Assembly: GCA_903906315.1 (NCBI GenBank) | Contig: CAIVJW010000267.1 | Location: 1 to 64,000 of the forward strand | Reading direction: 5' to 3' | Length of the DNA: 64,000 nt | Source of the DNA: an uncultured delta proteobacterium | GTDB lineage: Bacteria; Myxococcota_A; Polyangia; Polyangiales; Polyangiaceae | Shown here: in pieces, positions 1-64,000 of the stretch | Position numbering within the stretch: position 1 is the first letter of the stretch | Layout of the letters: each line of letters opens with the position of its first letter | Notes under the pieces: model-generated | The model's input: the letters and a program-made list of their open reading frames with translations, nothing else | What the model was told of the DNA's origin: nothing | Databases searched by the model: none | Program-made: the position numbers and the translations under genes

Positions 1-65
1 GAACCCCTACGGTGTTACCCGCTAGCACCTCAAGCTAGTGCGTCTGCCAATTCCGCCACCTTCGC
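1..65 (-). tRNA. tRNA-Leu (anticodon GAG), 3' end outside window
   Basis: The reverse complement begins GCGAAGG (5' acceptor strand), followed by a D arm (GCG...AATTGG...CGC). The anticodon stem CTAGC/GCTAG encloses the loop TTGAGGT, so the anticodon GAG lies at + positions 29-31. A class II long variable arm (GGGTAACACC) follows, then the start of the T arm (GGGGTTC). The long variable arm and GAG anticodon identify a leucine tRNA reading CUC/CUU. About 20 nt of the 3' end (rest of the T arm, 3' acceptor strand) lie before position 1. Confidence 0.93.
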
Positions 66-141
66 TAGTGAGGGAGCGCGAACTTACCCCGCCCGTCCGA
101 TATGTCAAGGGGATCATCGCGCCGCCCCGGTCGGTCACGGT

Positions 142-1326
142 TCAGGCGCCGAGGGGCGGCACGAAGGCCGTGAGCGACGCGACGATCTCGGCGACCTCGA
201 AGGGCTTGCGCACCCACGCGGCGGCGAGGCCGGCGGGCAGGAACGGCGGCGCACACGCGCTGCCCGAGATGACGACGAGGCGCGCCCCGGGGCTCGCGCG
301 GCGCACGCTCTCGAGCGCCTCGGCGAGCGCGCCCGCGAAGGGCGAGGCGTCGAGGAGGGCGGCGTCGAACGGGCCGCTCGCGAGGGCGCCCGCGAGCTCG
401 GCTTCGGCGCGAATGGCCATCACGCTCGCGCCGCGCGCGCCGAGCGCGGTATCGAGCAGCTCGACGACGGCGTCGTCGTCCTCGACGAGCAGGATGCGCG
501 CGCCGGCGAGCGCCCGCCTCGGGTCGGGTGCCGGGCCGGGCGACGCGGCCGCGCCGAGCGTGGGCCACACGAGCTCGAAGCGCGCCCCGCGCGCCGAGTC
601 GACGAGCCGGAGCGAGCCGCCTCTCGCGCGAGCGAGCGAGCTCGCGTGCTTGAGGCCGATGCCCGCGCCGCCCGCGCGGGTGGACACGCCCGCCGTCAGG
701 AGGGTCGCGCGGCGCACGGGGGCGACGCCGGGACCTTCGTCCTCGACGACGAACGCGAGCGCACCGTCCGCGTCGCGCCGGCGAGCCTCGAGCCGCACGG
801 AGGCGCCCGCCGGCGACGCCTCGATCGCGTTGAGCAGGAGGTTCGTGAGGATCTGGAGCACGGTCGTCGCGTCGGCGACCTCGACGCGGCCGACCTCGTC
901 GCTCACGCTCGCGACGACGCGCACTCCCTCGTCGCGCGCTTCCGGCTCGAGCCCGAGCGCGGCATCGGCGACCACGTCGGCGTCCGCGCGCGGCGGATCG
1001 CCCGCGAGGTCGGCGCCGATCGCCCGCCGCACGATCACGCGCGCCTGACGAGCGCGCGCCGCCGCGATCCCGAGCGCGTGATCGGCGACGGCTCGGTCGC
1101 CGCCAGCCGAGACCGCGTCGCGCGCACGATCGATCCAGCCCGTGACGACGGTGAGCGCGTTGGAGACCTCGTGCAGCGCCGCCGCCAGCTCGACCGCGGG
1201 CGGTAGGTCGTGGCCGCCCGTCGCCTCGTCCGCGAGCGAGTCCGCGCGCCGCTCGCCGTCGAGCGCGAAGCGAGCGGAGCCGAGGACATCGCGAGGATCG
1301 GCGCCGTCGCCGCGAGGGTTCGCCAC
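142..1326 (-). CDS. Hybrid sensor histidine kinase with C-terminal receiver
   Basis: Cytoplasmic two-component kinase of 394 aa with no membrane segment and no recognisable N-terminal sensor. An H-box-like segment LHEVSNALT (His52) is followed by an ATPase domain with an N box (NLLLNAIEAS), a G1 box (EDEGPGV) and a G2 box (GAGIGLKHA). A Pro-rich hinge leads to a receiver domain with an acidic cluster (LLVEDDD), phospho-acceptor Asp (ALLDAS), Ser in VISGS and Lys in VRKPF. Phosphoryl transfer from His52 to the attached receiver is the expected chemistry. The start is GTG at 1324-1326. It is the last gene of a minus-strand run, 116 bp after a lipoprotein gene. The input signal and output partner are not visible; an unlinked response regulator or a protein-interaction input is likely. 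Confidence 0.85.
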   Translation of the reverse strand: MANPRGDGADPRDVLGSARFALDGERRADSLADEATGGHDLPPAVELAAALHEVSNALTVVTGWIDRARDAVSAGGDRAVADHALGIAAARARQARVIVRRAIGADLAGDPPRADADVVADAALGLEPEARDEGVRVVASVSDEVGRVEVADATTVLQILTNLLLNAIEASPAGASVRLEARRRDADGALAFVVEDEGPGVAPVRRATLLTAGVSTRAGGAGIGLKHASSLARARGGSLRLVDSARGARFELVWPTLGAAASPGPAPDPRRALAGARILLVEDDDAVVELLDTALGARGASVMAIRAEAELAGALASGPFDAALLDASPFAGALAEALESVRRASPGARLVVISGSACAPPFLPAGLAAAWVRKPFEVAEIVASLTAFVPPLGA

Positions 1327-1442
1327 GAGGCGAGCCTATCCGGTCGACTTGTAATCGTGTAGCCCCATGGTCCGGAGCCGTGGCGATCGGACGCCGACCG
1401 CGTGAGCTTGCGCACCGGGCACGCGGCTCGCGCGCGCTCCGC

Positions 1443-3248
1443 CTACTGCGCCAACGACGGCGGCAGCGCGAGCCGGTAGCCGCCGTCGGAGGCGGTGCTC
1501 GTCTCGCCGATCTGCACGACCGTGCCGCCGAAGCCGTCCGCCGAAGCGGCGTCCTTCACCGGCAACCACGCGCGCACGGTCGCCCCTGCGGCGGGCGCGC
1601 TGTCCGGACCGACGACCACCCCGCCGAGGAACGCCGGGTACGCGACCGTGAGCACGCCGAGGTCGGGCCCCGCAGAGCCCCCCTGGACCGTGAGCCTCGA
1701 TCGCACGACCCACGGGAAGCCGGACCCTTCCTGCGCGGCCCGCACCGACACGTCGAACGAGCCCGGGTCGACCGGCACGACGAACTGCCCGCTCCCGTCG
1801 ACGACCGCGGACGCCTGGCGCGGCAGGAACGCGGCGTCGAGCGCGTCGACCAGGAACGCCGTCGGCTTCGGCGTCGACGGCGCGAGCAGGACGGTCGCCC
1901 CGGCCATCGGCTGGCCTGCCGCCGTCACGACGATGCCCCGCAGCGCGACGAGGCTCGGCAGCTCGAGCGTGCGACCGCAGCAGAGGTCGCCCTTCTTGAT
2001 CTCCCACTCGGCCACCGCGATCGCCGACGTGCCGCCGCTCGTCGCCGAGGGGCGCGCGACCACCGAGTAGTGGCCTGGGATGAGCTTCGCGCGGAAGACG
2101 CCCGTCGCGTCGGCCTGCGTCGAGAGCTTGTAGGAGCCGTTGCGGGCGACGCTGCCCGACAGCTTGACGCTCTGGATGGTGACGGACGCCCCGCGCACGG
2201 GCAGCTGCGCGGCGTCGAGCACCTGGCCCTGGATCTCGAGCGGCGCGACGTCGAGGTCGGAGAGCGAGAGGCGCACGTCGTCGGTGCCGCCGAGGTCGAC
2301 GACGTCGAGCTGCCAGTACACCGTCGGCGCGGCCTTGCCCTCCGGCGGGCGCAAGCGGAGCAGCGGCGCGCCGGAGCCTGCGTACCAGTAGTACTTCGCC
2401 TCGAGGTGCACCTGGCCGGCGGTGGGGCGCGGCAAGGCCAGCGAGGCGGAGATGAGGCGCCCTTCGGTGGGCTCGACGAGCTCGAAGACCCACGACTCGA
2501 TGTCGGCGACGCTCGGCACGGCGATCGTCACCGAGAGCTTGCGGGGCGGCTCGATGGGCTCGAGGACGAGCGGGTGATCGGCGTCGACCCGGCGCGAGGG
2601 CAAGACGGCGGGAGGCGGCGGCTCGACCGCACAGCCTTCGATCGGCTGCGGCGTGACGTAGACCTCGTAGTCTTCGGGCGGGACCAGCACGTCGAACGCG
2701 TACGGGCCCGCCTCGCCCGGCTTCGCGTCGATCGAAGCGAGCGCCTCGGTCTCGAGCGAGAAAGGCGGCAGCCCCTCGAGCTCGGGCAGGTCGGAGAACC
2801 GGGGCACGCGCCGGAGGGCGACGCGCGCGGGGATCGAGTCGTCGACCGCGGCGGGGCACGCCTCGACCGAAGGCTTGATCGTGACGGCGCCGTGGATCGG
2901 GACGGCGGCGGGCAGCGCCGGGCTGAACGACCGAACCTGCCCGCCGGCGTCGGTGCCCTCGAAGAGGATCGGAGCGCCAGCGAGGCGCGCGAGGTCGACG
3001 AGCGTCGAGCTGTTCGCTACGAAGCCCGTGCCGGGCGCGGGCCGCACCTCGAGCAGCACGCGCATCAGGTCCGCCGTCCGGGCGGCGCAGCGCGACACCG
3101 CGCCGACGCGCGCGCAGCTCGCCGCTTCGCCGCAGTCGGCGTCGCTGGTGCACGTGTTGTCGATCGAGGCCGCGCCCTCCTCGAGCGGGATGCCGCAGCC
3201 GAGCGCCCCGAGCGCGATCGCGACGCAGGCGGAGGCGCGCGTGATCAC
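1443..3248 (-). CDS. Lipoprotein with carboxypeptidase-regulatory-like repeats
   Basis: Predicted outer-envelope lipoprotein of 601 aa. The chosen start is GTG at 3246-3248 because it begins a signal peptide (MITRASACVAIALGALGC) and overlaps the upstream stop by 4 bp (GTGA); the open frame runs further upstream but reads Arg-rich non-coding sequence there. After the lipid-attachment Cys comes a short Cys-rich stretch (CTSDADCGEAASC). The C-terminal half carries three beta-sandwich repeats of the carboxypeptidase regulatory-like type, recognisable by G-x-V...P-x-x-G-A-x-V and a following G-x-Y/F. Such domains usually bind surfaces or other proteins and are not catalytic. It is translationally coupled to the lipoprotein upstream, so the two products may form a pair. 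No enzymatic motif is seen. Confidence 0.75.
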   Translation of the reverse strand: MITRASACVAIALGALGCGIPLEEGAASIDNTCTSDADCGEAASCARVGAVSRCAARTADLMRVLLEVRPAPGTGFVANSSTLVDLARLAGAPILFEGTDAGGQVRSFSPALPAAVPIHGAVTIKPSVEACPAAVDDSIPARVALRRVPRFSDLPELEGLPPFSLETEALASIDAKPGEAGPYAFDVLVPPEDYEVYVTPQPIEGCAVEPPPPAVLPSRRVDADHPLVLEPIEPPRKLSVTIAVPSVADIESWVFELVEPTEGRLISASLALPRPTAGQVHLEAKYYWYAGSGAPLLRLRPPEGKAAPTVYWQLDVVDLGGTDDVRLSLSDLDVAPLEIQGQVLDAAQLPVRGASVTIQSVKLSGSVARNGSYKLSTQADATGVFRAKLIPGHYSVVARPSATSGGTSAIAVAEWEIKKGDLCCGRTLELPSLVALRGIVVTAAGQPMAGATVLLAPSTPKPTAFLVDALDAAFLPRQASAVVDGSGQFVVPVDPGSFDVSVRAAQEGSGFPWVVRSRLTVQGGSAGPDLGVLTVAYPAFLGGVVVGPDSAPAAGATVRAWLPVKDAASADGFGGTVVQIGETSTASDGGYRLALPPSLAQ

Positions 3249-3886
3249 GGCGCTCCAGCGTCGCCCGGCGAGGCGATCGAGGCGCCCGGCCCGCCCTTCG
3301 GCGGACAGGCCACGGTGGCGACCGGACACTTCTGCTTCTCGCTGGCGAGGTCGATGGTGGGACAGTTCCCGGGCGCGCTGCACTTGAGCAGGTACCAGGT
3401 GATCTGGCTCGAGTCGGCGAGGCTCGACGGACAGTAGCGCTCGCTCGTGACCTGCTCGAACTCGTGGCTCACGACCAGCGTGAGCGTGTGGCAGCCGGGC
3501 TCGACCGAGTAGATCGACGGGATGAACGTCTGGTGGATGCGCCGCGGTCCGTCGGCGAGCGTGCCGGCCGCGAACGTGTTGCCCTGGATCGCGAGCGTGT
3601 ACGGCCAGTCGGGCAGGTCGGGGTTCTGGCGGCCGTAGTCGAGGTAGAGCGCCGACAGCACGGCGCGGTCACCGTCCTCGGAGACGACGTCGGCGAAGAG
3701 CGTGATGGGCGAGTCGCCCTCGAGCTTGATGAACTCGCGCGCGTCCGGATCGGCGCTCGCGGGGACGAGGAACGGCGCCGTCTGGCGCGGCTGCTCGATC
3801 TGCGGCTTCGACGTGACCAGGCAGGCGGAAGGCAGCATGGGGGCCAGGCTCGCGATGAGCCCAAGAGCTAGCCATCGCCGTGCCAT
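3245..3886 (-). CDS. Lipoprotein of unknown function, coupled to downstream lipoprotein gene
   Basis: Predicted 213-aa lipoprotein. ATG at 3884-3886 starts MARRWLALGLIASLAPMLPSAC, a signal peptide with a lipobox-like LPSAC. The mature part begins with a Thr/Pro/Gln-rich tether, then a compact domain containing FADVVSEDGD and LTLVVSHEFE, two Cys pairs near the C-terminus (YCPSS, KCSAPGNC) and a disordered Gly/Pro tail. I do not recognise a family. Its stop overlaps the GTG start of the next lipoprotein by 4 bp, so the two are probably made in fixed proportion. The gene lies 166 bp downstream of the giant TPR gene on the same strand. Confidence 0.7.
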   Translation of the reverse strand: MARRWLALGLIASLAPMLPSACLVTSKPQIEQPRQTAPFLVPASADPDAREFIKLEGDSPITLFADVVSEDGDRAVLSALYLDYGRQNPDLPDWPYTLAIQGNTFAAGTLADGPRRIHQTFIPSIYSVEPGCHTLTLVVSHEFEQVTSERYCPSSLADSSQITWYLLKCSAPGNCPTIDLASEKQKCPVATVACPPKGGPGASIASPGDAGAP

Positions 3887-4052
3887 GCGGGCGCGCCCCC
3901 CGCTCCGGCCTCCGGAGCGCGCGAGCCCGCGCGACACCCCTGACAGCGGTGTCGTGGCGCCGATCGCGGCGAAGGACGGGGGTTCGGGCGGGGAGATGGG
4001 CATCCGGGCGAGGGCGGCGGCGCCGCGACCGACGCGGAGTGTAGCCGCCGGG

Positions 4053-7000
4053 CTAGGTCCCGGGGGCCCGGAACCGCGAGGTGCTCTCCGGGCGGCGCCG
4101 CTCGGGCGTCTGGGAGGGCTGCCACCGCGCGTCGGCGTACTCGGTGCGGGTGGCGAACCGGACGAGGTCCGCGATCGCGGGCGACTTCGCGCAGGCCTTG
4201 GCGAGGCCATCGGGCGCGCCGAGCGGGACGTCGAGGGCGAGGTGCAGCTCCGCGATCGTCTTCTTGACGGCGAGCGCGAGGTTGCCCGACGCGTAGAGCC
4301 CCGCGCGCCGCATCGCCTGCCTCGAGGCTCCAAGCGCCTGCTCGTAGTCGAGACCCTCGGGCTCGGCGAAGATCTCGCGCAGGCGGCGCTCGGCGCGCGG
4401 AGGCACCGTCTGCCAGAGCTGCTGGGCGAGGTGGACGACGGCCGAGCTGCCGCGCGGGGCGGCGCCGACGGGCCCGAACGCGGCGCGCATCGCGTCGATG
4501 AGCGTGCGGACGCTGTCCTCGGGCAGGGCGTTGAGCAGCGCGTACGTGTCGAGCGCACCCGTGAGCAGCGCCCCGAGCAGGTACCGGAGCTCCGGCGTCT
4601 CGTCGCGGACCTCGCCGGCGAGGATGACGGCCGGAGGCACGAGCAGCCCGATCTGCGCCTCGAGCTCGCCCTGCGTGCGCCGGTGGAACAGGCCCGTGCG
4701 ATAGCCGAAGAGGTGCACGATGCGACCGTACGTCTCGCCGAGGAGCGTGGGAGCGTTCGGCTGCACGCGCTCGAGGCCGGACAGGCCGTAGTGGGGCATG
4801 TCCTTCTTGAATAGGCCCGTCTCGCAGGCGATCCCCAGCGCCTCGCAGATCGGCAGGCCGAGCCCGCGGAGCAGCACCGGCGCGAACCCCTCGGGCAGCT
4901 CGCGCTGCGCGGACAGCGGCGGCGGCGGCAACGGGCCGGCGCCGGCATCGAACGCGCGCAGCACGTGATCGATCGCGCGGGCATAGACTGCGTCGCGCTC
5001 GCCGAGCGCAGCGTTGTGGAGCTTCTGCAGGACGCCACGATCACCGGGGCGCAGCGCGGCCTGGTGGCGCCGAATGGCCAGCACGTCGCGGGTGCGGTCG
5101 GGCGCGTCGCCGAAGAGGTCGATCAGCCGCTCGCCCGCGTCGAACGATCCCTGGTGGAATGCCTCGAAGAGGGACGCGACGGCCGCGTCGTCGGCCGCGG
5201 GGGCGTTCGCTGCCTTGGCCGGCCAGCTCGAGTGCGGCGAGCGGAGCGAGGTGGGCATGGCCTCGGCGGGCGCGACGCCGGCCTCGGGCGACTCCTTCGC
5301 GCCGACCTCGCCGTGGAGCGACCACGCGTGGGTCGGCGGCGGCGTCGGTCGCCGCGTCGCCGCCATCGCCATCGACGAAGGATGGCGCGGCAGCGGCTGC
5401 ATGCTCGGCGACAGCGGGGGCGCAGCCGAAGGGGGCGCCGCGCGGCCCGGGCCGCGACTCGGCAACGCGGCAGCCGGCGGCGCCGAGGCCGCGGCGGGGG
5501 GCGCGAAGCGGGGCAACGGCGGAGGCGGAGGCGCAATCGCGACGCGCGGCGTGGGCGATGCGACCGCAGGCGGCGGGGGCTCCCCCTCGAGCTTCGCGAC
5601 CGGCTGCGGAGCGGGATCGGCCGTCTCCGGCGCGGGATCCTGGCCGCCCGCGACCTCGACGAGGCGCCCGACCGCCGCGACCGGCCCGGCCGGCGCGGGG
5701 TCGTCGCTCCCCTGCACCACGACGAGCGGAACGACCTCGATGACAGGGTCGCCATCGACGACGACGCTCGCGGCTCGCGCGACGTCGGGCGCCGCGACCA
5801 CTGTGGCATTCGAGGCCTCCTCGTTCACCGGGTCGGCCGCAGCCACGGAGGGAGCTTCCTCGGGCGCTTCAGGGTCGGCGGGGCGGGTGGCGACGGACGA
5901 CGGCGCCTCGAGCGACGGCGCGGGGGCCGTCGACGACGGGTGATCGTCCGGCGTGGCAGGGACCGCCAGATCGGCGGAGCTTGGCGCTTCGGGCGCCGAC
6001 GAGGTGGGCAACGAGTCTTGCACGAGCTTCTGCTCCTCCACGAGGATTGCGTAGAGCGCACGGTCGGCGGCGAGCGGGGCGGCTTCGCCGTAGAGCGCGA
6101 TGGCGCGCACGGGATCGGTCGGCGTGAGAACCCGCGCGAGCTGGCCGAGCACGCGCGCGCGCATCGCGCCGGTGGCGACCTTGGCGAGCTCCTCGAGCGC
6201 GGCGCGAGCGACCTCCAGATCGCTGCTCGACGCCTGGAGCTCGAGCTTGCGACGCAGCGCGAGCGCGCGTGCATCGGGGTCCTCGGCGGCCTCGTCGAGC
6301 CAACGCGCGGCGGCGTCGAGCGCCGAGACCTGAACGGCCGCGTCCGCCGCCGCGATCGCGACGTGCCCACGACCGCGGAGCCCGCGCAGATCGCCCTCGA
6401 GCGCCTTCTCGAACAGCGGCAGCGCGGCGTCGAAGCTGCGGGTCCGCGCGAGGCGCTCGGCCATGCCCAGCGCGACGAGCGGCAGCGGACCGACCTCCGC
6501 GTGACGCTTGGAGAGCTCACGTAGCCCGGCGCCACCGCCCTGGATGACGTCGAGCTCCTCGGCGAGCAGGAACGCGTGCAGCTCGACCTGGTCGGGCGCG
6601 AGGCGAGGCGCGACGAGCCCGAGCTCCTCCACGATCGCCTGAGCCTCGCGCGGGGTGCCGGCGCCGCGAGCGCGGTACTCGAGCCGGCGCGCCTCGAGCA
6701 GCGCGCCCGGGTCGTCGGGCGCGAAGCCGACCGCGCGCCGCGCCCGGTCGAGCGCCGTCGCGTCGTCGCCGCTGCGCGACGCGAGCGAGGAGGCCTCCAG
6801 AAGGTAGGCTGCGGCCTTCACGTCGAGCGCCTGCGCCGCGCCGGCGAGGTCATCGAGCGCGGCGCCGAGGGCCTTCGGATCGCCCTGGATCCGGGCGAGG
6901 TCGACGCGAAGCGACAGCACCACGTCGCGCGGCGCGATCGAGGCGACGCCGTCGAGCACGCCGCGCGCCGCGGTCGCGTCCCCGCCGGCCAGGTAGGCGC

Positions 7001-10000
7001 GGCAGGCGCGCACGGCGGCGTCCGCGCGGTCCTCGTCGGTCTCGGCGAGCTCGGCGAGCTTGCGCCATTGCGGCGCCGCTCCGGCGCGGTCGCCCAGGCG
7101 CTCCCGAACGTCGGCGAGGTAGCGCAGCGCGCCCAGGTCGCCGTCGGCCTCGGCGAGCACGGCCTCGAGCTCGGTGGCGGCCTCGTCGAGCCGGCCGAGC
7201 CGCTGCTCGAGCACGGCCGCGCGGCGGAGCCGGAGCGCGCGCCGCGCATCCGCGCCGGTGCAGAGCGCGATGCGGCGCGCAAGCAGCGCGGCGACGCCTG
7301 CGTGATCGCCGCGATCGGAGGCCTGGCGCTCGAGGAGCTCGAGCGCGGCCGCGTCGGCGGGGTCGAGCTTCGCGAGCGCCTCGTACTGGTCGGCCGCCGC
7401 GGCGCGCTCGCCGAGCTCGCCGGCGAGGGGCGCGAGGGCCCGCAGCAACCTCGCGCGCGATCCGTCGTCCGCGGCGCGCGCCAGGACGTCGCCGAGGGCC
7501 TCGTACGCGGCGCGCTCGCCGCCGACGGCGACGGCCTCGCGGACGATGATCGCGACGAGCGCATCGTCGACCGGCACGGCGATGGCGAGGTCGACGAGCA
7601 CCTCGAGCGCGGCGTCGTGGCGGCCACGCTCGATCAGATGATCGGCGAGCTCGCGCACGGCGCCGCTGCGCGCCGGTGCGCCGAGGTCGGACCGATCGAC
7701 CTGGCGGCGCAGCACGCGCTCGACGTCGGCCGATCGCCCGGCGACGTCGAGCGCGGCGCGCAGGCGACCGAGGAGCCCGGCGCGGTCCTGATCGCGCAGC
7801 CCGACGGCGTCGAGCGCGCGCTCGAGCAGCGCGATGGCCGCGTCGTCCTCCCCCTTGCGGGACAGCCCCTCCGCGACGCGCGAGGCAGCGCCGACGCGGG
7901 TCGAGATCGGAACCGCGTCCTCGAACGCGCGCGAGAGCGCGGGGTCACCGGCCCGGCGCACCACGGCGTCGGTGCGCGCGATGAGATCGTCGTCCTCGGG
8001 GGCGCGACGGACGGCCTGCACGAGCAGCGCGGCGGCGCGCGCGTCGTGGCCGAGCGCGGCGGCGAGGTCCGCGGCGAGGCGGAGCAGCGGCGCGCCGACG
8101 CTCGCGTAGGGCTTGTCGGCGGCCTCCTGCACGCTCGACACGAACGCGGGGGCCTCCTCGGCGCGCGCGAGCGCCGGGACCGCGCTCGCGAGGGTCGCGA
8201 ACTCGTCGAGGTCACCGTCGACGCGCATGCCACGACCCAGTGCCTCGAGCGCGAGCTTGGGGTCCGAGAGCAGGTCGACCGCGACGCGCGCGAGGGCGAT
8301 CGCCGTGCGCGAGCCCTCGGGGCCGTCGAGCCTCGGCAGAGTCGCGCGAGCGGCGCGCTGGAAGCGCATCCGCTCGATGTCCACGTCGACCTCGAGAGCA
8401 GCGAGGTCACGCGCGGCGGCCCCCACGAGGACGACGGTGTCGACGTCCGGGTGGAGCACGAGCGCTCGCAGCAGGATGTCGAGGCGAGCGCGCACCCCCT
8501 CGGGCGACGGGCCGGCGAAGGACGCAGCGCGCTTGAGCCACACGGTGCGGGCGGCCGGCTCGCACGCGGCCGCGACGCGCTCGATCGCGCGCATGACCTC
8601 GGTCGAGTCGCCGGCGCGCTCGGCCAGGCGCGCGAGCAGCTCGTACGACGTGCCCTCGGCGGGCACGGCCTCGAAGCACGCGGCCGCGTGGCGCAGCGCG
8701 AGATCGAAGTGGCCATTCTTCTCGAACTGCCGGGCGGCGCGGTAGTGGGCGGCGCGCCGGCCGTAGCAGCCGAGGGCGGCCTCCGCGAGGTGACGGTACG
8801 CGCGGTCGAGGACCGCGAAGCCGTCGTCGACGTGCGCGGACTTCTCGACGATGGCGATCGCGTCGGCCCGCGTCGGGTCGATCTCGATCGCGGCCGCAGC
8901 CGCGGCGAGCGCGCGGTCCGCGAGGCCGTGCTCGTCGGCGAGGCTCGCGGCCTCGACGAGCAGGCGCGCGCGACGCTTGCGGTCGGGGTCGAAGCGCACG
9001 AGGGAGTCGGCCGCGGACATGGGCGTCGGGGCCACCACCCCGACCTCGGGTGCGGCGCGCCGGGTGAGGGCCGCGATGGCCTCGTGCACGCCGCCGAGCT
9101 CGCAGAGGTCGCGCGCGTAACGCTCCGCGCCACCCTCCGGCACCAGCTCGCTCGCGAGGTAGAGCGCCTCCTCGGCACCGGGATGATCGTGCGCGAGGTC
9201 CCAACGCAGCGCGGCCAGCTGGCGGAACGCCTCCGCCGCCCCCGCTGCGCGATCGGGGCCGAGCGACGAGAGGACCCGCGCGCGCGACTCGCCCAGCGCG
9301 ACGAGGCCGTCGGACCCGACCGACGCGCCGGCGGCGGCCGCCCTGCGCTCGACCTGTTCGATCGCCTCGAGCAGCCCGACCGGATCGGGAGGCGCGCCCA
9401 CGAGCGGGTCCGGCGCGTCGCCGGGGAGCGGGAGGCGGAGCGACGCGCGGCAGAGCTCGCGGGAGGCGCCCGTCCAGTCGCCAGCGTCGGCCCGGCGGCG
9501 GGCGAGGTCGAGGAGCGGCTCGACGGTCTTGCCTGCGCCCGGATCCGAGGCGATCCACCTCTCGAGCACGGCGATCGCGAGGCCCGAGTCGGCGGCGCGA
9601 TGGGCGAGCTCGAGCAGCGTGTGGCGGAGCACGGTGAGGCGCGGACCGAACACGTCGAGCGAGCGGCGCGCGAAGCCGAGAGCCCTCGCCTGGTCGAGCT
9701 CGAAGAGCGTCTGCAGCGCGTCGGTGAACGCGGTGCCCAGCGAGCCCATCGGCTCGGGCTGCGAGAGCATCCAGGTGATCGCGTCGGCGATCCGGCTGGC
9801 GTCGCGCGCAGCCACCGCGCGGCGGAGGAGCTTCTTGATCGCGCGCGGGCAGCCCGGACGGAGCGCGAGCCAGCGCTGCGTCCAGGCGAGCGCGAGCTGC
9901 AGCTCGCCGAGCTCCTCGAGCGCCTCGGCGAGGCCGTCGCAGAGCGCGCCGCGGGGCACGATGACGCCCATCGCGCGCTCGACGGCGCCCGCCGCGACGC

Positions 10001-12047
10001 GATCGCGCTGCGCGCCGGCGAGGAGCGCGAGCGTGGCGACGGCGCGCGCGCACGTGGGGTCGGCCTCGCTCGCCTGCTCGGCCGTCTTGCGGGCGACGTC
10101 GTACGCGCCGACGCGCCCGTGGAGCTCCGCCGCGACCGCGAGCAGCACGGACCGAAGCGCAGGGCCCACCGGCCTCGCGAGCTGGACCAGGGCCTCGCCT
10201 CGCTCTCGGGCGCGGCCGAGCTCCGCAGCGAGGACGAGCGCGGCGCTGGCCGACGCGCGGTTGCCCACCGCGTCGGCCGTGAGCGGGAGGATCTCCTCGA
10301 GCGCAGCGGCCGCGTCGCCGCGTCGCCGCGCGATCGTGGAGAGCGTCATGCGTGCGCGCACGAGCTCGGCCCGCGCGGCGCCCGCCTCGATGCGCGCGCG
10401 CAGGGCGACCGCGAGCGGCTCGAGCTGCCCCGTCCGAAACGACACCCGCTCGAACGCGAGCGCGGCGGCGCGATCCGACGGGGCCCGGGCCATGAGCTCG
10501 GCGAGCACGGCGAGGTGGGGCTCCGGCTGGTCGGGCCGGCCCGCATACAGCGCGGCGAGCGCCGACAAGTACGGGGCGCGGGCGTCCCCCGAGGCCGCCG
10601 CGAGGCGGGAGCGCGCGTCCGCGAGCGTTTCGTCCTGCGCGCGCTTGCGGGGCAAGAGGCGATCGAGGGCCACGCGGCTCTCCTCGCCGGCTCCCGCGTC
10701 GACGAGCCGCTGGTGGGCGAAGACGGCGAGGGCCGGGTCGTCGAGGTCGCCCTCGGCGACCCGCGCGAGCTCCTTCAGCGCCTCGACGCGCGCGCCGCGC
10801 GCCGCGACGGCATGGCCGCGCGGCCCGCCCGGGCCGACGACGGGGTCGTGCAGCGCGATGCGCACGAGCGCCTCGACGAGGGGCGTGGGATCGCCGAGCC
10901 CAGTCGCGTGGTCGCGCAGCGCCGCGCGCGCCGGCGCGCTGTCGGGCCGGTTCGCTAGCGCCTCGATCCAGGCCTCGGCGGCGCGATCCGAGCTCGCGAG
11001 CGGACCGCCGTACAGGCGCGCGAGGGCCTGGTAGGTGTCCGATCGAGCGAGGCCCTTGCGCCGCTCGGCCTTCAGCTCGAGCCGAAACGCGAAGAGCTCG
11101 TAGAGCCCCGCCGCCGCGAGCACCTCGTCGACCTTGAGGCCGAGATCGCCCTCGAGCTCGCTCTCGAGCTCCGCGTCGAGCGCGGCGCCGATCGCGCGCG
11201 CGGCGTCGCCGTCCTCGAGGGCCGCGAGCATGCGCCCCGTGTGGATCTCGCGCGCCCGCGACGGATCGGTGGCCCAGACCGCGGAGGCGTGCGCGCGCAG
11301 GACCTCGTCGGCCGCGGCGGTCCGGCCACGCCCGGCGAGGGCCGTCGCGAGGGCACCGGCGGGGTCCGCCTCGGCGGGCGCGATCTCGAAGGCGCGCAGG
11401 CGGTCCTCGAACGCGGCTTCCTTGTCGCCGTTCGCCTCGCGACGGACGGCGGCCTCGAGGTACGCGGCGGCCGAGGTCGCGGGTGACACCTCGGCCGGAG
11501 CCCAGGCGGCGAGCGTGCCGAGCAGCTCGCTCGCGATCGCCTCGCGCGTGTCGAGCGTCGCCGCCTCGCGCAGCGTGTCGGCGGCCGCGCCGGGATCGCC
11601 GCCGCGCGCGAGCAGCACGGCGATGCGGACGAGGGTCGGCGCCATCTCCGTCGTGCGCCCAGGCCCGACGAGCCCACGCAGCATGCCCGCCCCGAGCACC
11701 GGCTCGCCGAGCCCGGCCAGCCAGCCCGCGACCTCGGTGCGGAGGGCCGGGTCGTCGCCGAGCGCGAGCGCACGCCGCGCGAGCGCCGTCGCCGTGTCGA
11801 GGTCCGTCCCGCGCGACGCCAGAAGCCGCGCGAGCGTCGTGGCGACCTCGCGCTCGCCGCCGACGTCCCCAGCCGATTGCCGATCGGTCAGGCGCGCACG
11901 GTGGTACGCCTCCTCGGCGCGCGGGCCCGTGTGGCGACGCAGCGGCTCGGCACGCGGCGGGCGGGCCTCCGCGGTGGCAGCTCGCAGCGGTGACGCCCCC
12001 CCCCCCGAGGGTGAGGCGACAGGGGGTTCGGTGGGAGGCGGGCTCAT
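4053..12047 (-). CDS. Giant TPR-repeat protein (2664 aa) with conserved-looking C-terminal domain
   Basis: A 2664-residue, Ala/Arg/Asp/Glu-rich, all-helical protein. From about residue 60 to 2010 it consists of tetratricopeptide-like helix pairs (A-x-x-L/A-x-x-A...D-P patterns), forming a very long solenoid. A Pro/Ala/Ser/Val-rich disordered linker follows (about 2012-2285). The last 380 residues form a distinct globular domain with aromatic motifs (GLFKKDMPHYGLSGLER, LFGYRTGLFHRRTQ) and a conserved-looking ILAGEVRD segment. There is no signal peptide or membrane helix, so it is probably a cytoplasmic scaffold. The start is ATG at 12045-12047, 95 bp downstream of sppA and just after a terminator hairpin, suggesting its own transcription. 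Composition matches the neighbours. The function is unknown; TPR solenoids bind protein partners, and the C-terminal domain may be the effector part. Confidence 0.88.
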   Translation of the reverse strand: MSPPPTEPPVASPSGGGASPLRAATAEARPPRAEPLRRHTGPRAEEAYHRARLTDRQSAGDVGGEREVATTLARLLASRGTDLDTATALARRALALGDDPALRTEVAGWLAGLGEPVLGAGMLRGLVGPGRTTEMAPTLVRIAVLLARGGDPGAAADTLREAATLDTREAIASELLGTLAAWAPAEVSPATSAAAYLEAAVRREANGDKEAAFEDRLRAFEIAPAEADPAGALATALAGRGRTAAADEVLRAHASAVWATDPSRAREIHTGRMLAALEDGDAARAIGAALDAELESELEGDLGLKVDEVLAAAGLYELFAFRLELKAERRKGLARSDTYQALARLYGGPLASSDRAAEAWIEALANRPDSAPARAALRDHATGLGDPTPLVEALVRIALHDPVVGPGGPRGHAVAARGARVEALKELARVAEGDLDDPALAVFAHQRLVDAGAGEESRVALDRLLPRKRAQDETLADARSRLAAASGDARAPYLSALAALYAGRPDQPEPHLAVLAELMARAPSDRAAALAFERVSFRTGQLEPLAVALRARIEAGAARAELVRARMTLSTIARRRGDAAAALEEILPLTADAVGNRASASAALVLAAELGRARERGEALVQLARPVGPALRSVLLAVAAELHGRVGAYDVARKTAEQASEADPTCARAVATLALLAGAQRDRVAAGAVERAMGVIVPRGALCDGLAEALEELGELQLALAWTQRWLALRPGCPRAIKKLLRRAVAARDASRIADAITWMLSQPEPMGSLGTAFTDALQTLFELDQARALGFARRSLDVFGPRLTVLRHTLLELAHRAADSGLAIAVLERWIASDPGAGKTVEPLLDLARRRADAGDWTGASRELCRASLRLPLPGDAPDPLVGAPPDPVGLLEAIEQVERRAAAAGASVGSDGLVALGESRARVLSSLGPDRAAGAAEAFRQLAALRWDLAHDHPGAEEALYLASELVPEGGAERYARDLCELGGVHEAIAALTRRAAPEVGVVAPTPMSAADSLVRFDPDRKRRARLLVEAASLADEHGLADRALAAAAAAIEIDPTRADAIAIVEKSAHVDDGFAVLDRAYRHLAEAALGCYGRRAAHYRAARQFEKNGHFDLALRHAAACFEAVPAEGTSYELLARLAERAGDSTEVMRAIERVAAACEPAARTVWLKRAASFAGPSPEGVRARLDILLRALVLHPDVDTVVLVGAAARDLAALEVDVDIERMRFQRAARATLPRLDGPEGSRTAIALARVAVDLLSDPKLALEALGRGMRVDGDLDEFATLASAVPALARAEEAPAFVSSVQEAADKPYASVGAPLLRLAADLAAALGHDARAAALLVQAVRRAPEDDDLIARTDAVVRRAGDPALSRAFEDAVPISTRVGAASRVAEGLSRKGEDDAAIALLERALDAVGLRDQDRAGLLGRLRAALDVAGRSADVERVLRRQVDRSDLGAPARSGAVRELADHLIERGRHDAALEVLVDLAIAVPVDDALVAIIVREAVAVGGERAAYEALGDVLARAADDGSRARLLRALAPLAGELGERAAAADQYEALAKLDPADAAALELLERQASDRGDHAGVAALLARRIALCTGADARRALRLRRAAVLEQRLGRLDEAATELEAVLAEADGDLGALRYLADVRERLGDRAGAAPQWRKLAELAETDEDRADAAVRACRAYLAGGDATAARGVLDGVASIAPRDVVLSLRVDLARIQGDPKALGAALDDLAGAAQALDVKAAAYLLEASSLASRSGDDATALDRARRAVGFAPDDPGALLEARRLEYRARGAGTPREAQAIVEELGLVAPRLAPDQVELHAFLLAEELDVIQGGGAGLRELSKRHAEVGPLPLVALGMAERLARTRSFDAALPLFEKALEGDLRGLRGRGHVAIAAADAAVQVSALDAAARWLDEAAEDPDARALALRRKLELQASSSDLEVARAALEELAKVATGAMRARVLGQLARVLTPTDPVRAIALYGEAAPLAADRALYAILVEEQKLVQDSLPTSSAPEAPSSADLAVPATPDDHPSSTAPAPSLEAPSSVATRPADPEAPEEAPSVAAADPVNEEASNATVVAAPDVARAASVVVDGDPVIEVVPLVVVQGSDDPAPAGPVAAVGRLVEVAGGQDPAPETADPAPQPVAKLEGEPPPPAVASPTPRVAIAPPPPPLPRFAPPAAASAPPAAALPSRGPGRAAPPSAAPPLSPSMQPLPRHPSSMAMAATRRPTPPPTHAWSLHGEVGAKESPEAGVAPAEAMPTSLRSPHSSWPAKAANAPAADDAAVASLFEAFHQGSFDAGERLIDLFGDAPDRTRDVLAIRRHQAALRPGDRGVLQKLHNAALGERDAVYARAIDHVLRAFDAGAGPLPPPPLSAQRELPEGFAPVLLRGLGLPICEALGIACETGLFKKDMPHYGLSGLERVQPNAPTLLGETYGRIVHLFGYRTGLFHRRTQGELEAQIGLLVPPAVILAGEVRDETPELRYLLGALLTGALDTYALLNALPEDSVRTLIDAMRAAFGPVGAAPRGSSAVVHLAQQLWQTVPPRAERRLREIFAEPEGLDYEQALGASRQAMRRAGLYASGNLALAVKKTIAELHLALDVPLGAPDGLAKACAKSPAIADLVRFATRTEYADARWQPSQTPERRRPESTSRFRAPGT

Positions 12048-12111
12048 ACGGCGTGCGTCGAGCCGCGGGATGCGGCGTCACGTGAGCGTATCAGAGCGCC
12101 CCGCCAGCTGG

Positions 12112-12134
12112 AAAAGTTGCGCCGATTCGGCGCA
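12112..12134 (-). terminator. Intrinsic terminator after sppA
   Basis: On the minus strand the inverted repeat TGCGCCG/CGGCGCA (7-bp stem, 3-nt loop, + positions 12118-12134) is followed by ACTTTTCC. It lies 8 bp past the sppA stop codon and before the giant TPR gene. A stem followed by a T run is rare in this GC-rich DNA, so a true intrinsic terminator is likely. Confidence 0.62.
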
Positions 12135-12142
12135 GCCGTGCG

Positions 12143-13987
12143 TCAGCGTACGGAGAGCACGAACGGCAGGGCCGCGAGCGTGCGCTCGCCGTCGACGACC
12201 GGGCGCACGGAAGCGATGAAGGTCTGGACCTCCGGCAGGAGCGCGCGCCAGGGCTCGACGACCACCTCTCTCGCCGCGCGCTCGGCGCGGGTCGCGAAAG
12301 CTCCGCGGGCGCTCTCCGCGTCCTCGTCGTCGTCGCCGTCGAGCAGGTCGAAGAGCGGCGCCTGATCGCCCACCACCTCGAGCGGCGCGTCGTCCGGGAG
12401 CTTCGCGAGGTCGCGCGCGAGCTTCAGCGCGTCGGCGAGGCCGCCGAGCTCGTCGACGAGCCCTCGCTGCTTGGCGTCGGCGCCGCCGAAAATCTGGCCC
12501 TCGGCGGAACTCGCGACGCGCGCGACGTCGAGCTTCCGGCCGTCGGCGACCCGCGACAGGAAGAGGTCGTACACGGACGTCATCGAGGCGAGCACCCGGG
12601 CCCGCGTGGGCGCGTCCCAGGGCGTGAACGGCGACATGTACGTCGCGCGAGCCGCCTTCTGCGGGTCCGGCGCGGCGGCGACGGTCTCGACGTGCACGCC
12701 GAGCTGCTCGAGGGCGTCGCCGATGGCGAGCTTTCCGCCGACGACGCCGATCGACCCGACGATGCTCGTGGGCTCGGCGAGGACCTTCGTCGCCGCGCAC
12801 GCGAGGTAGTAGCCGCCGCTCGCGGCCATGCCCCCGATCGACACGACGAGGGGCTTCTTGTCGCGGAGGGCGATGAGCTTCTTCCACAGGAGGTCCGACG
12901 CGAGCGCCGAGCCGCCGGGGGAGTCGATGCGCAGCACGACGACCTTGGTCGCGCCGTCGGCCGTGAGCCGCGCGATCGTGCGGCCGAGGTCGCGCTCGGT
13001 GATGCCCTCGGAGCCGCCGAAAGGGAGCGGCGAGGGCGAGCCCCCCATCGAGATCGCCCCGATCGCGCGGACGACCGCGACGTGCGGGGTGCCGACGTGG
13101 CTCGCGCCCGAGAGGCTGCGCAGCACGTCGAGCACGCCGCCCGAGGCCGCGGAGCCGGTGTCCGCGGACCCGAACCGGACGGCGACGCGGTCGACCGACG
13201 CGGCCTTCTTGGCAGCGTCGCGCGCCTCGTCGGGCGTGCCGATCTCGTCGACGAGCCCGCGCGCCTTGGCCTCCGCGGGCGTGAACGGGCCATCCTCCGC
13301 CTGATCGGCGACGGCGGGGCTGCGCCCCTTGCCGAGCGCCTCGAGCCACGCGGTCCGGACGCCGCGGAGCGCGCCCTCGAGCGACGCGCGAGCCTCGGGG
13401 CTGGGCGCGTCGCGCGTGAAGGGCTCGCTGGCGCCCTTGAACTTGCCGACCTGGAGGAAGTCGACGCCGACATGGAGTCTGTCGAGCAAGCGGGCCGCGA
13501 AGACGAGCTGAGCGGCGATGCCGACCGAGTCGACGCCGCCCGCGGGGCTCACCCACAGGCTCGAGCAGCCGGTCGCGGCGAGCAGCAGCGTGCCGTTGGC
13601 GTAGTCGTGAGCGTGGCAGACGACGGGCTTGCCTTTCGCACGAACCTCGCCGAGGAGCCGCCCGGCCTCGGCCGCGCGCGCTAGCGGCAGGGCGCCGCCG
13701 CCGAGGCGCACGAACACGCCCTTGGTGCTCGCATCGTCGCGGAGCGCGGGCAGGAGGCGCACCAGGTCGAGCAGAGTGTGCTTGCCCTGCCCGCCGAAGA
13801 GCGAGGCGGGCACGTGCTCGGGCAGGCCGCGCCCGAGGTCGATCTCGACGAGCGCGGGCGCGGCGAGATCGATCCGACGCGACGGCTTGGCGGACGAGGC
13901 GGGCCCCGCGCCGGAGCGCGCCCGGCCGTCGCAGCCGCTCGCCACGGCCACGAGCAGCAGCGCCGCGAGGGCGCAGCGTCGCCTCAA
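12143..13987 (-). CDS. sppA: Signal peptide peptidase SppA, 67K-type, lipoprotein form
   Basis: Serine protease of 614 aa with two tandem SppA/crotonase-fold halves, as in the E. coli-type enzyme, which degrades cleaved signal peptides at the membrane. The N-terminal half carries the general-base Lys in VGKFKGASEPF (Lys184) and the C-terminal half the nucleophile in GGMAASGGYY (Ser390). DSPGGS and the GSIG segment are also present. The TTG start at 13985-13987 is chosen because it begins MRRRCALAALLLVAVASGC, a good signal peptide with lipobox ASGC (Cys19), and because TTGA overlaps the upstream stop by 4 bp. E. coli SppA is membrane-anchored by a helix; here the anchor appears to be lipid. 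A hairpin terminator follows. The function is secure; the lipoprotein form is inference. Confidence 0.9.
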   Translation of the reverse strand: MRRRCALAALLLVAVASGCDGRARSGAGPASSAKPSRRIDLAAPALVEIDLGRGLPEHVPASLFGGQGKHTLLDLVRLLPALRDDASTKGVFVRLGGGALPLARAAEAGRLLGEVRAKGKPVVCHAHDYANGTLLLAATGCSSLWVSPAGGVDSVGIAAQLVFAARLLDRLHVGVDFLQVGKFKGASEPFTRDAPSPEARASLEGALRGVRTAWLEALGKGRSPAVADQAEDGPFTPAEAKARGLVDEIGTPDEARDAAKKAASVDRVAVRFGSADTGSAASGGVLDVLRSLSGASHVGTPHVAVVRAIGAISMGGSPSPLPFGGSEGITERDLGRTIARLTADGATKVVVLRIDSPGGSALASDLLWKKLIALRDKKPLVVSIGGMAASGGYYLACAATKVLAEPTSIVGSIGVVGGKLAIGDALEQLGVHVETVAAAPDPQKAARATYMSPFTPWDAPTRARVLASMTSVYDLFLSRVADGRKLDVARVASSAEGQIFGGADAKQRGLVDELGGLADALKLARDLAKLPDDAPLEVVGDQAPLFDLLDGDDDEDAESARGAFATRAERAAREVVVEPWRALLPEVQTFIASVRPVVDGERTLAALPFVLSVR

Positions 13988-16062
13988 GGCTTGAATCCCG
14001 GCAGATCCGAGGTGTCGACGGGCGCGGGCGCGGCCGGCGCGGACGACGGAGCGGCGGCCGGCTTCCTCGGCTCGACGCCGGGCAGGTCGGACGTGTCGAC
14101 GGGCACGCCCGGCTGCGGAGCGACGTAGTCGTCGGGCACGCGGTCGGACGCGATCCACGATCCGCCCGAACGCCCGCTGCCGACGCGCTTGCCGCCGCGA
14201 TCCTTGTCGGCCGGGGGCTTGTCGGCGCTCGGCGCAACCGCCGCGACCGCCTCGCCGGCCTTGGGCTTGCCGTCCTTGCCCTTCGCGTCGGGCTTGTCCG
14301 CTCGGGCGACGAAGGCGCGGAGCGGCTGCATGAGCGCGTAGGTGCGCGGCAACGCCGCGAGCCGCTCGATCTCGGCGCGGGCGCCGGCGCCGTCGCCGGA
14401 CCTCGCGAGCGCGTAAGCGAGCAGGGCCTTGGCACGACCGAGGCCCTGCTCGGCAGCGGCGGCGCCGCGGAGGCGCTCCACGACCGTGGGCAAGCTCGGG
14501 TTGGCCTCGGCGAGGTCGAGCGCCGCGAGCGAGAGCGCGCTCTCCGGGTGCACGCTGGCCGCGCCGAGCGCCGTCACGAGCTTGCGCGCGCCGTCGAGGT
14601 CGCCGCTGATCCGGAGCGAGTCGAGGCGCGCCCGCACGGCGGCCGGCTCCTTCGCGGCCAGCTCGAACGCGCGAGCGGACGCCTTGTGCGCGCGCTCCGC
14701 CGCTTGATCGAGCTCGCGCTTGGCTGCGGGCTGATCGGGATCGTCGGCGGCGAGGAGGCGAACCGCGAGCCAGCGGGTGTCGGCGCGCACGACCGCGAGG
14801 CGCGCGAGCCCGATGACCACGCGCGGGTCGGTCTCGACGAGCACGCTCGCCTTGTCGAGCGCCTCCTTCGCGGCCTCGAGGTCGCCGTCGACCATGGCCT
14901 GCTCGCCCTGCGCGAGCAGCAGCGCGATGCGCTCGTCCGTCACGGCGGGCGCGGGACGCCCGGGCTGCGGTGCGACGAAGCGCCGGCCGATGGTGAGCGC
15001 GCCGAGCACGATCACGCCGCCGAGCACGAGGCCCGCGATCCAGCGCGAGCCGGCGCGACGCGAGGTGGCGGGAGCGGAGAAGCGAGGATCGGCGTAGCCC
15101 TCCTCGTAGGACGCACGGGATTCGGTGATGGATCGCGAATCGCCTTCGTAGCGGCCCTCGAGCGACGCGCGCACGTCCGTCCGTGCCGAAACGCCGCCGC
15201 GCAGGCGGCCGGGGCTCTGCGTCGGGGCGCTCGAATCCGGGGCGTCCGACGCCTCCGATCCCCCGACGCCGATGAGCGTGCTGGTCCGCGATGCGAGCGT
15301 GTTGGGGAGGGGACCGCCGCTCCTCGCGCGCGGCGGCGGGGTCGGCGGCGGGGGAAGCGGAGGAGGAGGCGTCGACGCGGGCGCGCCGCGGGGAGGCGGA
15401 GGGGGCGGCGGCATCGGCGGCCCCGAGGCAGGTTTCCCGGGCGCGCGGGGCGGCAGCGGCGGCAGCGGCGCAGGCAAGGGAGGCGCGCCGTCCGAAGCGG
15501 CGGCGCGCGCCGGAGGTGGAGGCTTGGGCGGTGGAGGCGTCGCGGCGGCGCGGTTCGGCAGCGGCGGCGGAATCGACGGAACGCGACGTGTCGGCGGCGC
15601 GGCGAGGGGCGCCTCGGCGTCGACCTTGGCCGGCGGCGCGGCGAGCGGGAGCGCGAACGCGACCGAGGACTCGGCGCGCGGCGGCACCGGCGAGGGCGCG
15701 CCGCCGAGGCCGAGGACGGTCGACGCGAGCGACGGCCCCGGGACGACGGCGCTCGCGAAGAACGGGTCGAGCTCGGCGATGGATCCGAGCCGGCGCGGGC
15801 GGGCCCCTTCGCGCGCCAGCACGTCGTCGCGGGTGACCTTGCCGCGACCGATCGCCTGCTGAAGCTCACGGAGGGCGGCGAACTCGATCTCCCGCCCATC
15901 GACCGTCCGCACCATCCAGCTCTCGGCGGCGCCGCCGGGGTCGGCCTTTCGGACCTTGAACTGGAAGCCGCAGCTCGTGCACTTGACGGTCGTCCCCCGC
16001 CCCGACACCAGCGCGTCGTCGAACTCGTACTCGGTGCCGCAGCGCTCGCAGGTGACGTCCAT
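13984..16062 (-). CDS. Zinc-ribbon / GYF-like / TPR single-pass membrane protein
   Basis: A 692-aa protein. It begins with an MJ0042-type zinc ribbon (CERCGTEYEFDD...CTSCGFQF, two CxxC pairs). A roughly 55-residue domain (WMVRTVDGREIEF...LGSIAELDPFF) follows, resembling the GYF-like domains that come after zinc ribbons in myxobacterial motility and polarity proteins such as GltJ/AgmX. Then come about 200 residues of Pro-rich disorder, one membrane helix near residue 345 (WIAGLVLGGVIVLGALTI), and a TPR-like helical part. The C-terminus has two copies of PVDTSDLPG. The zinc ribbon would be cytoplasmic and the TPR part periplasmic. Its stop codon overlaps the TTG start of sppA, so the two are translationally coupled. 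The resemblance to motility proteins concerns architecture only; function is not established. Confidence 0.8.
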   Translation of the reverse strand: MDVTCERCGTEYEFDDALVSGRGTTVKCTSCGFQFKVRKADPGGAAESWMVRTVDGREIEFAALRELQQAIGRGKVTRDDVLAREGARPRRLGSIAELDPFFASAVVPGPSLASTVLGLGGAPSPVPPRAESSVAFALPLAAPPAKVDAEAPLAAPPTRRVPSIPPPLPNRAAATPPPPKPPPPARAAASDGAPPLPAPLPPLPPRAPGKPASGPPMPPPPPPPRGAPASTPPPPLPPPPTPPPRARSGGPLPNTLASRTSTLIGVGGSEASDAPDSSAPTQSPGRLRGGVSARTDVRASLEGRYEGDSRSITESRASYEEGYADPRFSAPATSRRAGSRWIAGLVLGGVIVLGALTIGRRFVAPQPGRPAPAVTDERIALLLAQGEQAMVDGDLEAAKEALDKASVLVETDPRVVIGLARLAVVRADTRWLAVRLLAADDPDQPAAKRELDQAAERAHKASARAFELAAKEPAAVRARLDSLRISGDLDGARKLVTALGAASVHPESALSLAALDLAEANPSLPTVVERLRGAAAAEQGLGRAKALLAYALARSGDGAGARAEIERLAALPRTYALMQPLRAFVARADKPDAKGKDGKPKAGEAVAAVAPSADKPPADKDRGGKRVGSGRSGGSWIASDRVPDDYVAPQPGVPVDTSDLPGVEPRKPAAAPSSAPAAPAPVDTSDLPGFKP

Positions 16063-16284
16063 CTCGCTTCGGCGGAGAAACTAGCACACCCCACGTCCTC
16101 GCCACCCGTTCGCGGCAACGCGCGGCGGGCTGGAGCGGTCCTCCGTATCCGTCTGACGACGCCGCGGCGGGTGCGCGGACGGCGCAGGATCGGTCCTGGG
16201 CGCGGAGCCACCCCGCCACAGCGAGCCGTGAACCACGCTTCACGTCGGGCCGGCACCGGCGCCCAGAACCGCGGCCCTTGTCTG

Positions 16285-16300
16285 GGGCATGTCGCTTGCT
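16285..16300 (+). promoter_or_regulatory. Sigma54 (-24/-12)-like promoter for the Cys-rich lipoprotein gene
   Basis: GGGCATGTCGCTTGCT matches the TGGCACG-N4-TTGCW consensus at 10 of 12 defined positions. GG and GC are separated by exactly 10 nt, which is the diagnostic spacing. The predicted start is about 30 nt before the ATG at 16342. Myxobacteria use many sigma54 promoters with enhancer-binding proteins; no enhancer site was identified by eye. Confidence 0.42.
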
Positions 16301-16341
16301 ACCCTCGAAACGCAGCCGAACGCTTGGTTTGGGAGACGGCC

Positions 16342-17565
16342 ATGAAGCAACTTTCCGTGCTCGGGTTCCTCGGAGTGCTGACGACCGTGCTCGCGGGGTG
16401 CCCGATCTACGAGGGCAACAACCGCGGCGACGGACCGTGCGCCTACGACGGCTGCATGGCCGCAGGGCCGGCGACGACGACGACGTCCGGCAACGCGGGC
16501 GCGACGTGCAGCAGCCCGTCGGGCTGCGGGACGAACGAGACGTGCGGTCAGGACGGCCTGTGCCACCCGGGCGACTGCACGTTCTGGGGCTGCGTCTCGG
16601 GCACCACGTGCGAGGTCGACCAGAGCCTCGGCGCGTCGTGCGTCGCGGGCGGAGGCACCGGCGGCGCGGCCCAGGGCGGCGCAGGCCAAGGCGGCCAGGG
16701 CGGCGCGGCGCAGGGAGGCGCAGCGCAAGGCGGCCAGGGCGGCGCCGCGCAAGGAGGAGGCGGCCAGGGCGGCCAGGCGCCGGTCTACTGCGGCAACCCG
16801 GACGACTGCGGCCAAGGGCTGCTGTGCGCGCCCGACGGGACCTGCAAGGCCGGCGACTGCACGAAGATCGGCTGCGTGTACGGGTACCTGTGCGACGGGC
16901 CGAGCAAGACGTGCAAGCCCGTGGGCGCCGACGCATGCGGCGCCGACGCGGACTGCGCCGCCAAGGGCGCGGGCTACGCATGCCTCGACGGCGTTTGCAC
17001 CTCGCCCGCCGACCAGTGCTGGGACCAGGGCCAGTGCCCCGCAGGCGACAAGTGCGCCGGGGGAAAGTGCGTCGGGGCCTGCTCGGCCGACGGCGACTGC
17101 GGCGGCGGCTTCGGCTGCGACCTCGCGCTCGGGGTCTGCTCGAAGGTCCAGCAGCCGTGCACCCTCACGAACGACTGCGGCAGCGCCGCGCTCGTCTGCG
17201 TGGATGGCGCCTGTGTCGGACGGAGCAACCAGGGCACGTGCTCGGACCCCGGCACGGTCTGGGTCGAGAACGGTTGCCTGCCCACCGAAAAAGCGACGTT
17301 CAAGTGCAGCGGCGACGGGGTGCAGGACGTCTGCCTCGACGGGTCCATCTGCCTGCACCACGGCTGCTACATCTCGTGCGAGGCGAACCAGGCGATCTGC
17401 GCGAACCTGTCCGGACTGCCGCTGTGCAAGCCCGTCACGACGGCCTCCGGCGTGCACCCGGTGTGCAGCTCGAGCCAGAACCTCGGCAGCGAGTGCGATC
17501 TCACCGCCAACCCGCCGAAGCCCTGCGACCAGGGCAAGGTCTGCATCGACGGCTTCTGCAAGTAG
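16342..17565 (+). CDS. Cys-rich lipoprotein with Gly/Gln-rich spacer
   Basis: Predicted surface lipoprotein of 407 aa. ATG at 16342 follows a GGGAG ribosome site and begins MKQLSVLGFLGVLTTVLAGC, a clear lipoprotein signal with lipobox LAGC. A short Cys module (CGTNETCGQDGLC) is followed by a low-complexity spacer of AQGGQGG units. After it come at least six Cys modules of the CxxDxDCxxG...C type seen in many exported myxobacterial proteins (CGNPDDCGQGLLC, CGADADCAAKG, CSADGDCGGGFGC). The cysteines probably form disulfides outside the cytoplasm. No catalytic motif is visible, so a structural or adhesive role is inference. It stands alone between a possible sigma54 promoter and a strong terminator hairpin. 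Confidence 0.85.
   Translation: MKQLSVLGFLGVLTTVLAGCPIYEGNNRGDGPCAYDGCMAAGPATTTTSGNAGATCSSPSGCGTNETCGQDGLCHPGDCTFWGCVSGTTCEVDQSLGASCVAGGGTGGAAQGGAGQGGQGGAAQGGAAQGGQGGAAQGGGGQGGQAPVYCGNPDDCGQGLLCAPDGTCKAGDCTKIGCVYGYLCDGPSKTCKPVGADACGADADCAAKGAGYACLDGVCTSPADQCWDQGQCPAGDKCAGGKCVGACSADGDCGGGFGCDLALGVCSKVQQPCTLTNDCGSAALVCVDGACVGRSNQGTCSDPGTVWVENGCLPTEKATFKCSGDGVQDVCLDGSICLHHGCYISCEANQAICANLSGLPLCKPVTTASGVHPVCSSSQNLGSECDLTANPPKPCDQGKVCIDGFCK
16648..16778 (+). repeat. In-gene Gly-Gly-Gln-Gly microrepeat (spacer of lipoprotein)
   Basis: Degenerate repeats of GGCGGCCAGGGC and GCGCAAGGCGGC encode about 40 residues of AQGGQGG-type sequence. This looks like a flexible stalk that could change length by slippage or unequal recombination. 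Confidence 0.7.
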
Positions 17566-17576
17566 CCCGGCGAGCC

Positions 17577-17614
17577 AGCGACCGCGCCCGTGGCAGGCCA
17601 CGGCGCGGGTCGCT
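17577..17614. terminator. Bidirectional hairpin between convergent genes
   Basis: A long stem (AGCGACC-GCGCC-GTGG against CCAC-GGCGC-GGGTCGCT, two single-base bulges, 3-nt loop) lies 11 bp after the lipoprotein stop and about 100 bp before the end of the convergent minus-strand gene. There is no T run, as is common in this GC-rich DNA. It could end transcription from both sides. Confidence 0.55.
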
Positions 17615-17719
17615 CGCCGCGCGAAGACCCCGCTCGAGGGGGAGGGACGGGCATCACGGATGGGCGAGCCGCCGCTCCAATGAGGCCGCGCCACCGGCCG
17701 GAGGGCCCAGGGCTCGCCC

Positions 17720-19660
17720 TCAGCGGCGCCAGACGAGGATCTCGCGGCGCGGCGGCTTGCCCCGCGGGTACGGCGGATCGGCCCGGAGCTCCACGGTCGC
17801 GCCGGGCGCGAGCGGCACGAACCGAGGCTCGCCGCCGAAACTCCACGCCTCGCCCACCAGGGCGAGCGTGTGCAAATAGGGCGGATCGGGCTCGACCACG
17901 ATCGCGACGACCTCCCGCTCGCCGGAGCGGCCGGCGACCGAGGCGCCGGTCGGCGTCGCGGTGGCGCCGGCGAGCACGGTGAGCTCGAAGCCGAGCAGGC
18001 TCATGCGGCGCGCGAACGCCATGACCGCGAGCGTGCGCTCCAGGTCGGGCATCGCCACCTCGGCCGGCGCGGGTAGCCAGAGCGGGCGGCGCGCGCGCGC
18101 GACCGCGGCCGGCAGCCCGGCGCGCCCCACCGTGCCGGGGGTCGCTTCGACGCAGACCGTCTGGGTCGCGCCCACTTCGGGCGGCGGCGTACAGGCGGAC
18201 TCGATCGCAACGTCGGTCGGCGCCAACGTCGAGCGAGCGTCCGTCGAGATCGCGAGGAGCGGCGTCGCGGCGGCGTCGCCCCCCTCGATGATCAGCGAGG
18301 CGAGCCCGCTCGCGACGAGCGCGGCGCGCGCGTCGACCGCGAGCTCGTCGCTCGGTATCCAGGGGCGGACGCGCAGCCCGAAGCGAGCGCCGAGCTCACG
18401 CAAGCCGAGCCCGCCCCCGAGCCGCTCGCGGGGCGCGTGGAACAGGGTCACGACGCCGCGGCCTTCGCGCCACACGCTGAGCCCGGTCGCGTCGCGCACG
18501 CAGAAGCCGACCGGCGCGCCCCGCGGTACCGCCACGCGCTCGCCTCCGCGCAGCCGCAGGGAGAGGCCGTCGTCGCGACCCCGCCCGACGGCGAGGAAGC
18601 AGCCCTCGTTGCGCTGCGGAGCGACCACGAACGGCCGGTCGGACGGCGTCTGCCCGACGGCGGCGAGGCCGTACTTCACGAGGGCCTGCTCCTCGGGCGT
18701 GAGCGTCCCCGGCGAGGACGGCAGCGCGGTCCTGGCCCACTCGTCGAAGGCGGAGTCGGCGCACGCGCGGTCGGCGGGCCCAGCCGCCAGCGCCGCCGGC
18801 CGCGGCTCGATGGCTTGCAGCCGATCCACGCCGCCGACCGCGCTCGCCGGGACCGTGAGGACGCGGACCTCGACCGCGCCCACGCCGGTCGCGGCGACGG
18901 AGACGCGCTCGTCGGCGCACGCGCAGAAGCCGGCCGAAACCTCGCCATCGAGCACGACCGCCCCGCGCGTGATGGTCACGCGCGCCGCGCCGCCCGCCGA
19001 GGCCGCGACGACCACGAGGCACGTGCCCTCGAACGCCACGACGTCGCGCGGGTCGCCGTCGGCGCGCAGCTCGCGCACACTGTAGCCGGCGCCGCGAAAC
19101 GGGTCGGCCGCGCGCTCGACGACCTCGACCGCGCGCGCCCGCGCGGCCAGGTACGTGCGCACGACCGTCGCGATGCGCCCGCTACCGAGCCCGACGAGGA
19201 AAATCGCGGCGCCCGCGACGAGGAGGCCGAAGCCGCGCCACCGACGCCGCACGAGGAGCGCCCGCTGGGTGACCGCGAGCGTCTTGCGGAGCTCGCGCCG
19301 GCGCGCGCTCGCGAGCAGCTTTGCGTACGCGACGCTGACGGCCGCGTCGGGGCTACGCGACTCGAGCACCGCGAGCGCGCGCTCGACCTCCGCCAGCTCG
19401 CCGATCGCAGCCTGCTCGCGCTCGCGCAGATCCCGGCCCGGGTCCGACTTCTCGGAAGGCTCCGACGCGGCCTGCGTCAGGTCCGCTTCGAGCGGGTCGA
19501 GCGGCCTCGGCAGCGGCACCGCCGCCGGGTCCTGTCGCGCCACAGGCCCGCTCGCCCCGCCGAGCTCGCCCGCGCCCCGCCCCGCGGGCGACCGGCCCCG
19601 GCGCGCCGGATCGGGCTGCGGCGGCACGAAAGCCGGATCCTGACCACGTCTCGACGCCAC
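17720..19660 (-). CDS. Unknown single-pass membrane protein
   Basis: A 646-aa protein I do not recognise. GTG at 19658-19660 is the only suitable start near the frame opening. Residues 1-75 are disordered and Pro/Arg-rich; about 80-150 are helical with a possible coiled coil (REREQAAIGELAEVERALAVLES). One membrane helix follows (FGLLVAGAAIFLVGLGSG, near residue 175). The remaining 450 residues would be periplasmic, mostly beta-rich with several Cys (FCACADE, CADSAF) and no signature. It lies 106 bp downstream of a tail-anchored Ser/Thr kinase gene on the same strand, so the two may be cotranscribed and its cytoplasmic tail could be a kinase target; this is inference from position only. Confidence 0.72.
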   Translation of the reverse strand: MASRRGQDPAFVPPQPDPARRGRSPAGRGAGELGGASGPVARQDPAAVPLPRPLDPLEADLTQAASEPSEKSDPGRDLREREQAAIGELAEVERALAVLESRSPDAAVSVAYAKLLASARRRELRKTLAVTQRALLVRRRWRGFGLLVAGAAIFLVGLGSGRIATVVRTYLAARARAVEVVERAADPFRGAGYSVRELRADGDPRDVVAFEGTCLVVVAASAGGAARVTITRGAVVLDGEVSAGFCACADERVSVAATGVGAVEVRVLTVPASAVGGVDRLQAIEPRPAALAAGPADRACADSAFDEWARTALPSSPGTLTPEEQALVKYGLAAVGQTPSDRPFVVAPQRNEGCFLAVGRGRDDGLSLRLRGGERVAVPRGAPVGFCVRDATGLSVWREGRGVVTLFHAPRERLGGGLGLRELGARFGLRVRPWIPSDELAVDARAALVASGLASLIIEGGDAAATPLLAISTDARSTLAPTDVAIESACTPPPEVGATQTVCVEATPGTVGRAGLPAAVARARRPLWLPAPAEVAMPDLERTLAVMAFARRMSLLGFELTVLAGATATPTGASVAGRSGEREVVAIVVEPDPPYLHTLALVGEAWSFGGEPRFVPLAPGATVELRADPPYPRGKPPRREILVWRR

Positions 19661-19766
19661 GATCCCTCACGATAGACGCGGCGGAGCGCGCAAGGAAGCG
19701 CGGAGCAACGGGGCACTTCGCGCCGCAACCCACCGGCCACGGGATCGCGCCGCGCGGGCAATCCGC

Positions 19767-21959
19767 TCAGCTATGCCCGGCGATCGCGACCGCCAGCACC
19801 GCGAGGACGACCGCCGCGACGAGCACGCCGACCACGACGACCCCGCGTCGGTGAACCCTGGGGTCGAACGCGCCGTGCAGGAGCTCGACCTCGTCGAGCC
19901 GTGCGCGCGCGACCACGATCGAGGCGTCCGCGGCGGCGAGCACCGCGCGCTGCGCGCCCGAGACCGCGCCGGGGCACCAGTCGAGGATCTGCTCGCCGGC
20001 GCGGACGAACGCCTCGCGGCGCTCGCCCTCGCGAAAGCCCCGCATCTCGGCCAACCGCTGCGCGCCACGGTCCTCGAGGCGCTGCTTCTGGCGCTCGAGA
20101 TCGGCGACCTCCGCGTCGACCGCGTCGAGCCGGCCCTGCGCCCCGTCGCGCGCCGCGAGCGCCGACGCCTCCTCGGCCCGCAGGCGGTCGAGCTCCTCCA
20201 CGCGGATCGATCGTTCGCTCTCCCCCGGCCCCCCGATCGCCGGCGGCCGACCGCTCGCCCGAGCGGCGTTCTCGGTGGCTCGCCGCTCGATCTCCACCCG
20301 CTTCTGGCGCGCCTCGGCGCGGGTCCGCTCGTCCGAGACGCGCAGATGGAGGTCGGCGTATTCGCGCGCGTGCGCGGCCGCGGCGAGCCTCCGGGGCATC
20401 ACGGCGGCGAGCGCCTCGTTGACGTCCGCCGCCCACTGAAGCTCGAACGGCTGCTGGCTCGGATCGGCGGGGCCCGTGCGGTACCGATGCAGCGGGGCGA
20501 GCCACGGGGCGAGCGGATCGCCGGGCGCGGGGCTCACGGGCAGCGAGTCGACGAGCTGCACGAGCGCGTCGCGGCGCCCCTCCTGCGCGGCGACGAGCTC
20601 GGCCCGCGCGGTGACCAGACCGCGCTCGAGCGCCCCCCGGCGAAGGAGCACGCGCACGGAGTACGCCGCCGCCCCGAGCAGCGTGCGCGGCGGCGCCCCG
20701 TAGCCCTCCGGCGCGGTCGAGCGCGCTGCGCTCACCCCCGACGGGACGGCGACCGCAGCCGGCGCGACGCGCGCGACCGCCGACGCCGACGAAGCCCCCC
20801 CCGGTGCGCGCGCGCGCGGGGTGGGCAGCGGGAGCGGGAACCGCAGGGTCTTGGTCTCCCCCTCCGCGCTCGGCGCGACCGCCGCCGCGCCCGACCGTGC
20901 CCCGACGGGCGCGGGCGCCGCTATCGGCGAACGGGCCGCGCGCTCGCGCAGCGTCGCCGAAAACGCCACCTCGCCGATCTCGCGCACGACCGCCTCGCGC
21001 TCGGCCAGCCGATCGTGCGCTACCGTCGCGAGCCACGCCCCGACCTGAGCCGGCGTCGCGGGCCGGATCGCTTGCTCGAGCGCGGTCGCCATCTCGAGCG
21101 CCGTCGCGAAGCGCGCGGCCGGATCGCGCTCGAGCCCGCGCATCACGGCCGCGTCGAGCCCGGGCGTGACGCCCGTGACCCGCGCCGAGGGCCGCTCCAC
21201 CGGCTTCTCGAGGATCTGGTAGATGACCTCGGCGTCGCTGTCGGCGTCGAAGAGGCGCTCGCCGACGAGCGCCTCCCACAGCACGACGCTCGCGGTGAAC
21301 ACGTCGGTCCTCCGGTCGACGGACCCCCGTTTCAGCTGCTCGGGCGCGATGTAACCCATCTTGCCCTTCATCTGATCGGCGCGCGTCGTGTGCATCCGAC
21401 CGAGCGCCTTCGCGATGCCGAAGTCGAGCAGGCGCGTGATGCCGTCGAGCCCGACGAGCACGTTGTGCGGCGACACGTCGCGATGAACGATCGCGAGCGG
21501 CGAGCCGTCCTCGCCCCGCGCCTCGTGCGCCGCGTGCAGGCCGTGGAGCACCCCGATCACGATCGCGGCCGCGACCTGCACGGGCACGCGCCCGCCCACC
21601 GCGCGCGCCGCCCGCCCGAGGTACGCGAGCGACTCGCCCGGCACGTATTCCATCACCAGGAACACGGCGCCGTCCTGCGAGGCGACGTCGAGCGTCGGGA
21701 TCACGTTGACGTGGCGGATGCACGTCGCGATGCGCGCCTCGTCGAGGAACATCGCCGAGAAATCCGGGTCGGCGGCGAGGTTCGGGTGCAGCCGCTTCAC
21801 CGCGACGATGCGTGAAAGGCCGGTCGCTCCCACCCAGCGGGCGAGGTGCACGCTCGCCATGCCGCCCGCGCCGATCGGCTGCGAGAGCACGTAGCGCCCG
21901 AGCACCTCGGCGGCGGGCGCGGATCGCGGGGGGGGGCGGGGCGGAAGCGGGGGGGGCAT
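19767..21959 (-). CDS. Tail-anchored Hanks-type Ser/Thr protein kinase
   Basis: A 730-aa protein kinase. The catalytic domain (about residues 20-310) has every key motif: glycine loop GAGGMASVHLA, VAVKRLH lysine, catalytic loop HRDVSPHNVL, DFGIAK metal-binding Asp and MGYIAPEQ. A Pro/Ala-rich region follows, then a long predicted coiled coil (about 560-680, RAEARQKRVEIERR and DAEVADLERQKQRLED), and the chain ends in one membrane helix (GVVVVGVLVAAVVLAVLAVAI) with only four residues after it. So there is no extracytoplasmic sensor and the protein should face the cytoplasm. ATG at 21957-21959 is chosen over an upstream in-frame start because the extra residues are Arg-rich and unlike a kinase N-terminus. 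The coiled coil probably mediates oligomerisation. Confidence 0.88.
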   Translation of the reverse strand: MPPPLPPRPPPRSAPAAEVLGRYVLSQPIGAGGMASVHLARWVGATGLSRIVAVKRLHPNLAADPDFSAMFLDEARIATCIRHVNVIPTLDVASQDGAVFLVMEYVPGESLAYLGRAARAVGGRVPVQVAAAIVIGVLHGLHAAHEARGEDGSPLAIVHRDVSPHNVLVGLDGITRLLDFGIAKALGRMHTTRADQMKGKMGYIAPEQLKRGSVDRRTDVFTASVVLWEALVGERLFDADSDAEVIYQILEKPVERPSARVTGVTPGLDAAVMRGLERDPAARFATALEMATALEQAIRPATPAQVGAWLATVAHDRLAEREAVVREIGEVAFSATLRERAARSPIAAPAPVGARSGAAAVAPSAEGETKTLRFPLPLPTPRARAPGGASSASAVARVAPAAVAVPSGVSAARSTAPEGYGAPPRTLLGAAAYSVRVLLRRGALERGLVTARAELVAAQEGRRDALVQLVDSLPVSPAPGDPLAPWLAPLHRYRTGPADPSQQPFELQWAADVNEALAAVMPRRLAAAAHAREYADLHLRVSDERTRAEARQKRVEIERRATENAARASGRPPAIGGPGESERSIRVEELDRLRAEEASALAARDGAQGRLDAVDAEVADLERQKQRLEDRGAQRLAEMRGFREGERREAFVRAGEQILDWCPGAVSGAQRAVLAAADASIVVARARLDEVELLHGAFDPRVHRRGVVVVGVLVAAVVLAVLAVAIAGHS

Positions 21960-22108
21960 CGTTCGGCGCACGGCGACCGCGCGGGAGGAACGCCATCGTA
22001 CGGGCACCCCGCGGGCAGGCCAACCCGCTCGTCCCCCGTCCACGCGCTCGTCGGTCTCCGACGCCGCACGCTTGCGAGGCCGCGCCGGGGCCCGGTAGGA
22101 TGCCGCTC

Positions 22109-22468
22109 ATGCGCTTTGACGTCCTCCTCTCGCTCGCGGTCGCCGCCACGGCCGTCGGTCTCGCCCTCGGCTGCGCCCCGGATCCGCAGGGACAGGGCTA
22201 CCCGCAGGGTGCCTACCCGCAGCAGGGCTATCCGCAGCAGGGCTACCCGCAGGCGCAGCCCCAGCCGCAGTATCCGCAGCCCCAGCCGCAGTACCCGCAG
22301 CCGCAGCCGCAGCCCCAGCCCCAGCCCCAGCCGCAGCCGCAGCAGCCCGCGCAGCCCGGCGCCTTCCCCTTCCCGATCCCCTCGGGCTTCCCCACCGCGC
22401 TGCCATCCGGCTTCCCGGCTCTCCCGTCGGGCCTGCCCGGCTTCCCCGGCGCGCCGCCGCCGAAGTAG
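22109..22468 (+). CDS. Pro/Gln-rich mini-lipoprotein
   Basis: Predicted 119-aa lipoprotein. The second of two nearby ATGs (22109) is chosen because a GTAGGA ribosome site precedes it at proper distance and it begins MRFDVLLSLAVAATAVGLALGC. The mature chain is low complexity: GYPQQ units, then a run of QPQP, then phenylalanine/proline units ending PSGLPGF. It has no folded domain and could form an extended stalk or a wall-binding tail. A second short lipoprotein with a Pro-rich PSGLP ending lies at 40875-41066. Real expression is likely given signal peptide and codon use, but the function is unknown. Confidence 0.7.
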   Translation: MRFDVLLSLAVAATAVGLALGCAPDPQGQGYPQGAYPQQGYPQQGYPQAQPQPQYPQPQPQYPQPQPQPQPQPQPQPQQPAQPGAFPFPIPSGFPTALPSGFPALPSGLPGFPGAPPPK

Positions 22469-22565
22469 AGCCGACCGCCGCGGTGGCGCGCTGCGCCGCC
22501 GCCCGCTACACCGATTCCCACCGGCTCCGAGGCGGACGCACGCCGCCTCGCCGGGCGGATCCACC

Positions 22566-23180
22566 TTGCTGCCGAGCTACGCCCTCCCCACCCTCGCCGA
22601 TCGGCTCTCGCGCCACCGAGCGGACTCGATCTCGGGCGGGCCCGCGGGCGAGCGCCAGGCCGCCGTCTCGATCGTCCTGCGAGCCGGGCCGCGCGACGAC
22701 GGCGACGCCGAGGTGCTGCTCATCCGCCGCGCCGATCACCCCCAGGATCCCTGGTCGGGCCACATGGCCTTCCCCGGCGGCCGACGCGATCCCCTCGACG
22801 ACAGCCTCGAGGAGACGGCCATCCGCGAGGCCTCCGAGGAGGTCGGCGTCGATCTCGCGGCGCACGGCCGGCTCGTCGCGCGCCTCGACGACGTGCCCGC
22901 GATCGCGCGCGGTCGACGCCTGGGCCTGACGATCGCGCCGTTCGTGTTCTCGTTCGCGACGCCTGCGGCGTACGCGCCGCTCGCACCGAACGAGGAAGTC
23001 GCCGAGGCGATCTGGGTGCCCGTGGGGCCGCTCGCGCGCGGCGAAGGCGCGGGCACGTACGCCTACCGCATCGAGGGCCGCGCGATCGATCTCCCGTGCC
23101 TGCGCGTCGGCGATCGCGTCGTCTGGGGCCTCACCTACATGATGCTGCAGGCGTTCTTCGCCGCGCTACGCGGGCAGTAG
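22566..23180 (+). CDS. Nudix hydrolase, CoA pyrophosphatase (NudL/YeaB)-like
   Basis: A 204-aa cytoplasmic hydrolase. The Nudix box FPGGRRDPLDDSLEETAIREASEEVGVD has the G-x5-E-x7-REUxEExGU pattern that binds Mg2+ at the diphosphate. The preceding LLIRRADHPQDPWSGHMAFPGG is typical of the CoA-diphosphatase subgroup, which cleaves CoA or acyl-CoA to 3',5'-ADP and (acyl)phosphopantetheine. TTG at 22566 follows a GGCGG motif; no ATG or GTG fits the N-terminus. It is convergent with, and overlaps by 15 bp, the HAD/acyl-CoA synthetase operon, so enzymes of acyl-CoA metabolism sit back to back. Substrate assignment is by family. Confidence 0.85.
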   Translation: MLPSYALPTLADRLSRHRADSISGGPAGERQAAVSIVLRAGPRDDGDAEVLLIRRADHPQDPWSGHMAFPGGRRDPLDDSLEETAIREASEEVGVDLAAHGRLVARLDDVPAIARGRRLGLTIAPFVFSFATPAAYAPLAPNEEVAEAIWVPVGPLARGEGAGTYAYRIEGRAIDLPCLRVGDRVVWGLTYMMLQAFFAALRGQ

Positions 23181-23864
23181 GCCGAGCGCCGCGAACGCCG
23201 CGCGCAGCTCGTCCGGCCCGCGCGCCACCCGCCCGCGCGGGCCGAGATCGATCGCCGGATCGCCCCGGAACCAGATCGCGCTCATCCCCGCGCCGATCGC
23301 GCCGTCCACGTCCGCCGCACGCGAGTCACCGACGTGCACGACCTCGTCGATGCCCACCCCGAGCCGCTCCGCCGTCCACACGAAGATGGCGCGGTCCGGC
23401 TTCTCGATCCCGAGGCGCCCGGAGTCCGCAACCACCGGGAACAGGCCGAGCCACCCGAGCTCGTCGGCGAGCTCCGCGATGCGCCCCTCCGAGTTCGACA
23501 GCAGCGCGAGCGGGACCCCCGCCCCCGCGAGCTCCCTCACGACGTCGATCACGCCCGGGATCGGCCTCCTCCACAGGTTTTGCGCCGGCTGCTCGAGCCA
23601 CAGCCAGTCGGTGAGGTCCGCGACGCGACCGGCCGGCACCCCGGCGAGGTCGAGCAGGCGCGCCATGAGGATCTTCCACGGGTGGCCTCCGCCTCCGCCT
23701 CGGATGGCCGCGTCGTACGCGCCCCACGCGCCCGGCACCGCGGCCTCGACCCGATCCGGCGCCACCGCGACGCCGCGCTCCGCGACCCGCCGCGCGAGCA
23801 TGGCCGGGTCGAGCTCGGCGAGCGTCTGGCCGAAGTCGAACGACACCGCGCGCAGCGTGGTCAC
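23166..23864 (-). CDS. HAD-superfamily hydrolase
   Basis: A 232-aa hydrolase of the haloacid dehalogenase superfamily with a helical cap. Motif I is SFDFGQTLAEL; the nucleophile Asp is present, but the usual second Asp (+2, general acid in phosphatases) is Gly. Motif II is LLSNSEG, motif III Lys is in EKPDRAIF, and motif IV is VHVGDSRAADVDGA. GTG at 23862-23864 overlaps the stop of the upstream acyl-CoA synthetase gene by 4 bp, so translation is coupled. Its own stop overlaps the end of the convergent Nudix gene. Phosphatase or dehalogenase-like chemistry is possible; the Gly at +2 makes a standard phosphatase role less certain. Confidence 0.84.
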   Translation of the reverse strand: MTTLRAVSFDFGQTLAELDPAMLARRVAERGVAVAPDRVEAAVPGAWGAYDAAIRGGGGGHPWKILMARLLDLAGVPAGRVADLTDWLWLEQPAQNLWRRPIPGVIDVVRELAGAGVPLALLSNSEGRIAELADELGWLGLFPVVADSGRLGIEKPDRAIFVWTAERLGVGIDEVVHVGDSRAADVDGAIGAGMSAIWFRGDPAIDLGPRGRVARGPDELRAAFAALGLLPA

Positions 23865-25654
23865 TCGCCCTCGTACATGGACTCGATCTCGGTCGCGAAG
23901 TTCTGGTTCACGGCCTTGCGCTTGATCTTGAGCGTCGGAGTGAGCTCCCCGTGCTCGATCGTGAACGTCCGGTGGAGCACGCGGAAGCGCTTGATCTGCT
24001 CGACGCGCGCGACCGTCGCGTTGATCGCGTCGACGGCGCGCTGGATCTCGGCGTGGATCTCCTCGACCTCGTGCGGCCGCTGCGTCTCGCGCTTGCGGTC
24101 GGTGAGCCACTTCTTGGCGGCGTCGGGGTCGAGCGTGAGCAGCGCGGTGAGGTACTTCCTGCGGTCGCCGATGACGACCGCCTCCGCGACGAGCGGGTGG
24201 CTCTTGAGCGCGGCCTCGAGGTTCTTCGGCGCGACGTTCTTGCCGCCCGCGGTGATGAGGATCTCCTTCTTGCGTCCGGTGATCTTGAGGTACCCGTCCG
24301 CGTCGAACGCGCCGAGGTCGCCCGAGCACAGGTACCCGTCGCGCAGCGCCTCGGCCGTCGCGGCCGGGTCCTTGAAGTAGCCGAGGAACACGTTCGGCCC
24401 GCGCACGAGGATCTCGTCGTCGGGCGCGATCTTCACCTCGACCCCGGGGAACGTCGGGCCCACGGTGCCGAAGCGAGTGCGGCCGGGGCGGTTGAAGCTC
24501 GTCGGGCCCGTGTCCTCGGACTGGCCGTAGACCTCGTAGACGAGCACGTCGAGCGACGCGAAGAACTCGAGGATCTCGGGCGCGATCGGCGCCGCTCCGC
24601 TGACGCACATGTGCGCGCGGCCGAGGCCGACGGCGGGCTTGAGCTTGGAGAAGACGAGCCGGTTCGCGATCGCGTACTCGACGGCGAGGAGCCCGCGCGG
24701 CTCGCGCCCGACGCAGCGCTCGGCCGACGCCCGCGCGCCCACGCCGCGCGCCCACGCCGCGAGCCGCTTCTTCAGGCCCTTGGCTTCGGAGAGCTTGCCC
24801 GCGATGCCGGCATGGAACTTCTCCCAGATGCGCGGCACGCCGAAGAAGATCGTCGGCTGCACGTCCTTCAGGTCCTCGGGGACCTTGTCGAGCGATCGCG
24901 CGAAGTAGATCGCCGATCCCATCGTCGCCGGCCCGTGGATCGTGAAGACCTGCTCGGCGATGTGCGACAGCGGCAGGTAGGAGAGGCTCACGTCCGTCGG
25001 TCCGCCGCCGACGAGCTCGACGGCCCGCGAGGCCGTCCACGCCAGGTTCTCGTGCGAGAGCATGACGCCCTTGGGCGGCCCGGTGGTCCCCGACGTGTAG
25101 ATGAGCGTCGCGAGGCCCGCGGGCTCGAGCGCGGCCGCGAGCTCGTCGACGCGCGCGTCGGGCGTCCCCTCCGCGTGGGCGAGGAAGACCTCCCAGGTGT
25201 GCACCTGGAACGGCGTCGAGTGCTCGGGGACCGCGACGCCCCGCATGAGCACCACGTGCCGGAGGTGCGGGAGCCGCGCGGCCTCGCGCTCGACCTTGCG
25301 CCACTGGTCGAGGTCCTCGACGAGCACGACGGGCGATTCGGCGTGGTCGACGATGTACGCCACCTCCTCGGGCGAGCAGGTGGCGTAGATCCCCGCGGGC
25401 GCCGCGCCGACCGCCATGGTCGCGAGGTCGAACACGACCCACTCCGACCGGTTGAAGCCGAGGATCGCGGTCGTCCCGCCCGGTCGCACACCGAGCGCCA
25501 CGAGCGCCCGGGCGGCGACGCGCACCTCCGCGGCGTACTCGGCCCAGGTCGTGCGGCTCCACGAGGCGCCGCGGTGGGTAAAGTGCGCAGGCGCGTCCGG
25601 CCGCCGGCGTGCCTGGTCGAAGAGTCGAGCGACGATCGTATCGACAGAGCCCAT
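23861..25654 (-). CDS. Long-chain acyl-CoA synthetase (AMP-forming)
   Basis: A 597-aa enzyme of the ANL superfamily that activates fatty acids with ATP to acyl-AMP and then acyl-CoA. The P-loop-like motif YTSGTTGPPKGV, the motif YGQSEDTGP (aryl/fatty acid binding), the hinge SGDLGAFDADGYLKITGRKKE and the C-terminal catalytic Lys region (PTLKIKRKAV) are all present. It resembles the FadD15/long-chain group with a LSYLPLSHIAEQ motif. ATG at 25652-25654 is chosen because the 30 codons before it are Arg-rich and it follows TAGG. The upstream spacer holds an unusually AT-rich patch (TATTGT) that could be its -10. It is coupled to the downstream HAD gene. Confidence 0.9.
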   Translation of the reverse strand: MGSVDTIVARLFDQARRRPDAPAHFTHRGASWSRTTWAEYAAEVRVAARALVALGVRPGGTTAILGFNRSEWVVFDLATMAVGAAPAGIYATCSPEEVAYIVDHAESPVVLVEDLDQWRKVEREAARLPHLRHVVLMRGVAVPEHSTPFQVHTWEVFLAHAEGTPDARVDELAAALEPAGLATLIYTSGTTGPPKGVMLSHENLAWTASRAVELVGGGPTDVSLSYLPLSHIAEQVFTIHGPATMGSAIYFARSLDKVPEDLKDVQPTIFFGVPRIWEKFHAGIAGKLSEAKGLKKRLAAWARGVGARASAERCVGREPRGLLAVEYAIANRLVFSKLKPAVGLGRAHMCVSGAAPIAPEILEFFASLDVLVYEVYGQSEDTGPTSFNRPGRTRFGTVGPTFPGVEVKIAPDDEILVRGPNVFLGYFKDPAATAEALRDGYLCSGDLGAFDADGYLKITGRKKEILITAGGKNVAPKNLEAALKSHPLVAEAVVIGDRRKYLTALLTLDPDAAKKWLTDRKRETQRPHEVEEIHAEIQRAVDAINATVARVEQIKRFRVLHRTFTIEHGELTPTLKIKRKAVNQNFATEIESMYEGE

Positions 25655-25773
25655 GGGACCTACAACAATACGAAAAGGATCCGTTCTCAACCAGGGCTGC
25701 CACGGGCGACGCGCGGCGCGTCCGCTGGCCGCGGAAAACCGCACCTAGTGTTGCCTAAATGGCGATCCGAGAC

Positions 25774-25802
25774 TTGACGGAGCAAGGCTACGCTTCTTAA
25801 CT
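25774..25802 (+). promoter_or_regulatory. Sigma70-type promoter for the kinase-receiver operon
   Basis: TTGACG (25774-25779) and TTAACT (25797-25802) are separated by 17 bp, in an AT-rich island between divergent genes. The predicted start is around 25809, giving a 36-nt leader containing the ribosome site GGGGGGAG before GTG 25845. The -35 matches the housekeeping consensus at 5 of 6 positions; the -10 is weaker. Confidence 0.45.
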
Positions 25803-25844
25803 ACTCGCGGCCGCGACCACCGAGGCTGCGATGGGGGGAGTCAC

Positions 25845-27506
25845 GTGGAGCCCGAGAAGCACGACGAGCGAGGGCCGACGCCTGAGGCGCGGCCGGTGAC
25901 GTCCGGAACGGACGCCGGAGCGTGGGCAGGGCCGCAGACCGGCTCGCTCCTCGACGGCACGTACCGCATCCTCCGCCCGCTCGGCGAGGGGGGGATGGGC
26001 CTCGTGCTGCTCGCCCGCGACGAGCGCCTCGACCGCGAGGTCGCCATCAAGGTGATCCGCCCGGATTGCCCCGACTACGAGGGGCGGCTCATCGACGAGG
26101 CGCGCGCGATGGCCCGCGTGCACCACCAGAACGTCGTCGAGATCTTCGCGTTCGGCAACTACGCGGGCGCGGCCTACTTCGTGATGGAATACCTGCCGTC
26201 GGAGACGCTCGACGCCTGGTGCGCCCGCCACCGCGGGCCGCCGGTCCCGGCCGAAGACGTGCTCCGCATCCTGGATCCGGTCTGCCAGGGCGTCGCGGCC
26301 ATCCACGCCTCCGACACCACCCACCGGGACCTGAAGCCGTCGAACATCCTCATCGGCGCCGGCTTCCGGGTGATGGTGGCAGACCTCGGGCTCGCGCAGG
26401 CGATCGCGCCGTGGTCGGGCCTCGACGGGCGCGACACCGTCTCCGGCACCCCGGAGTACATCGCGCCCGAGGTGGCGACGCAGAAGGACGTGGCGCCGCA
26501 CCTGCGATCGCGGGCCGACGTGTACGCGCTCGGCGTGATCGCGTTCGAGCTGCTCACGGGGCGGCTGCCGTTCGTGTCGGACAACCCGATCGAGCTCCTG
26601 CGCATGCACGCGCTGCGTCCGCCGCCGTCGCCTCGGTCGATCCGGCCGGAGCTGCCCCCGGCGGTCGACGACGTCCTGCTCCACGCGCTCGAGAAGGACC
26701 CGGTGAACCGGACGGCGAGCGCGACCGCGTTCCGCAAGGCGCTCGAGCGCGCGCTCAGCCCGCACGTGGAGGAGGACGGCCCGGTCCGCAAGGCGAGCGT
26801 GCCGGCGTTCCGGTCGCCGGCGCCCGCGACACTGAGCCCCCCGGCAGGGACCCCGGCGGCCGACCGCGTCATCGCGGACGGCCCGGTCCGCCCTCCTCCT
26901 GCACGGGCGCCGCGCCACGACTCGCCGCCCCCGGCGCGGCTGGGCTCGCCCCACCTCGACACGGCGGACCTCTGGCAGCCCGCGTTCCCGCCGCCGTCGA
27001 GCCAGCCGCCCGGCAGCCTGGGGATGCGGCCAAGCGCGCCCGCGCCTGCCACCCGCAGCTCGGTCCGGCCCGGGCGCAGCGTTGCACGCGCGATGCGCTT
27101 CCTGGTCGCCGATGACGATGAGCACGTCCGTGGCGTCGTCTCGCGGGTGCTCGCCCGGACGTTCCCGGAGGCGGTCGTCGAGGCCGTGGCCGACGGCACG
27201 AAGGCGCTCGCCAGCCTCGAGTGGCACACGCCGACGCTGGCGCTCATCGACCTCGACATGCCGGGGATGAACGGCATCGAGGTCGTCGCGTCGCTGCGTT
27301 CGCTGCGATCGGCGCGCGACATGGCGATCGTGGTCATCACGGGCACGGGGACGCCGTCGGATCTGCGACTGCTGCAGCAACTGGGCGCCCAGGCGTTCCT
27401 GGTGAAGCCCTTCCACCCCTCGCAGCTCATCGCCACCGTCCGCGAGATCCTGAGCGAGATCGAGGCCGGAGGTGGCGACCCGGCGGACACGTCCGACCGG
27501 CGATGA
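25845..27506 (+). CDS. Ser/Thr protein kinase fused to a response-regulator receiver domain
   Basis: A 553-aa cytoplasmic protein. The kinase domain (about residues 38-300) has GEGGMGLVLLA, VAIKVIR, HRDLKPSNIL and TPEYIAPEV; the metal-binding motif reads DLG rather than DFG, a substitution seen in active kinases. A disordered Pro-rich linker (about 305-420) joins it to a complete receiver domain (about 428-545) with acidic pair DDD, phospho-acceptor in LIDLDMPGMNG, Thr in VITGTG and Lys in LVKPF. A protein kinase is thus physically linked to a two-component input. The GTG start at 25845 has a strong upstream GGGGGGAG. The stop overlaps the next gene (ATGA), a receiver-kinase-receiver hybrid that could phosphorylate this receiver. 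Confidence 0.9.
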   Translation: MEPEKHDERGPTPEARPVTSGTDAGAWAGPQTGSLLDGTYRILRPLGEGGMGLVLLARDERLDREVAIKVIRPDCPDYEGRLIDEARAMARVHHQNVVEIFAFGNYAGAAYFVMEYLPSETLDAWCARHRGPPVPAEDVLRILDPVCQGVAAIHASDTTHRDLKPSNILIGAGFRVMVADLGLAQAIAPWSGLDGRDTVSGTPEYIAPEVATQKDVAPHLRSRADVYALGVIAFELLTGRLPFVSDNPIELLRMHALRPPPSPRSIRPELPPAVDDVLLHALEKDPVNRTASATAFRKALERALSPHVEEDGPVRKASVPAFRSPAPATLSPPAGTPAADRVIADGPVRPPPARAPRHDSPPPARLGSPHLDTADLWQPAFPPPSSQPPGSLGMRPSAPAPATRSSVRPGRSVARAMRFLVADDDEHVRGVVSRVLARTFPEAVVEAVADGTKALASLEWHTPTLALIDLDMPGMNGIEVVASLRSLRSARDMAIVVITGTGTPSDLRLLQQLGAQAFLVKPFHPSQLIATVREILSEIEAGGGDPADTSDRR

Positions 27507-29077
27507 GCCAAGCCCGGGCGCCCGTGCGCGTGCTGCTCGTCGAGGACATCGCGGAGGACGCGGCGCTCGTCGAGCACCTCCTGTCGCGCGCGGCGGGGAC
27601 GACGTTCGCCGTGCAGCGCGCGGAGTTCGTGCGCGAGGCGATCGACCGATTGCAAGCCGAGGCCGTCGACATCGTGCTGCTCGACCTCGGGCTGCCCGAC
27701 GCCCTGGGCCTGTCGGGCCTCGACCGTGTGCTCGCCGTCGCGCCGACGGTGCCCGTCGTCGTCATGACCGGCGCGGAGCGCGACGAGCTCTCGGCCCAAG
27801 CGCTCGTCCGCGGGGCCGAGGACTTCCTCGTCAAGGGCGAGATGGGCAGCGACGCGCTCGCCCGGTCAATCCGGTACTCCATCGCGCGAAAGCGCGCCGA
27901 GCTCGCCCTGCGGCGCACGCACGAGCAGCTGCGAACCTCGCAGAAGATGGAGGCCATCGGCCGGCTCGCGGGCGGCCTCGCGCACGACCTGAACGGCGTG
28001 GTCACGGCCATCCTCGGGTACGCGGACCTGGTCGCCGAGGCGACGCCCGAGGACGACGTGCGCCGCGCCGACATCGACGAAATCCGCCGCGCCGGCGAGC
28101 GCGCCGCGTCGCTTACGCGACAGGTGCTGGCGTTCAGCCGGCGCGAGATCACCCACCCCCAGGTGCTCTCGTTCGACGCGGTGGTGGGCGACCTGACGCG
28201 GATGCTGAGGCGGCTCATCGGTGGGCACATCGCGCTGCGCGTGGAGCTCCGCGCCGACCACGCGTTCGTGCTCGCCGACCCGAGCCAGATCGAGCAGGTC
28301 GTGATGAACCTCGTGCTGAACGCGCGCGACGCGCTGCTCGGCGGAGGGACGGTGAACGTCCGGACGGCGGTCGTCGACGGCGGACCGGAGGGCACCACGG
28401 CCGCCGGGCGCTCGGCTACTGGGCCGCACGTGCGCATCGAGGTCGTGGATGACGGCACGGGCATGTCGTCCGAGACGATGGCGAGGATCTTCGAGCCCTT
28501 CTTCACGACGAAGGAGCTCGGCAAGGGCACGGGCCTCGGCCTCGCGACGGTGCATCGGATCGTCGAACAGCTCGGCGGGTGCATTCAGGTCGAGAGCTCG
28601 CCGGGCAAGGGTTCGGTGTTCCGCGCGTACCTGCCCCGCACGAGCGGCGCAGCGCCGACGGCCAACGTCGACAGCGCGCCCGCCACGGCGCGACGCGGGA
28701 CCGAGACCATCCTGGTGACGGACGGCGACGAGGGCGTGCGATCGCTGACCCGCCGGGTGCTCGAGCGCGTCGGCTACAAGGTCCTCGAGGCCGCCACCGC
28801 CGAGGAAGCGCTGCTGGTCGCAAACCACCACGACGGGGTCATCCACCTGCTCCTGACCGACGTGGTGCTGCCGGGCATCAGCGGGTCCGAGCTCGCGAAT
28901 CACATGCGCCGCGAGCGACCGGAGGCGCGGGTGCTCTACACGTCGGGGTACGCGGCGTCGGAGACTCCGCCGTTCGGGCTCGACCTGCGCGGCGGCTACC
29001 TCGAGAAGCCGTACCGCCCCGACGCGCTCGAGCGCGCGATCCGAGCGGTGCTCGACGCGCCGCCGCGGGGGCGCTGA
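27503..29077 (+). CDS. Receiver-histidine kinase-receiver hybrid
   Basis: A 524-aa soluble hybrid kinase. The N-terminal receiver has LLVED, acceptor Asp61 (LLDLGLPD), Thr in VMTGAE and Lys111. A short coiled segment leads to a dimerisation domain with GGLAHDLNG (His161; the usual HDFNN is HDLNG). The ATPase domain shows NLVLNARDAL, DDGTGM, FEPFFTTK and GTGLGLATV. The C-terminal receiver has TDGDE, LLTDVVLPG, YTSGYA and LEKPYRP. It starts at ATG 27503, overlapping the stop of the Ser/Thr kinase-receiver gene by 4 bp, so the two are coupled partners. The internal receivers suggest a phosphorelay; a separate histidine phosphotransferase is not in the window. Confidence 0.92.
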   Translation: MSQARAPVRVLLVEDIAEDAALVEHLLSRAAGTTFAVQRAEFVREAIDRLQAEAVDIVLLDLGLPDALGLSGLDRVLAVAPTVPVVVMTGAERDELSAQALVRGAEDFLVKGEMGSDALARSIRYSIARKRAELALRRTHEQLRTSQKMEAIGRLAGGLAHDLNGVVTAILGYADLVAEATPEDDVRRADIDEIRRAGERAASLTRQVLAFSRREITHPQVLSFDAVVGDLTRMLRRLIGGHIALRVELRADHAFVLADPSQIEQVVMNLVLNARDALLGGGTVNVRTAVVDGGPEGTTAAGRSATGPHVRIEVVDDGTGMSSETMARIFEPFFTTKELGKGTGLGLATVHRIVEQLGGCIQVESSPGKGSVFRAYLPRTSGAAPTANVDSAPATARRGTETILVTDGDEGVRSLTRRVLERVGYKVLEAATAEEALLVANHHDGVIHLLLTDVVLPGISGSELANHMRRERPEARVLYTSGYAASETPPFGLDLRGGYLEKPYRPDALERAIRAVLDAPPRGR

Positions 29078-29153
29078 AGATCGCAGCCGGCCGCGCCTCC
29101 GCGCGGGGCGCTGGGGATAGTGCTCGAGCCAGACACCCCCTCGGCCGCTCGGG

Positions 29154-30281
29154 TCATTGCCGGACCTTGCGCGGCTTGCGGGGCCGGCTTCGCGCGGGCT
29201 TCTCCGGCTTGTCGGGCGCGCCGGCGTCCTCCGCGGGGAGCGCCGCGCTCGCGCTGACGGCGGGCGACGGCCCGGGCGCCTCGAGCGCGCGGCTCCGCGC
29301 TCGGATCGCGATCAGGCGGTCGACCAGCGCCGCCGCGTCCTCCGCAGGCAAGGCGACGCGCCCGTGGAGGAGCTCGCCCTCGGGCTCGAGGCGCAGTCGC
29401 TCGAGCAGGGCGCCCACGCCGGCGAGCCGCAACATGGGATCGGCGGCCCTCGCCTGGCGAGCGGCCTCGAGCGAACGCGCAAGGTCGGCGCACGCGGCGG
29501 CCGCGTCGCACGTCACGACGGCGTGGACGGTCACCTCGGGCCCGAGGCGGAGCGACGCCCCCGCCGAGGTGATGGATGCCGTCGGCGAGGCCGCCGCGCC
29601 GGCGCCCCGCAGCTCGATCGCGAGGGTCTCCCGCTGCTCGGCGGTGAGCACGACGGTCGCGCGCAGCGCCCCCTCGCCGACCTCGCGCGAAAGCAGCGCG
29701 TGCGCGGGGCTGCCGCGCACCGCGCCGATCCGCCCCTCGGCAGCGTCGATCATCGAACGCAGGTACGTGCCTGCGCCGAGCAGCACGGGGCCGCCCTTCC
29801 GGACCGCGATCTCGCCGCCGGTGGAGGCCATCGTCGCATCGCGGACGCCCCGAAAGGTGCCGATCGGCGTCACGACCGGGCGACCGCCGCGCCGCTCGAT
29901 GACCTTCGACGCGCACGCGACGAGAGCCTCGTCGTCGACCGGTCCGGCCGCCACGAGCCCGAACTCGCCCGCTTCACCGTCCGCCGGCACGGAGACGGCG
30001 ATCTCGTGCAGCTTGTCGATCGGATCGAAGCCGCACACGTCGCGGACCGTGCCGAGCCCGGGGATCTCGCGGGACGACCGGAAGACCGGCGCGAACGCGG
30101 GCGAGGCGCGGAGGGCGTCGAGGTCGACGACGGCGACGAGCATGGCGCCGGCGGGCACCGCGTCGAGGGCGCTCGCGTGGAGGTCCGGCAGGCGCCGCCC
30201 ACGCGACAGCGCGGCGAGCCCGCCCGCCATCGCGAGGGCGACGGCGACGAGGACGATCGCGTTGCGGGAGCGCGTGTGCAC
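29154..30281 (-). CDS. Exported protein of unknown function
   Basis: A 375-aa protein with an N-terminal helix (AIVLVAVALAMAGGLAAL) that acts as signal or anchor; there is no lipobox Cys. The mature part alternates beta strands and helices (AGAMLVAVVDLDALRASPAF..., then a repeat-like VVLTAEQRETLAIEL) and ends in a highly basic tail (RPRKPRKVRQ). The N-terminal pattern resembles substrate-free DUF3352-like periplasmic proteins, but I cannot assign a family. It is convergent with the hybrid kinase gene and lies just downstream of a small membrane-protein gene on its own strand. Confidence 0.7.
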   Translation of the reverse strand: MHTRSRNAIVLVAVALAMAGGLAALSRGRRLPDLHASALDAVPAGAMLVAVVDLDALRASPAFAPVFRSSREIPGLGTVRDVCGFDPIDKLHEIAVSVPADGEAGEFGLVAAGPVDDEALVACASKVIERRGGRPVVTPIGTFRGVRDATMASTGGEIAVRKGGPVLLGAGTYLRSMIDAAEGRIGAVRGSPAHALLSREVGEGALRATVVLTAEQRETLAIELRGAGAAASPTASITSAGASLRLGPEVTVHAVVTCDAAAACADLARSLEAARQARAADPMLRLAGVGALLERLRLEPEGELLHGRVALPAEDAAALVDRLIAIRARSRALEAPGPSPAVSASAALPAEDAGAPDKPEKPARSRPRKPRKVRQ

Positions 30282-30355
30282 GGCGGACCGTTAGCACGAC
30301 CGGGGGCCGAGGCGAGCGGCCGCGGCGAGCCCGCGAAGGGGCCGCGCGCGGACGG

Positions 30356-30505
30356 TCAACGCCGCGGGTCGCCGGAGGGCGGCGCGCGCTTGCCGAGCAA
30401 GCCGCCGACGGCCCCGCCGAGCTGCGGCACGTACGACGAGAGCATCACGAGGACGAGCAGGATGGCCACCAGCTCGATCTCGTTCCACGAAGCGCCGCCC
30501 AGCAT
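30356..30505 (-). CDS. Small membrane protein, TatA-like architecture
   Basis: A 49-aa reading frame, ATG at 30503-30505. It has a short polar start (MLGGASWNE), one hydrophobic helix (IELVAILLVLVMLSSYVPQLG), a Gly-rich amphipathic piece (GAVGGLLGKR) and a short hydrophilic tail. A short N-terminus, a single helix, a Pro/Gly hinge and an amphipathic helix is the plan of TatA/TatB subunits, but the chain is shorter and lacks the FG hinge. I therefore give the resemblance only. It is divergent from the J-like gene with 105 bp between. Confidence 0.55.
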   Translation of the reverse strand: MLGGASWNEIELVAILLVLVMLSSYVPQLGGAVGGLLGKRAPPSGDPRR

Positions 30506-30610
30506 GACGCGGCTAGTCTACACTACCTCGCGGCCCGAGAGGGCTCACGAGCCCGGAGTCGGGCCGCTGCCTGCACCCGGAACCGGAAACCGCCCGACCG
30601 CCGAGCCCGC

Positions 30611-33178
30611 GTGATCGCGAACGACCTCGACCCCGCCGACCCCACCGGCACGCGCCGCGGCCACCTCGTGCTGGTGACGGATGCGTCGGCCGAAGGCGAG
30701 AGCATCGGATCGGCGCTGCGAGCGCGGGGCTTCCTCGTGGTCGACGTACCGCTCGGGCTGCTCGAGGCCCGCGTCGCGGGCGAGCGGCCGGACGCGCTCG
30801 TCATCGACATCGACGAGCCGGGCGCCTCCGAAGCGCTCGACCGCGTGCGCGAGCGGTCGGCAGGCGCGGCGGCCGAGGTCGTGTGCGTCGGCGACCCGAT
30901 CCGCGCGGCCGAGCTGGGCGTCGCAGCGGCGTTCGAGCGGCCGGTCGACATCGCTTCCCTCGTCGCGCACCTCGCGCGCGTGGTGGCGCCTGGCGAGCGC
31001 AGCCGGTGGCGAGCGCCGACCCAGCCGCCTTCGGCCCGCCCGATCCGCGAACGGCACGATCGACGCTCGGTGCCGCCGTCCCGCGGCGAGGCGCTCGGGA
31101 GCCTCGCGCCCCCCGCCATCGAGGACTGGCAGAGCTTCTCGCCCGGCACGCCCGGCGCCCTGCCGTCGTTCGCGGCGGCCGCGGTGGGCCCGGACGACGC
31201 GGACCCGGGGTCGGATCCGCTCGACCTCGCGTCGCTGCTCGAGGGCCGCGCCGACGGGTCGATCGGATCCGACCTGTCGCCAGAGGACCTGAGCCCGGAC
31301 CTCGCGGCGCTCCTCTCCGCAGCGGAACGCCGCGTGAGCGGCGGCGGGAGCGCGGCGAGCTTCCCGGCTCCCGCCGACGACCTCGATCTGGTGCTGCCGC
31401 CCGAGCTGCTCGCGATGCTCGACGAGCCCCTCGACGCGGACGGCGAAGGCGGCACGGGGAGCGCCGCAGGAACGGGCGACGCCGTCGCGAGCGTGACGCG
31501 CGGAGGGACGGGCGCGCTCTCGATCGCGGCGATGGCCTTCGACGGCTCGACGGGAGAGCACACCGCGCGCGATCCGGATCCGCGACGGGCGCAGCGGTCG
31601 CCGACCCCGCTTCCGCCCGACCGCACCGGCGCAGGATCGAGCGCGCCGGCGCTCACCGACACCGACGGAGCCGTCACCGTCGGCGGCGAGGAGCTCGCGG
31701 CGTCGAGCGCGACCGGACGGGGCACGGCTCCCTGGTCGATCACCCACACCGCTACGACGTTCAACCCGGAGATCGACGACCCGCGCCCCAGCAGCTTCCC
31801 CGCGTCGAGCGCGCCCCTCGATCGCTCGCGATCGACGCGCCCTCCGCCCCCCAGCGGCGGCGCCGATCACGACGAGCCGGACGCCCCCACGCTCGCGCAA
31901 AGGCCCAGCACCCACGCGCTGCCGCCGCCGCCATTTCCGCACCTGGAGCTCGGACCGTCCCCCGCTCCGCCGCTCGGCGCGCGCCACGCCGCGCGGCTCG
32001 CCCCCGGGTTCCAGCACGCGCCGCCGCTCGCCCCCGGGTTCCAGCACGCGCCGCCGCTCGACCGGCACTCGGAGGGCATGACGCCGTTCCCGCCCGAGCG
32101 AGCGACGAGCAGCCCCGCGCCCCCTCCGTCCGCGGCCGACCACGCCTTGCCGGCCGTGCTCGGCGAGGGCGACGCGCTGCGCACCCTCGGACGGGCGATC
32201 GCCGCCCGCGCGTCGGGGTCGCTCGCGCTCGCGGCCGACGCGGGCCCGCGCCGCATCGTGCTGCGTGACGGCGACGTGGTGACGGCGGGATCGGGCGTCA
32301 CCGACGAGACGCTCGCGGCGTTCCTCGCCGGTCGCGGGGACATCGACCGCGAGGTGGCGGTGCGCCTGGCGAGCAAGCTGCCGCCGTTCGGCCGACACGC
32401 CGGCGCAGCGCTCGTCGCCCACGGCCACCTCGGGCAGGACGACCTCTGGCCCGTGCTGCGCGCCCACGCCGAGTGGCTCATCGGCCGCGCGGTGATCGAG
32501 CCACGCGGCACGTGCGAGCTCGAGGACGAGCCACCCGGCCGCCTCAAGGCCGAACCGAGCGTGTTCGGTGGCGCGACGGGCGCCGAGGTGCTCGTCGAGA
32601 CGGTGCGACGCGTGCTGACGCCGCTCGAGGCATTGCACCGCCTCGGCGGCCCCGACGCGCGCCTCGAGGAGGGCGCGCGCGTCGGCCTGCTCGGCGAGTG
32701 CGCGCTGCGCCCCGACGACGCCGAAGCCGTGCGCGCCGCGGCGGGGCGCACGGTCGCCGAGGCGCTGCAAGGGCACGACCCGGTGCTCGCGAACGTGCTG
32801 TACGCGCTCACGGCGCTCGGCGTCCTCGACGCGCACGCCGAGGCGCCCAGGGCGCCGACGCGGGCGAAGGCCCCGGACGATCCGCTCGACGCGGAGGCGC
32901 TCCGCCAGCGCGTGCGCGCCCGCATGGCGCTCGTCGACGACGGCGACTACTTCGCGCTGCTCGGCGTGCCGCGATCGGCGACAAGCTACGAGGTCCGCCG
33001 CGCGTACCTGGAGCTGCGCCGGAGCCTCGAGCCCGGTCGCGTGCTCACCGCGGCCACCGCCGACCTCGGCGACGACCTCCGGCTCATCCTCGAGGTGCTC
33101 GACGAGGCCTACGAGATCCTGCGCGAGCCGCACCGACGCGACCGATACCGCAAGGCAATCGAGGTCGGGCCGCCATAG
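30611..33178 (+). CDS. Receiver-like / PATAN / degenerate J-domain protein
   Basis: An 855-aa cytoplasmic protein with three folded parts. The N-terminal part (about 17-125) looks like a receiver (VLVTDAS, acceptor-like LVIDIDEPG), but the conserved Lys is replaced (FERPVD) and the Ser/Thr is missing, so phosphorylation is doubtful. A long disordered Pro/Ser/Ala region (130-515) contains an exact tandem repeat. A PATAN (DUF4388)-type domain follows (about 520-720, LGRAIAARASGSLAL, RRIVLRDGDVVTA). The C-terminus (about 778-850) is a J-domain fold (YFALLGVPRSATSYEVRRAYLELRR...ILEVLDEAYEILREPHRRDRYR), but the HPD motif that stimulates Hsp70 reads LEP. It is convergent with a Clp-type ATPase gene 48 bp away. 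Likely a regulatory or scaffold protein. Confidence 0.82.
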   Translation: MIANDLDPADPTGTRRGHLVLVTDASAEGESIGSALRARGFLVVDVPLGLLEARVAGERPDALVIDIDEPGASEALDRVRERSAGAAAEVVCVGDPIRAAELGVAAAFERPVDIASLVAHLARVVAPGERSRWRAPTQPPSARPIRERHDRRSVPPSRGEALGSLAPPAIEDWQSFSPGTPGALPSFAAAAVGPDDADPGSDPLDLASLLEGRADGSIGSDLSPEDLSPDLAALLSAAERRVSGGGSAASFPAPADDLDLVLPPELLAMLDEPLDADGEGGTGSAAGTGDAVASVTRGGTGALSIAAMAFDGSTGEHTARDPDPRRAQRSPTPLPPDRTGAGSSAPALTDTDGAVTVGGEELAASSATGRGTAPWSITHTATTFNPEIDDPRPSSFPASSAPLDRSRSTRPPPPSGGADHDEPDAPTLAQRPSTHALPPPPFPHLELGPSPAPPLGARHAARLAPGFQHAPPLAPGFQHAPPLDRHSEGMTPFPPERATSSPAPPPSAADHALPAVLGEGDALRTLGRAIAARASGSLALAADAGPRRIVLRDGDVVTAGSGVTDETLAAFLAGRGDIDREVAVRLASKLPPFGRHAGAALVAHGHLGQDDLWPVLRAHAEWLIGRAVIEPRGTCELEDEPPGRLKAEPSVFGGATGAEVLVETVRRVLTPLEALHRLGGPDARLEEGARVGLLGECALRPDDAEAVRAAAGRTVAEALQGHDPVLANVLYALTALGVLDAHAEAPRAPTRAKAPDDPLDAEALRQRVRARMALVDDGDYFALLGVPRSATSYEVRRAYLELRRSLEPGRVLTAATADLGDDLRLILEVLDEAYEILREPHRRDRYRKAIEVGPP
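31997..32056 (+). repeat. Exact 30-bp tandem duplication inside the J-like gene
   Basis: Positions 31997-32026 and 32027-32056 are identical and encode LAPGFQHAPP twice within the disordered region. It is in frame and so does not break the protein. It looks recent, since no base has changed. Confidence 0.85.
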
Positions 33179-33226
33179 GGCGGCCGACTCGCCGTCGCAC
33201 CGCTCGGTCCTCGGCCCACGCGGTCG

Positions 33227-35896
33227 CTAGTGCACCGCCGAGCGCTTCTTCTTCGTCCCGAGGCCGGCCACCGAGTCGACGAGGATCTCCCCCTTCTCGA
33301 CTCCCACCATCGCCGTCGCGCCCGACTCCAGCTCTCCGCGCAGGATCATCTCCGCGAGCGGCGCCTCGATCAGCCTCCCGATGGCGCGCTTCATCGGGCG
33401 CGCGCCGAGCTCCGCGTCGTAGCCGCCCGCGTCGAGCAGCACCTCGATGGCGCCCTCCTCGACCTCGAGGCGCACGCCGCGGTCCTCGAGCGACTCCCCG
33501 AGCGCGTCGAGCAGCTTGCGGGCGATCGACGCCACGTCCACGCGCGAGAGCGCGCCGAAACACAGCACCTCGTCGAGCCGGTTGTAGAGCTCGGGCGGTA
33601 GCGCCGCGCGGGCCGCCGCGAGCGTCGCGTCGGCCGCCTTCTGGTCGGTCGATCCCGTCGAGACCGCACGCGCAGCGAAGCCCACCGGCCGCTCACCGCG
33701 CGACGCCGTCCCCTCGGCCGATCCGAGGTTCGAGGTGAGCACGAGGACGGTGTTCGTGAAGTCGACGAGCCGCCCCCGCCCATCGGTCAACCGCCCCTCG
33801 TCGAACACCTGGAGGAACGCCTCGAGCACGTCGCGGTGAGCCTTCTCGATCTCGTCGAGGAGCACGACCTGGTAGGGCCTCCGCCGCACGGACTCGGTGA
33901 GCTGTCCGCCCGCCTCGAAGCCGACGTAGCCGGGCGGCGCGCCGACCAGCCGCGCGACCGCGTGAGCCTCCGCGTACTCGGAGAGGTCGAGCCTCGTCAT
34001 CGCGTCCGGCGAGTGGAACAGCGCCTCCGCGATCGCCTTGGCCGTCTCGGTCTTGCCGACGCCCGTCGGGCCGAGCAGGAGAAACGACCCGATCGGCCGC
34101 CGCCCGCGCAGCCCCGCGGCGTTGCGCCGGAGCACCCTCGCGATGCGCCCGAGCGAGGCCGTGTGCCCGATCACGCGCTCGGCCAGCAGCGCCTCGAGCG
34201 CCAGCATGCGCTCGCGGTCCGTCTCGAGCAGCCGCTCCACGGGCAGATCCGCGAGCTCGGCCACGACGGCCGCCACCTCGGCGAGGCCGACCGACGCCGC
34301 CGCGCTCGCCGTCGCGCCCGCGAGTCCGGTCGCGCGCCGCCGCGTGCGAGCGCCCGCCATGTCGAGCACGCTGATCGCCTTGTCCGGCAGCGCGCGCCCA
34401 GGCAGGTAGCGCACCGACCACGACACCGCGGACGCGACGGCCTCGTCGGCGTACGAGAGGCCGTGGTGCCGCCCGAGGTCCTCGGCGACCCCGCGGACGA
34501 GCAGAAACGCGTCGCTCTCGTCCGGCTCGGCGATCTCGACGACCGTGAAGCGCCGCGCGAGGGCCGGGTCGCTCTCGACGCTGCGGCGGTACTCCTCGGG
34601 CGAGGTCGCGCCCACGAGCCGCAGCTCCCCGCGCGCGAGCGCGAGCTTCACCTCGGCCGTCGCCTCGTCGAGCGCGCCGCCGCCGAACAGCTCGTGCAGC
34701 TCGTCGACGAACAGCACGATCTCGCCCGCGGACTCGCGGACCTCCTTCACGACGGCGGCCATGCGCTCGGCGAGCGCGCCGCGCGCCGCCGTCCCCGCGA
34801 CGAGCTCCGACACGTTGAGCTCGATGAGCCACCGCGGCCCCTCCGCACCGGGCGCCTCCGCGAGCCGCTGGGCGATCCCGCGCGCGACCGCAGTCTTGCC
34901 GACGCCGGCCGGCCCGACGAGACACGGGCTGTTCGCGCGGCGTTTGGCCAGCACGTCGAGCGCCTCGTCGACCTCCGCGTCGCGGCCGATCACGCGCTCG
35001 AGGCGCCCCTCGGCGGCGGCGAGCGTGAGGTTCTTGCCGAGCGTCGCGAGCGTCGGGAACCGCTCCCGGTCCAGCGCGAGGTCGGATCCGACGGGCGCCG
35101 CGACGCGCGCCTCCGCGGGTTCGGCGACCGACTGCGTGCGGAAGCCGGCGGGCGCGCGCCGGGGATCGACCCTCCCGCGCAGCGCGGGCTCGATCGCGGT
35201 CACGGCGGGCGGAAGCTGCGGCGGGGTGCGCGCGCGATCGACCCGCACCGACGACGGTGCGGTCGACACCAAGCTCGCGGTCATGGCCGGGGCGTGGGGC
35301 GTGGGCACGAGCGAGACCGTGACGCCGGGTCCTTCAGCGCCGTGGCGCGCGCGCGAGCTCGGCGACGGCGCGAGCAGCGCCGATCGCACGGCCTTGGCCG
35401 GCGCGGGCTCGCCCTCGGCGCTCCGCGCGGCCGGCTGACGGCGCGCGGCCACCATCCCGAGCGAGAGCTGCATCGCCGCACCGCGCAGCCGTCCGAGGTC
35501 GACCCCGAGGTGCACGAGCGCTCGGTGCGCCGCGCAGCGACTGTCGCCGAGCAGCGCGAGCAGGAGGTGCAGCGCGGTCGGCTCGTTCGCCGCGCCATTG
35601 CCGGGCGTGGGCGGCCCGATCCGCAGCGTCGCGGGGGCCCGCTTCGAGAGCTCGCGCGCGGCGTCCAGCACGCGCCCGAGCGAGGCCGGCCCGTCGTCGT
35701 CGAACGACCGCGTCGCCTTGAGCAGCGCGTCCCGATCGAGGCGCCGCTCGCGCAGGAGCTCCGCCGCCTGGCTGTCGCGCGCCGCGACGGCCGCGATCAG
35801 GTGCACCGTGCTCGTGCGCTCCTTGCGACCCTGGGCGAGCTCTTGCGCGAGCTTCCGCAGTGTGACGAGCTCGGCGTGAGAACGTGCCCCGGTCAT
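33227..35896 (-). CDS. ClpA/ClpC-like AAA+ ATPase
   Basis: An 889-aa unfoldase. A double Clp-N repeat (1-145) is followed by an unusually long Pro/Ala/Ser-rich linker (about 150-290). The first ATPase domain has Walker A GPAGVGKT (about 327-334), Walker B FVDELHELF and arginine finger region DPALARRFT. There is no coiled M-domain, so it is not a ClpB disaggregase. The second ATPase domain has GPTGVGKT (about 607-614) and VVLLDEIEKAH, with the C-terminal small domain GARPMKRAI. The segment RPVGFAARA lies where ClpA/ClpC carry their ClpP-docking loop (VGF), so it may feed a protease. ATG at 35894-35896; minus strand, convergent with the J-like gene. Ordinary ClpA genes have clpS beside them; none is seen here. 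Confidence 0.87.
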   Translation of the reverse strand: MTGARSHAELVTLRKLAQELAQGRKERTSTVHLIAAVAARDSQAAELLRERRLDRDALLKATRSFDDDGPASLGRVLDAARELSKRAPATLRIGPPTPGNGAANEPTALHLLLALLGDSRCAAHRALVHLGVDLGRLRGAAMQLSLGMVAARRQPAARSAEGEPAPAKAVRSALLAPSPSSRARHGAEGPGVTVSLVPTPHAPAMTASLVSTAPSSVRVDRARTPPQLPPAVTAIEPALRGRVDPRRAPAGFRTQSVAEPAEARVAAPVGSDLALDRERFPTLATLGKNLTLAAAEGRLERVIGRDAEVDEALDVLAKRRANSPCLVGPAGVGKTAVARGIAQRLAEAPGAEGPRWLIELNVSELVAGTAARGALAERMAAVVKEVRESAGEIVLFVDELHELFGGGALDEATAEVKLALARGELRLVGATSPEEYRRSVESDPALARRFTVVEIAEPDESDAFLLVRGVAEDLGRHHGLSYADEAVASAVSWSVRYLPGRALPDKAISVLDMAGARTRRRATGLAGATASAAASVGLAEVAAVVAELADLPVERLLETDRERMLALEALLAERVIGHTASLGRIARVLRRNAAGLRGRRPIGSFLLLGPTGVGKTETAKAIAEALFHSPDAMTRLDLSEYAEAHAVARLVGAPPGYVGFEAGGQLTESVRRRPYQVVLLDEIEKAHRDVLEAFLQVFDEGRLTDGRGRLVDFTNTVLVLTSNLGSAEGTASRGERPVGFAARAVSTGSTDQKAADATLAAARAALPPELYNRLDEVLCFGALSRVDVASIARKLLDALGESLEDRGVRLEVEEGAIEVLLDAGGYDAELGARPMKRAIGRLIEAPLAEMILRGELESGATAMVGVEKGEILVDSVAGLGTKKKRSAVH

Positions 35897-35982
35897 CCGC
35901 GTTCGGTTCGCACGCCGCGAACGACATGGCCAAGTTCGCGAGGTGCTGCGGGCGCTGCGGCGCTACCGTACGCTGGCCGCAC

Positions 35983-36168
35983 ATGAAGCCAAGTGGACGA
36001 GAGCCGCCGGAGCGCGGCGACGGCGAGCCGCTGCCGGCCCCCCCCGCGGAAGGCGACGCCGCACCCGAGCGCGCCTCGCTGCTGGTGCTGTTCGGCGCCG
36101 CCGCGATCGCCCTCGCGCTGGTCCTCGGCGCGGTCGCGCTCCTCGCGGTGATCGCCCTGCGACCGTAG
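35983..36168 (+). CDS. Small single-pass membrane protein
   Basis: A 61-aa frame from ATG 35983 (MKPSGREPPERG...) with a hydrophilic Pro/Glu N-terminus and one long hydrophobic helix (LLVLFGAAAIALALVLGAVALLAVIAL) ending only two residues before the stop. The orientation should be N-in with no external domain. It is divergent from the Clp gene and convergent with an alpha/beta hydrolase. The function is unknown. Confidence 0.55.
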   Translation: MKPSGREPPERGDGEPLPAPPAEGDAAPERASLLVLFGAAAIALALVLGAVALLAVIALRP

Positions 36169-36189
36169 CGCGAACGGTTCCTGGGGTTC

Positions 36190-36207
36190 GGGGCCGATCG
36201 CGGCCCC
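36190..36207. terminator. Bidirectional hairpin between convergent genes
   Basis: GGGGCCG-ATCG-CGGCCCC is a perfect 7-bp stem with a 4-nt loop, 21 bp past the small membrane-protein stop and 7 bp before the end of the convergent hydrolase gene. Confidence 0.5.
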
Positions 36208-36214
36208 ATCGCGA

Positions 36215-36901
36215 CTACGCCGCGGCCCCCGAGGCGTGGCCGAGCCAGTCATCGATGGAGTCGACGAGCTCCGCCCACACGTCCTCGCGATCGCGCTTGT
36301 AGCTCTTCGGCAGATCGAGCGAGTGGTCGCCGCCGTCGACCACGTGCAGCGTCGCGCGCCGGCTGAGGTGCGCCACCACCGGGCGCAGCAGGCCGAGGTC
36401 GCACAGCGGATCGCGCGTGCCCTGCAGAAAGAGCATCGGCACCTTCACCGCCGAGAGGTGCGTATCGCGCAGCGCCTTCTTGTTGCCCGGCGGGTGCAGC
36501 GGGTAGCCGAGGAACACGAGCCCGTCGCAGGCGAGCCCCTTCGAGGCCACGATCGACGCGACGCGCCCGCCGAGCGACTTGCCCCCGAGCACCACGCGCC
36601 GGAGCTCGAGCCCCGGCGCCGCGCGGAGCGCCGCGACGGCCGCCGCATACCCCTGCTCGAGCCGCTCCGGCCGGTCCGGCGCGCGCCGCCCGGCCTCCTT
36701 GTACGGGAAGTTGAAGCGCAGCACCGTGTGCCCGCGCGCCGCGAGCCCCGCCGCGATCGCCACCAGGAGCGGCGCGTGCATGTCGCCCCCCGCGCCGTGC
36801 CCGAGCACGAGCCCGATGCCGGAGCGCTCGCCGACGGGCAGGGACAGCTCGCCCGTCACCTTCGTCTCGGCGTCGACCTCGATCTCGAGCTGCGTGGCCA
36901 T
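36215..36901 (-). CDS. Alpha/beta hydrolase (dienelactone hydrolase/KANL3-Tex30-like)
   Basis: A 228-aa single-domain hydrolase. The oxyanion-side motif LGHGAGGDM is followed by the nucleophile elbow GGKSLGG (GxSxG), Asp in LQGTRDPLCD and catalytic His in DGGDHSLDL. All three triad residues are present at the expected spacing. Lack of a cap domain and the small size match the Tex30/KANL3-like group of unknown substrate. ATG at 36899-36901 follows GAGGAG with 9-nt spacing. It may hydrolyse a small ester or peptide; the true substrate cannot be read from the sequence. Confidence 0.83.
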   Translation of the reverse strand: MATQLEIEVDAETKVTGELSLPVGERSGIGLVLGHGAGGDMHAPLLVAIAAGLAARGHTVLRFNFPYKEAGRRAPDRPERLEQGYAAAVAALRAAPGLELRRVVLGGKSLGGRVASIVASKGLACDGLVFLGYPLHPPGNKKALRDTHLSAVKVPMLFLQGTRDPLCDLGLLRPVVAHLSRRATLHVVDGGDHSLDLPKSYKRDREDVWAELVDSIDDWLGHASGAAA

Positions 36902-37001
36902 GCCCAGGGTCTCCTCGCGCGAGGCGCGGCCTGGATACAACCACGGAACCGCGCGCGGGCGGCGCCCTTTCAGTCCGCTCCGCGCGCGGCTCGCGCGGCA
37001 A

Positions 37002-38609
37002 TCAGAGCGCCGTCGACACGATCGGCGTCCCGGGCCCGTTCCCGTCGCCGGGGCGCATTCCGCCCCAGCCATCCGGCAGCGCGGGCAGGGTCCAGTCGAA
37101 GAGCCACTTCGCGTCCTCGGGCGCGACGTTCACGCACTCGGCGCTCTTCGGGTTGCCGAAGTCCTCGTGCCAGTACGAGGCGTGCATCGCGAGCGGCGCG
37201 CGCAGGTACTGAATGTTCGGCACGTCCGTGAACCAAAGCACGGTCGGAGGCCCCTTGTCGGGCGACATGATCGCGACGCGGTCCTTCCACTCGACCGGAA
37301 ACTGCCCCGTCTTCGTCATCGAGTAGATGTACGGATCATAGCCCGGCACCGGCGCGCCTCCCTTGCCGGGCGAGAAGAGCGTCGCCCGCACCGGCGTCGA
37401 CCCGACATACGCGGTGAGCGTGCCGGGCACGATCTTCACCTCGAGCCACTTCTGGTCCTCCTTGATGCCGCGAGGCAGCTTGTCGCGGACCTTCGTCACG
37501 GTGACGTCGCTCTCCGCGACGAACAGGCCCTCTCCGCCGCGCAGCGCGAGGTAGGGCTTCTTGCCGTCATTGACGCGCTCGCCGGTGATCTGCACGAATG
37601 ACTTCGCCGGGAAGGCCTGATCGACCTCGACCATCCCGCCTGCGGAGTCCCGCTTGTAGCGAGGCCGGAGGCCCTTCGTGCGGTTCCACGCGAGCGGCAG
37701 CCTCACGTCGCCGCCAAGGTCGACCCCGTGGAACGTCGAGCGCCGAAACGGCCTCACGCGATCCGCGGGCACGATCGTGAGGTCCGGCGTCACCAGCCAC
37801 ACGCGCCCGTTCAGCTCGAACGCCTTGGCGTACGCGAGCATCGAGCCATTCGGGATGACCTTGAAGACGAGCTTCTGCGCGTTGCGCACCGGCCCGGCTC
37901 CGACGAGCCGCTTGCCGCCCGCGAAGTAGTCGGGCACCGGATCGGTCGCGTCGATCGTCACGCCGTTCCGGATGAGCTCCTCGTGCCCAGCGGACCACTC
38001 CGCCAGCTGCACGAACGAGCCCGCCGGCCCGAAGGACCTCTCGGCCTTCGCGGCCTCCTCGGCGGTCGGGACGCGCGAGTACATCGGCGCCCCGTTCGAG
38101 AATGCGTAGCTGTAGGGCCACACCTCGGTATTCTTGGGCGCGACCGTCTGCAGCGCCTTGAAGTACGGGTCCTCGAGATCGAGCGTCATCGACGGGTCGA
38201 GGCACACGTAGCCCCGCGGCTCCACCGCGTACCACCCTCGGCCGCAGCCCTTGCCGTCCGCCGCGGGCTTGTCCGATCGCAGCGCGACCGACGTGCCCAT
38301 TCGCACGTAGCCGAGCGCCAGGCCTTTGTGCTCCGGGTGCTTGTAGATGTAGCTGAAGTCCCCGATGCTCCCGATCCGCTTCTTCCCCGGCGTGGGCGTG
38401 CTCTCCACGGCAGGGACCGCGGGCGCATCGGGGGCCGCGGCCACCTCGGCCGTCGTCGTCGCCTCGACGGGAGCCGCCGCGACGGCGTCCGGGGCCGGCG
38501 AGGTGGCGTGCAGCTCGGCGCGCGCGCCGGCGACCCGAGGAGAGGCGCCCGAGCAGCCGAGAGGGATCGCCGCGAGGATCAGAGGGAGGATGCGCTCGAG
38601 GGACTTCAT
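37002..38609 (-). CDS. L,D-transpeptidase (YkuD)-like lipoprotein
   Basis: A 535-aa lipoprotein. ATG at 38607-38609 begins MKSLERILPLILAAIPLGC, lipobox PLGC. A Thr/Pro/Ala tether (about 20-75) leads to a central SH3-like region and a C-terminal YkuD catalytic domain with MHASYWHEDFG and SAECVNVAPEDAKWLF. The Cys (about residue 492) would form the acyl-enzyme that cross-links 3-3 peptides or anchors lipoproteins to peptidoglycan. The usual [S/T]HGC or AGC is SAEC here; Glu replaces Gly before the Cys, so activity should be tested. A terminator hairpin lies upstream, so this gene has its own promoter. Confidence 0.8.
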   Translation of the reverse strand: MKSLERILPLILAAIPLGCSGASPRVAGARAELHATSPAPDAVAAAPVEATTTAEVAAAPDAPAVPAVESTPTPGKKRIGSIGDFSYIYKHPEHKGLALGYVRMGTSVALRSDKPAADGKGCGRGWYAVEPRGYVCLDPSMTLDLEDPYFKALQTVAPKNTEVWPYSYAFSNGAPMYSRVPTAEEAAKAERSFGPAGSFVQLAEWSAGHEELIRNGVTIDATDPVPDYFAGGKRLVGAGPVRNAQKLVFKVIPNGSMLAYAKAFELNGRVWLVTPDLTIVPADRVRPFRRSTFHGVDLGGDVRLPLAWNRTKGLRPRYKRDSAGGMVEVDQAFPAKSFVQITGERVNDGKKPYLALRGGEGLFVAESDVTVTKVRDKLPRGIKEDQKWLEVKIVPGTLTAYVGSTPVRATLFSPGKGGAPVPGYDPYIYSMTKTGQFPVEWKDRVAIMSPDKGPPTVLWFTDVPNIQYLRAPLAMHASYWHEDFGNPKSAECVNVAPEDAKWLFDWTLPALPDGWGGMRPGDGNGPGTPIVSTAL

Positions 38610-38686
38610 CGCGCCGATGGGTATCGCACCTCCACCCACCGGGCCCAATAACTCGCGCGACGGGGGAGCTGCGCCGAAATGCACGA

Positions 38687-38717
38687 AGGCCCCGGCTCGA
38701 TGAGGGAGCCGGGGCCT
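38687..38717 (-). terminator. Strong hairpin downstream of the lipoprotein gene
   Basis: A 12-bp perfect stem (AGGCCCCGGCTC/GAGCCGGGGCCT) with a 7-nt loop lies 60 bp past the stop of the lipoprotein ending at 38778 and before the L,D-transpeptidase start. Few T residues follow on the minus strand. Confidence 0.6.
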
Positions 38718-38777
38718 GCGAAGCTGGGAATCAATCGGCTGCGCCCCCCCGCGGCGGCGAGCGCGCGGACCCGACGA

Positions 38778-39347
38778 CTACAGGTCGTGCTTGAGCACCA
38801 CGTCGTCGACCTCCGTACCCGTGTACTCGGCCGTCTCGCTGCAGGTCTCCGGCACCTTCGGGCACTTTTCGCCCGAGCACTTCTCCGAGTGCGTCGAGGT
38901 GACCGTGCCGCTGATGGTCTTGCCGTCGACGGTGACCTCGACCGTGACGCGGTCGGTCTTCGTGTACTTGAACCCGGTGCCGTCGGCGTTCGCGTACGCG
39001 ACGTCGACCTTCGTCGTCTCGAACGTGTAGGTCTTGTCGGTGAACGACCCCTCGAGCGTCGACTTGCCGCCCTGGATCTCGAGGAAGTACTGCTCGGCGT
39101 CCTTGCTGCCGGCGTAGATCTCCCACGTCTCGCTCGATCGCAGGTCGTCGCTGCTCGCCTTCACGGCCGCGGGGATCTTTCCGTCGGCGTAGCAGCCGGC
39201 GCTCTTCGCGCCCGTCGTGTCGATCGCGACACGGTAGATCTTGTACTCGCCCGGCGAGACCGAGGCGCTGCAACCAAACGCCACCCCACCGATCGCGGCG
39301 AGAAAGGCGCTGCACGAGAGCACGCGAAGCCAGCGAGAAGCCGCCAT
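38778..39347 (-). CDS. Small lipoprotein, unknown
   Basis: A 189-aa lipoprotein. ATG at 39345-39347 follows GGAGG with good spacing and opens MAASRWLRVLSCSAFLAAIGGVAFGC (lipobox FGC). The mature domain is Thr/Asp/Lys-rich, probably all-beta, with a Cys pair near the end (CSGEKCPKVPETC). Codon use is less GC-saturated than its neighbours (many AAG, ACG, GTC codons), but it is coding. The family is not recognised. A strong hairpin ends the transcription unit. Confidence 0.75.
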   Translation of the reverse strand: MAASRWLRVLSCSAFLAAIGGVAFGCSASVSPGEYKIYRVAIDTTGAKSAGCYADGKIPAAVKASSDDLRSSETWEIYAGSKDAEQYFLEIQGGKSTLEGSFTDKTYTFETTKVDVAYANADGTGFKYTKTDRVTVEVTVDGKTISGTVTSTHSEKCSGEKCPKVPETCSETAEYTGTEVDDVVLKHDL

Positions 39348-39412
39348 GGTAATCCTCCGAGGTGAGCCTCCGGCCTTGGCTCGGCCGGGTGAGAGTCCGA
39401 CGTGAATCAGGC

Positions 39413-39441
39413 GGTCGCGCGACGACAGGCGGCGCGCGACC
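39413..39441 (-). terminator. Hairpin downstream of the Cys-repeat lipoprotein gene
   Basis: GGTCGCGCG and CGCGCGACC form a 9-bp stem with an 11-nt loop, ending 9 bp from the stop codon at 39450 on the minus strand. Confidence 0.5.
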
Positions 39442-39449
39442 CCGTCAAG

Positions 39450-40583
39450 TCACTTGCAGGTCGCACCCAGGCACGCGGCGAGCTCCGAGCCGCACTGCTG
39501 CTGGATGCACTGGAGCGTGTCGCCACCGCCGCCCGAGCACTGAGGCAGGTTGGCGACGGCGCAGCTCAGCACCTGGTCGACGAAGAACTGCACGTTGGGG
39601 CAGCCCTCTGCGACGCAGTTCGACACGCAGGTCACGCTGAATTTGGGCGGGTTCACCCCGAGATCGATGCAGCCGAAGGCGCAGGTGACGACCTCGATGC
39701 AGCCCTTGGAGTCGCACGTCCCGCAGTCCTCCGAGCAGTTCGTGCACGTCTCGTACGGCGCCTCGCACTTCTGGTTGCCGCAGACCGAGCAGACGCCGCA
39801 GTCGTGATCGCAGGAGGCGCAGGTCTCGTTGTTGTTGCAGATGCCGTCGCCGCAGCCCTCGCACTTGCCGCAGTCGTCCGGGCACGTGAAGCAGTTCTCC
39901 GAGCCCGCATTGCAGATGCCATTTCCGCACGTCTCGCACTTGCCGCAATCGGGCGCGCAGGAGAGGCAGTCCTCGGGCGCCTTGCAGTAGCCGTCGCCGC
40001 ACGTCAGGCAGCCACCGCAGTCGCCCGGGCAGCTCGAGCACGTCTCCGTCGGGTCGCACACGCCATTGCCGCACGTCTTGCAGAGCCCGCAATCGGTCGG
40101 GCAGCTCGCGCAGCTCTCGCTGTTCAGGGCGCACTTGCCGTCGCCGCACGTCTGACAAGCACCACAGTCGACGATGCAGTTGCCGCAGGTCTCGCCCGCG
40201 CCGCAGACGCCGTCGCCGCAGGTCTTGCAAGCCCCGCAGTCGCCGGGGCAGCTCGCGCAGGTCTCCGTCGCGTCGCAGGTGCCATCGCCGCAGCCCGCGC
40301 AGAAGCCGCAGTCCGGCGAGCACGTCGCGCACGTCTCGTCGGCGGCGCAGGTGCCATCGCCGCAGGTCTGGTTCGTCGGGATGCCGCCCCCGCCGCCGGT
40401 GCCCCCGCCCGCGCCGCCGCTGCCGCCAGCGTGGCTCGCCGTGGTCGTCGTCGTGCCTGCCGCGAGGTCGTCGAACGGACCCGTGCGGCCGCAGCCCGCG
40501 ACCGCCACGACCCAGAGCGCCGCGAGCGCGAGGATCGCCCGGACAGCGAGGGCGGTTCTGGACGTCGAGGAGACGAACGGCAT
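39450..40583 (-). CDS. Lipoprotein with nine CGDGxC-type cysteine repeats
   Basis: A 377-aa lipoprotein. ATG at 40581-40583 starts MPFVSSTSRTALAVRAILAL...VAGC. Immediately after the lipid Cys is a Thr/Gly-rich spacer, then nine tandem repeats of about 23 residues with the pattern CGDGxCxxxETCxxCPxDCGxC. The repeats would be heavily disulfide-bonded. A tenth region with CIEVVTCAFGC and CVSNCVAEGC closes the protein. Such repeats occur in many exported myxobacterial proteins of unknown role. In the fourth and seventh repeats the spacing differs by one residue (NSESC, GSENC). A terminator hairpin follows. Confidence 0.85.
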   Translation of the reverse strand: MPFVSSTSRTALAVRAILALAALWVVAVAGCGRTGPFDDLAAGTTTTTASHAGGSGGAGGGTGGGGGIPTNQTCGDGTCAADETCATCSPDCGFCAGCGDGTCDATETCASCPGDCGACKTCGDGVCGAGETCGNCIVDCGACQTCGDGKCALNSESCASCPTDCGLCKTCGNGVCDPTETCSSCPGDCGGCLTCGDGYCKAPEDCLSCAPDCGKCETCGNGICNAGSENCFTCPDDCGKCEGCGDGICNNNETCASCDHDCGVCSVCGNQKCEAPYETCTNCSEDCGTCDSKGCIEVVTCAFGCIDLGVNPPKFSVTCVSNCVAEGCPNVQFFVDQVLSCAVANLPQCSGGGGDTLQCIQQQCGSELAACLGATCK

Positions 40584-40768
40584 GACGGGGCCTCGATGGA
40601 GCTCGGGTGAAGGGAAGCCGCCGGCGCGGGGCGCCAAGGCGAGCGGAGCATATCGCACCCCGCGCCCGAGGGTTCAAGGAACGACGCCTCCGGGGCGCCG
40701 TGTGCGCGCGGGAAAGACCACAAAAAGGAGGAGCCGCGCGGCGTCGGCCCCCCGAGCTGGCGGGGCAC

Positions 40769-40788
40769 GACGAGCCGCACGGCTCGTC
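40769..40788 (-). terminator. Hairpin downstream of the small lipoprotein gene
   Basis: GACGAGCC-GCAC-GGCTCGTC is an 8-bp stem with a 4-nt loop, 87 bp past the stop of the 63-aa lipoprotein gene. The rest of the 291-bp spacer 40584-40874 shows nothing clear. Confidence 0.4.
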
Positions 40789-40874
40789 CCTCGTGAAGCG
40801 GCCGGCGGTCGGGATCCCCCGACGACGCCGGACGTCGCGCTACGCGGCCCGCGCGTGCGGGTCGCGCGCGATCC

Positions 40875-41066
40875 TCACTTCGCGGCCGGGAGACCGCTCG
40901 GCACGGCGGGAACCGCCGGGACGGCCGAGGGCACGCCGCTCACCGCGGGGGCCTCGGGCATGCCGCTCGCGACGCCGGGGACGCCGGGCGCCGTGGGGGC
41001 ACCGCCGCAGGCGATCGCGAGGACGGAGAGGGAAATCGCGAGAAGCGCAACGAACACCTTGGTCAT
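40875..41066 (-). CDS. Very small Pro/Val-rich lipoprotein
   Basis: A 63-aa protein. ATG at 41064-41066 after GGAGG opens MTKVFVALLAISLSVLAIAC, a textbook lipoprotein signal. The mature 43 residues are AVP/SGVP units ending VPSGLPAAK, with no charge until the final Lys. It could be a short peptide tail on the outer membrane. It is divergent from the ECF sigma gene and may share its regulatory region. Confidence 0.7.
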   Translation of the reverse strand: MTKVFVALLAISLSVLAIACGGAPTAPGVPGVASGMPEAPAVSGVPSAVPAVPAVPSGLPAAK

Positions 41067-41249
41067 GGAAGCCTCCGAAACGATACTGAGATTAGGACCG
41101 CGCCACACGAGCGGCTCGCATCTTGACGCGCGGCTCACCCGAAACGGCTCAGGGGCGTGCACATCACCCGAGGTCGGTCCCCAATTCAAGTATTTGGTGA
41201 GCCAAAGGCGGGCCACGGGGCGTCCATCGTGCGAGGATCCACGGCGGAC

Positions 41250-41996
41250 ATGGGCATCAGGGCACAGCGCGGGCAGCTTCGCCTCGTCGATCGCGACGGG
41301 CAGGACGGCGCCCACCCCACCGAGGCGACGACGACGCCCGTGGTCGCCACGCCTGCGCCGCGACCGCCGACCTCGCCTCCCGCGTCCGCGGTGCGTCCCT
41401 CGGCGGGCGCCCTCGCCACCCTCGCGGACGGCCCGCTCGTGGCCCTCGGCCGCCAGGGCGAGACGCGCGCGCTCGAGGTGCTCTACCGCCGCCACGCGAC
41501 CTTCGCGATCCACCTCGCCACCCGCATCGAGGGCTCGTCGCGCGACGTCGAGGACATCGTCCACGATGCGTTTCTCCGCGCGTTCGAGCGCCTCGGCGAC
41601 CTCGCCGACCCGGCGCTCTTCAAGTCCTGGCTCGGGTCGATCGTCGTGCACGCCGTGCGGTCGCGGCTTCGGCGAGGCCGCCTGCTCACGCTGCTCGGCC
41701 TCGGCAAGTCCAGCGAGCCAGTCGACCTCGACGCGCTGGCGAGCCCCGACGCGTCCCCGGACGTGCGGGCGCAGATCGCGCAGATCTACGCCCTGCTCCG
41801 CACGCTGCCGACCGACGACCGCATCGCGTGGACGCTCCGCGCCATCGAGGGGCACGACCTCGAGGCCGCGGCGCAGCTCTGCGGCTGCTCGCTCGCGACG
41901 GTGAAGCGCAGGATCGGGCGCACCCAGCGCTTCCTCGACGACCACTTCATCGACGCGACGGCGCGCCCCCACGAGGACGCGGAGGTGGGATCGTGA
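41250..41996 (+). CDS. ECF-type RNA polymerase sigma factor
   Basis: A 248-aa sigma factor. ATG at 41250 follows GGCGG; an earlier in-frame start would add residues with no sigma-like features. An N-terminal Pro/Thr-rich extension of about 70 residues precedes region 2 (LEVLYRRHATFAIHLATRIEGSSRDVEDIVHDAFLRAFERL), which binds the -10 and core polymerase. Region 4 (LRTLPTDDRIAWTLRAIEGHDLEAAAQLCGCSLATVKRRIGRTQRFL) holds the helix-turn-helix for the -35. Its stop overlaps the next gene by 4 bp (GTGA), and that gene encodes a FecR-like membrane protein, so this is a sigma/anti-sigma pair. Autoregulation is usual for the family; no clear ECF promoter is visible upstream. Confidence 0.88.
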   Translation: MGIRAQRGQLRLVDRDGQDGAHPTEATTTPVVATPAPRPPTSPPASAVRPSAGALATLADGPLVALGRQGETRALEVLYRRHATFAIHLATRIEGSSRDVEDIVHDAFLRAFERLGDLADPALFKSWLGSIVVHAVRSRLRRGRLLTLLGLGKSSEPVDLDALASPDASPDVRAQIAQIYALLRTLPTDDRIAWTLRAIEGHDLEAAAQLCGCSLATVKRRIGRTQRFLDDHFIDATARPHEDAEVGS

Positions 41997-43252
41997 GCCG
42001 CCGGACGATGCCATCCATCCGCCCCGTCGATCTGCGCGATCACGCGGATCCGGAACGGGTCGACCGCATCTGGGAGCGGCTCGACCAGGAGCTCGCCGGC
42101 GCCGCGCCGCGACGGCGCACGGGCACGGCCGTGCTGCTGCTCGCGGCGACGCTCGGCGCGTTCGCGGGCGGCGTGATCGTCGGCCGCAGCGCGCTGCGCG
42201 CCCCGCAGACGGCGCCCGTCGCCGCGCTCCCCTCGGCCGAGGGGGCGAGCGTCGAGGTGTTCGCAGCGGGCACGCGCGGGCGCAGCTTCCCGCTCCCGGG
42301 CGGGGGCCGCATCACGCTCTCGCCAGGCGCCACGGTCGAGGTCGTCCGCACCGACGCCGAGGCGCTCACGCTGCGACTCGTGCAGGGCGCGGCCGACGTG
42401 GACACGAACCACGGCGTCGCGGACCGCGCGGTGTCGATCGTGGCCGGCGACGCGCGCCTCGCGACGCAGGCGGGCAGCGTGCTCAGCGTGCGGCGCGACG
42501 ACGAGCACCTCGACGTCACCGTGTCGAGCGGCGTCGTCAGCATCACCTCGCCGGAGGGCTCTCAGCGCCTCGCCGGCGGCGAGCACGCCGCGGCCGTGCC
42601 GCTCCACGGCGTGGTGGCGTCAGCGCCCTCGCCCCGCAACGCGCTGCCCACGCGTCGACGGCCGCTGCCCTCCTCCGCGCCGGCCCCGGACGCGGGCGCG
42701 GCGATCGCGTCGGCCCCCGATTGGCGGCAGCGCTGGCAGGAAGGCGGCGACTACTCGGAGGCCTTCAAGCTGCTCAAGCAGCAGCCCGGCGGGGCCGAGG
42801 GCGCCATCGCCTCGGCGAAGAGCGCCGAAGAGCTCATGGCCATCCGCGATCTCGCGCGCTCCCCGGGCGGCGACAACGGCGTCGCCATCTCGGCCCTGAT
42901 CCGGGTGGTCAACGACTTCCCCGGCCGACCGGAGGCTCCGATCGCCGCTCGCGAGCTCGGAGCGCTCTTCGAGCGGGCCGGCGAGCCGGAGAAGGCCGCC
43001 GCCTACCGCGAGCGCGCGCAGTCCTTGTCGCCGAAAGGCTTCTGGGGCGACGATGCGTGCAACCACATCCGGGCCGAGCTCAAGAAGGGCCGCACGGACG
43101 AGGGGTCACGCGCGGCGCAGGAGTACCTGAGCAAGTTCCCCGATGGGCAGTGCAAGGACGACGCGGAGCGGCTCGTGCGCGGCGACACCGTCGCCGAGCC
43201 AGCGGACGCTCCCGCCCCCTCCGCCCGCGCGGACGCCGGCCCTCCGCGCTGA
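41993..43252 (+). CDS. FecR-like anti-sigma membrane protein with TPR-like tail
   Basis: A 419-aa protein starting GTG 41993, overlapping the sigma gene stop by 4 bp. A short cytoplasmic N-terminus with a helical DPERVDRIWERLDQEL segment likely binds the sigma factor. A membrane helix (TAVLLLAATLGAFAGGVIVG, about 45-65) follows, then a FecR-like periplasmic domain (GGGRITLSPGATVEVV, QAGSVLSVRRDDEHLDVTVSSGVVSITS). A disordered Pro/Ala segment leads to two or three TPR-like helix pairs (LIRVVNDFPGRPEAPIAARELGALFERAGEPEKAAAYRERA). Adding the TPR part to FecR is typical of myxobacteria. It should hold the sigma factor until a periplasmic signal arrives. Confidence 0.84.
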   Translation: MSRRTMPSIRPVDLRDHADPERVDRIWERLDQELAGAAPRRRTGTAVLLLAATLGAFAGGVIVGRSALRAPQTAPVAALPSAEGASVEVFAAGTRGRSFPLPGGGRITLSPGATVEVVRTDAEALTLRLVQGAADVDTNHGVADRAVSIVAGDARLATQAGSVLSVRRDDEHLDVTVSSGVVSITSPEGSQRLAGGEHAAAVPLHGVVASAPSPRNALPTRRRPLPSSAPAPDAGAAIASAPDWRQRWQEGGDYSEAFKLLKQQPGGAEGAIASAKSAEELMAIRDLARSPGGDNGVAISALIRVVNDFPGRPEAPIAARELGALFERAGEPEKAAAYRERAQSLSPKGFWGDDACNHIRAELKKGRTDEGSRAAQEYLSKFPDGQCKDDAERLVRGDTVAEPADAPAPSARADAGPPR

Positions 43253-43292
43253 CCGATCGCGCCGAGCAGCGCGCCTCGGGGGCGCGATCTCG

Positions 43293-44273
43293 ATGATCGT
43301 GACCGCGACCCACCCCTCGGCGGCTCGGGCCCAGCCGCCCGAGACGACCGCCGGCAGCGCCGCGACGACGTCCCGCGTGCTCGAGGTGCGGCTCGGCCTG
43401 TCCGCGGGCGCGGCCAAGGTGCTCTCCGAGCCGCGCGTCCGGCGCTTGCTGGAGATCGAGCTCGGGGAGGACGGTGTGCTCGCCCCGGGGACGGCCGGCC
43501 CTCTCGGCGATCACGTCGCGTACGTCTGGATCGACAGCCCGACGACCACGCAGCTCGGGGCCGAGGTGCGCGTCGCGGATCGCCCGGTGGGTCGCCGCGA
43601 GATCCCCATCGCGGGCGTCGGACCGGACGTCGCCGCGCGCCTCGTCGCGATCGCGGCCACCGACCTCCTGCGCGACAAACCTCGCGCGCGGAGGCCGCCG
43701 TCCCAACCACCGCAACCGCCCGCCGAGCGCGAGCTCGCCCGACGCCTCCTGCCCGCCCTCTCCATCGAGGCGACCGGCTCCACGGCCGCGCTGCCCGGCT
43801 TCGGAGGCGGGCTCGGCGGGCCCGGCCTCGGGCTGAGCTTCCGCGCGCTCGGCGCGAGCGAGGGACTGTTCGCGCGGTGGCTCCAGGGCAGCGGTCACCC
43901 CGGTGGCCTTCGGTGGCTCGAGGTCGGCGCGAACGTCGAGTACCGCCACTGGCTCGGGCCGTCCTTCCGGCTCGCGGGCGGGGCGCTGGCGTCGCTCGCT
44001 TCCGTGCGCCTCGCCGACGCTACCGCGGTCGACGGGCTGGCGGCGGCGCGCGACACCTGGTCCGCGCGCGCCGGGGCGAGCCTCGGGGTGGAGGCCCGCG
44101 TCGCGAGCTCCCTCTGGCTCGGCCTCGCGCTCGAGCCGGCGGTCGTGCTCCGCGCGGTCCGCTACGCCGACGCCGGCGGCGCACCGCGATCGGCCGAGGG
44201 AGCGTGGCTCGGGGTCGCGCTCGCGCTGCACCTCGATCGCCCTCTCTCGCTCCCGCCGCCCTCCCCGCCCTGA
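43293..44273 (+). CDS. Exported protein of the ECF/FecR locus, unknown
   Basis: A 326-aa protein starting 40 bp after the FecR-like stop. ATG 43293 is chosen because it gives a secretion-like MIVTATHPSAARAQ start; the hydrophobic core is short, and the frame remains open upstream to 43143, so the true start may lie earlier. The N-terminal half is globular; after a Pro-rich linker (RPPSQPPQPP) the C-terminal 170 residues are Gly/Leu/Ala-rich with alternating hydrophobic strands (LEVGANVEYRHWLGPSFRLAGGALASLASVRL), ending near the C-terminus as in outer-membrane beta barrels. A barrel role is inference. It may be the signal receiver or a target for the sigma switch. Confidence 0.62.
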   Translation: MIVTATHPSAARAQPPETTAGSAATTSRVLEVRLGLSAGAAKVLSEPRVRRLLEIELGEDGVLAPGTAGPLGDHVAYVWIDSPTTTQLGAEVRVADRPVGRREIPIAGVGPDVAARLVAIAATDLLRDKPRARRPPSQPPQPPAERELARRLLPALSIEATGSTAALPGFGGGLGGPGLGLSFRALGASEGLFARWLQGSGHPGGLRWLEVGANVEYRHWLGPSFRLAGGALASLASVRLADATAVDGLAAARDTWSARAGASLGVEARVASSLWLGLALEPAVVLRAVRYADAGGAPRSAEGAWLGVALALHLDRPLSLPPPSPP

Positions 44274-44314
44274 GGTCGACCACGCCGCGCGACGGATCGG
44301 CGCGCGGAGACCTC
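44272..44314. terminator. Two-part hairpin between convergent genes
   Basis: An outer GAGGTC/GACCTC stem and an inner CCGCGCG/CGCGCGG stem (9-nt loop) begin right at the TGA of the gene ending at 44273. The remaining spacer to 44471 shows no clear feature. Confidence 0.4.
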
Positions 44315-44471
44315 GCGCTCGGCCGCCCGCGCCTCGGCGGGGCGGCGCGACGCGATCGCGGGTCGAAACCGCGAGCTGCGAGCGATTGCCACTCTCGCGG
44401 ACGCCCGCGCCCCGCCCCCGCCCCGGCGCCAGAGCGTCGCGGGGAAGGAGGCGGACTCGGTCGTCAGCGTG

Positions 44472-46610
44472 TCAGTTCGGCGGAACGAACGTGCATTTCT
44501 CGCCGATGCACTTGAGGTTCTGGTTCCCGCAGCAATCCGCTGCGGTCTTGCAGCTGTCGAACTCCTGCGAGCAGCCGCCCTGCGGCGGGGCGCAGATGAA
44601 CGCGGGCGGGTTGCCCTGCGGCGTGCAGAAGCCGTTGCAGCACTCGTCGCCGCCCTCGCAGCCCTGACCGTCCTGCTTGCACGGATCGAGCGCCCAGAAG
44701 CCGCGGCTGTTGCCCGACTGCATCTCCTGACCGGGCACGTAGAACGCGGGGTGCGACGGATCGGCGCCGGGGGGCGCGTTGAGATCGAACGCGCTCACCC
44801 AGAGGCGCTTCGTCTCGTTGCGGTCGCCGGTGAGCTCATTGCCGTACGTGCGGCGCGAGGTGAACATGACCCAGATGAAGCCGCCGGACGCGACGGGCGC
44901 GATCGTGGGCTCGTAGTTCACGTTCTCGTCGCGCGCCCCGGCAGGCATGTACCCGTCGCCGTTGAGCCCGCCGAGGAAGATGACCTGCTTGGTCTGCACG
45001 TCGACCGCGTAGATCTTCCCGGTGTTCGTGTTCCAGGTCGCGAGGTCCTCGCCCGCGCCGTCCTGGTAGACGACGTACTTGTTGTCCGGCGTGAACGCCG
45101 GCCACGAGACCTGATGCCCCTGCTGCGGCGTCATCAGCACGCGGTAGTTGGCGAACTTCTTGTTCGGGTGGTCGTAGTCGAGCAGCGCGAGCTTGCCCGG
45201 CCAGTTGCCGTTGCCGCCCGCCTGCCCCGCGCGGTCGTTGAACGCGAGCATGGTGCCGTCGTGCGAGAAGACCGGCGTCATCGCGTAGTAGCTCTCGATG
45301 CCCGAGCCCCCGATGACGAGCCCCTGCTTCGATCGCAGCTCGCTCTTGTAGGGGCCGACGCTCGTCCCGGGGGTGTTCGGCGGCCACGAGCCGCCCGGCG
45401 CCGCGTTGATGACGATGACCTCGCCATTCTTCGGGTAGATCCCCGCAAACGCGGCCTTCTCCGTCTCCTGCCAGACGATCGGCGGGTTCAGGCCGCCACC
45501 CGACAGGTCGAAGATGCCGCCCTGCCCGCTGTGGTTCGCCGCCGCCGCCGTCGACCCGTCCGAGCCGACGCTGTGGCAGACGGTGCAGTTGCCGACGAGC
45601 ACCTCGGGCGTCGGGCTGTTGCCCTTGATGCGCATCATGGCGCCGTTCTGCCCGGCCATCGGGGAGTCGTACGTGTTGTAGTAAACGGTCCCGTGGAGGG
45701 TGCCCTTCGCGAGCGTCCACGAACGGAAGATCGGGCCGAACTTCTGGCCGTTATAGAGCTTGGAGACCTGGACATCGACGCTCTGCCCGCCGGCCGAGCT
45801 GGTCAGTGCCTCCCACGAAGCCTGCGACATCTGGAGGCGCGTCTGGTTGGCGTTCGCCGAGAAATAGCCCTCGTATTCGAAGGTCTTCGTGACGATGTGC
45901 ACGTAGTACGTGGAAGCCTGGGTGTTGCCCGGGGAGAGCTGGATCTCGGGCGCGAGGATGCCGCGCGGAAAGACCGTCTTGTCGTACGGGTAGAGGAACT
46001 TCCAGCCGACGTCGCCCTGGCCGGGAGCAGGCGCCTTCAGCGTGGCCTGGTCGTTCGGCGCGACGCCGCCGAGGTTGTCCATCGCGTGGATGAGGACGGT
46101 GAGCTTCGTCTTCGCGACGGCCTTGCCGGCCTCGCACGAGACCTCGACCTCGCCGGTCGTCTTGCCGCTCGGGGTGAAGAGGCCGAGCGGGGAGATCTGG
46201 CCGAGGTCGGGCGCGGACAGCTTCCACACCGCCGCGACGGGCTCCTTCGTCTTCGCGTCGACGCACTGAAACTGGATCGTCTGCCCGGCGAGCGGGAGCT
46301 CGAGCTTCAGGATCGGGCTCTTCGGCGTGATCTCGATCTGATTGCCGACGACGCCGCCGTCGGCGAAGAGGTCGCCGCCCGCGCCGGTGCCGGTGCTCGT
46401 CGCCCCGCCCTGCCCGCTAGCGCCCGCGGAGGAGCTCCCGTTCGACCCGCCCGAGCCGTCGGTGCCCGAGGTGTCGAAGTTCGACCCCGCGTCGTTCGCG
46501 CTGCACGCCGCGCCGATCACGGCGAACGTCAGCGAGACGGCGGCCCCGACCGCGAGGCGCGGGCGAGAAGAGACGAGGGGGACCGAAACGAAGGACCGGC
46601 GTCGGATCAT
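44472..46610 (-). CDS. Lipoprotein with PD40-like beta-propeller segments, a CxxCH motif and a knottin-like tail
   Basis: A 712-aa lipoprotein from ATG 46608-46610 (RRRSFVSVPLVSSRPRLAVG...GAAC). A Gly/Ser-rich spacer is followed by an Ig/beta domain, then a propeller-like part with PD40-type motifs (MTPVFSHDGTMLAFND, WPAFTPDNKYVVYQDG). In the middle is NCTVCHSVGSDG, a CxxCH haem-attachment motif, present once. The last 60 residues contain ten Cys in two CxxxxxCC modules (GGDECCNGFC, CKTAADCCG). PD40 propellers usually bind ligands or partners. A single CxxCH with no clear distal Met does not prove a cytochrome. A weak -35/-10 pair lies at 46733-46762 on the minus strand. Confidence 0.83.
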   Translation of the reverse strand: MIRRRSFVSVPLVSSRPRLAVGAAVSLTFAVIGAACSANDAGSNFDTSGTDGSGGSNGSSSAGASGQGGATSTGTGAGGDLFADGGVVGNQIEITPKSPILKLELPLAGQTIQFQCVDAKTKEPVAAVWKLSAPDLGQISPLGLFTPSGKTTGEVEVSCEAGKAVAKTKLTVLIHAMDNLGGVAPNDQATLKAPAPGQGDVGWKFLYPYDKTVFPRGILAPEIQLSPGNTQASTYYVHIVTKTFEYEGYFSANANQTRLQMSQASWEALTSSAGGQSVDVQVSKLYNGQKFGPIFRSWTLAKGTLHGTVYYNTYDSPMAGQNGAMMRIKGNSPTPEVLVGNCTVCHSVGSDGSTAAAANHSGQGGIFDLSGGGLNPPIVWQETEKAAFAGIYPKNGEVIVINAAPGGSWPPNTPGTSVGPYKSELRSKQGLVIGGSGIESYYAMTPVFSHDGTMLAFNDRAGQAGGNGNWPGKLALLDYDHPNKKFANYRVLMTPQQGHQVSWPAFTPDNKYVVYQDGAGEDLATWNTNTGKIYAVDVQTKQVIFLGGLNGDGYMPAGARDENVNYEPTIAPVASGGFIWVMFTSRRTYGNELTGDRNETKRLWVSAFDLNAPPGADPSHPAFYVPGQEMQSGNSRGFWALDPCKQDGQGCEGGDECCNGFCTPQGNPPAFICAPPQGGCSQEFDSCKTAADCCGNQNLKCIGEKCTFVPPN

Positions 46611-46858
46611 GCGCTACCTCGCGGAGTGGCGGCGGTACCGGCCCTACGGCGCGGCTGCCTAAGGATGTCGCCCCGAACGCCCACGAGCTCGGCGCGTGCC
46701 GGCGCGCGCGCTGGGCACGGGCAGGCAACATCGACTATCCCGCATGCCGGCCGGGGCGGCAAGCGTCACCGGGCGAAGGCGCGAGGATCGCGCAATGGAG
46801 GGGGCGCGCGTGCGCGGCGACACGCCGCCCTCCGACGGGATCGGGCGAGCCGGGGCCT

Positions 46859-48241
46859 CTACGTGCGGCCGAGGATCACGCGGGCGCGGGCGCCGCCGCC
46901 GGGCGCGTCCTCGAGCTCGAGCGGCACGCGGACGTGCGCGGCGATGGCGTGGGCGGCGATGAGCGCGAGGCGCGGGGGCCGACCGGCGAGGACCTCGTAG
47001 TCGCGGCTGAGCAGGCCGGCGCGCGCGGGCTCGGGGAGCGGCGTGCCGGCGTCGTCGATGGTGAGGATGACGTCGCCGCTCGGCGGGGCGGCGGAGGCGA
47101 GCGTGACCGTGACGGTCCCGCCGGGGCCGGAGGCCGCCACCGCGTTGTCGAGCAGCGCATGAACGAGCGCCGCGAGGGCGCCGGGCGGCACGACCTCGTA
47201 CAGGTCGTCCGGAGCGTGCACGGCGAGCTCTACGTCGTGACGCGCCGCGCGCACGGCGAGGTCGCGCACGACGTCGCGCACGAGGTCGGCCACGTCGACG
47301 TGACGCGGCAGCTCTCCGACGGGGCAGCTCCCGAGCCGCGCGAGGTCGGCGACGATCTCCGACGCCGCGGTGACGTGGCGGCCGACCGAGGCCGCGATCT
47401 CGCCCGGCTCGCCGTCGCGATCGCGGAGCGGCGCGATGTCACGCCCAATCGAGGACAGGATGCCCCGCAGCTCGGCCGACAGCCCGCGCGCAGCGGCGGC
47501 GAGGGCCGCGAGCCCGTCGCCGACGGCCGGCCGCCCCGAGGCGTAGCCGGCGCGGCTCGGCGGACCGCTCGAGCTGCCATCGGCGCGCGCGGCGGCGAGC
47601 TCGCGCGCGAAGGCCTCGCCCTGCGCCTGCGCGGCGGCGAGCTCGCGCCGCAACAACGCGAGCTCGCGCTGCGTCTGGTCGACGTCGGCGGGCAGCACCA
47701 GCGTGTGCATCGACCCGTCGAGCTCGATGCGGCCGCCGTAGCGCGTCGCCATCCGGGCGAGCCACGCGCGCTCCGTCTCGAACGTGGAAGGCTGATCGGG
47801 CCCGAGGTTGACGCCGACGTGCACCTCGTCGCCGGTGCGGCGGACGATGACCTCCGACGTGCCGCGCGCGCTCGAGGGGTCGGCGCTCTGGCCGACGAGC
47901 ACGAGCAGCATCCGGCGCAGCTCGGACTCGTCGCCGAAGACCGTCGTCCCCTCGCCCATCTCGATCTGGACGCGCGCCTCCGGGGCGATCTCCCAGAGCA
48001 GCGCGGCGACGTCGATCTTGCCGCGGCGCCCCCGCGGCATCGCGTGGCCGTGCAGCGTGGCGAGCATGCTCACGGCCTCGTCGAGCCGGTCGAGCGTGCC
48101 CTCGACGCCGCCCGTGCCCTCGTCGGGCGGCGGGATGTCGGTCATCGGCGCGCCGATGCCCCGGCGGAGCTTCTGCGCCGCGCTGCGGGCCTCTTGGGCG
48201 AGGAGCCAGGCGAGCTCCGTTCGGGTGAGTCGATCGGTCAC
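46859..48241 (-). CDS. Atypical histidine-kinase-like protein with two ATPase-fold halves
   Basis: A 460-aa soluble protein; GTG at 48239-48241 follows GAGG. It contains two GHKL-like halves. The first (about 30-190) has a helix pair, then MGEGTTVFGDESELRRMLLVLVGQ, with an N-box Asn missing, and VHVGVNLGP. The second (about 245-460) begins with a coiled linker, then helices GLSAELRGILSSIGRDI with no H-box His at the usual place; its ATPase part has HALLDNAVAAS (N-box Asn present), TIDDAGTPL and a weak G2 (RLALIAAHAIAAH). It may be an inactive or self-restricted kinase, or an ATP-binding scaffold. Divergent from the MopE-like lipoprotein gene. Confidence 0.75.
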   Translation of the reverse strand: MTDRLTRTELAWLLAQEARSAAQKLRRGIGAPMTDIPPPDEGTGGVEGTLDRLDEAVSMLATLHGHAMPRGRRGKIDVAALLWEIAPEARVQIEMGEGTTVFGDESELRRMLLVLVGQSADPSSARGTSEVIVRRTGDEVHVGVNLGPDQPSTFETERAWLARMATRYGGRIELDGSMHTLVLPADVDQTQRELALLRRELAAAQAQGEAFARELAAARADGSSSGPPSRAGYASGRPAVGDGLAALAAAARGLSAELRGILSSIGRDIAPLRDRDGEPGEIAASVGRHVTAASEIVADLARLGSCPVGELPRHVDVADLVRDVVRDLAVRAARHDVELAVHAPDDLYEVVPPGALAALVHALLDNAVAASGPGGTVTVTLASAAPPSGDVILTIDDAGTPLPEPARAGLLSRDYEVLAGRPPRLALIAAHAIAAHVRVPLELEDAPGGGARARVILGRT

Positions 48242-48335
48242 GTGGGCCTCGCTCGCGCCGGGGTCGGCGATCGGCCACGATGATGCCAGAGCGCCCCGCG
48301 CCCTGCTAGGCTCGACTTTCCCGGTACCGATCCCG

Positions 48336-50540
48336 ATGCGCACGAGAGTGTTCCTCCCCGTCCTCGCCGCGCTGGCCGCCGGAGCTGCCGCGGGCCTCGG
48401 TGCGTGCGGCAACGCGAGCGCGCCCGACCCCTTCTCGGACCCGGACGCCGGCATGTTCTTCGCCGACGCGGGAGCCGGCGGCCACACGGGCGCGGGCGGC
48501 GGAGAGGCCACCGACGCCGGGCCGGACGCCGACGCGACGCTGGGCGGGCCGTGCTCGGACGACGCGCAGTGCGACGACGGCGTCGGCTGCACGCTCGACC
48601 GCTGCGACGCCGCGGTGGGGCGGTGCCGCTTCACGCCGGACGACGCGACCTGCCAGGACGCCTCGTATTGCAACGGGGTCGAGCGCTGCGACCCGAAGCT
48701 CGGGTGCCGGCTCGGCGAGCCCGTCGGCTGCTCGGACGAGAACGCCTGCACCATCGACACGTGCGTCGAGGCCACGAAGGGCTGCGCGCGGGTTGTGCGG
48801 GACGCCGACCAGGACGGCGACCCGGACGCCCACTGCGGCGGGGGCGACTGCAACGACCTCGACCCGACGGTCTCGTCGAAGCGGACGGAGGTCTGCGGCA
48901 ACCTGCGCGACGACGACTGCGACGGCGCGACGGACGAGGCCGACTGCGCGGCCCCGTCGCACGACACGTGCCTCGACCCGCTCGAGATCCAGCAATCCGG
49001 CAGCTACGCGCTGGACACGACGGCGGCCGCGCTCGACTACCCGACGCCGTGCCCGGTGACGCAGGCGCCCGCGTCCGCGCGCGACGTCGTCGCGGCGATC
49101 GTGCTGCCTGCGGGGCCGCCCGTCGACGTCGAGATCACCGCGCGGGCGAGCAGCACCGACGTCGCCGTCGCGATCGCGGGCCAGTGCGGCGACGCCGCGA
49201 CCGTGATGGCCTGCGGCGGCCCGTTCTTCTCGCCGATGGGCGGGTACGTCGCCAAGCTCCGCGCGCGCGGCATCGGCGATCCCTCGAAGCCGGTCGCGCT
49301 GCCGCTCTACGTGACCACGTCGCAGGGCGCCCCGGTCACGGTCGACGTCCTCGTCCTGCCGCCGACGCCCGCACCGAAGAACGAGACCTGCGGCAAGGCC
49401 GCGAAGCTCCTCGCCGGCGTCCCCGTGGAGGCCGAGCTCGTCGGCGTGGCGACCGACCTCGCGAGCGGCTGCCAGCAGGCGACCGGCGAGCTCGTCTACC
49501 AGTTCACCCTCGAAGCGAAGCAAAACGTCACGATCTACGCGACCTCGGCCGACGGCGACGGCGTCCCCGCGCTCTCGCTGCGCGGCCCGGGCTGCGCGCT
49601 CCAGACCGACGAGATCGCGTGCGCGATCGGGGCGTTCCAGCAGGGGGCGCACGTGTTCTGGCAGGATCTCGCTCCCGGCGACTACTACGTCTCGGTCTCG
49701 GCGAGCGCGCCGACGACCGCGATCGTCACGCTCGAGCTCGCGCCTCCGACGCCGCCCGGACCGGACGAGAACTGCGGCGGGTCGGCCTTCCTCACGCCCA
49801 ACGTGACCAAGGACGTGAGCCTCGCGGGCCACCAGGACGACGTAAACCTCGGCTGCTTCCCGGGCGCGGTCGACGCGGCCTACCGGCTCGACCTCGCGGT
49901 GAAGAGCGACGTCCTGCTCGCCTTGCGCGTCGCCGTCGGCGATGTGGGCGCGATCGAGCTCGCCGGGGCCGCGTGCGCACCGGCCGATCTGCTCGTGTGC
50001 GCGGTCGCCGGGTACTCACCGGTGCGCGTCGGCAAGCACGGCGTCCCGGCAGGCAGCTACCGCGTCATCGCCGAGTCGTCCCAGGGTCAACCCATGAAGG
50101 CGACCGCGTTCGTGCGACCGGCGGCGCCGACGACGCTCGTGCCGTTCTCGGATGGATGCGCCGACGCGCTCGACGTCCCGCCGGGAGGCGGGCTGTTCCA
50201 GGGCAACACGGCGAACGCGATCGCGGACTTCAACGCCGGCTGCGACATGGGCAATCAGCCCCAGGGCGGCGCTCCCGACCAGCTGCTGCGCCTGACGCTC
50301 GACAAGAAGCAGCGCGTCGTCCTCGACCTGGCGGGGTCGGCGTTCGACACGCTGCTCGACGTGCGGAAGGGCCCAGCCTGTCCCGGCAAGGAGATCGTGA
50401 ACGGCTGCGCGGTCGGCTACGCGCCCTATCGCAGCTTCGTCGACCTCACGCTCGACGCGGGCGTCTACTACGTGCAAATCGACGGCTTCAACGGGGCGTC
50501 GGGGCCCTGGTTCCTCGACCTGCGGGTCGTCGATCCGTAG
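48336..50540 (+). CDS. Lipoprotein with MopE-like metal-binding motif and four PPC-like repeats
   Basis: A 734-aa lipoprotein starting ATG 48336 (MRTRVFLPVLAALAAGAAAGLGAC). A Gly/Ala/Asp linker is followed by a Cys module (CSDDAQCDDGVGC, CSDENACTIDTC). Next is DADQDGDPDAHCGGGDCNDLDPTV...VCGNLRDDDCDGATDEADC, which has the layout of the MopE-type Cys/Asp-rich motif linked to calcium or copper binding. Four repeats of about 130 residues follow, each opening with a Cys-Ala/Asp start (HDTCLDPLEI, NETCGKAAKL, DENCGGSAFL, SDGCADALDV) and closing with G-x-Y-x-V strands, as in PPC-like beta domains. No protease or other catalytic domain is attached. A surface role is inferred. Confidence 0.85.
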   Translation: MRTRVFLPVLAALAAGAAAGLGACGNASAPDPFSDPDAGMFFADAGAGGHTGAGGGEATDAGPDADATLGGPCSDDAQCDDGVGCTLDRCDAAVGRCRFTPDDATCQDASYCNGVERCDPKLGCRLGEPVGCSDENACTIDTCVEATKGCARVVRDADQDGDPDAHCGGGDCNDLDPTVSSKRTEVCGNLRDDDCDGATDEADCAAPSHDTCLDPLEIQQSGSYALDTTAAALDYPTPCPVTQAPASARDVVAAIVLPAGPPVDVEITARASSTDVAVAIAGQCGDAATVMACGGPFFSPMGGYVAKLRARGIGDPSKPVALPLYVTTSQGAPVTVDVLVLPPTPAPKNETCGKAAKLLAGVPVEAELVGVATDLASGCQQATGELVYQFTLEAKQNVTIYATSADGDGVPALSLRGPGCALQTDEIACAIGAFQQGAHVFWQDLAPGDYYVSVSASAPTTAIVTLELAPPTPPGPDENCGGSAFLTPNVTKDVSLAGHQDDVNLGCFPGAVDAAYRLDLAVKSDVLLALRVAVGDVGAIELAGAACAPADLLVCAVAGYSPVRVGKHGVPAGSYRVIAESSQGQPMKATAFVRPAAPTTLVPFSDGCADALDVPPGGGLFQGNTANAIADFNAGCDMGNQPQGGAPDQLLRLTLDKKQRVVLDLAGSAFDTLLDVRKGPACPGKEIVNGCAVGYAPYRSFVDLTLDAGVYYVQIDGFNGASGPWFLDLRVVDP

Positions 50541-50585
50541 GTCGCGCGCGGGACTCGACGACACCTGGAGGCAAAGGAGGCCGAC

Positions 50586-50613
50586 CGATCCCTGAGCGCG
50601 GATCGAGGGATCG
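50586..50613. terminator. Hairpin between convergent genes
   Basis: CGATCCCT and AGGGATCG form a perfect 8-bp stem with a 12-nt loop, 45 bp after the MopE-like gene and 26 bp before the end of the glycan operon. Confidence 0.5.
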
Positions 50614-50639
50614 CAGGGCTGCGGACGGTGAGCGGTCGC

Positions 50640-51302
50640 TCAGCGGTCGGCGGGCTTTTCCAGCAGCCAGTCGTGGTAGAGGCGCAGGCCGAAGGGCGCG
50701 CGCAGCGGTAGATCCAGGCCCGCCTTGCGCACAAGCCGGAGGCCCGAAGCCGAGAAGCGGCTCGCCACCGCCGCGGGCGTCGTGACGTGGTGGTCGTCGA
50801 TGTCCTTGTAGCCAATCGCGAGGAACGCGGCCTCCATGGCCTTGTTCACCGAGGGCATGCCGAGCAGGAAGGAGCCGCCCGGCGACAGGACGCGCGCGAC
50901 CTCGCGAAGGCCGCGCTCGTACTCGTGCAGGTGCTCGAACACCGAGAAGCAGACGACGAGGTCGAAGTGGCCGTCGGGATAGGGTAGCTCGTAGACGCTG
51001 CCCTTCACCAGGCTCGCGCCGACTCCCTTGCTCGCGAGGTGCCGGGTGACCGGGTCCGGATCGGCGTCGAGGTCCACGCCGTGGAGCTCGGCGGCGGTCG
51101 GGGCGAGGGCCAGCAGGACCGCGCCCGCGCCGTAGCCGACCTCCATCGCTCGCGCGAAGCGGCGACGGGGCAGGAGCGCGAAGCCGCGGTTGATGCGCTC
51201 GCGAAAGAGCCAGCCGACGAGCGGCTTGCGGTAGTACTCGATGGGATCGGTGGGGCCGTTCTTGGGCAGCCCCTCCAGCATGGCAGTCGTCAGCTCGGGC
51301 AT
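50640..51302 (-). CDS. SAM-dependent methyltransferase (class I)
   Basis: A 220-aa methyltransferase. Motif I is AMEVGYGAGAVLL (usual VGCG is VGYG), the acidic ribose-binding residue is in HGVDLDAD, and motif IV is FDLVVCFSVFEHL, followed by LREVARVLSPGGSFLLG. ATG at 51300-51302 follows GGGAGG, a strong ribosome site, 22 bp after the stop of another methyltransferase gene. It is the last gene of a minus-strand operon with the methyltransferase-glycosyltransferase fusion and a sugar epimerase. A glycan O-methylation or acyl-chain role is inferred from context. The substrate is unknown. Confidence 0.85.
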   Translation of the reverse strand: MPELTTAMLEGLPKNGPTDPIEYYRKPLVGWLFRERINRGFALLPRRRFARAMEVGYGAGAVLLALAPTAAELHGVDLDADPDPVTRHLASKGVGASLVKGSVYELPYPDGHFDLVVCFSVFEHLHEYERGLREVARVLSPGGSFLLGMPSVNKAMEAAFLAIGYKDIDDHHVTTPAAVASRFSASGLRLVRKAGLDLPLRAPFGLRLYHDWLLEKPADR

Positions 51303-51324
51303 GCGATCCTCCCTCGAGGCACGT

Positions 51325-52047
51325 TCAGGCCGCTCGCAGCTCGCCGCGGACGTGGAGATAGGCCCAGAGCGACCTCGGCACGACGAGCCCGGCGAGGCGC
51401 TCGAAGCCGTCCACGAGGGCGCGCGCGAGCGGCTTCTCGGCGAGGCGCGGCGCGCCGAGGTCCGGGTGGAACACCAGGCGGTGCACGGGCATCGGCTGGA
51501 GCTGCCGGGTCGCCACGACGCGGAACCGGCGCCCGACGAGGCCCTCGAGGAACGGCCCGGTGGATCGGAGCTCGCCCCGCTCGGCGGGCCGCGTGACCGC
51601 GTGCAGGAAGATGAGCGGGTTGTAGCGACACGGCTCGAGCACGTCGATGCGGCCGCCCGGCGCCAGCACGCGGCAGACCTCGTCGATCATGCGCTCGGGC
51701 TGCTCGAGGTGGTGCACGACGTCGCGGACGATCGCCTGGTCGAAGCTCGCGTCGGGGAACGGCAGCTCGTAGGCCGAGCCGGCGACGAAGGAGCAGCCGG
51801 GCAGGCGGGTCCGCGCGAAGGCGAGCTTGTCCTCGAACAGGTCGATCCCGACGGCGCCCGGCGGCGCCCCGAGGTGGTGGAGCGTCGCGCCCTCGCCGCA
51901 GCCCACGTCGAGGATGCGCCGGCCGAGCGGCAGGAACGCCGAACGCACGAGGGCGCGCTCGCGCTCCGCGACGAACGCGCCCGACGTCTGCCAGTCGAAG
52001 TGCTCCGGAGCCGCCGCGCCGAAGGCCGCCTCGAGGTGCTCGCGCAT
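51325..52047 (-). CDS. SAM-dependent methyltransferase (class I)
   Basis: A 240-aa methyltransferase. Motif I is ILDVGCGEGATLHHL, the acidic residue is in VGIDLFED, then FDQAIVRDVVHHLEQPERMIDEVCRVLAPGG. ATG at 52045-52047 is used; a GTG two codons earlier is also possible. It begins 8 bp after the stop of the fusion gene, so translation is probably coupled. Compared with the next gene it has a C-terminal extension with positive charge (RSLWAYLHVRGELRAA), possibly membrane-associated. It probably methylates a glycan or its lipid carrier. Confidence 0.85.
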   Translation of the reverse strand: MREHLEAAFGAAAPEHFDWQTSGAFVAERERALVRSAFLPLGRRILDVGCGEGATLHHLGAPPGAVGIDLFEDKLAFARTRLPGCSFVAGSAYELPFPDASFDQAIVRDVVHHLEQPERMIDEVCRVLAPGGRIDVLEPCRYNPLIFLHAVTRPAERGELRSTGPFLEGLVGRRFRVVATRQLQPMPVHRLVFHPDLGAPRLAEKPLARALVDGFERLAGLVVPRSLWAYLHVRGELRAA

Positions 52048-52055
52048 CGCCACGA

Positions 52056-53573
52056 CTACAGGCCCATCCGGAGCTTCTTGAAGCCGAAGGCCGTCATCTT
52101 GAGGAGCAGCCAGCCGTGGCTGAAGCGGCTGATCTTGGTATCTCCGTAGGTGCGCGCGCGATAGCGGACCGGCAGGTCGACGATGCGCATGTTGAGGCGC
52201 GCCGCGCCGAACAGGAGGTCGAAGTCGCCGAACGGGTCGAAGTCGCCGAAGAACGCGCGGTTGTCGGCGATGCGCTGGTAGTCGTTCCGGTGCAGGACCT
52301 TCGTCCCGCAGAGCGAGTCCTTGATCGGCTGCTCGAGCAGCCACGAGAGCGCCGACGAGAAGAACTTGTTGCCGAGGAGGTTCAGGAAGCGCATCGCCTC
52401 GCCCTCCATGGGGTAGACGAGGCGCACGCCGTTGACGAACTCGCCCTTGCCGGTGACGAGGGCGCGGTAGAACTTGGGCAGGTCCTCGGGCGGGACGGTC
52501 AGGTCCGAGTCGAGGATCATGAGCACGTCGTTCTCGGCCGCGGTGAAGCCCTTGCGGACCGCGTCGCCCTTGCCCTTGCCGGCCCCCTGGTCGACGAGGC
52601 GCAGCGCGAGCGGGCCCTTGTACTCGGCCATCACGGCGAGGATCTCCTCGCGCGTGCCGTCGCTCGAGTTGCCGTCGACGAAGATGAGCTCGGTCTTGCC
52701 GCCCATCAGCGGGGTGCGCGCGACGGCCTCGCGGATGTTGCCCTTCTCGTTGCGACAGGGGCAGACGACCGAGACGCTCGGCGGCGGGTCGGCGAAGGCC
52801 TCGGCCGCGGGGCGCGCGACGAAGTAGTCGATGAGCGACGACTCGCGGAAGAGCGGCAGCTTGGCCGCCACGTGGTTTACCGCGTCGGAGAGGAGCGGCA
52901 CGTCGATCGGCAGGAGCAGGTCGGTGCCGCGGCGGACGACCTCGAAGCCCGAGAGGTAGAGCAGGTTCTCGATGTCGGTCATCGAGAGCCAGTTCTGGTC
53001 GGGCCAGGGCATCTTGAGGCCGGCCTTCTCCGCGGCCTTGAGCGCCGGCTCCCAGACGAAGTTGTAGTAGGTGACCACCACGCGCCCGGCCGGCGCGAGC
53101 AGCGGCCGCACGCGCTCGAAGGCGCGCTGGATGTCGTCGAGGTGGCCGACCGCGCCGCTGAAGACGATCGCGTCGAAGGGCCCCTCGGGGAGCGGGTCGC
53201 GCTCGACGTCCGCGAGCGTGAACTCGAGGCCGGGGTGGCGCGCCCGGGCGAGGTCGACCATCCGCGGCGAGATGTCGAGGCCGACGCCGCGCGCGGGGCG
53301 CAGGTCGGCGAGCAGGTCACCGAGGCCGCACCCGACCTCGAGCACGCGGCTGCCCGGGAGGATCAGGCTGCCGACGAGGCGCGCGACCTCCTTGGCGTAG
53401 TAGCGGTTCCGGTCGACCCACTCGGGGCGCGCGTCGGCGAGCGCGTCGAGCACCCCGATCTTGCGACGCCGGCGATCGGCCTCGCGCCGCTCGAACTCCG
53501 AGGCGTAGTCCGCTGCCTCGCCCTGCGAGCGCGGAGCCGCGCCCTCCGCCTTGCTCGCGTCGATGCCGTTCAT
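52056..53573 (-). CDS. Bifunctional methyltransferase-family 2 glycosyltransferase
   Basis: A 505-aa two-domain enzyme. The N-terminal class I methyltransferase (about 60-230) has RVLEVGCGLGDLLADL, GLDISPRMVDLARARHP and FDAIVFSGAVGHLDD. The C-terminal GT2 domain (about 265-490) has VSVVCPCRNEKGNI, FVDGNSSDGTREEI and the nucleotide-sugar DxD in ILDSDLTVPPEDL, plus FGDFDLLF. There is no membrane helix. ATG at 53571-53573 follows AAGGGA and lies 11 bp after the epimerase stop. Methyl transfer and sugar transfer could act on the same glycan. The order (methyltransferase first) is unusual, since most fusions I know place GT2 at the N-terminus; that comparison is from memory. Confidence 0.87.
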   Translation of the reverse strand: MNGIDASKAEGAAPRSQGEAADYASEFERREADRRRRKIGVLDALADARPEWVDRNRYYAKEVARLVGSLILPGSRVLEVGCGLGDLLADLRPARGVGLDISPRMVDLARARHPGLEFTLADVERDPLPEGPFDAIVFSGAVGHLDDIQRAFERVRPLLAPAGRVVVTYYNFVWEPALKAAEKAGLKMPWPDQNWLSMTDIENLLYLSGFEVVRRGTDLLLPIDVPLLSDAVNHVAAKLPLFRESSLIDYFVARPAAEAFADPPPSVSVVCPCRNEKGNIREAVARTPLMGGKTELIFVDGNSSDGTREEILAVMAEYKGPLALRLVDQGAGKGKGDAVRKGFTAAENDVLMILDSDLTVPPEDLPKFYRALVTGKGEFVNGVRLVYPMEGEAMRFLNLLGNKFFSSALSWLLEQPIKDSLCGTKVLHRNDYQRIADNRAFFGDFDPFGDFDLLFGAARLNMRIVDLPVRYRARTYGDTKISRFSHGWLLLKMTAFGFKKLRMGL

Positions 53574-53584
53574 GCCGAGTCCCT

Positions 53585-54565
53585 TCACCTTGCCGCGGCC
53601 CGCGCCGCCTCGCGAGCCGCGATCTCGTCCTTGTGCGCCCGGTACCACGCGACCGTGCGCTCGAGCCCGACGTCGAACGACACCTGGGCCGTGAACCCGA
53701 AGCGCTCGCGGGCCCGGGAGACGTCGAGCATGCGCCGAGGCTGGCCGTTCGGCCGCGCCGCGTCCCAGCGCGTGCGGCCTCGGAAGCCGGTCTTCTCGCG
53801 GATGCGGTCGGCGAGGTCCCTCATCGCGATCTCGAAGCCCGCGCCGAGGTTGACCGGGTCCGGGTCGTCGTAGCGCTCGGCCGCGTCCACGAGGCCGCGC
53901 GCGGCGTCGTCGACGTAGAGGAACTCGCGCGTGGGGGTGCCGTCGCCCCAGAGCACGACCTCCTCGTCGCCGCGCGCGTCGGCGTCGATGAACTTGCGGA
54001 TCATCGCGGGGATGACGTGCGAGTCCTCGAGGTCGAAGTTGTCGCGCGGGCCGTAGAGGTTGACGGGGAAGAGGACGACGAAGTTCGACCCGAACTCCTG
54101 CCGATAGGACTGCGCCATGACGAGCAGCGCCTTCTTGGCGATGCCGTACGGGGCGTTGGTCTCCTCCGGGTAGCCGTTCCAGAGGTCGTCCTCCTTGAAC
54201 GGGACCGGGGCGAACTTCGGGTACGCGCAGATCGTGCCGGCGACGACGACCTTCGCCGTGCCGGCGCGGCGCGCCTCCTCGAGCACGTGCAGGCCCATGG
54301 CCAGGTTGTCGCGGAAGAACGTGCCGGGCTGGCGGCGGTTCGCGCCGATGCCGCCGACGCGCGCGGCGAGGTGCAGGACGAGGTCGGGCCGCACCCGCTC
54401 GAACAGCGCCCGCGTCGCGACCGCGTCGCAGAGGTCGACCTCGATCGAGCGTGGAGCGACGACGTCCGTGGCGCCGCGCGCGAGGAGCTCGCCCACGACG
54501 TGGCTGCCGACGAAGCCGTTCCCACCGGTGACCAGGATGCGCTTGCTCGCGAGCGAAGAGGGCAT
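53585..54565 (-). CDS. GDP-L-fucose synthase-like NAD(P)-dependent epimerase/reductase
   Basis: A 326-aa SDR-extended enzyme. The Rossmann motif is [11 protein letters not shown], with [21 protein letters not shown] typical of GDP-fucose synthase. The catalytic Thr/Tyr/Lys region is GTICAYP and APYGIAKKA (Tyr and Lys). It would convert GDP-4-keto-6-deoxymannose to GDP-L-fucose or a related sugar; no mannose 4,6-dehydratase lies in the window, so the substrate could be another keto-sugar. ATG at 54563-54565 matches the family N-terminus; an upstream frame is Arg-rich. First gene of the minus-strand glycan operon. Confidence 0.84.
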
Positions 54566-54833
54566 GGGGGCGGCCGGAATACCATGCCGACCGGGCCGGC
54601 GCACCTGCTGCGACCGAGCCCGGTTGCCGCACCCGGCCGACGCGCGCGCGCGACGGCGAGGAACGTGGCGACGGGGTCCGTCGAGGCGCGCGGCGCGCGC
54701 CAACCACAGGCGTCACCGCGCGCGTCGCCGGCTCGTTCACGCCCGCCGGCGGCATCCGCCGAGGATCCCGGGCGGTGGTGGTACGATGGCGGGCGCGCCG
54801 AGGGTGGCGCCACCGCTCGGAAGAGGCTCGACG

Positions 54834-56171
54834 TTGGCGAAACCAGAGCGGTTGTGGGCCGTCCGGCTGGCGCTGTTTCTCGGCTGCATGGGGGTGTACC
54901 TCGCGCCGCCCGCCGAGTTCCTCGGCAACGACACGGTGCCGTCGGTCCTGACCGCGACGAGCCTCGCCCGGTCGGGAGACGCGGACCTCGACGAGCTCGA
55001 GCCCGTGATCCGCGGCAATCGGCGGGATCTACCCTACTGGGTCGTGCCGACCGTCGATGGCCACCTCGTCTCGCGGTTCGGGATCGGCGCGCCGCTCGTC
55101 GCGCTGCCCGTGTTCGGACCGGCCTTGCTCGTGAAGGGCGCGATCGACGAGCGCGCGGCGCTGCTGCTCGGCAGGCTCGTGGCCGCCCTTTGCGTCTCGG
55201 CGGCGACGGTCCTCCTGCACGCCTCGGCGCGGCGGATCGGCGCGACCGCGCGCGTGGCCCTGGCGGTGGCCGGCCTCTACGCGCTCGGCACCTCCGCGCT
55301 GAGCCTCTCCTCGCAGGCGCTCTGGCAGCACGGCCCCGCCCAGCTCGCCCTGACGCTCGGCGCGTACCTGCTCATCCGCGCGACGGCGGCGCCCGGCACG
55401 GCCGGCGCGCCCTCGCCGCGGTCGACCCCCTGGCTCCTCGCCGGCGCCGGAGCCTCGTTCTCGCTCGTCGTGCTCTGCCGCCCCCCCGACGCGATCTTCG
55501 CGCTGGCCGCGGGCGTGGCCGTGCTGGTCCGCTTCCGCCGGCGCACGTCGAACGTCGCGGCGTTCGTGGTGGGCGCGCTGCCCCTCGCGCTCGCGCTGCT
55601 CTCGTTCAACGACCGACATTTCGGCTCGCCGTTCAGCATCGGCCAGACCCACGTCGTCACGGGGCGCGACGCCCTGCCGCACGCGAGCTACTGGGACACG
55701 CCGTTCTTCACGGGCCTCGCGGGGCTGCTCGTCAGCCCGTCGCGCGGCCTCTTCGTCTACACGCCGGCGTTCCTCCTGCTCCTCTGGCGACCGCGGCGCA
55801 CCTTCGAGCAGCTCCCCCTCGCCGTGCGCGCCCTGCTGGTCGGCGCGATCGCGCTCGTCCTCGTCATGGCGCGCTACTACGGCTGGTACGGCGGGTACTG
55901 CTTCGGCTACCGGATGATCGCGGACGCGACGCCCGTGCTCGCGCTCGCGCTCGTCCCCGGGCTCGCGTCGCTGTCACGCCGGGGCTGGGCCGCTTTCGGC
56001 GCGCTCGCGGCGGCCTCCGTCGTGATCCACGCCGCCGGCGCGCTCAACTACTCGCCCGGCGACTGGGACTCGCACCCGGACCTCGACGCGCACGCCGATC
56101 GGCTCTGGTCGGTCCGCGACGGGCAGCTCGTCCACGTCTTCACGCGCCGCAAGACGCACGTCGAGCCCTGA
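54834..56171 (+). CDS. Multi-pass membrane protein, GT-C-like (putative glycosyltransferase)
   Basis: About 445 aa with 9 to 11 predicted membrane helices. TTG 54834 is chosen because AAGAGG lies 7 nt upstream and the frame begins MAKPERLWAVRLALFLG; ATG 54786 in the same frame would add 16 Arg/Pro residues. After the first helix is a loop with FLGNDTVPSVLTATSLARSGDADLDEL, whose acidic residues resemble the catalytic region of GT-C enzymes that use lipid-linked sugars. A later stretch SYWDTPFFTGLAGLLVSPSRGLF is well formed. It is divergent from the epimerase operon and would transfer a sugar from a polyprenyl-phosphate donor. The assignment is by architecture. Confidence 0.65.
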   Translation: MAKPERLWAVRLALFLGCMGVYLAPPAEFLGNDTVPSVLTATSLARSGDADLDELEPVIRGNRRDLPYWVVPTVDGHLVSRFGIGAPLVALPVFGPALLVKGAIDERAALLLGRLVAALCVSAATVLLHASARRIGATARVALAVAGLYALGTSALSLSSQALWQHGPAQLALTLGAYLLIRATAAPGTAGAPSPRSTPWLLAGAGASFSLVVLCRPPDAIFALAAGVAVLVRFRRRTSNVAAFVVGALPLALALLSFNDRHFGSPFSIGQTHVVTGRDALPHASYWDTPFFTGLAGLLVSPSRGLFVYTPAFLLLLWRPRRTFEQLPLAVRALLVGAIALVLVMARYYGWYGGYCFGYRMIADATPVLALALVPGLASLSRRGWAAFGALAAASVVIHAAGALNYSPGDWDSHPDLDAHADRLWSVRDGQLVHVFTRRKTHVEP

Positions 56172-56234
56172 TCGCGCCCGGCTACCGGCACGTCGGGTCG
56201 GCCGGCGCCGCGACGTCGTTGTCGACGCGGCACT

Positions 56235-56477
56235 CTCGGCGGGCGGACGCGCGCGCCGGACGACTCGCCGGAGCGGAACCGCGTCGAGGGGGAGAGGCTC
56301 TTCGAGGTGCGCGAGGCGCGGCGCCTGTTCGCGGCCGCGAAGCGCAGGAACCGGGTGGTGCCCACGCTCACCCCGCCGGCCTCGCGGCAGGCGGTCTTCG
56401 GGCTGACGGAGGGCGACGAGGCGGCCGAGGAAGCGCCCAATCCGACCGCGCCGGCGGCGTCGGCGAGCCCGCAGTGA
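56235..56477 (+). pseudogene. Possible truncated coding remnant
   Basis: Downstream of the membrane-protein stop, in the same frame, 81 codons with near-saturated GC3 read DDSPERNRVEGERLFEV, FAAAKRRNRVVPTLTPP, QAVFGLTEGDEAAEEAP and end at TGA 56475-56477. There is no ATG, and the only in-frame GTG (56305) would cut it to 57 residues. The coding signal fades upstream of 56235, so it looks like a decayed or start-less fragment. The rest of 56172-56749 (578 bp) holds only an imperfect repeat and no other credible gene. Confidence 0.33.
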
Positions 56478-56499
56478 GGGCGTAGGCGGGTCGTAACCA

Positions 56500-56562
56500 G
56501 CGCGCCCCGCGTTGTAAGCGGGGGTGGGGGCGTCGCGAGCGGCGCGCCCAGCGTTGCAAGCG
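56500..56562. repeat. Imperfect direct repeat in a 578-bp gene gap
   Basis: CGCGCCCCGCGTTGTAAGCG (56501-56520) and a similar CGCGCCCAGCGTTGCAAGCG (56543-56562) differ at only two positions in 20. They may be relics of a tandem repeat or protein-binding half-sites; I see no gene around them. Confidence 0.4.
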
Positions 56563-56749
56563 GCGCCGGTTCGGCGCGCGGAGGCGGGCTGGCCCGGGCT
56601 GTCGACGCTGGCGTCGACGCCGGCGGCCGAGGCACGCGTCGCGGCGCTGCCCGACCGGGCACCGGGACCTTCGCGGCCCCGCTTTACGTCGGCCCGCCCA
56701 CGCGACTAGCCTCGATTGCGCGTCCCGCGCACCGCCCGAGGAGCTCGCC

Positions 56750-57055
56750 ATGACCCCCGACGAGGAAACCCACATCCGCGCAGTCGGCCGCTGGTTCTAC
56801 GGAACCGATCCCGCCACCGTGACCGACGCGCTCGGCGACGTGCTCGCCGAGATGGTCCAGAAGGTGATCGAGGGGTCGCGCATGATGAACCTCGTGCCGC
56901 GACCGACGGGCGGGCCGCCCGGCCTGTCATGGGTCGCGAGCCAGGGGGTGCAGATGTGGTTCCGCGCCCACCGCACCGATCGCGTCTACGAGGCGGTCAA
57001 GCGATCGGTCGCGCTCGGCTACAAGAGCGCCTACAACCTTGCGCAGTACGAGTGA
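56750..57055 (+). CDS. Small soluble protein, unknown
   Basis: A 101-aa frame from ATG 56750, preceded by GAGGAG at 8 nt. It is all-helical (TVTDALGDVLAEMVQKVIEGSRMMN...VYEAVKRSVALGYKSAYNLAQ), with WFYGTDP near the start. There is no signal peptide or metal motif, and I do not recognise the family. It stands alone between a GT-C-like gene and a DUF2079 gene on the same strand. Confidence 0.62.
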   Translation: MTPDEETHIRAVGRWFYGTDPATVTDALGDVLAEMVQKVIEGSRMMNLVPRPTGGPPGLSWVASQGVQMWFRAHRTDRVYEAVKRSVALGYKSAYNLAQYE

Positions 57056-57168
57056 TCGCGTAGCACGGCTCCACTCGACGCGGCCTCGATCGCCCGCGAC
57101 GCGCCAGCGCCGAGGCTGCGCTCACGCCGCCCCGTCCGGTTGACATGGGAGAGCCGAGCAAGTAGCCC

Positions 57169-59184
57169 GTGGGCGCCGTGGAATCCGCGCCGAGACCGAC
57201 CATCGCTGCGCGCGCTCGCGCGAAGCTCGGCGAGCTCTCCGCGACCCTCGACGGCGCGGCCGAGCGCCTCGCCTCCGTCGCCACCGGCTGGCTGTTCTGG
57301 CCCGCGCTGTCGGCCATCGGCCTCGGGGCGGGCGCGTGGGCGATCGCCCACCAGGACAAGCTCGGCGTCCTCGACACGAACAAGCTCACGGCGGACGACC
57401 GCAAGCACGCCATCCTGTGGGTCGTCGGCGCGGCCCTGGCGATCGCGGCCGTCCACCTCGCGGTGAACGTCGTGCGCCGCGTCCGGACCGGATCGTGGCA
57501 CGTCGTCCACTCCGCCTCGGCCGCGAACCGCTGGCTCGTCGGCCTCTGCGCCCTGCCGCTCCTCGCGGCCCTGCGCCGCTTCGGCGTCGAGGCCGACAGC
57601 ACCCGGCTGACGCTCGCGCTGTGCGCCGGGACCGCCATCTTCCTCGGTCGCGTCGCCTACGAGGTCGCCGAGGTCGAGGATCCCGAGGCCGAGACCCCGC
57701 CGGGCCCGGGGCGCGCCGCGCTCTTCGACCGCCTGGCCGCCGTCGCGGTCGCGTCGCTGTGGGGCGGGTTCGCGACGTTCGTCGGCCGCCTCGCGGTCTA
57801 CACGCACCGCGCCCTCGGCACGCGCACGGCCGACCTCGGCGTGTACGAGAACGTCCTCTGGCAGACGTCGCACGGCCACCCGCTCGCGTGCTCGCTCCTC
57901 AAGAGCGGGACGCACCTCTCCGCGCACGTCGACCCGATCCTCCTCGTGATCGCGCCCTTCCACCGGCTCTACCCGCACCCGGAGCTGCTGATCGTCGCGC
58001 AGGCCGTGTGGCTCGGCGGCGGCGTCGTGCCCGTGTACCTCCTCGCGCGCGACCGGATCGGCCGCGGCGCCGGGGTCGTGCTCGCCGCGGCGTGGGCGCT
58101 GCACCCGGCGATCCAGGGCCTCGCGCTCGACGAGTTCCACTCGATCGCGATCGCCGCCCCGCTGTTCGTGTGGCTCGCCCTGCTCCTCGATCGCGCGGCG
58201 ACCCGGCCCTACCTCGTCGCGCTCGCGCTCACGCTCGCCTGCCGCGAGGACGTCGCGCTGCTGCTCGTGCCCTTCGGCCTCGTCGCGCTCGCGGCCCGCG
58301 ACGCGCGCGCCCGCAAGCTCGGGGCGATCACGGCGGTCGCGTCGGTCGCGTGGTTCGTCGTCGCCCGGATCGTGATCGCGCGCGCCGGCGGCCTCCTCGT
58401 CGCCGGACCGGACGCGGCCGCGTACGAGTCGACCTTCGAGGCCCTGATCCCCGACAAGAACGGCCTCTTCGGCCTGCTCGCGTCGGTCGTCGCGAACCCG
58501 GCCTTCGCCCTCCGGACGGCCTTCCAGGAGGCGAAGCTCGAGTTCCTCCTGGTCTCGCTCCTCCCGCTCGCGCTCCTGCCGCTCCTCGCGCGCGGCAAGG
58601 CCGTGCTCGCGGTCGGCCTCGCGGCCTGCGTCCTCGCGTCCAGGGCGGCCGCGTTCGGGGCGCCGTACCGCTACGCGGTCGCGTTCGTGCCGTTCGCGTT
58701 CGCGCTCGCGCCCGCCGGCCTCGCGCGCCTCGCCGACGGGCCGCTCCCGGGCGTCGCCGCAGTCGACCCGCGCCGGCTCCGCCGCGCCGTCCTCGCCGGC
58801 CTGCTCGTCGCGTCGCTGCTCGTGTCGTGGAAGTTCGGCGCCTTGGTCGACAACGCGAGCTTCAAGCTCCAGGCGGGCAAGCCTGCGCGCGCTCTCTCGG
58901 TGGTCGAGAAGGAAACGTACGCCTGGGTCCGCGAGCAGGCGGACCGCGTGCCCGTGGGCGCCTCGCTCGCGGCCACGCCCAAGCTCGGGCCGCACGCCGC
59001 CGACCGCCCGCGCGCGTACGTCTACCCGGATCGCGACGGCACCGAGTACGTCTTCGTCGACGACGCGGAGCTCCGCGGGCCGGAGCTCGACAAGCACCAG
59101 AAGGCCCTCGCCCAGGGCGAGTTCACCGAGGTCGCCAAGCGCGGCCGGATGGCCCTGCTGCGGCGCAAGCAGCCCAAGGACTGA
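57169..59184 (+). CDS. DUF2079 multi-pass membrane protein
   Basis: A 671-aa protein with 10 or more membrane helices. DUF2079 signatures are present: TADLGVYENVLWQTSHGHPLACS, then GTHLSAHVDPILLVIAP, VVPVYLLARDRIG, DEFHSIAIAAP and ACREDVALLLVP. A Glu/Asp pair in a loop after the first conserved helix suggests a GT-C-like fold, so it may be a glycosyltransferase for a lipid-linked sugar; this is not proven for the family. GTG 57169 is the start; a GTG at 57178 is an alternative. The final 100 residues are a soluble tail. It is paralogous to the partial gene at 62564. A short ATG-to-TAG frame at 57145 (MGEPSK) lies just upstream. Confidence 0.83.
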   Translation: MGAVESAPRPTIAARARAKLGELSATLDGAAERLASVATGWLFWPALSAIGLGAGAWAIAHQDKLGVLDTNKLTADDRKHAILWVVGAALAIAAVHLAVNVVRRVRTGSWHVVHSASAANRWLVGLCALPLLAALRRFGVEADSTRLTLALCAGTAIFLGRVAYEVAEVEDPEAETPPGPGRAALFDRLAAVAVASLWGGFATFVGRLAVYTHRALGTRTADLGVYENVLWQTSHGHPLACSLLKSGTHLSAHVDPILLVIAPFHRLYPHPELLIVAQAVWLGGGVVPVYLLARDRIGRGAGVVLAAAWALHPAIQGLALDEFHSIAIAAPLFVWLALLLDRAATRPYLVALALTLACREDVALLLVPFGLVALAARDARARKLGAITAVASVAWFVVARIVIARAGGLLVAGPDAAAYESTFEALIPDKNGLFGLLASVVANPAFALRTAFQEAKLEFLLVSLLPLALLPLLARGKAVLAVGLAACVLASRAAAFGAPYRYAVAFVPFAFALAPAGLARLADGPLPGVAAVDPRRLRRAVLAGLLVASLLVSWKFGALVDNASFKLQAGKPARALSVVEKETYAWVREQADRVPVGASLAATPKLGPHAADRPRAYVYPDRDGTEYVFVDDAELRGPELDKHQKALAQGEFTEVAKRGRMALLRRKQPKD

Positions 59185-59203
59185 CTCCGCGCGCGGGAGT
59201 CAG
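59181..59203. terminator. Bidirectional hairpin containing both stop codons
   Basis: CTGACTCC (59181-59188) pairs with GGAGTCAG (59196-59203), 8 bp, loop GCGCGCG. The plus-strand stop (TGA 59182-59184) and the minus-strand stop (TCA 59200-59202) lie symmetrically in the two arms, so one stem ends both transcripts. Confidence 0.6.
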
Positions 59204-60243
59204 CTCTCCGGGTCGCCGAGGGCCTCGCGGACCGCGTAGATCGGCTTCTTCTGCGACTCGTGGTAGGTGCGCACCACGAGCTCCCCGACCAGGCCGAGGC
59301 TCACGAACTGCACGCCGACCATGACGAGCAGGACGGCGAGCATCAGCGCGGGGCGGTCGCGCAGCGGGTGGCCGAGGACGATCTTCTCGAACGACAGCCA
59401 GCCGCCGAGCACGACGCCGAGGAAGCCGGCGAGCAGCCCGAGCCCGCCGAAGACGTGGATGGGGCGCGTGGAGTAGCTGAGCAGGAAGCGCACGGTCAGG
59501 AGGTCGAGGAAGACCTTCATCGTGCGCGACAGGGTGCGAAACAGGCCCGTGTACTTGGACTCTCCGGCCGTGCGCGCGCGGTGGTTGACGGGCATCTCGG
59601 CGAGGCGGATGCCGAAGCTCGACGCGACGGCCGGCACGAAGCGGTGCAGCTCGCCGTAGAGCCGCACGTTCTTGGCGACGTCGCGGTGATAGACCTTGAG
59701 CGAGCAGCCGTTGTCGTGGACCTCGACGCCGGTGACCTTGCGGATCAGCCAGTTGGCGACGCGCGAGGGGAGCTTGCGCATGACGAGCGCGTCCTGCCGG
59801 TTCACGCGCCAGCCGCTGACGACGTCGAAGCCCTCCTCGGCCTTCACGAGCATCTTCGGGATGTCGGCCGGGTCGTTCTGCAGGTCGGCGTCGATGGTGA
59901 TGACCCACTCGCCGCGCGCGCGGTCGAAGCCGGCGGCGAACGCGGGGGTCTGCCCGAAGTTGCGGCGGAAGCGCACGACGCGCAGGCGCGGCTCGGAGGC
60001 GCGGATCTTCTTCAGCGCCTCGAAGCTGCCGTCGGTCGAACCGTCGTCGATGGCGAGGATCTCGAACGGCCGGCCCGTCGCCTCGCAGCCGGCGACGAGC
60101 TCGGCGACCAGGCGCTCGACGTTGTCGATCTCGTTGAAGACCGGGACCACGACGGAGACGTACGGGTCCAAGACGATCGCGAGATCGGCCCGCGCCTCCT
60201 TCGTCGACCTCACCTCGCGGACGGCTTGCTCGATGACGGTCAT
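59200..60243 (-). CDS. Family 2 glycosyltransferase, DPM1/GtrB-like
   Basis: A 347-aa enzyme. The GT2 domain has YVSVVVPVFNEIDNVERL, AIDDGSTDGSFEAL, nucleotide-sugar binding DADLQNDPADI and NFGQTPAFAAGF. Two membrane helices near the C-terminus (FGGLGLLAGFLGVVLGGWL and LMLAVLLVMVGVQFVSLGLVG) match the GtrB/ArnC group that transfers a sugar from a nucleotide donor to undecaprenyl phosphate. ATG at 60241-60243 follows GAGGCGACC and lies 7 bp after the epimerase stop; both are one operon. This would make the lipid-linked sugar used by the neighbouring GT-C-like proteins. Confidence 0.88.
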   Translation of the reverse strand: MTVIEQAVREVRSTKEARADLAIVLDPYVSVVVPVFNEIDNVERLVAELVAGCEATGRPFEILAIDDGSTDGSFEALKKIRASEPRLRVVRFRRNFGQTPAFAAGFDRARGEWVITIDADLQNDPADIPKMLVKAEEGFDVVSGWRVNRQDALVMRKLPSRVANWLIRKVTGVEVHDNGCSLKVYHRDVAKNVRLYGELHRFVPAVASSFGIRLAEMPVNHRARTAGESKYTGLFRTLSRTMKVFLDLLTVRFLLSYSTRPIHVFGGLGLLAGFLGVVLGGWLSFEKIVLGHPLRDRPALMLAVLLVMVGVQFVSLGLVGELVVRTYHESQKKPIYAVREALGDPES

Positions 60244-60250
60244 GGTCGCC

Positions 60251-61189
60251 TCAGCGCGCGAGCAGCGATCGCTGCCACTCGACCTGGGCCGCGAGCCCCG
60301 CACCGAGGGCCACCTTGGGGGCGAACCCGAAGGCCTCGCTCGCGCGCGTCGTGTCGGCCCAGGTGTGTCGCACGTCGCCGGCCTGCGCCTCGATCCGGTC
60401 GAGCTTGAGCGGGCCGACGAGCTCGGTCAGCGTGGCGAGGACCTCGTTCAGCGTCACGCGCGATCCGCCGCCGACGTTGAACACGCCCGTGACCCCGTCC
60501 GCCGCGCACGCCAGGTTCGCGTCGACCGCGTCCGCGATGAAGGTGAAGTCGCGCGTCTGCTCGCCGTCGCCGAAGACCTGGATGGGCTTGCCCGCCATGG
60601 CCGCGGCGATGAACTTGTTGAAGCCCATGTCGGGGCGCTGGCGGGGGCCGTACACGGTGAAGTACCGGAGCGAGGCCGTCGAGAGGCCGAAGTTCGCCCG
60701 GTAGAGCTCGCACAGGTGCTCGGCGGCCAGCTTGGTGACGCCGTACGGCGAGAAGGGGCGCGGGCGGTTCGTCTCGCGCATCGGCAGCTCGACGTCCTCG
60801 CCGTAGACCGACGACGACGACGCGGCGACGACCTTGCGCACCTTCGCGAGCTTGGCGGCCTCGAGCAGCCGCTGGGTCGCGAGCACGTTGTCGTCGACGT
60901 AGGTGGCGAACGTCTCGCCCCAGCTCGCCCGCACCCCGGCTTGCGCCGCCTGGTGCCAGACGACCTCCTGCCCTTCGACGATCGGCGCGAGGTCGACGCG
61001 CGCGAGGTCGGCCTCGACGAGGCGGAAGCGCGGCTCGTCGCGGAGCCTCGTCAGGTTCCGATCCTTGATGGGCCGCGGGTAGTAGTCGGCGAAGCGATCG
61101 ACGCCCGTGACCTCGTGGCCGAGGTCGATCAAGCGCTCGGCGAGCGTCGACCCGATGAAGCCTGCGACGCCGGTGACGAGACAACGCAT
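60251..61189 (-). CDS. NAD-dependent sugar-nucleotide epimerase (UDP-glucose/UDP-glucuronate 4-epimerase family)
   Basis: A 312-aa SDR. LVTGVAGFIGSTLAERL binds NAD, VVAASSSSVYGED supplies Ser, and PYGVTKLAAEHL supplies the Tyr-x3-Lys pair. YFTVYGPRQRPDMGFNKFI is typical of UDP-hexose 4-epimerases; the uronate variants share it, so the sugar is unresolved. ATG at 61187-61189. It lies 7 bp upstream of the DPM1-like gene, so it probably makes the donor sugar. A 227-bp gap before the next gene is a probable divergent promoter region. Confidence 0.86.
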   Translation of the reverse strand: MRCLVTGVAGFIGSTLAERLIDLGHEVTGVDRFADYYPRPIKDRNLTRLRDEPRFRLVEADLARVDLAPIVEGQEVVWHQAAQAGVRASWGETFATYVDDNVLATQRLLEAAKLAKVRKVVAASSSSVYGEDVELPMRETNRPRPFSPYGVTKLAAEHLCELYRANFGLSTASLRYFTVYGPRQRPDMGFNKFIAAAMAGKPIQVFGDGEQTRDFTFIADAVDANLACAADGVTGVFNVGGGSRVTLNEVLATLTELVGPLKLDRIEAQAGDVRHTWADTTRASEAFGFAPKVALGAGLAAQVEWQRSLLAR

Positions 61190-61416
61190 CGGAATCCTCG
61201 TGGGGCTCGACCCCTGCGGAAATGGGCCAGGTTTGGGGCCACCCGCGGCCCCGCGCGCGGCTCGCGCGAGCCCGGCCCCGAAGCGAGGCCGGCGCCCGAA
61301 AGCGGCGGAAGCCTAGCAGAAGTCCCGAGGGCCCGAGCCGCGGTCGACGCGAATTCGCGGGCGGGGACCTGTGGTAAGGAGCGCCGTGCCCGCCCGCCCG
61401 GCGCGCCGAGCCCCCG

Positions 61417-62481
61417 GTGATCGAGCCCTCCCTCGAACGACGTCGCGACGAAGCCGACCCCGCCCGTGAGCCGACGGGCAAGGGCGGCCTCGGCGCGTGG
61501 CTGCGGCTCGCGCTGCGGCTCGTCGGCCCGGCGCTGCTCGTCGCGGTGCTGCTGCGGATGAAGGACGCGGGCGCGGTCGTGCGCGCGTGGACGGAGGCCG
61601 ATCCGTGGCCGCTCGCGATCGCGGTCGTGCTCACGTTCGCCAACCTCTGGCTCAAGATCCTGCGCTGGGGCGTGCTGCTCAGGACGCAGGGGATCCGCTA
61701 CCCGCAGCGGCGCGCGTGGGGCGCGTACCTCGGGTCGGCGTACGTCGCCCTGATCACGCCGGGCCGCGTGGGCGACGCGCTCCGCGCGCAGTACCTGCGA
61801 CACGACCAGGGCGTCGCCTACGCGGACGGCCTCGCGTCGGTCGTGATGGACCGGCTGTGCGACCTCTACGTGCTCGTCGTGATCGCGGCGCTCGGCGTCG
61901 TGCGGTTCAGCTCCATCCTGGTCGGTCAGCTCGCGTGGGCCGCGTGGGGCACCGTCGCGGCGACGATCCTCGGCCCCCTCCTGCTCCTCGTCCCCGGCGT
62001 GGCCGAGCGCCTGCTCGGCAAGGCGTACGCGAAGCTCGCGAGCGCGCGCTTCGGCAAGGGCGCCGCCCCCGCGCCGGAGGCCGGCGGCGACGGGCTCGGT
62101 CGGTTCCTCGCGGCGCTGCGGTCGCACGTCGGACCGTCGCTCGGTCTCACGATCCCGCTGACGATCGGGGCGTTCCTGATCAACTACGCGCAGGCGTGGC
62201 TGCTCGCGCGGGCGGTGCACCTCGATCTCACGTTCTTCGATCTGATGTGCCTGCTCTCGATCGCGAGCCTGCTCGGCCTGCTGCCCATCTCGATGTCGGG
62301 GGTGGGCGTGCGCGAGGTCTTCTTCGCGCTCGCGTTCCCGGTGCTCGGCTACTCGGCCGAACAGGGCGTGAGCTTCGGCCTGCTGGTCTTCGCGGTGCTG
62401 TACCTCGTGATCGTGATCGTCGGCTTCGTGAGCTGGCAGATCTGGCCGCCTCCGTTCGCGGCCGCGCGTCCCTCGCGCTGA
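61417..62481 (+). CDS. LPG_synthase_TM/flippase-like membrane protein
   Basis: A 354-aa polytopic protein of the lysylphosphatidylglycerol synthase transmembrane superfamily. There are about eight helices, with WLKILRWGVLL, the conserved ALITPGRVGDALRAQYL, SVVMDRLCDLYVL and the C-terminal LLPISMSGVGVREVFFALAFPVLGY. Members in glycan loci are thought to move or flip lipid-linked sugars; that is inference from family. GTG 61417 is the start. Divergent from the epimerase operon. Confidence 0.83.
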   Translation: MIEPSLERRRDEADPAREPTGKGGLGAWLRLALRLVGPALLVAVLLRMKDAGAVVRAWTEADPWPLAIAVVLTFANLWLKILRWGVLLRTQGIRYPQRRAWGAYLGSAYVALITPGRVGDALRAQYLRHDQGVAYADGLASVVMDRLCDLYVLVVIAALGVVRFSSILVGQLAWAAWGTVAATILGPLLLLVPGVAERLLGKAYAKLASARFGKGAAPAPEAGGDGLGRFLAALRSHVGPSLGLTIPLTIGAFLINYAQAWLLARAVHLDLTFFDLMCLLSIASLLGLLPISMSGVGVREVFFALAFPVLGYSAEQGVSFGLLVFAVLYLVIVIVGFVSWQIWPPPFAAARPSR

Positions 62482-62563
62482 CCCGGACGCGAGCCTTCGC
62501 CGGCCCTGGCCCCGCCCCCCCCGACATTGACGGTGCCGGGACCGTCGAGTAGCGAAGAACGCC

Positions 62564-64000
62564 TTGATCGAAGCAGCCAACGAGCTCCCGGCGGCGCCCG
62601 CCCCGCCGCGCACCTCCCCGGCCGACGGCCTGCTGCCGCGCGCGGCGCGCGCGGCCCGGGACTGGCTCGCGTGGCCGCTGCTCTACGGCGCGTGCGCGGG
62701 CTCGGGCCTGTGGCTCCTGCGCAACCCGGAGCTCGCTGCGGTCGCGTGGACGAACAAGCTCATCGCGGCCGACCGCGCGCTGCTGCACTGGTCGGTGGCC
62801 GGCGGCGTGATCGCGGTGGCCGCCGTCTACGTCGCCGCGATCGCCGTGCGACGGCTCGCGACCGGCGCGGCCCGCGCGACGGCGACCGTGGGCGCGATCG
62901 ATCGCTGGCTGCGCGCGGTCGTCGCGCTGCCGTTCGTCGGCATGCTGCGCGCGCCGGGCATCGAGAGCTCGAGCGCAGAGGTGACGCTGCTCTACGCCGC
63001 GACCGCCGCCGTCGCGGTCGGATCGTCGTTCTACGAGGTCGCGGGCCTCTCGCACCTCCTCGCGCCGCCCGACCCCGACGAGCCGCCGCCGGGCCTGGGC
63101 CGCCGGATCGCGCGCCTCGCGATGCGCGCGGCGGTGCCCCTCGCCGTCCTCGGCCTGTGGGCGTTCTACGGCCTCTTCTTCTCGCGGCTCAGCATCACGA
63201 ACCACCACGCGCTGAACACGCACACGATCGACCTCGGCTACTACGACAACATCTTCTTCCAGTCGATCCACGGCAAACCCCTCGGCTGCTCCTTCATCAA
63301 GACGGGCACGCACGAGACGGCGCACTTCGACCCGATCCTCGTCCTCCTGTCGCCGCTCTACCTCCTCTACCAGCGCACGGAGATGATCCTCGCGCTGCAG
63401 TCCTTCTGGCTCGGATCGGGCGTCGTGCCCGTGTACCTGCTCGCGCGCCGATCGACCGGGAGCCGCCTCTCCGGGCTGACGCTCGCGGCCATGTTCGTCG
63501 CGTACCCCGCGGTCCACGGCGTGAACATGTACGAGTTCCACTCGCTGGCGCTCATCGGGCCGCTCGTCCTGTGGCTGCTCTACTGGCTCGAAGAGGGCCA
63601 GCGCGCCGCGTACTACGTCACCTTCGCCGCGCTCCTGCTCTGCCGCGAGGACGTGCCGCTCCTGCTCTGCTTCGTGGGCCTCTACGCGCTGCTCACGCAC
63701 AAGCCCGAGAGCGTCCGCCTCGGCCGCAACACGATCCTCCTCGGCCTCGTCTACTTCGTGGTCGCGAAGGTCGGGTTCATGAAGGGCAGCGGCATCCTGA
63801 ACGCCGGCAAGGACGCCTATTCGTACGAGTACTACTACGAGGCCATGAACCCGGGCCGCCTGGGCGTCGGCGGCATCCTCGGCACGATCGTGATGAACCC
63901 GGTCTTCACGATCAAGACGGCGTTCGAGACGACGAAGCCCGTCTTCCTCCTGCTCCTGTTCCTGCCGCTCGGCTTCCTGCCATTCTTCGCGCGGCGCGGC
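62564..64000 (+). CDS. DUF2079 membrane protein, 3' end outside window
   Basis: 479 codons are open to the window end with no stop. TTG 62564 is the only start that gives a sensible N-terminus (IEAANELPAAPAPPR). Motifs match the gene at 57169: TIDLGYYDNIFFQSIHGKPLGCS, GTHETAHFDPILVLLSP, VVPVYLLARRS, YEFHSLALIGPLV and LCREDVPLLLC. About ten membrane helices are already present. The two proteins are paralogs, possibly acting on successive sugars. The C-terminal soluble tail seen in the first paralog is cut off here. Confidence 0.82.
   Translation, partial: MIEAANELPAAPAPPRTSPADGLLPRAARAARDWLAWPLLYGACAGSGLWLLRNPELAAVAWTNKLIAADRALLHWSVAGGVIAVAAVYVAAIAVRRLATGAARATATVGAIDRWLRAVVALPFVGMLRAPGIESSSAEVTLLYAATAAVAVGSSFYEVAGLSHLLAPPDPDEPPPGLGRRIARLAMRAAVPLAVLGLWAFYGLFFSRLSITNHHALNTHTIDLGYYDNIFFQSIHGKPLGCSFIKTGTHETAHFDPILVLLSPLYLLYQRTEMILALQSFWLGSGVVPVYLLARRSTGSRLSGLTLAAMFVAYPAVHGVNMYEFHSLALIGPLVLWLLYWLEEGQRAAYYVTFAALLLCREDVPLLLCFVGLYALLTHKPESVRLGRNTILLGLVYFVVAKVGFMKGSGILNAGKDAYSYEYYYEAMNPGRLGVGGILGTIVMNPVFTIKTAFETTKPVFLLLLFLPLGFLPFFARRG

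Follow-up and report, generated by a model that had tools for sequence, protein, structure and literature searches.

A Ser/Thr kinase–receiver fusion whose gene overlaps that of a hybrid histidine kinase belongs to a conserved family of the Polyangia

The locus discussed here lies in a 64,000-nucleotide stretch of DNA from an uncultured delta proteobacterium of the class Polyangia, which we refer to as the window. On its forward strand it holds a gene for a protein of 553 residues (25845..27506, GTG start), preceded by an SD-like GGGGGGAG at 25833-25840 that was recognised by direct reading. The protein joins a Hanks/PknB-like kinase domain (aa 40-294, 25962..26726) to a receiver domain (aa 418-533, 27096..27443), both delimited by Pfam and alignment, through a Pro/Ala-rich linker of 122 aa (aa 296-417, 26730..27095), which was placed by alignment and AlphaFold and is predicted to be disordered. 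Pkinase (PF00069) matches aa 40-294 with an E-value of 6e-41 and 141 bits against a cut-off of 31.7, and the motifs GxGxxG (47-52), Lys69, Glu85, HRD (160-162), DLG (180-182) and APE (207-209) include the Lys, Glu, HxD and DxG that, together with such a match, mark a Hanks-type kinase in sequence. Response_reg (PF00072) matches aa 420-532 with an E-value of 5.5e-21, well above the Pfam cut-off, and the residues that define a receiver are present as well: an acidic pair (Asp423/Asp424), the phospho-acceptor Asp469 (codon 27249-27251), Thr499 at the Thr/Ser position, and Lys521. Judged by its intact catalytic residues the fusion is a predicted Ser/Thr kinase, and the complete Hanks kinase and complete receiver in one chain that an earlier note on this DNA had described are borne out by two Pfam matches over their cut-offs. 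Chance would not produce two full-length domains, each with its complete set of catalytic residues, in a fusion kept in about 50 other proteins.

The closest solved kinase folds are of the bacterial PknB type (Foldseek E 6.8e-24, 34% identity; profile E 1.5e-74). PknB itself has no fused receiver, unlike the window protein, and in the best 60 solved chains the match to the fusion profile was confined to its kinase part. AlphaFold models both domains of the window protein confidently, with their arrangement not clearly resolved (pTM 0.65), and the same is true of an orthologue with a short linker (pTM 0.76).

Directly behind the fusion follows a gene for a histidine kinase of 524 aa (27503..29077, forward strand, ATG start). 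Its ATG (27503-27505) and the TGA of the fusion (27504-27506) overlap by 4 bp as ATGA (27503..27506, direct reading), just as the earlier note had stated. The span of 25774-29077 that this note gave for the pair is right at its end; the fusion gene begins 71 bp later than claimed, at 25845, and position 25774 lies upstream and out of frame. Direct reading of the 23 bases preceding the hybrid's ATG revealed no SD-like sequence, which fits coupled translation, and the two proteins are probably co-translated; a 4-bp gene overlap by itself is a common operon feature.

The second protein has the order REC1-HisKA-HATPase-REC2, and thus combines in one chain what defines a hybrid histidine kinase: HisKA with its His, HATPase_c and a receiver. 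REC1 (aa 9-114, 27527..27844) is intact, with Glu14, Asp15, Asp61, Thr89 and Lys111. It is followed by HisKA (aa 136-218, 27908..28156), HATPase_c (aa 259-380, 28277..28642) and REC2 (aa 405-518, 28715..29056), and a domain scan recognised no sensor domain. His161 (codon 27983-27985) had been named as the phospho-acceptor site, and the sequences agree, with His at this position in 29/29 relatives. REC2 was compared with the same number of relatives in rows built by tblastn. It retains Asp453, Ser481 and Lys502, but its acidic pair is Asp407-Gly408, where 29/29 relatives have Glu-Asp. It reads TDG where the relatives mostly read VED, and since several neighbouring residues differ, a single sequencing error is unlikely. 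The second acidic residue of receivers is a direct metal ligand, and receivers without key residues are termed pseudo-receivers (PMC12632262); under this definition REC2, with Gly408 in place of the Asp of a complete active site, is a probable pseudo-receiver. This also sets the protein apart from the hybrid histidine kinases and hybrid response regulators whose REC-HisKA-HATPase-REC order it shares, and whose N-terminal REC is phosphorylated by another histidine kinase (PMC9239204). The description as a receiver-kinase-receiver hybrid hence stands for the domain order and falls for an intact second receiver.

Both flanking genes lie on the opposite strand: one at 23861-25744, which on inspection we take to be an acyl-CoA synthetase, and one for a 375-aa protein at 29154-30281. 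They provide no clue to the substrates of the kinase. Further off, an 855-aa protein (30611-33178) matches DUF4388 and, at its C-terminus, DnaJ, in both cases weakly and under the Pfam cut-off, and its N-terminus looks receiver-like without Pfam support; a second Hanks kinase gene without a receiver domain (19767-22043, minus strand, 758 aa) lies 4 kb away. Promoters and terminators were not found by consensus, and a plasmid search returned partial matches only, the top ones within the histidine kinase gene.

Is such a fusion peculiar to this organism? The source genome (8.8 Mb, 455 contigs) contains about 145 Ser/Thr kinase matches among the best 150 scored, and a single kinase-receiver fusion at the receiver-query threshold used. 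Orthologous fusions occur in 22/98 genomes of the family (receiver query, 1e-20), 38/183 of the order (1e-24) and 55/377 of the phylum (full-length profile, 1e-90; a count that takes in the weakest profile matches without one-by-one inspection), all inside the window's class. As far as sequence comparison goes, the fusion is therefore not unique but part of a conserved family that is widespread in the class. All 53 aligned fusions retain receiver residues Asp424, Asp469, Thr/Ser499 and Lys521, and at least 51 of them retain kinase residues Lys69, Glu85, Asp162 and Asp180, with gaps or a single substituted row accounting for the remainder; both active sites are thus conserved across the family, and both chemistries have been kept together. 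About 20 of the 53 carry HGD or HAD in place of HRD (window residue 161) and are non-RD kinases, and DLG often replaces DFG. Non-RD kinases are usually not switched through activation-loop phosphorylation.

In a kinase tree, a branch with SH-aLRT 98 separates 52 fusion kinase domains, the window's among them, from 34 other Ser/Thr kinases, 29 of which were taken from the source genome itself. The long linker had suggested that the window's fusion arose independently, which is not supported, as the window kinase domain falls inside the family. Within it, a quick kinase-only tree made the window, weakly, the sister of genus g20 (SH-aLRT 85), a placement we dropped since the more careful kinase+receiver tree does not place the window row firmly. 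The latter tree sets fusions linked to histidine kinases apart from those linked to Hpt proteins, by a weak split (63/85).

Candidate phosphodonors were sought among neighbouring genes at 69 fusion loci, called with a simple codon model and then profile-scanned. Immediate neighbours contain HATPase/HisKA or Hpt in 32/135 cases, against 12/369 control genes at least two places from the fusion at the same loci (Fisher 3e-11). As loci are not independent, genera were also counted: a phosphodonor neighbour is present in 20/41, where about 6% per locus is expected. At 35/69 loci no phosphodonor or receiver gene is an immediate neighbour; for response regulators with an enzymatic output, a His-phosphate donor gene close by is the usual case but no strict requirement. 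For comparison, a same-strand HATPase lies within 2.6 kb of 3/144 other Ser/Thr kinase matches in the source genome, among the matches listed.

A recurrent neighbour, divergent from the fusion in several families, encodes a protein of about 250 residues that begins with a domain carrying an Hpt-like signature (AHxLRG) and ends in a receiver; it is found at L157 (3439-4152), L159 (5361-6092), L164 (3275-4009), L176 (2998-3795) and other loci. Pfam Hpt exceeds its cut-off at L159 (2.6e-9) and L176 (1e-5); at other loci the match is weaker or lacking, the Hpt domain of many members being too diverged. Elsewhere in the source genome no homologue of this Hpt-REC protein was found at 1e-12. Same-strand histidine kinases adjoin fusions in five genera. 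A REC-HisKA-HATPase kinase does so in genus g20 and genome G173, a PAS version overlaps the fusion by 4 bp in G150, and a related REC-histidine kinase is convergent with it in G174; these three REC-kinases are 44-50% identical to one another and the PAS version 37-54% to them.

Other arrangements were observed along the way. In four genomes of family f4, the fusion is immediately followed by a gene for about 257 aa whose N-terminus resembles that of a lipoprotein (L166:5407-6180, L173:4227-5024, L168:1531-2307, L172:4547-5311), in two of them with a 4-bp overlap; the one member scanned gave no Pfam match. In G164, two single-receiver genes (L180:6227-7038), chained by 4-bp overlaps, are located directly upstream. 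The kinase of the source genome nearest to the window's (L002, G000:C308:6739-10602; 45%, no receiver seen) likewise stands beside a same-strand histidine kinase gene, directly downstream of it.

The prediction that a His-phosphate donor phosphorylates the fusion receiver is well supported by these sequence data. Because family genes lie repeatedly beside such donors, the fusion probably feeds two-component signals directly into Ser/Thr phosphorylation, and on balance we favour reading the gene pair as the output end of a His-Asp phosphorelay with a Ser/Thr kinase as effector. Of the earlier proposal that the hybrid phosphorylates the attached receiver, the direction of transfer is upheld by a receiver that looks phosphorylatable throughout the family, by the enrichment of donors, and by histidine kinases of other subfamilies in the same position and on the same strand; the neighbouring histidine kinases belong to at least two subfamilies.

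But is the adjacent hybrid the donor? Alternatively, a distant histidine kinase or Hpt protein would phosphorylate the fusion receiver, and the hybrid would be there by chance and serve another pathway. The hybrid indeed comes from a very large histidine kinase family, with matches in 119/183 order genomes at 1e-70, and adjoins no other fusion found. It was rejected as an orthologue of the relatives' neighbouring kinases, being only 29-33% identical to any of them against 44-50% among the latter, and thus represents a subfamily of its own, which is very abundant. The nearest relatives have an adjoining kinase of another subfamily, at a gap of 91-118 bp, or none. A search for the pair in other Polyangia, as the earlier note had advised, accordingly recovers the fusion as a family of the class but the exact coupled pair in no other genome searched, all of them outside the window's genus. 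That note had counted the absence of overlap and fusion from close relatives against its reading; the overlap is absent there, the fusion is not. Orphan histidine kinases and response regulators are, moreover, common in myxobacteria (PMC8436480). Against a distant donor speak the 4-bp overlap without a separate SD, the histidine kinases at the same place in other genera and the degeneration of REC2, which suggests a target in trans, so that we consider it unlikely.

The second alternative arises from what distinguishes the window's protein within its family. Its linker of 122 aa, with pLDDT <50 at aa 315-413, compares with 16-69 aa in all relatives measured, and residue 507 in alpha4 of the receiver is Leu, where 52/52 aligned relatives have Trp. 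A short linker with an alpha4 Trp is typical of the order, although this Trp is not strictly defining, as some class-level paralogues do without it. Kinase residues Pro110 and Gly119, kept in 51/52 relatives, are Ala and Ser. In this one protein the losses of Trp, Pro and Gly go together with a long linker and could reflect a loosened contact between the domains; gating could be relaxed or lost here. The disordered linker and missing Trp would suit a receiver that serves the hybrid as a sink for phosphate or as a means of localisation, without gating the Ser/Thr kinase, which we nevertheless find rather improbable given that the kinase motifs are still intact and the fusion is retained across the class. 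Least credible is a reverse wiring, with the hybrid or its receivers as substrates that the fusion kinase modifies on Ser/Thr, and with the attached receiver as no more than a docking aid: Ser/Thr kinases that target two-component proteins are well known (PMC12189002), but this leaves unexplained both the receiver catalytic residues kept in every aligned fusion and the presence of Hpt-REC genes beside fusions in families that have no adjoining histidine kinase.

How might a relay through the adjacent hybrid proceed? The hybrid, in which no sensor domain is recognised, is probably controlled by another kinase via its N-terminal REC1 and, given its intact motifs, would autophosphorylate on His161. 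The phosphoryl group would then move to Asp469 of the fusion, a transfer that is favoured by the loss in REC2 and the probable co-translation. Without the acidic residue that binds the metal directly, REC2 would be a poor competing acceptor, and its loss points phosphoryl flow towards the kinase-linked receiver. Phosphorylation of Asp469 would alter the receiver's alpha4-beta5-alpha5 face, and the tethered kinase could in turn change in activity, in dimerisation or in its access to substrates; that the receiver gates the kinase is what we infer from this arrangement. Relatives with a short linker and the conserved alpha4 Trp may use direct docking, while tethering or receiver-driven dimerisation is more likely for the window protein, with its flexible linker of 122 residues and no Trp.

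Related designs are known from other systems. The best functional precedent, by analogy, is Pseudomonas aeruginosa PA3346, in which phosphorylation of the receiver by a histidine kinase stimulates the attached Ser/Thr phosphatase, so that here too a receiver switches a Ser/Thr signalling enzyme (PMC12189002). It differs in that the output is a phosphatase and the receiver N-terminal, and its histidine kinase PA2824 is not described there as co-translated. Fungal Rim15 is likewise a single chain in which a Ser/Thr kinase domain precedes a receiver at the C-terminus; the phospho-acceptor Asp is kept in non-Ascomycota members and missing from many Rim15 receivers, whose role has apparently never been studied (PMC8510515). 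The Rim15 kinase is eukaryotic, of the Greatwall family, whereas the window kinase is closest to bacterial PknB; the fusions are therefore independent and the resemblance is architectural only. For bacteria, a passage of the 2009 P2CS description lists 'probable' EC activities of Ser/Thr protein kinases among two-component proteins, so that the kind had been flagged computationally by then; in that passage such entries stand without family description, neighbours or function (PMC2716373). Our search of the open literature turned up no functional work on any bacterial fusion of this kind, and an earlier listing may exist.

We may go one step further, if tentatively. The class would possess an undescribed kind of response regulator with a Hanks-kinase output and exchangeable donors, Hpt-REC proteins in some families and REC- or PAS-type histidine kinases in others. 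In the window lineage a hybrid would have taken the donor's place, abandoning its own receiver for the kinase-linked one as terminal acceptor, which would have turned a relay within one protein into a two-protein His-Asp-Ser/Thr cascade.

For myxobacteria, the question of how Ser/Thr kinase networks are linked to two-component ones comes up repeatedly. These organisms possess hundreds each of two-component and Ser/Thr kinase proteins, and most described links consist of Ser/Thr kinases acting on two-component proteins. Two or three purified proteins would suffice for a direct test of the proposed wiring, and a family that carries a receiver on the kinase, with a likely donor adjoining, would run opposite to most of the links described so far.
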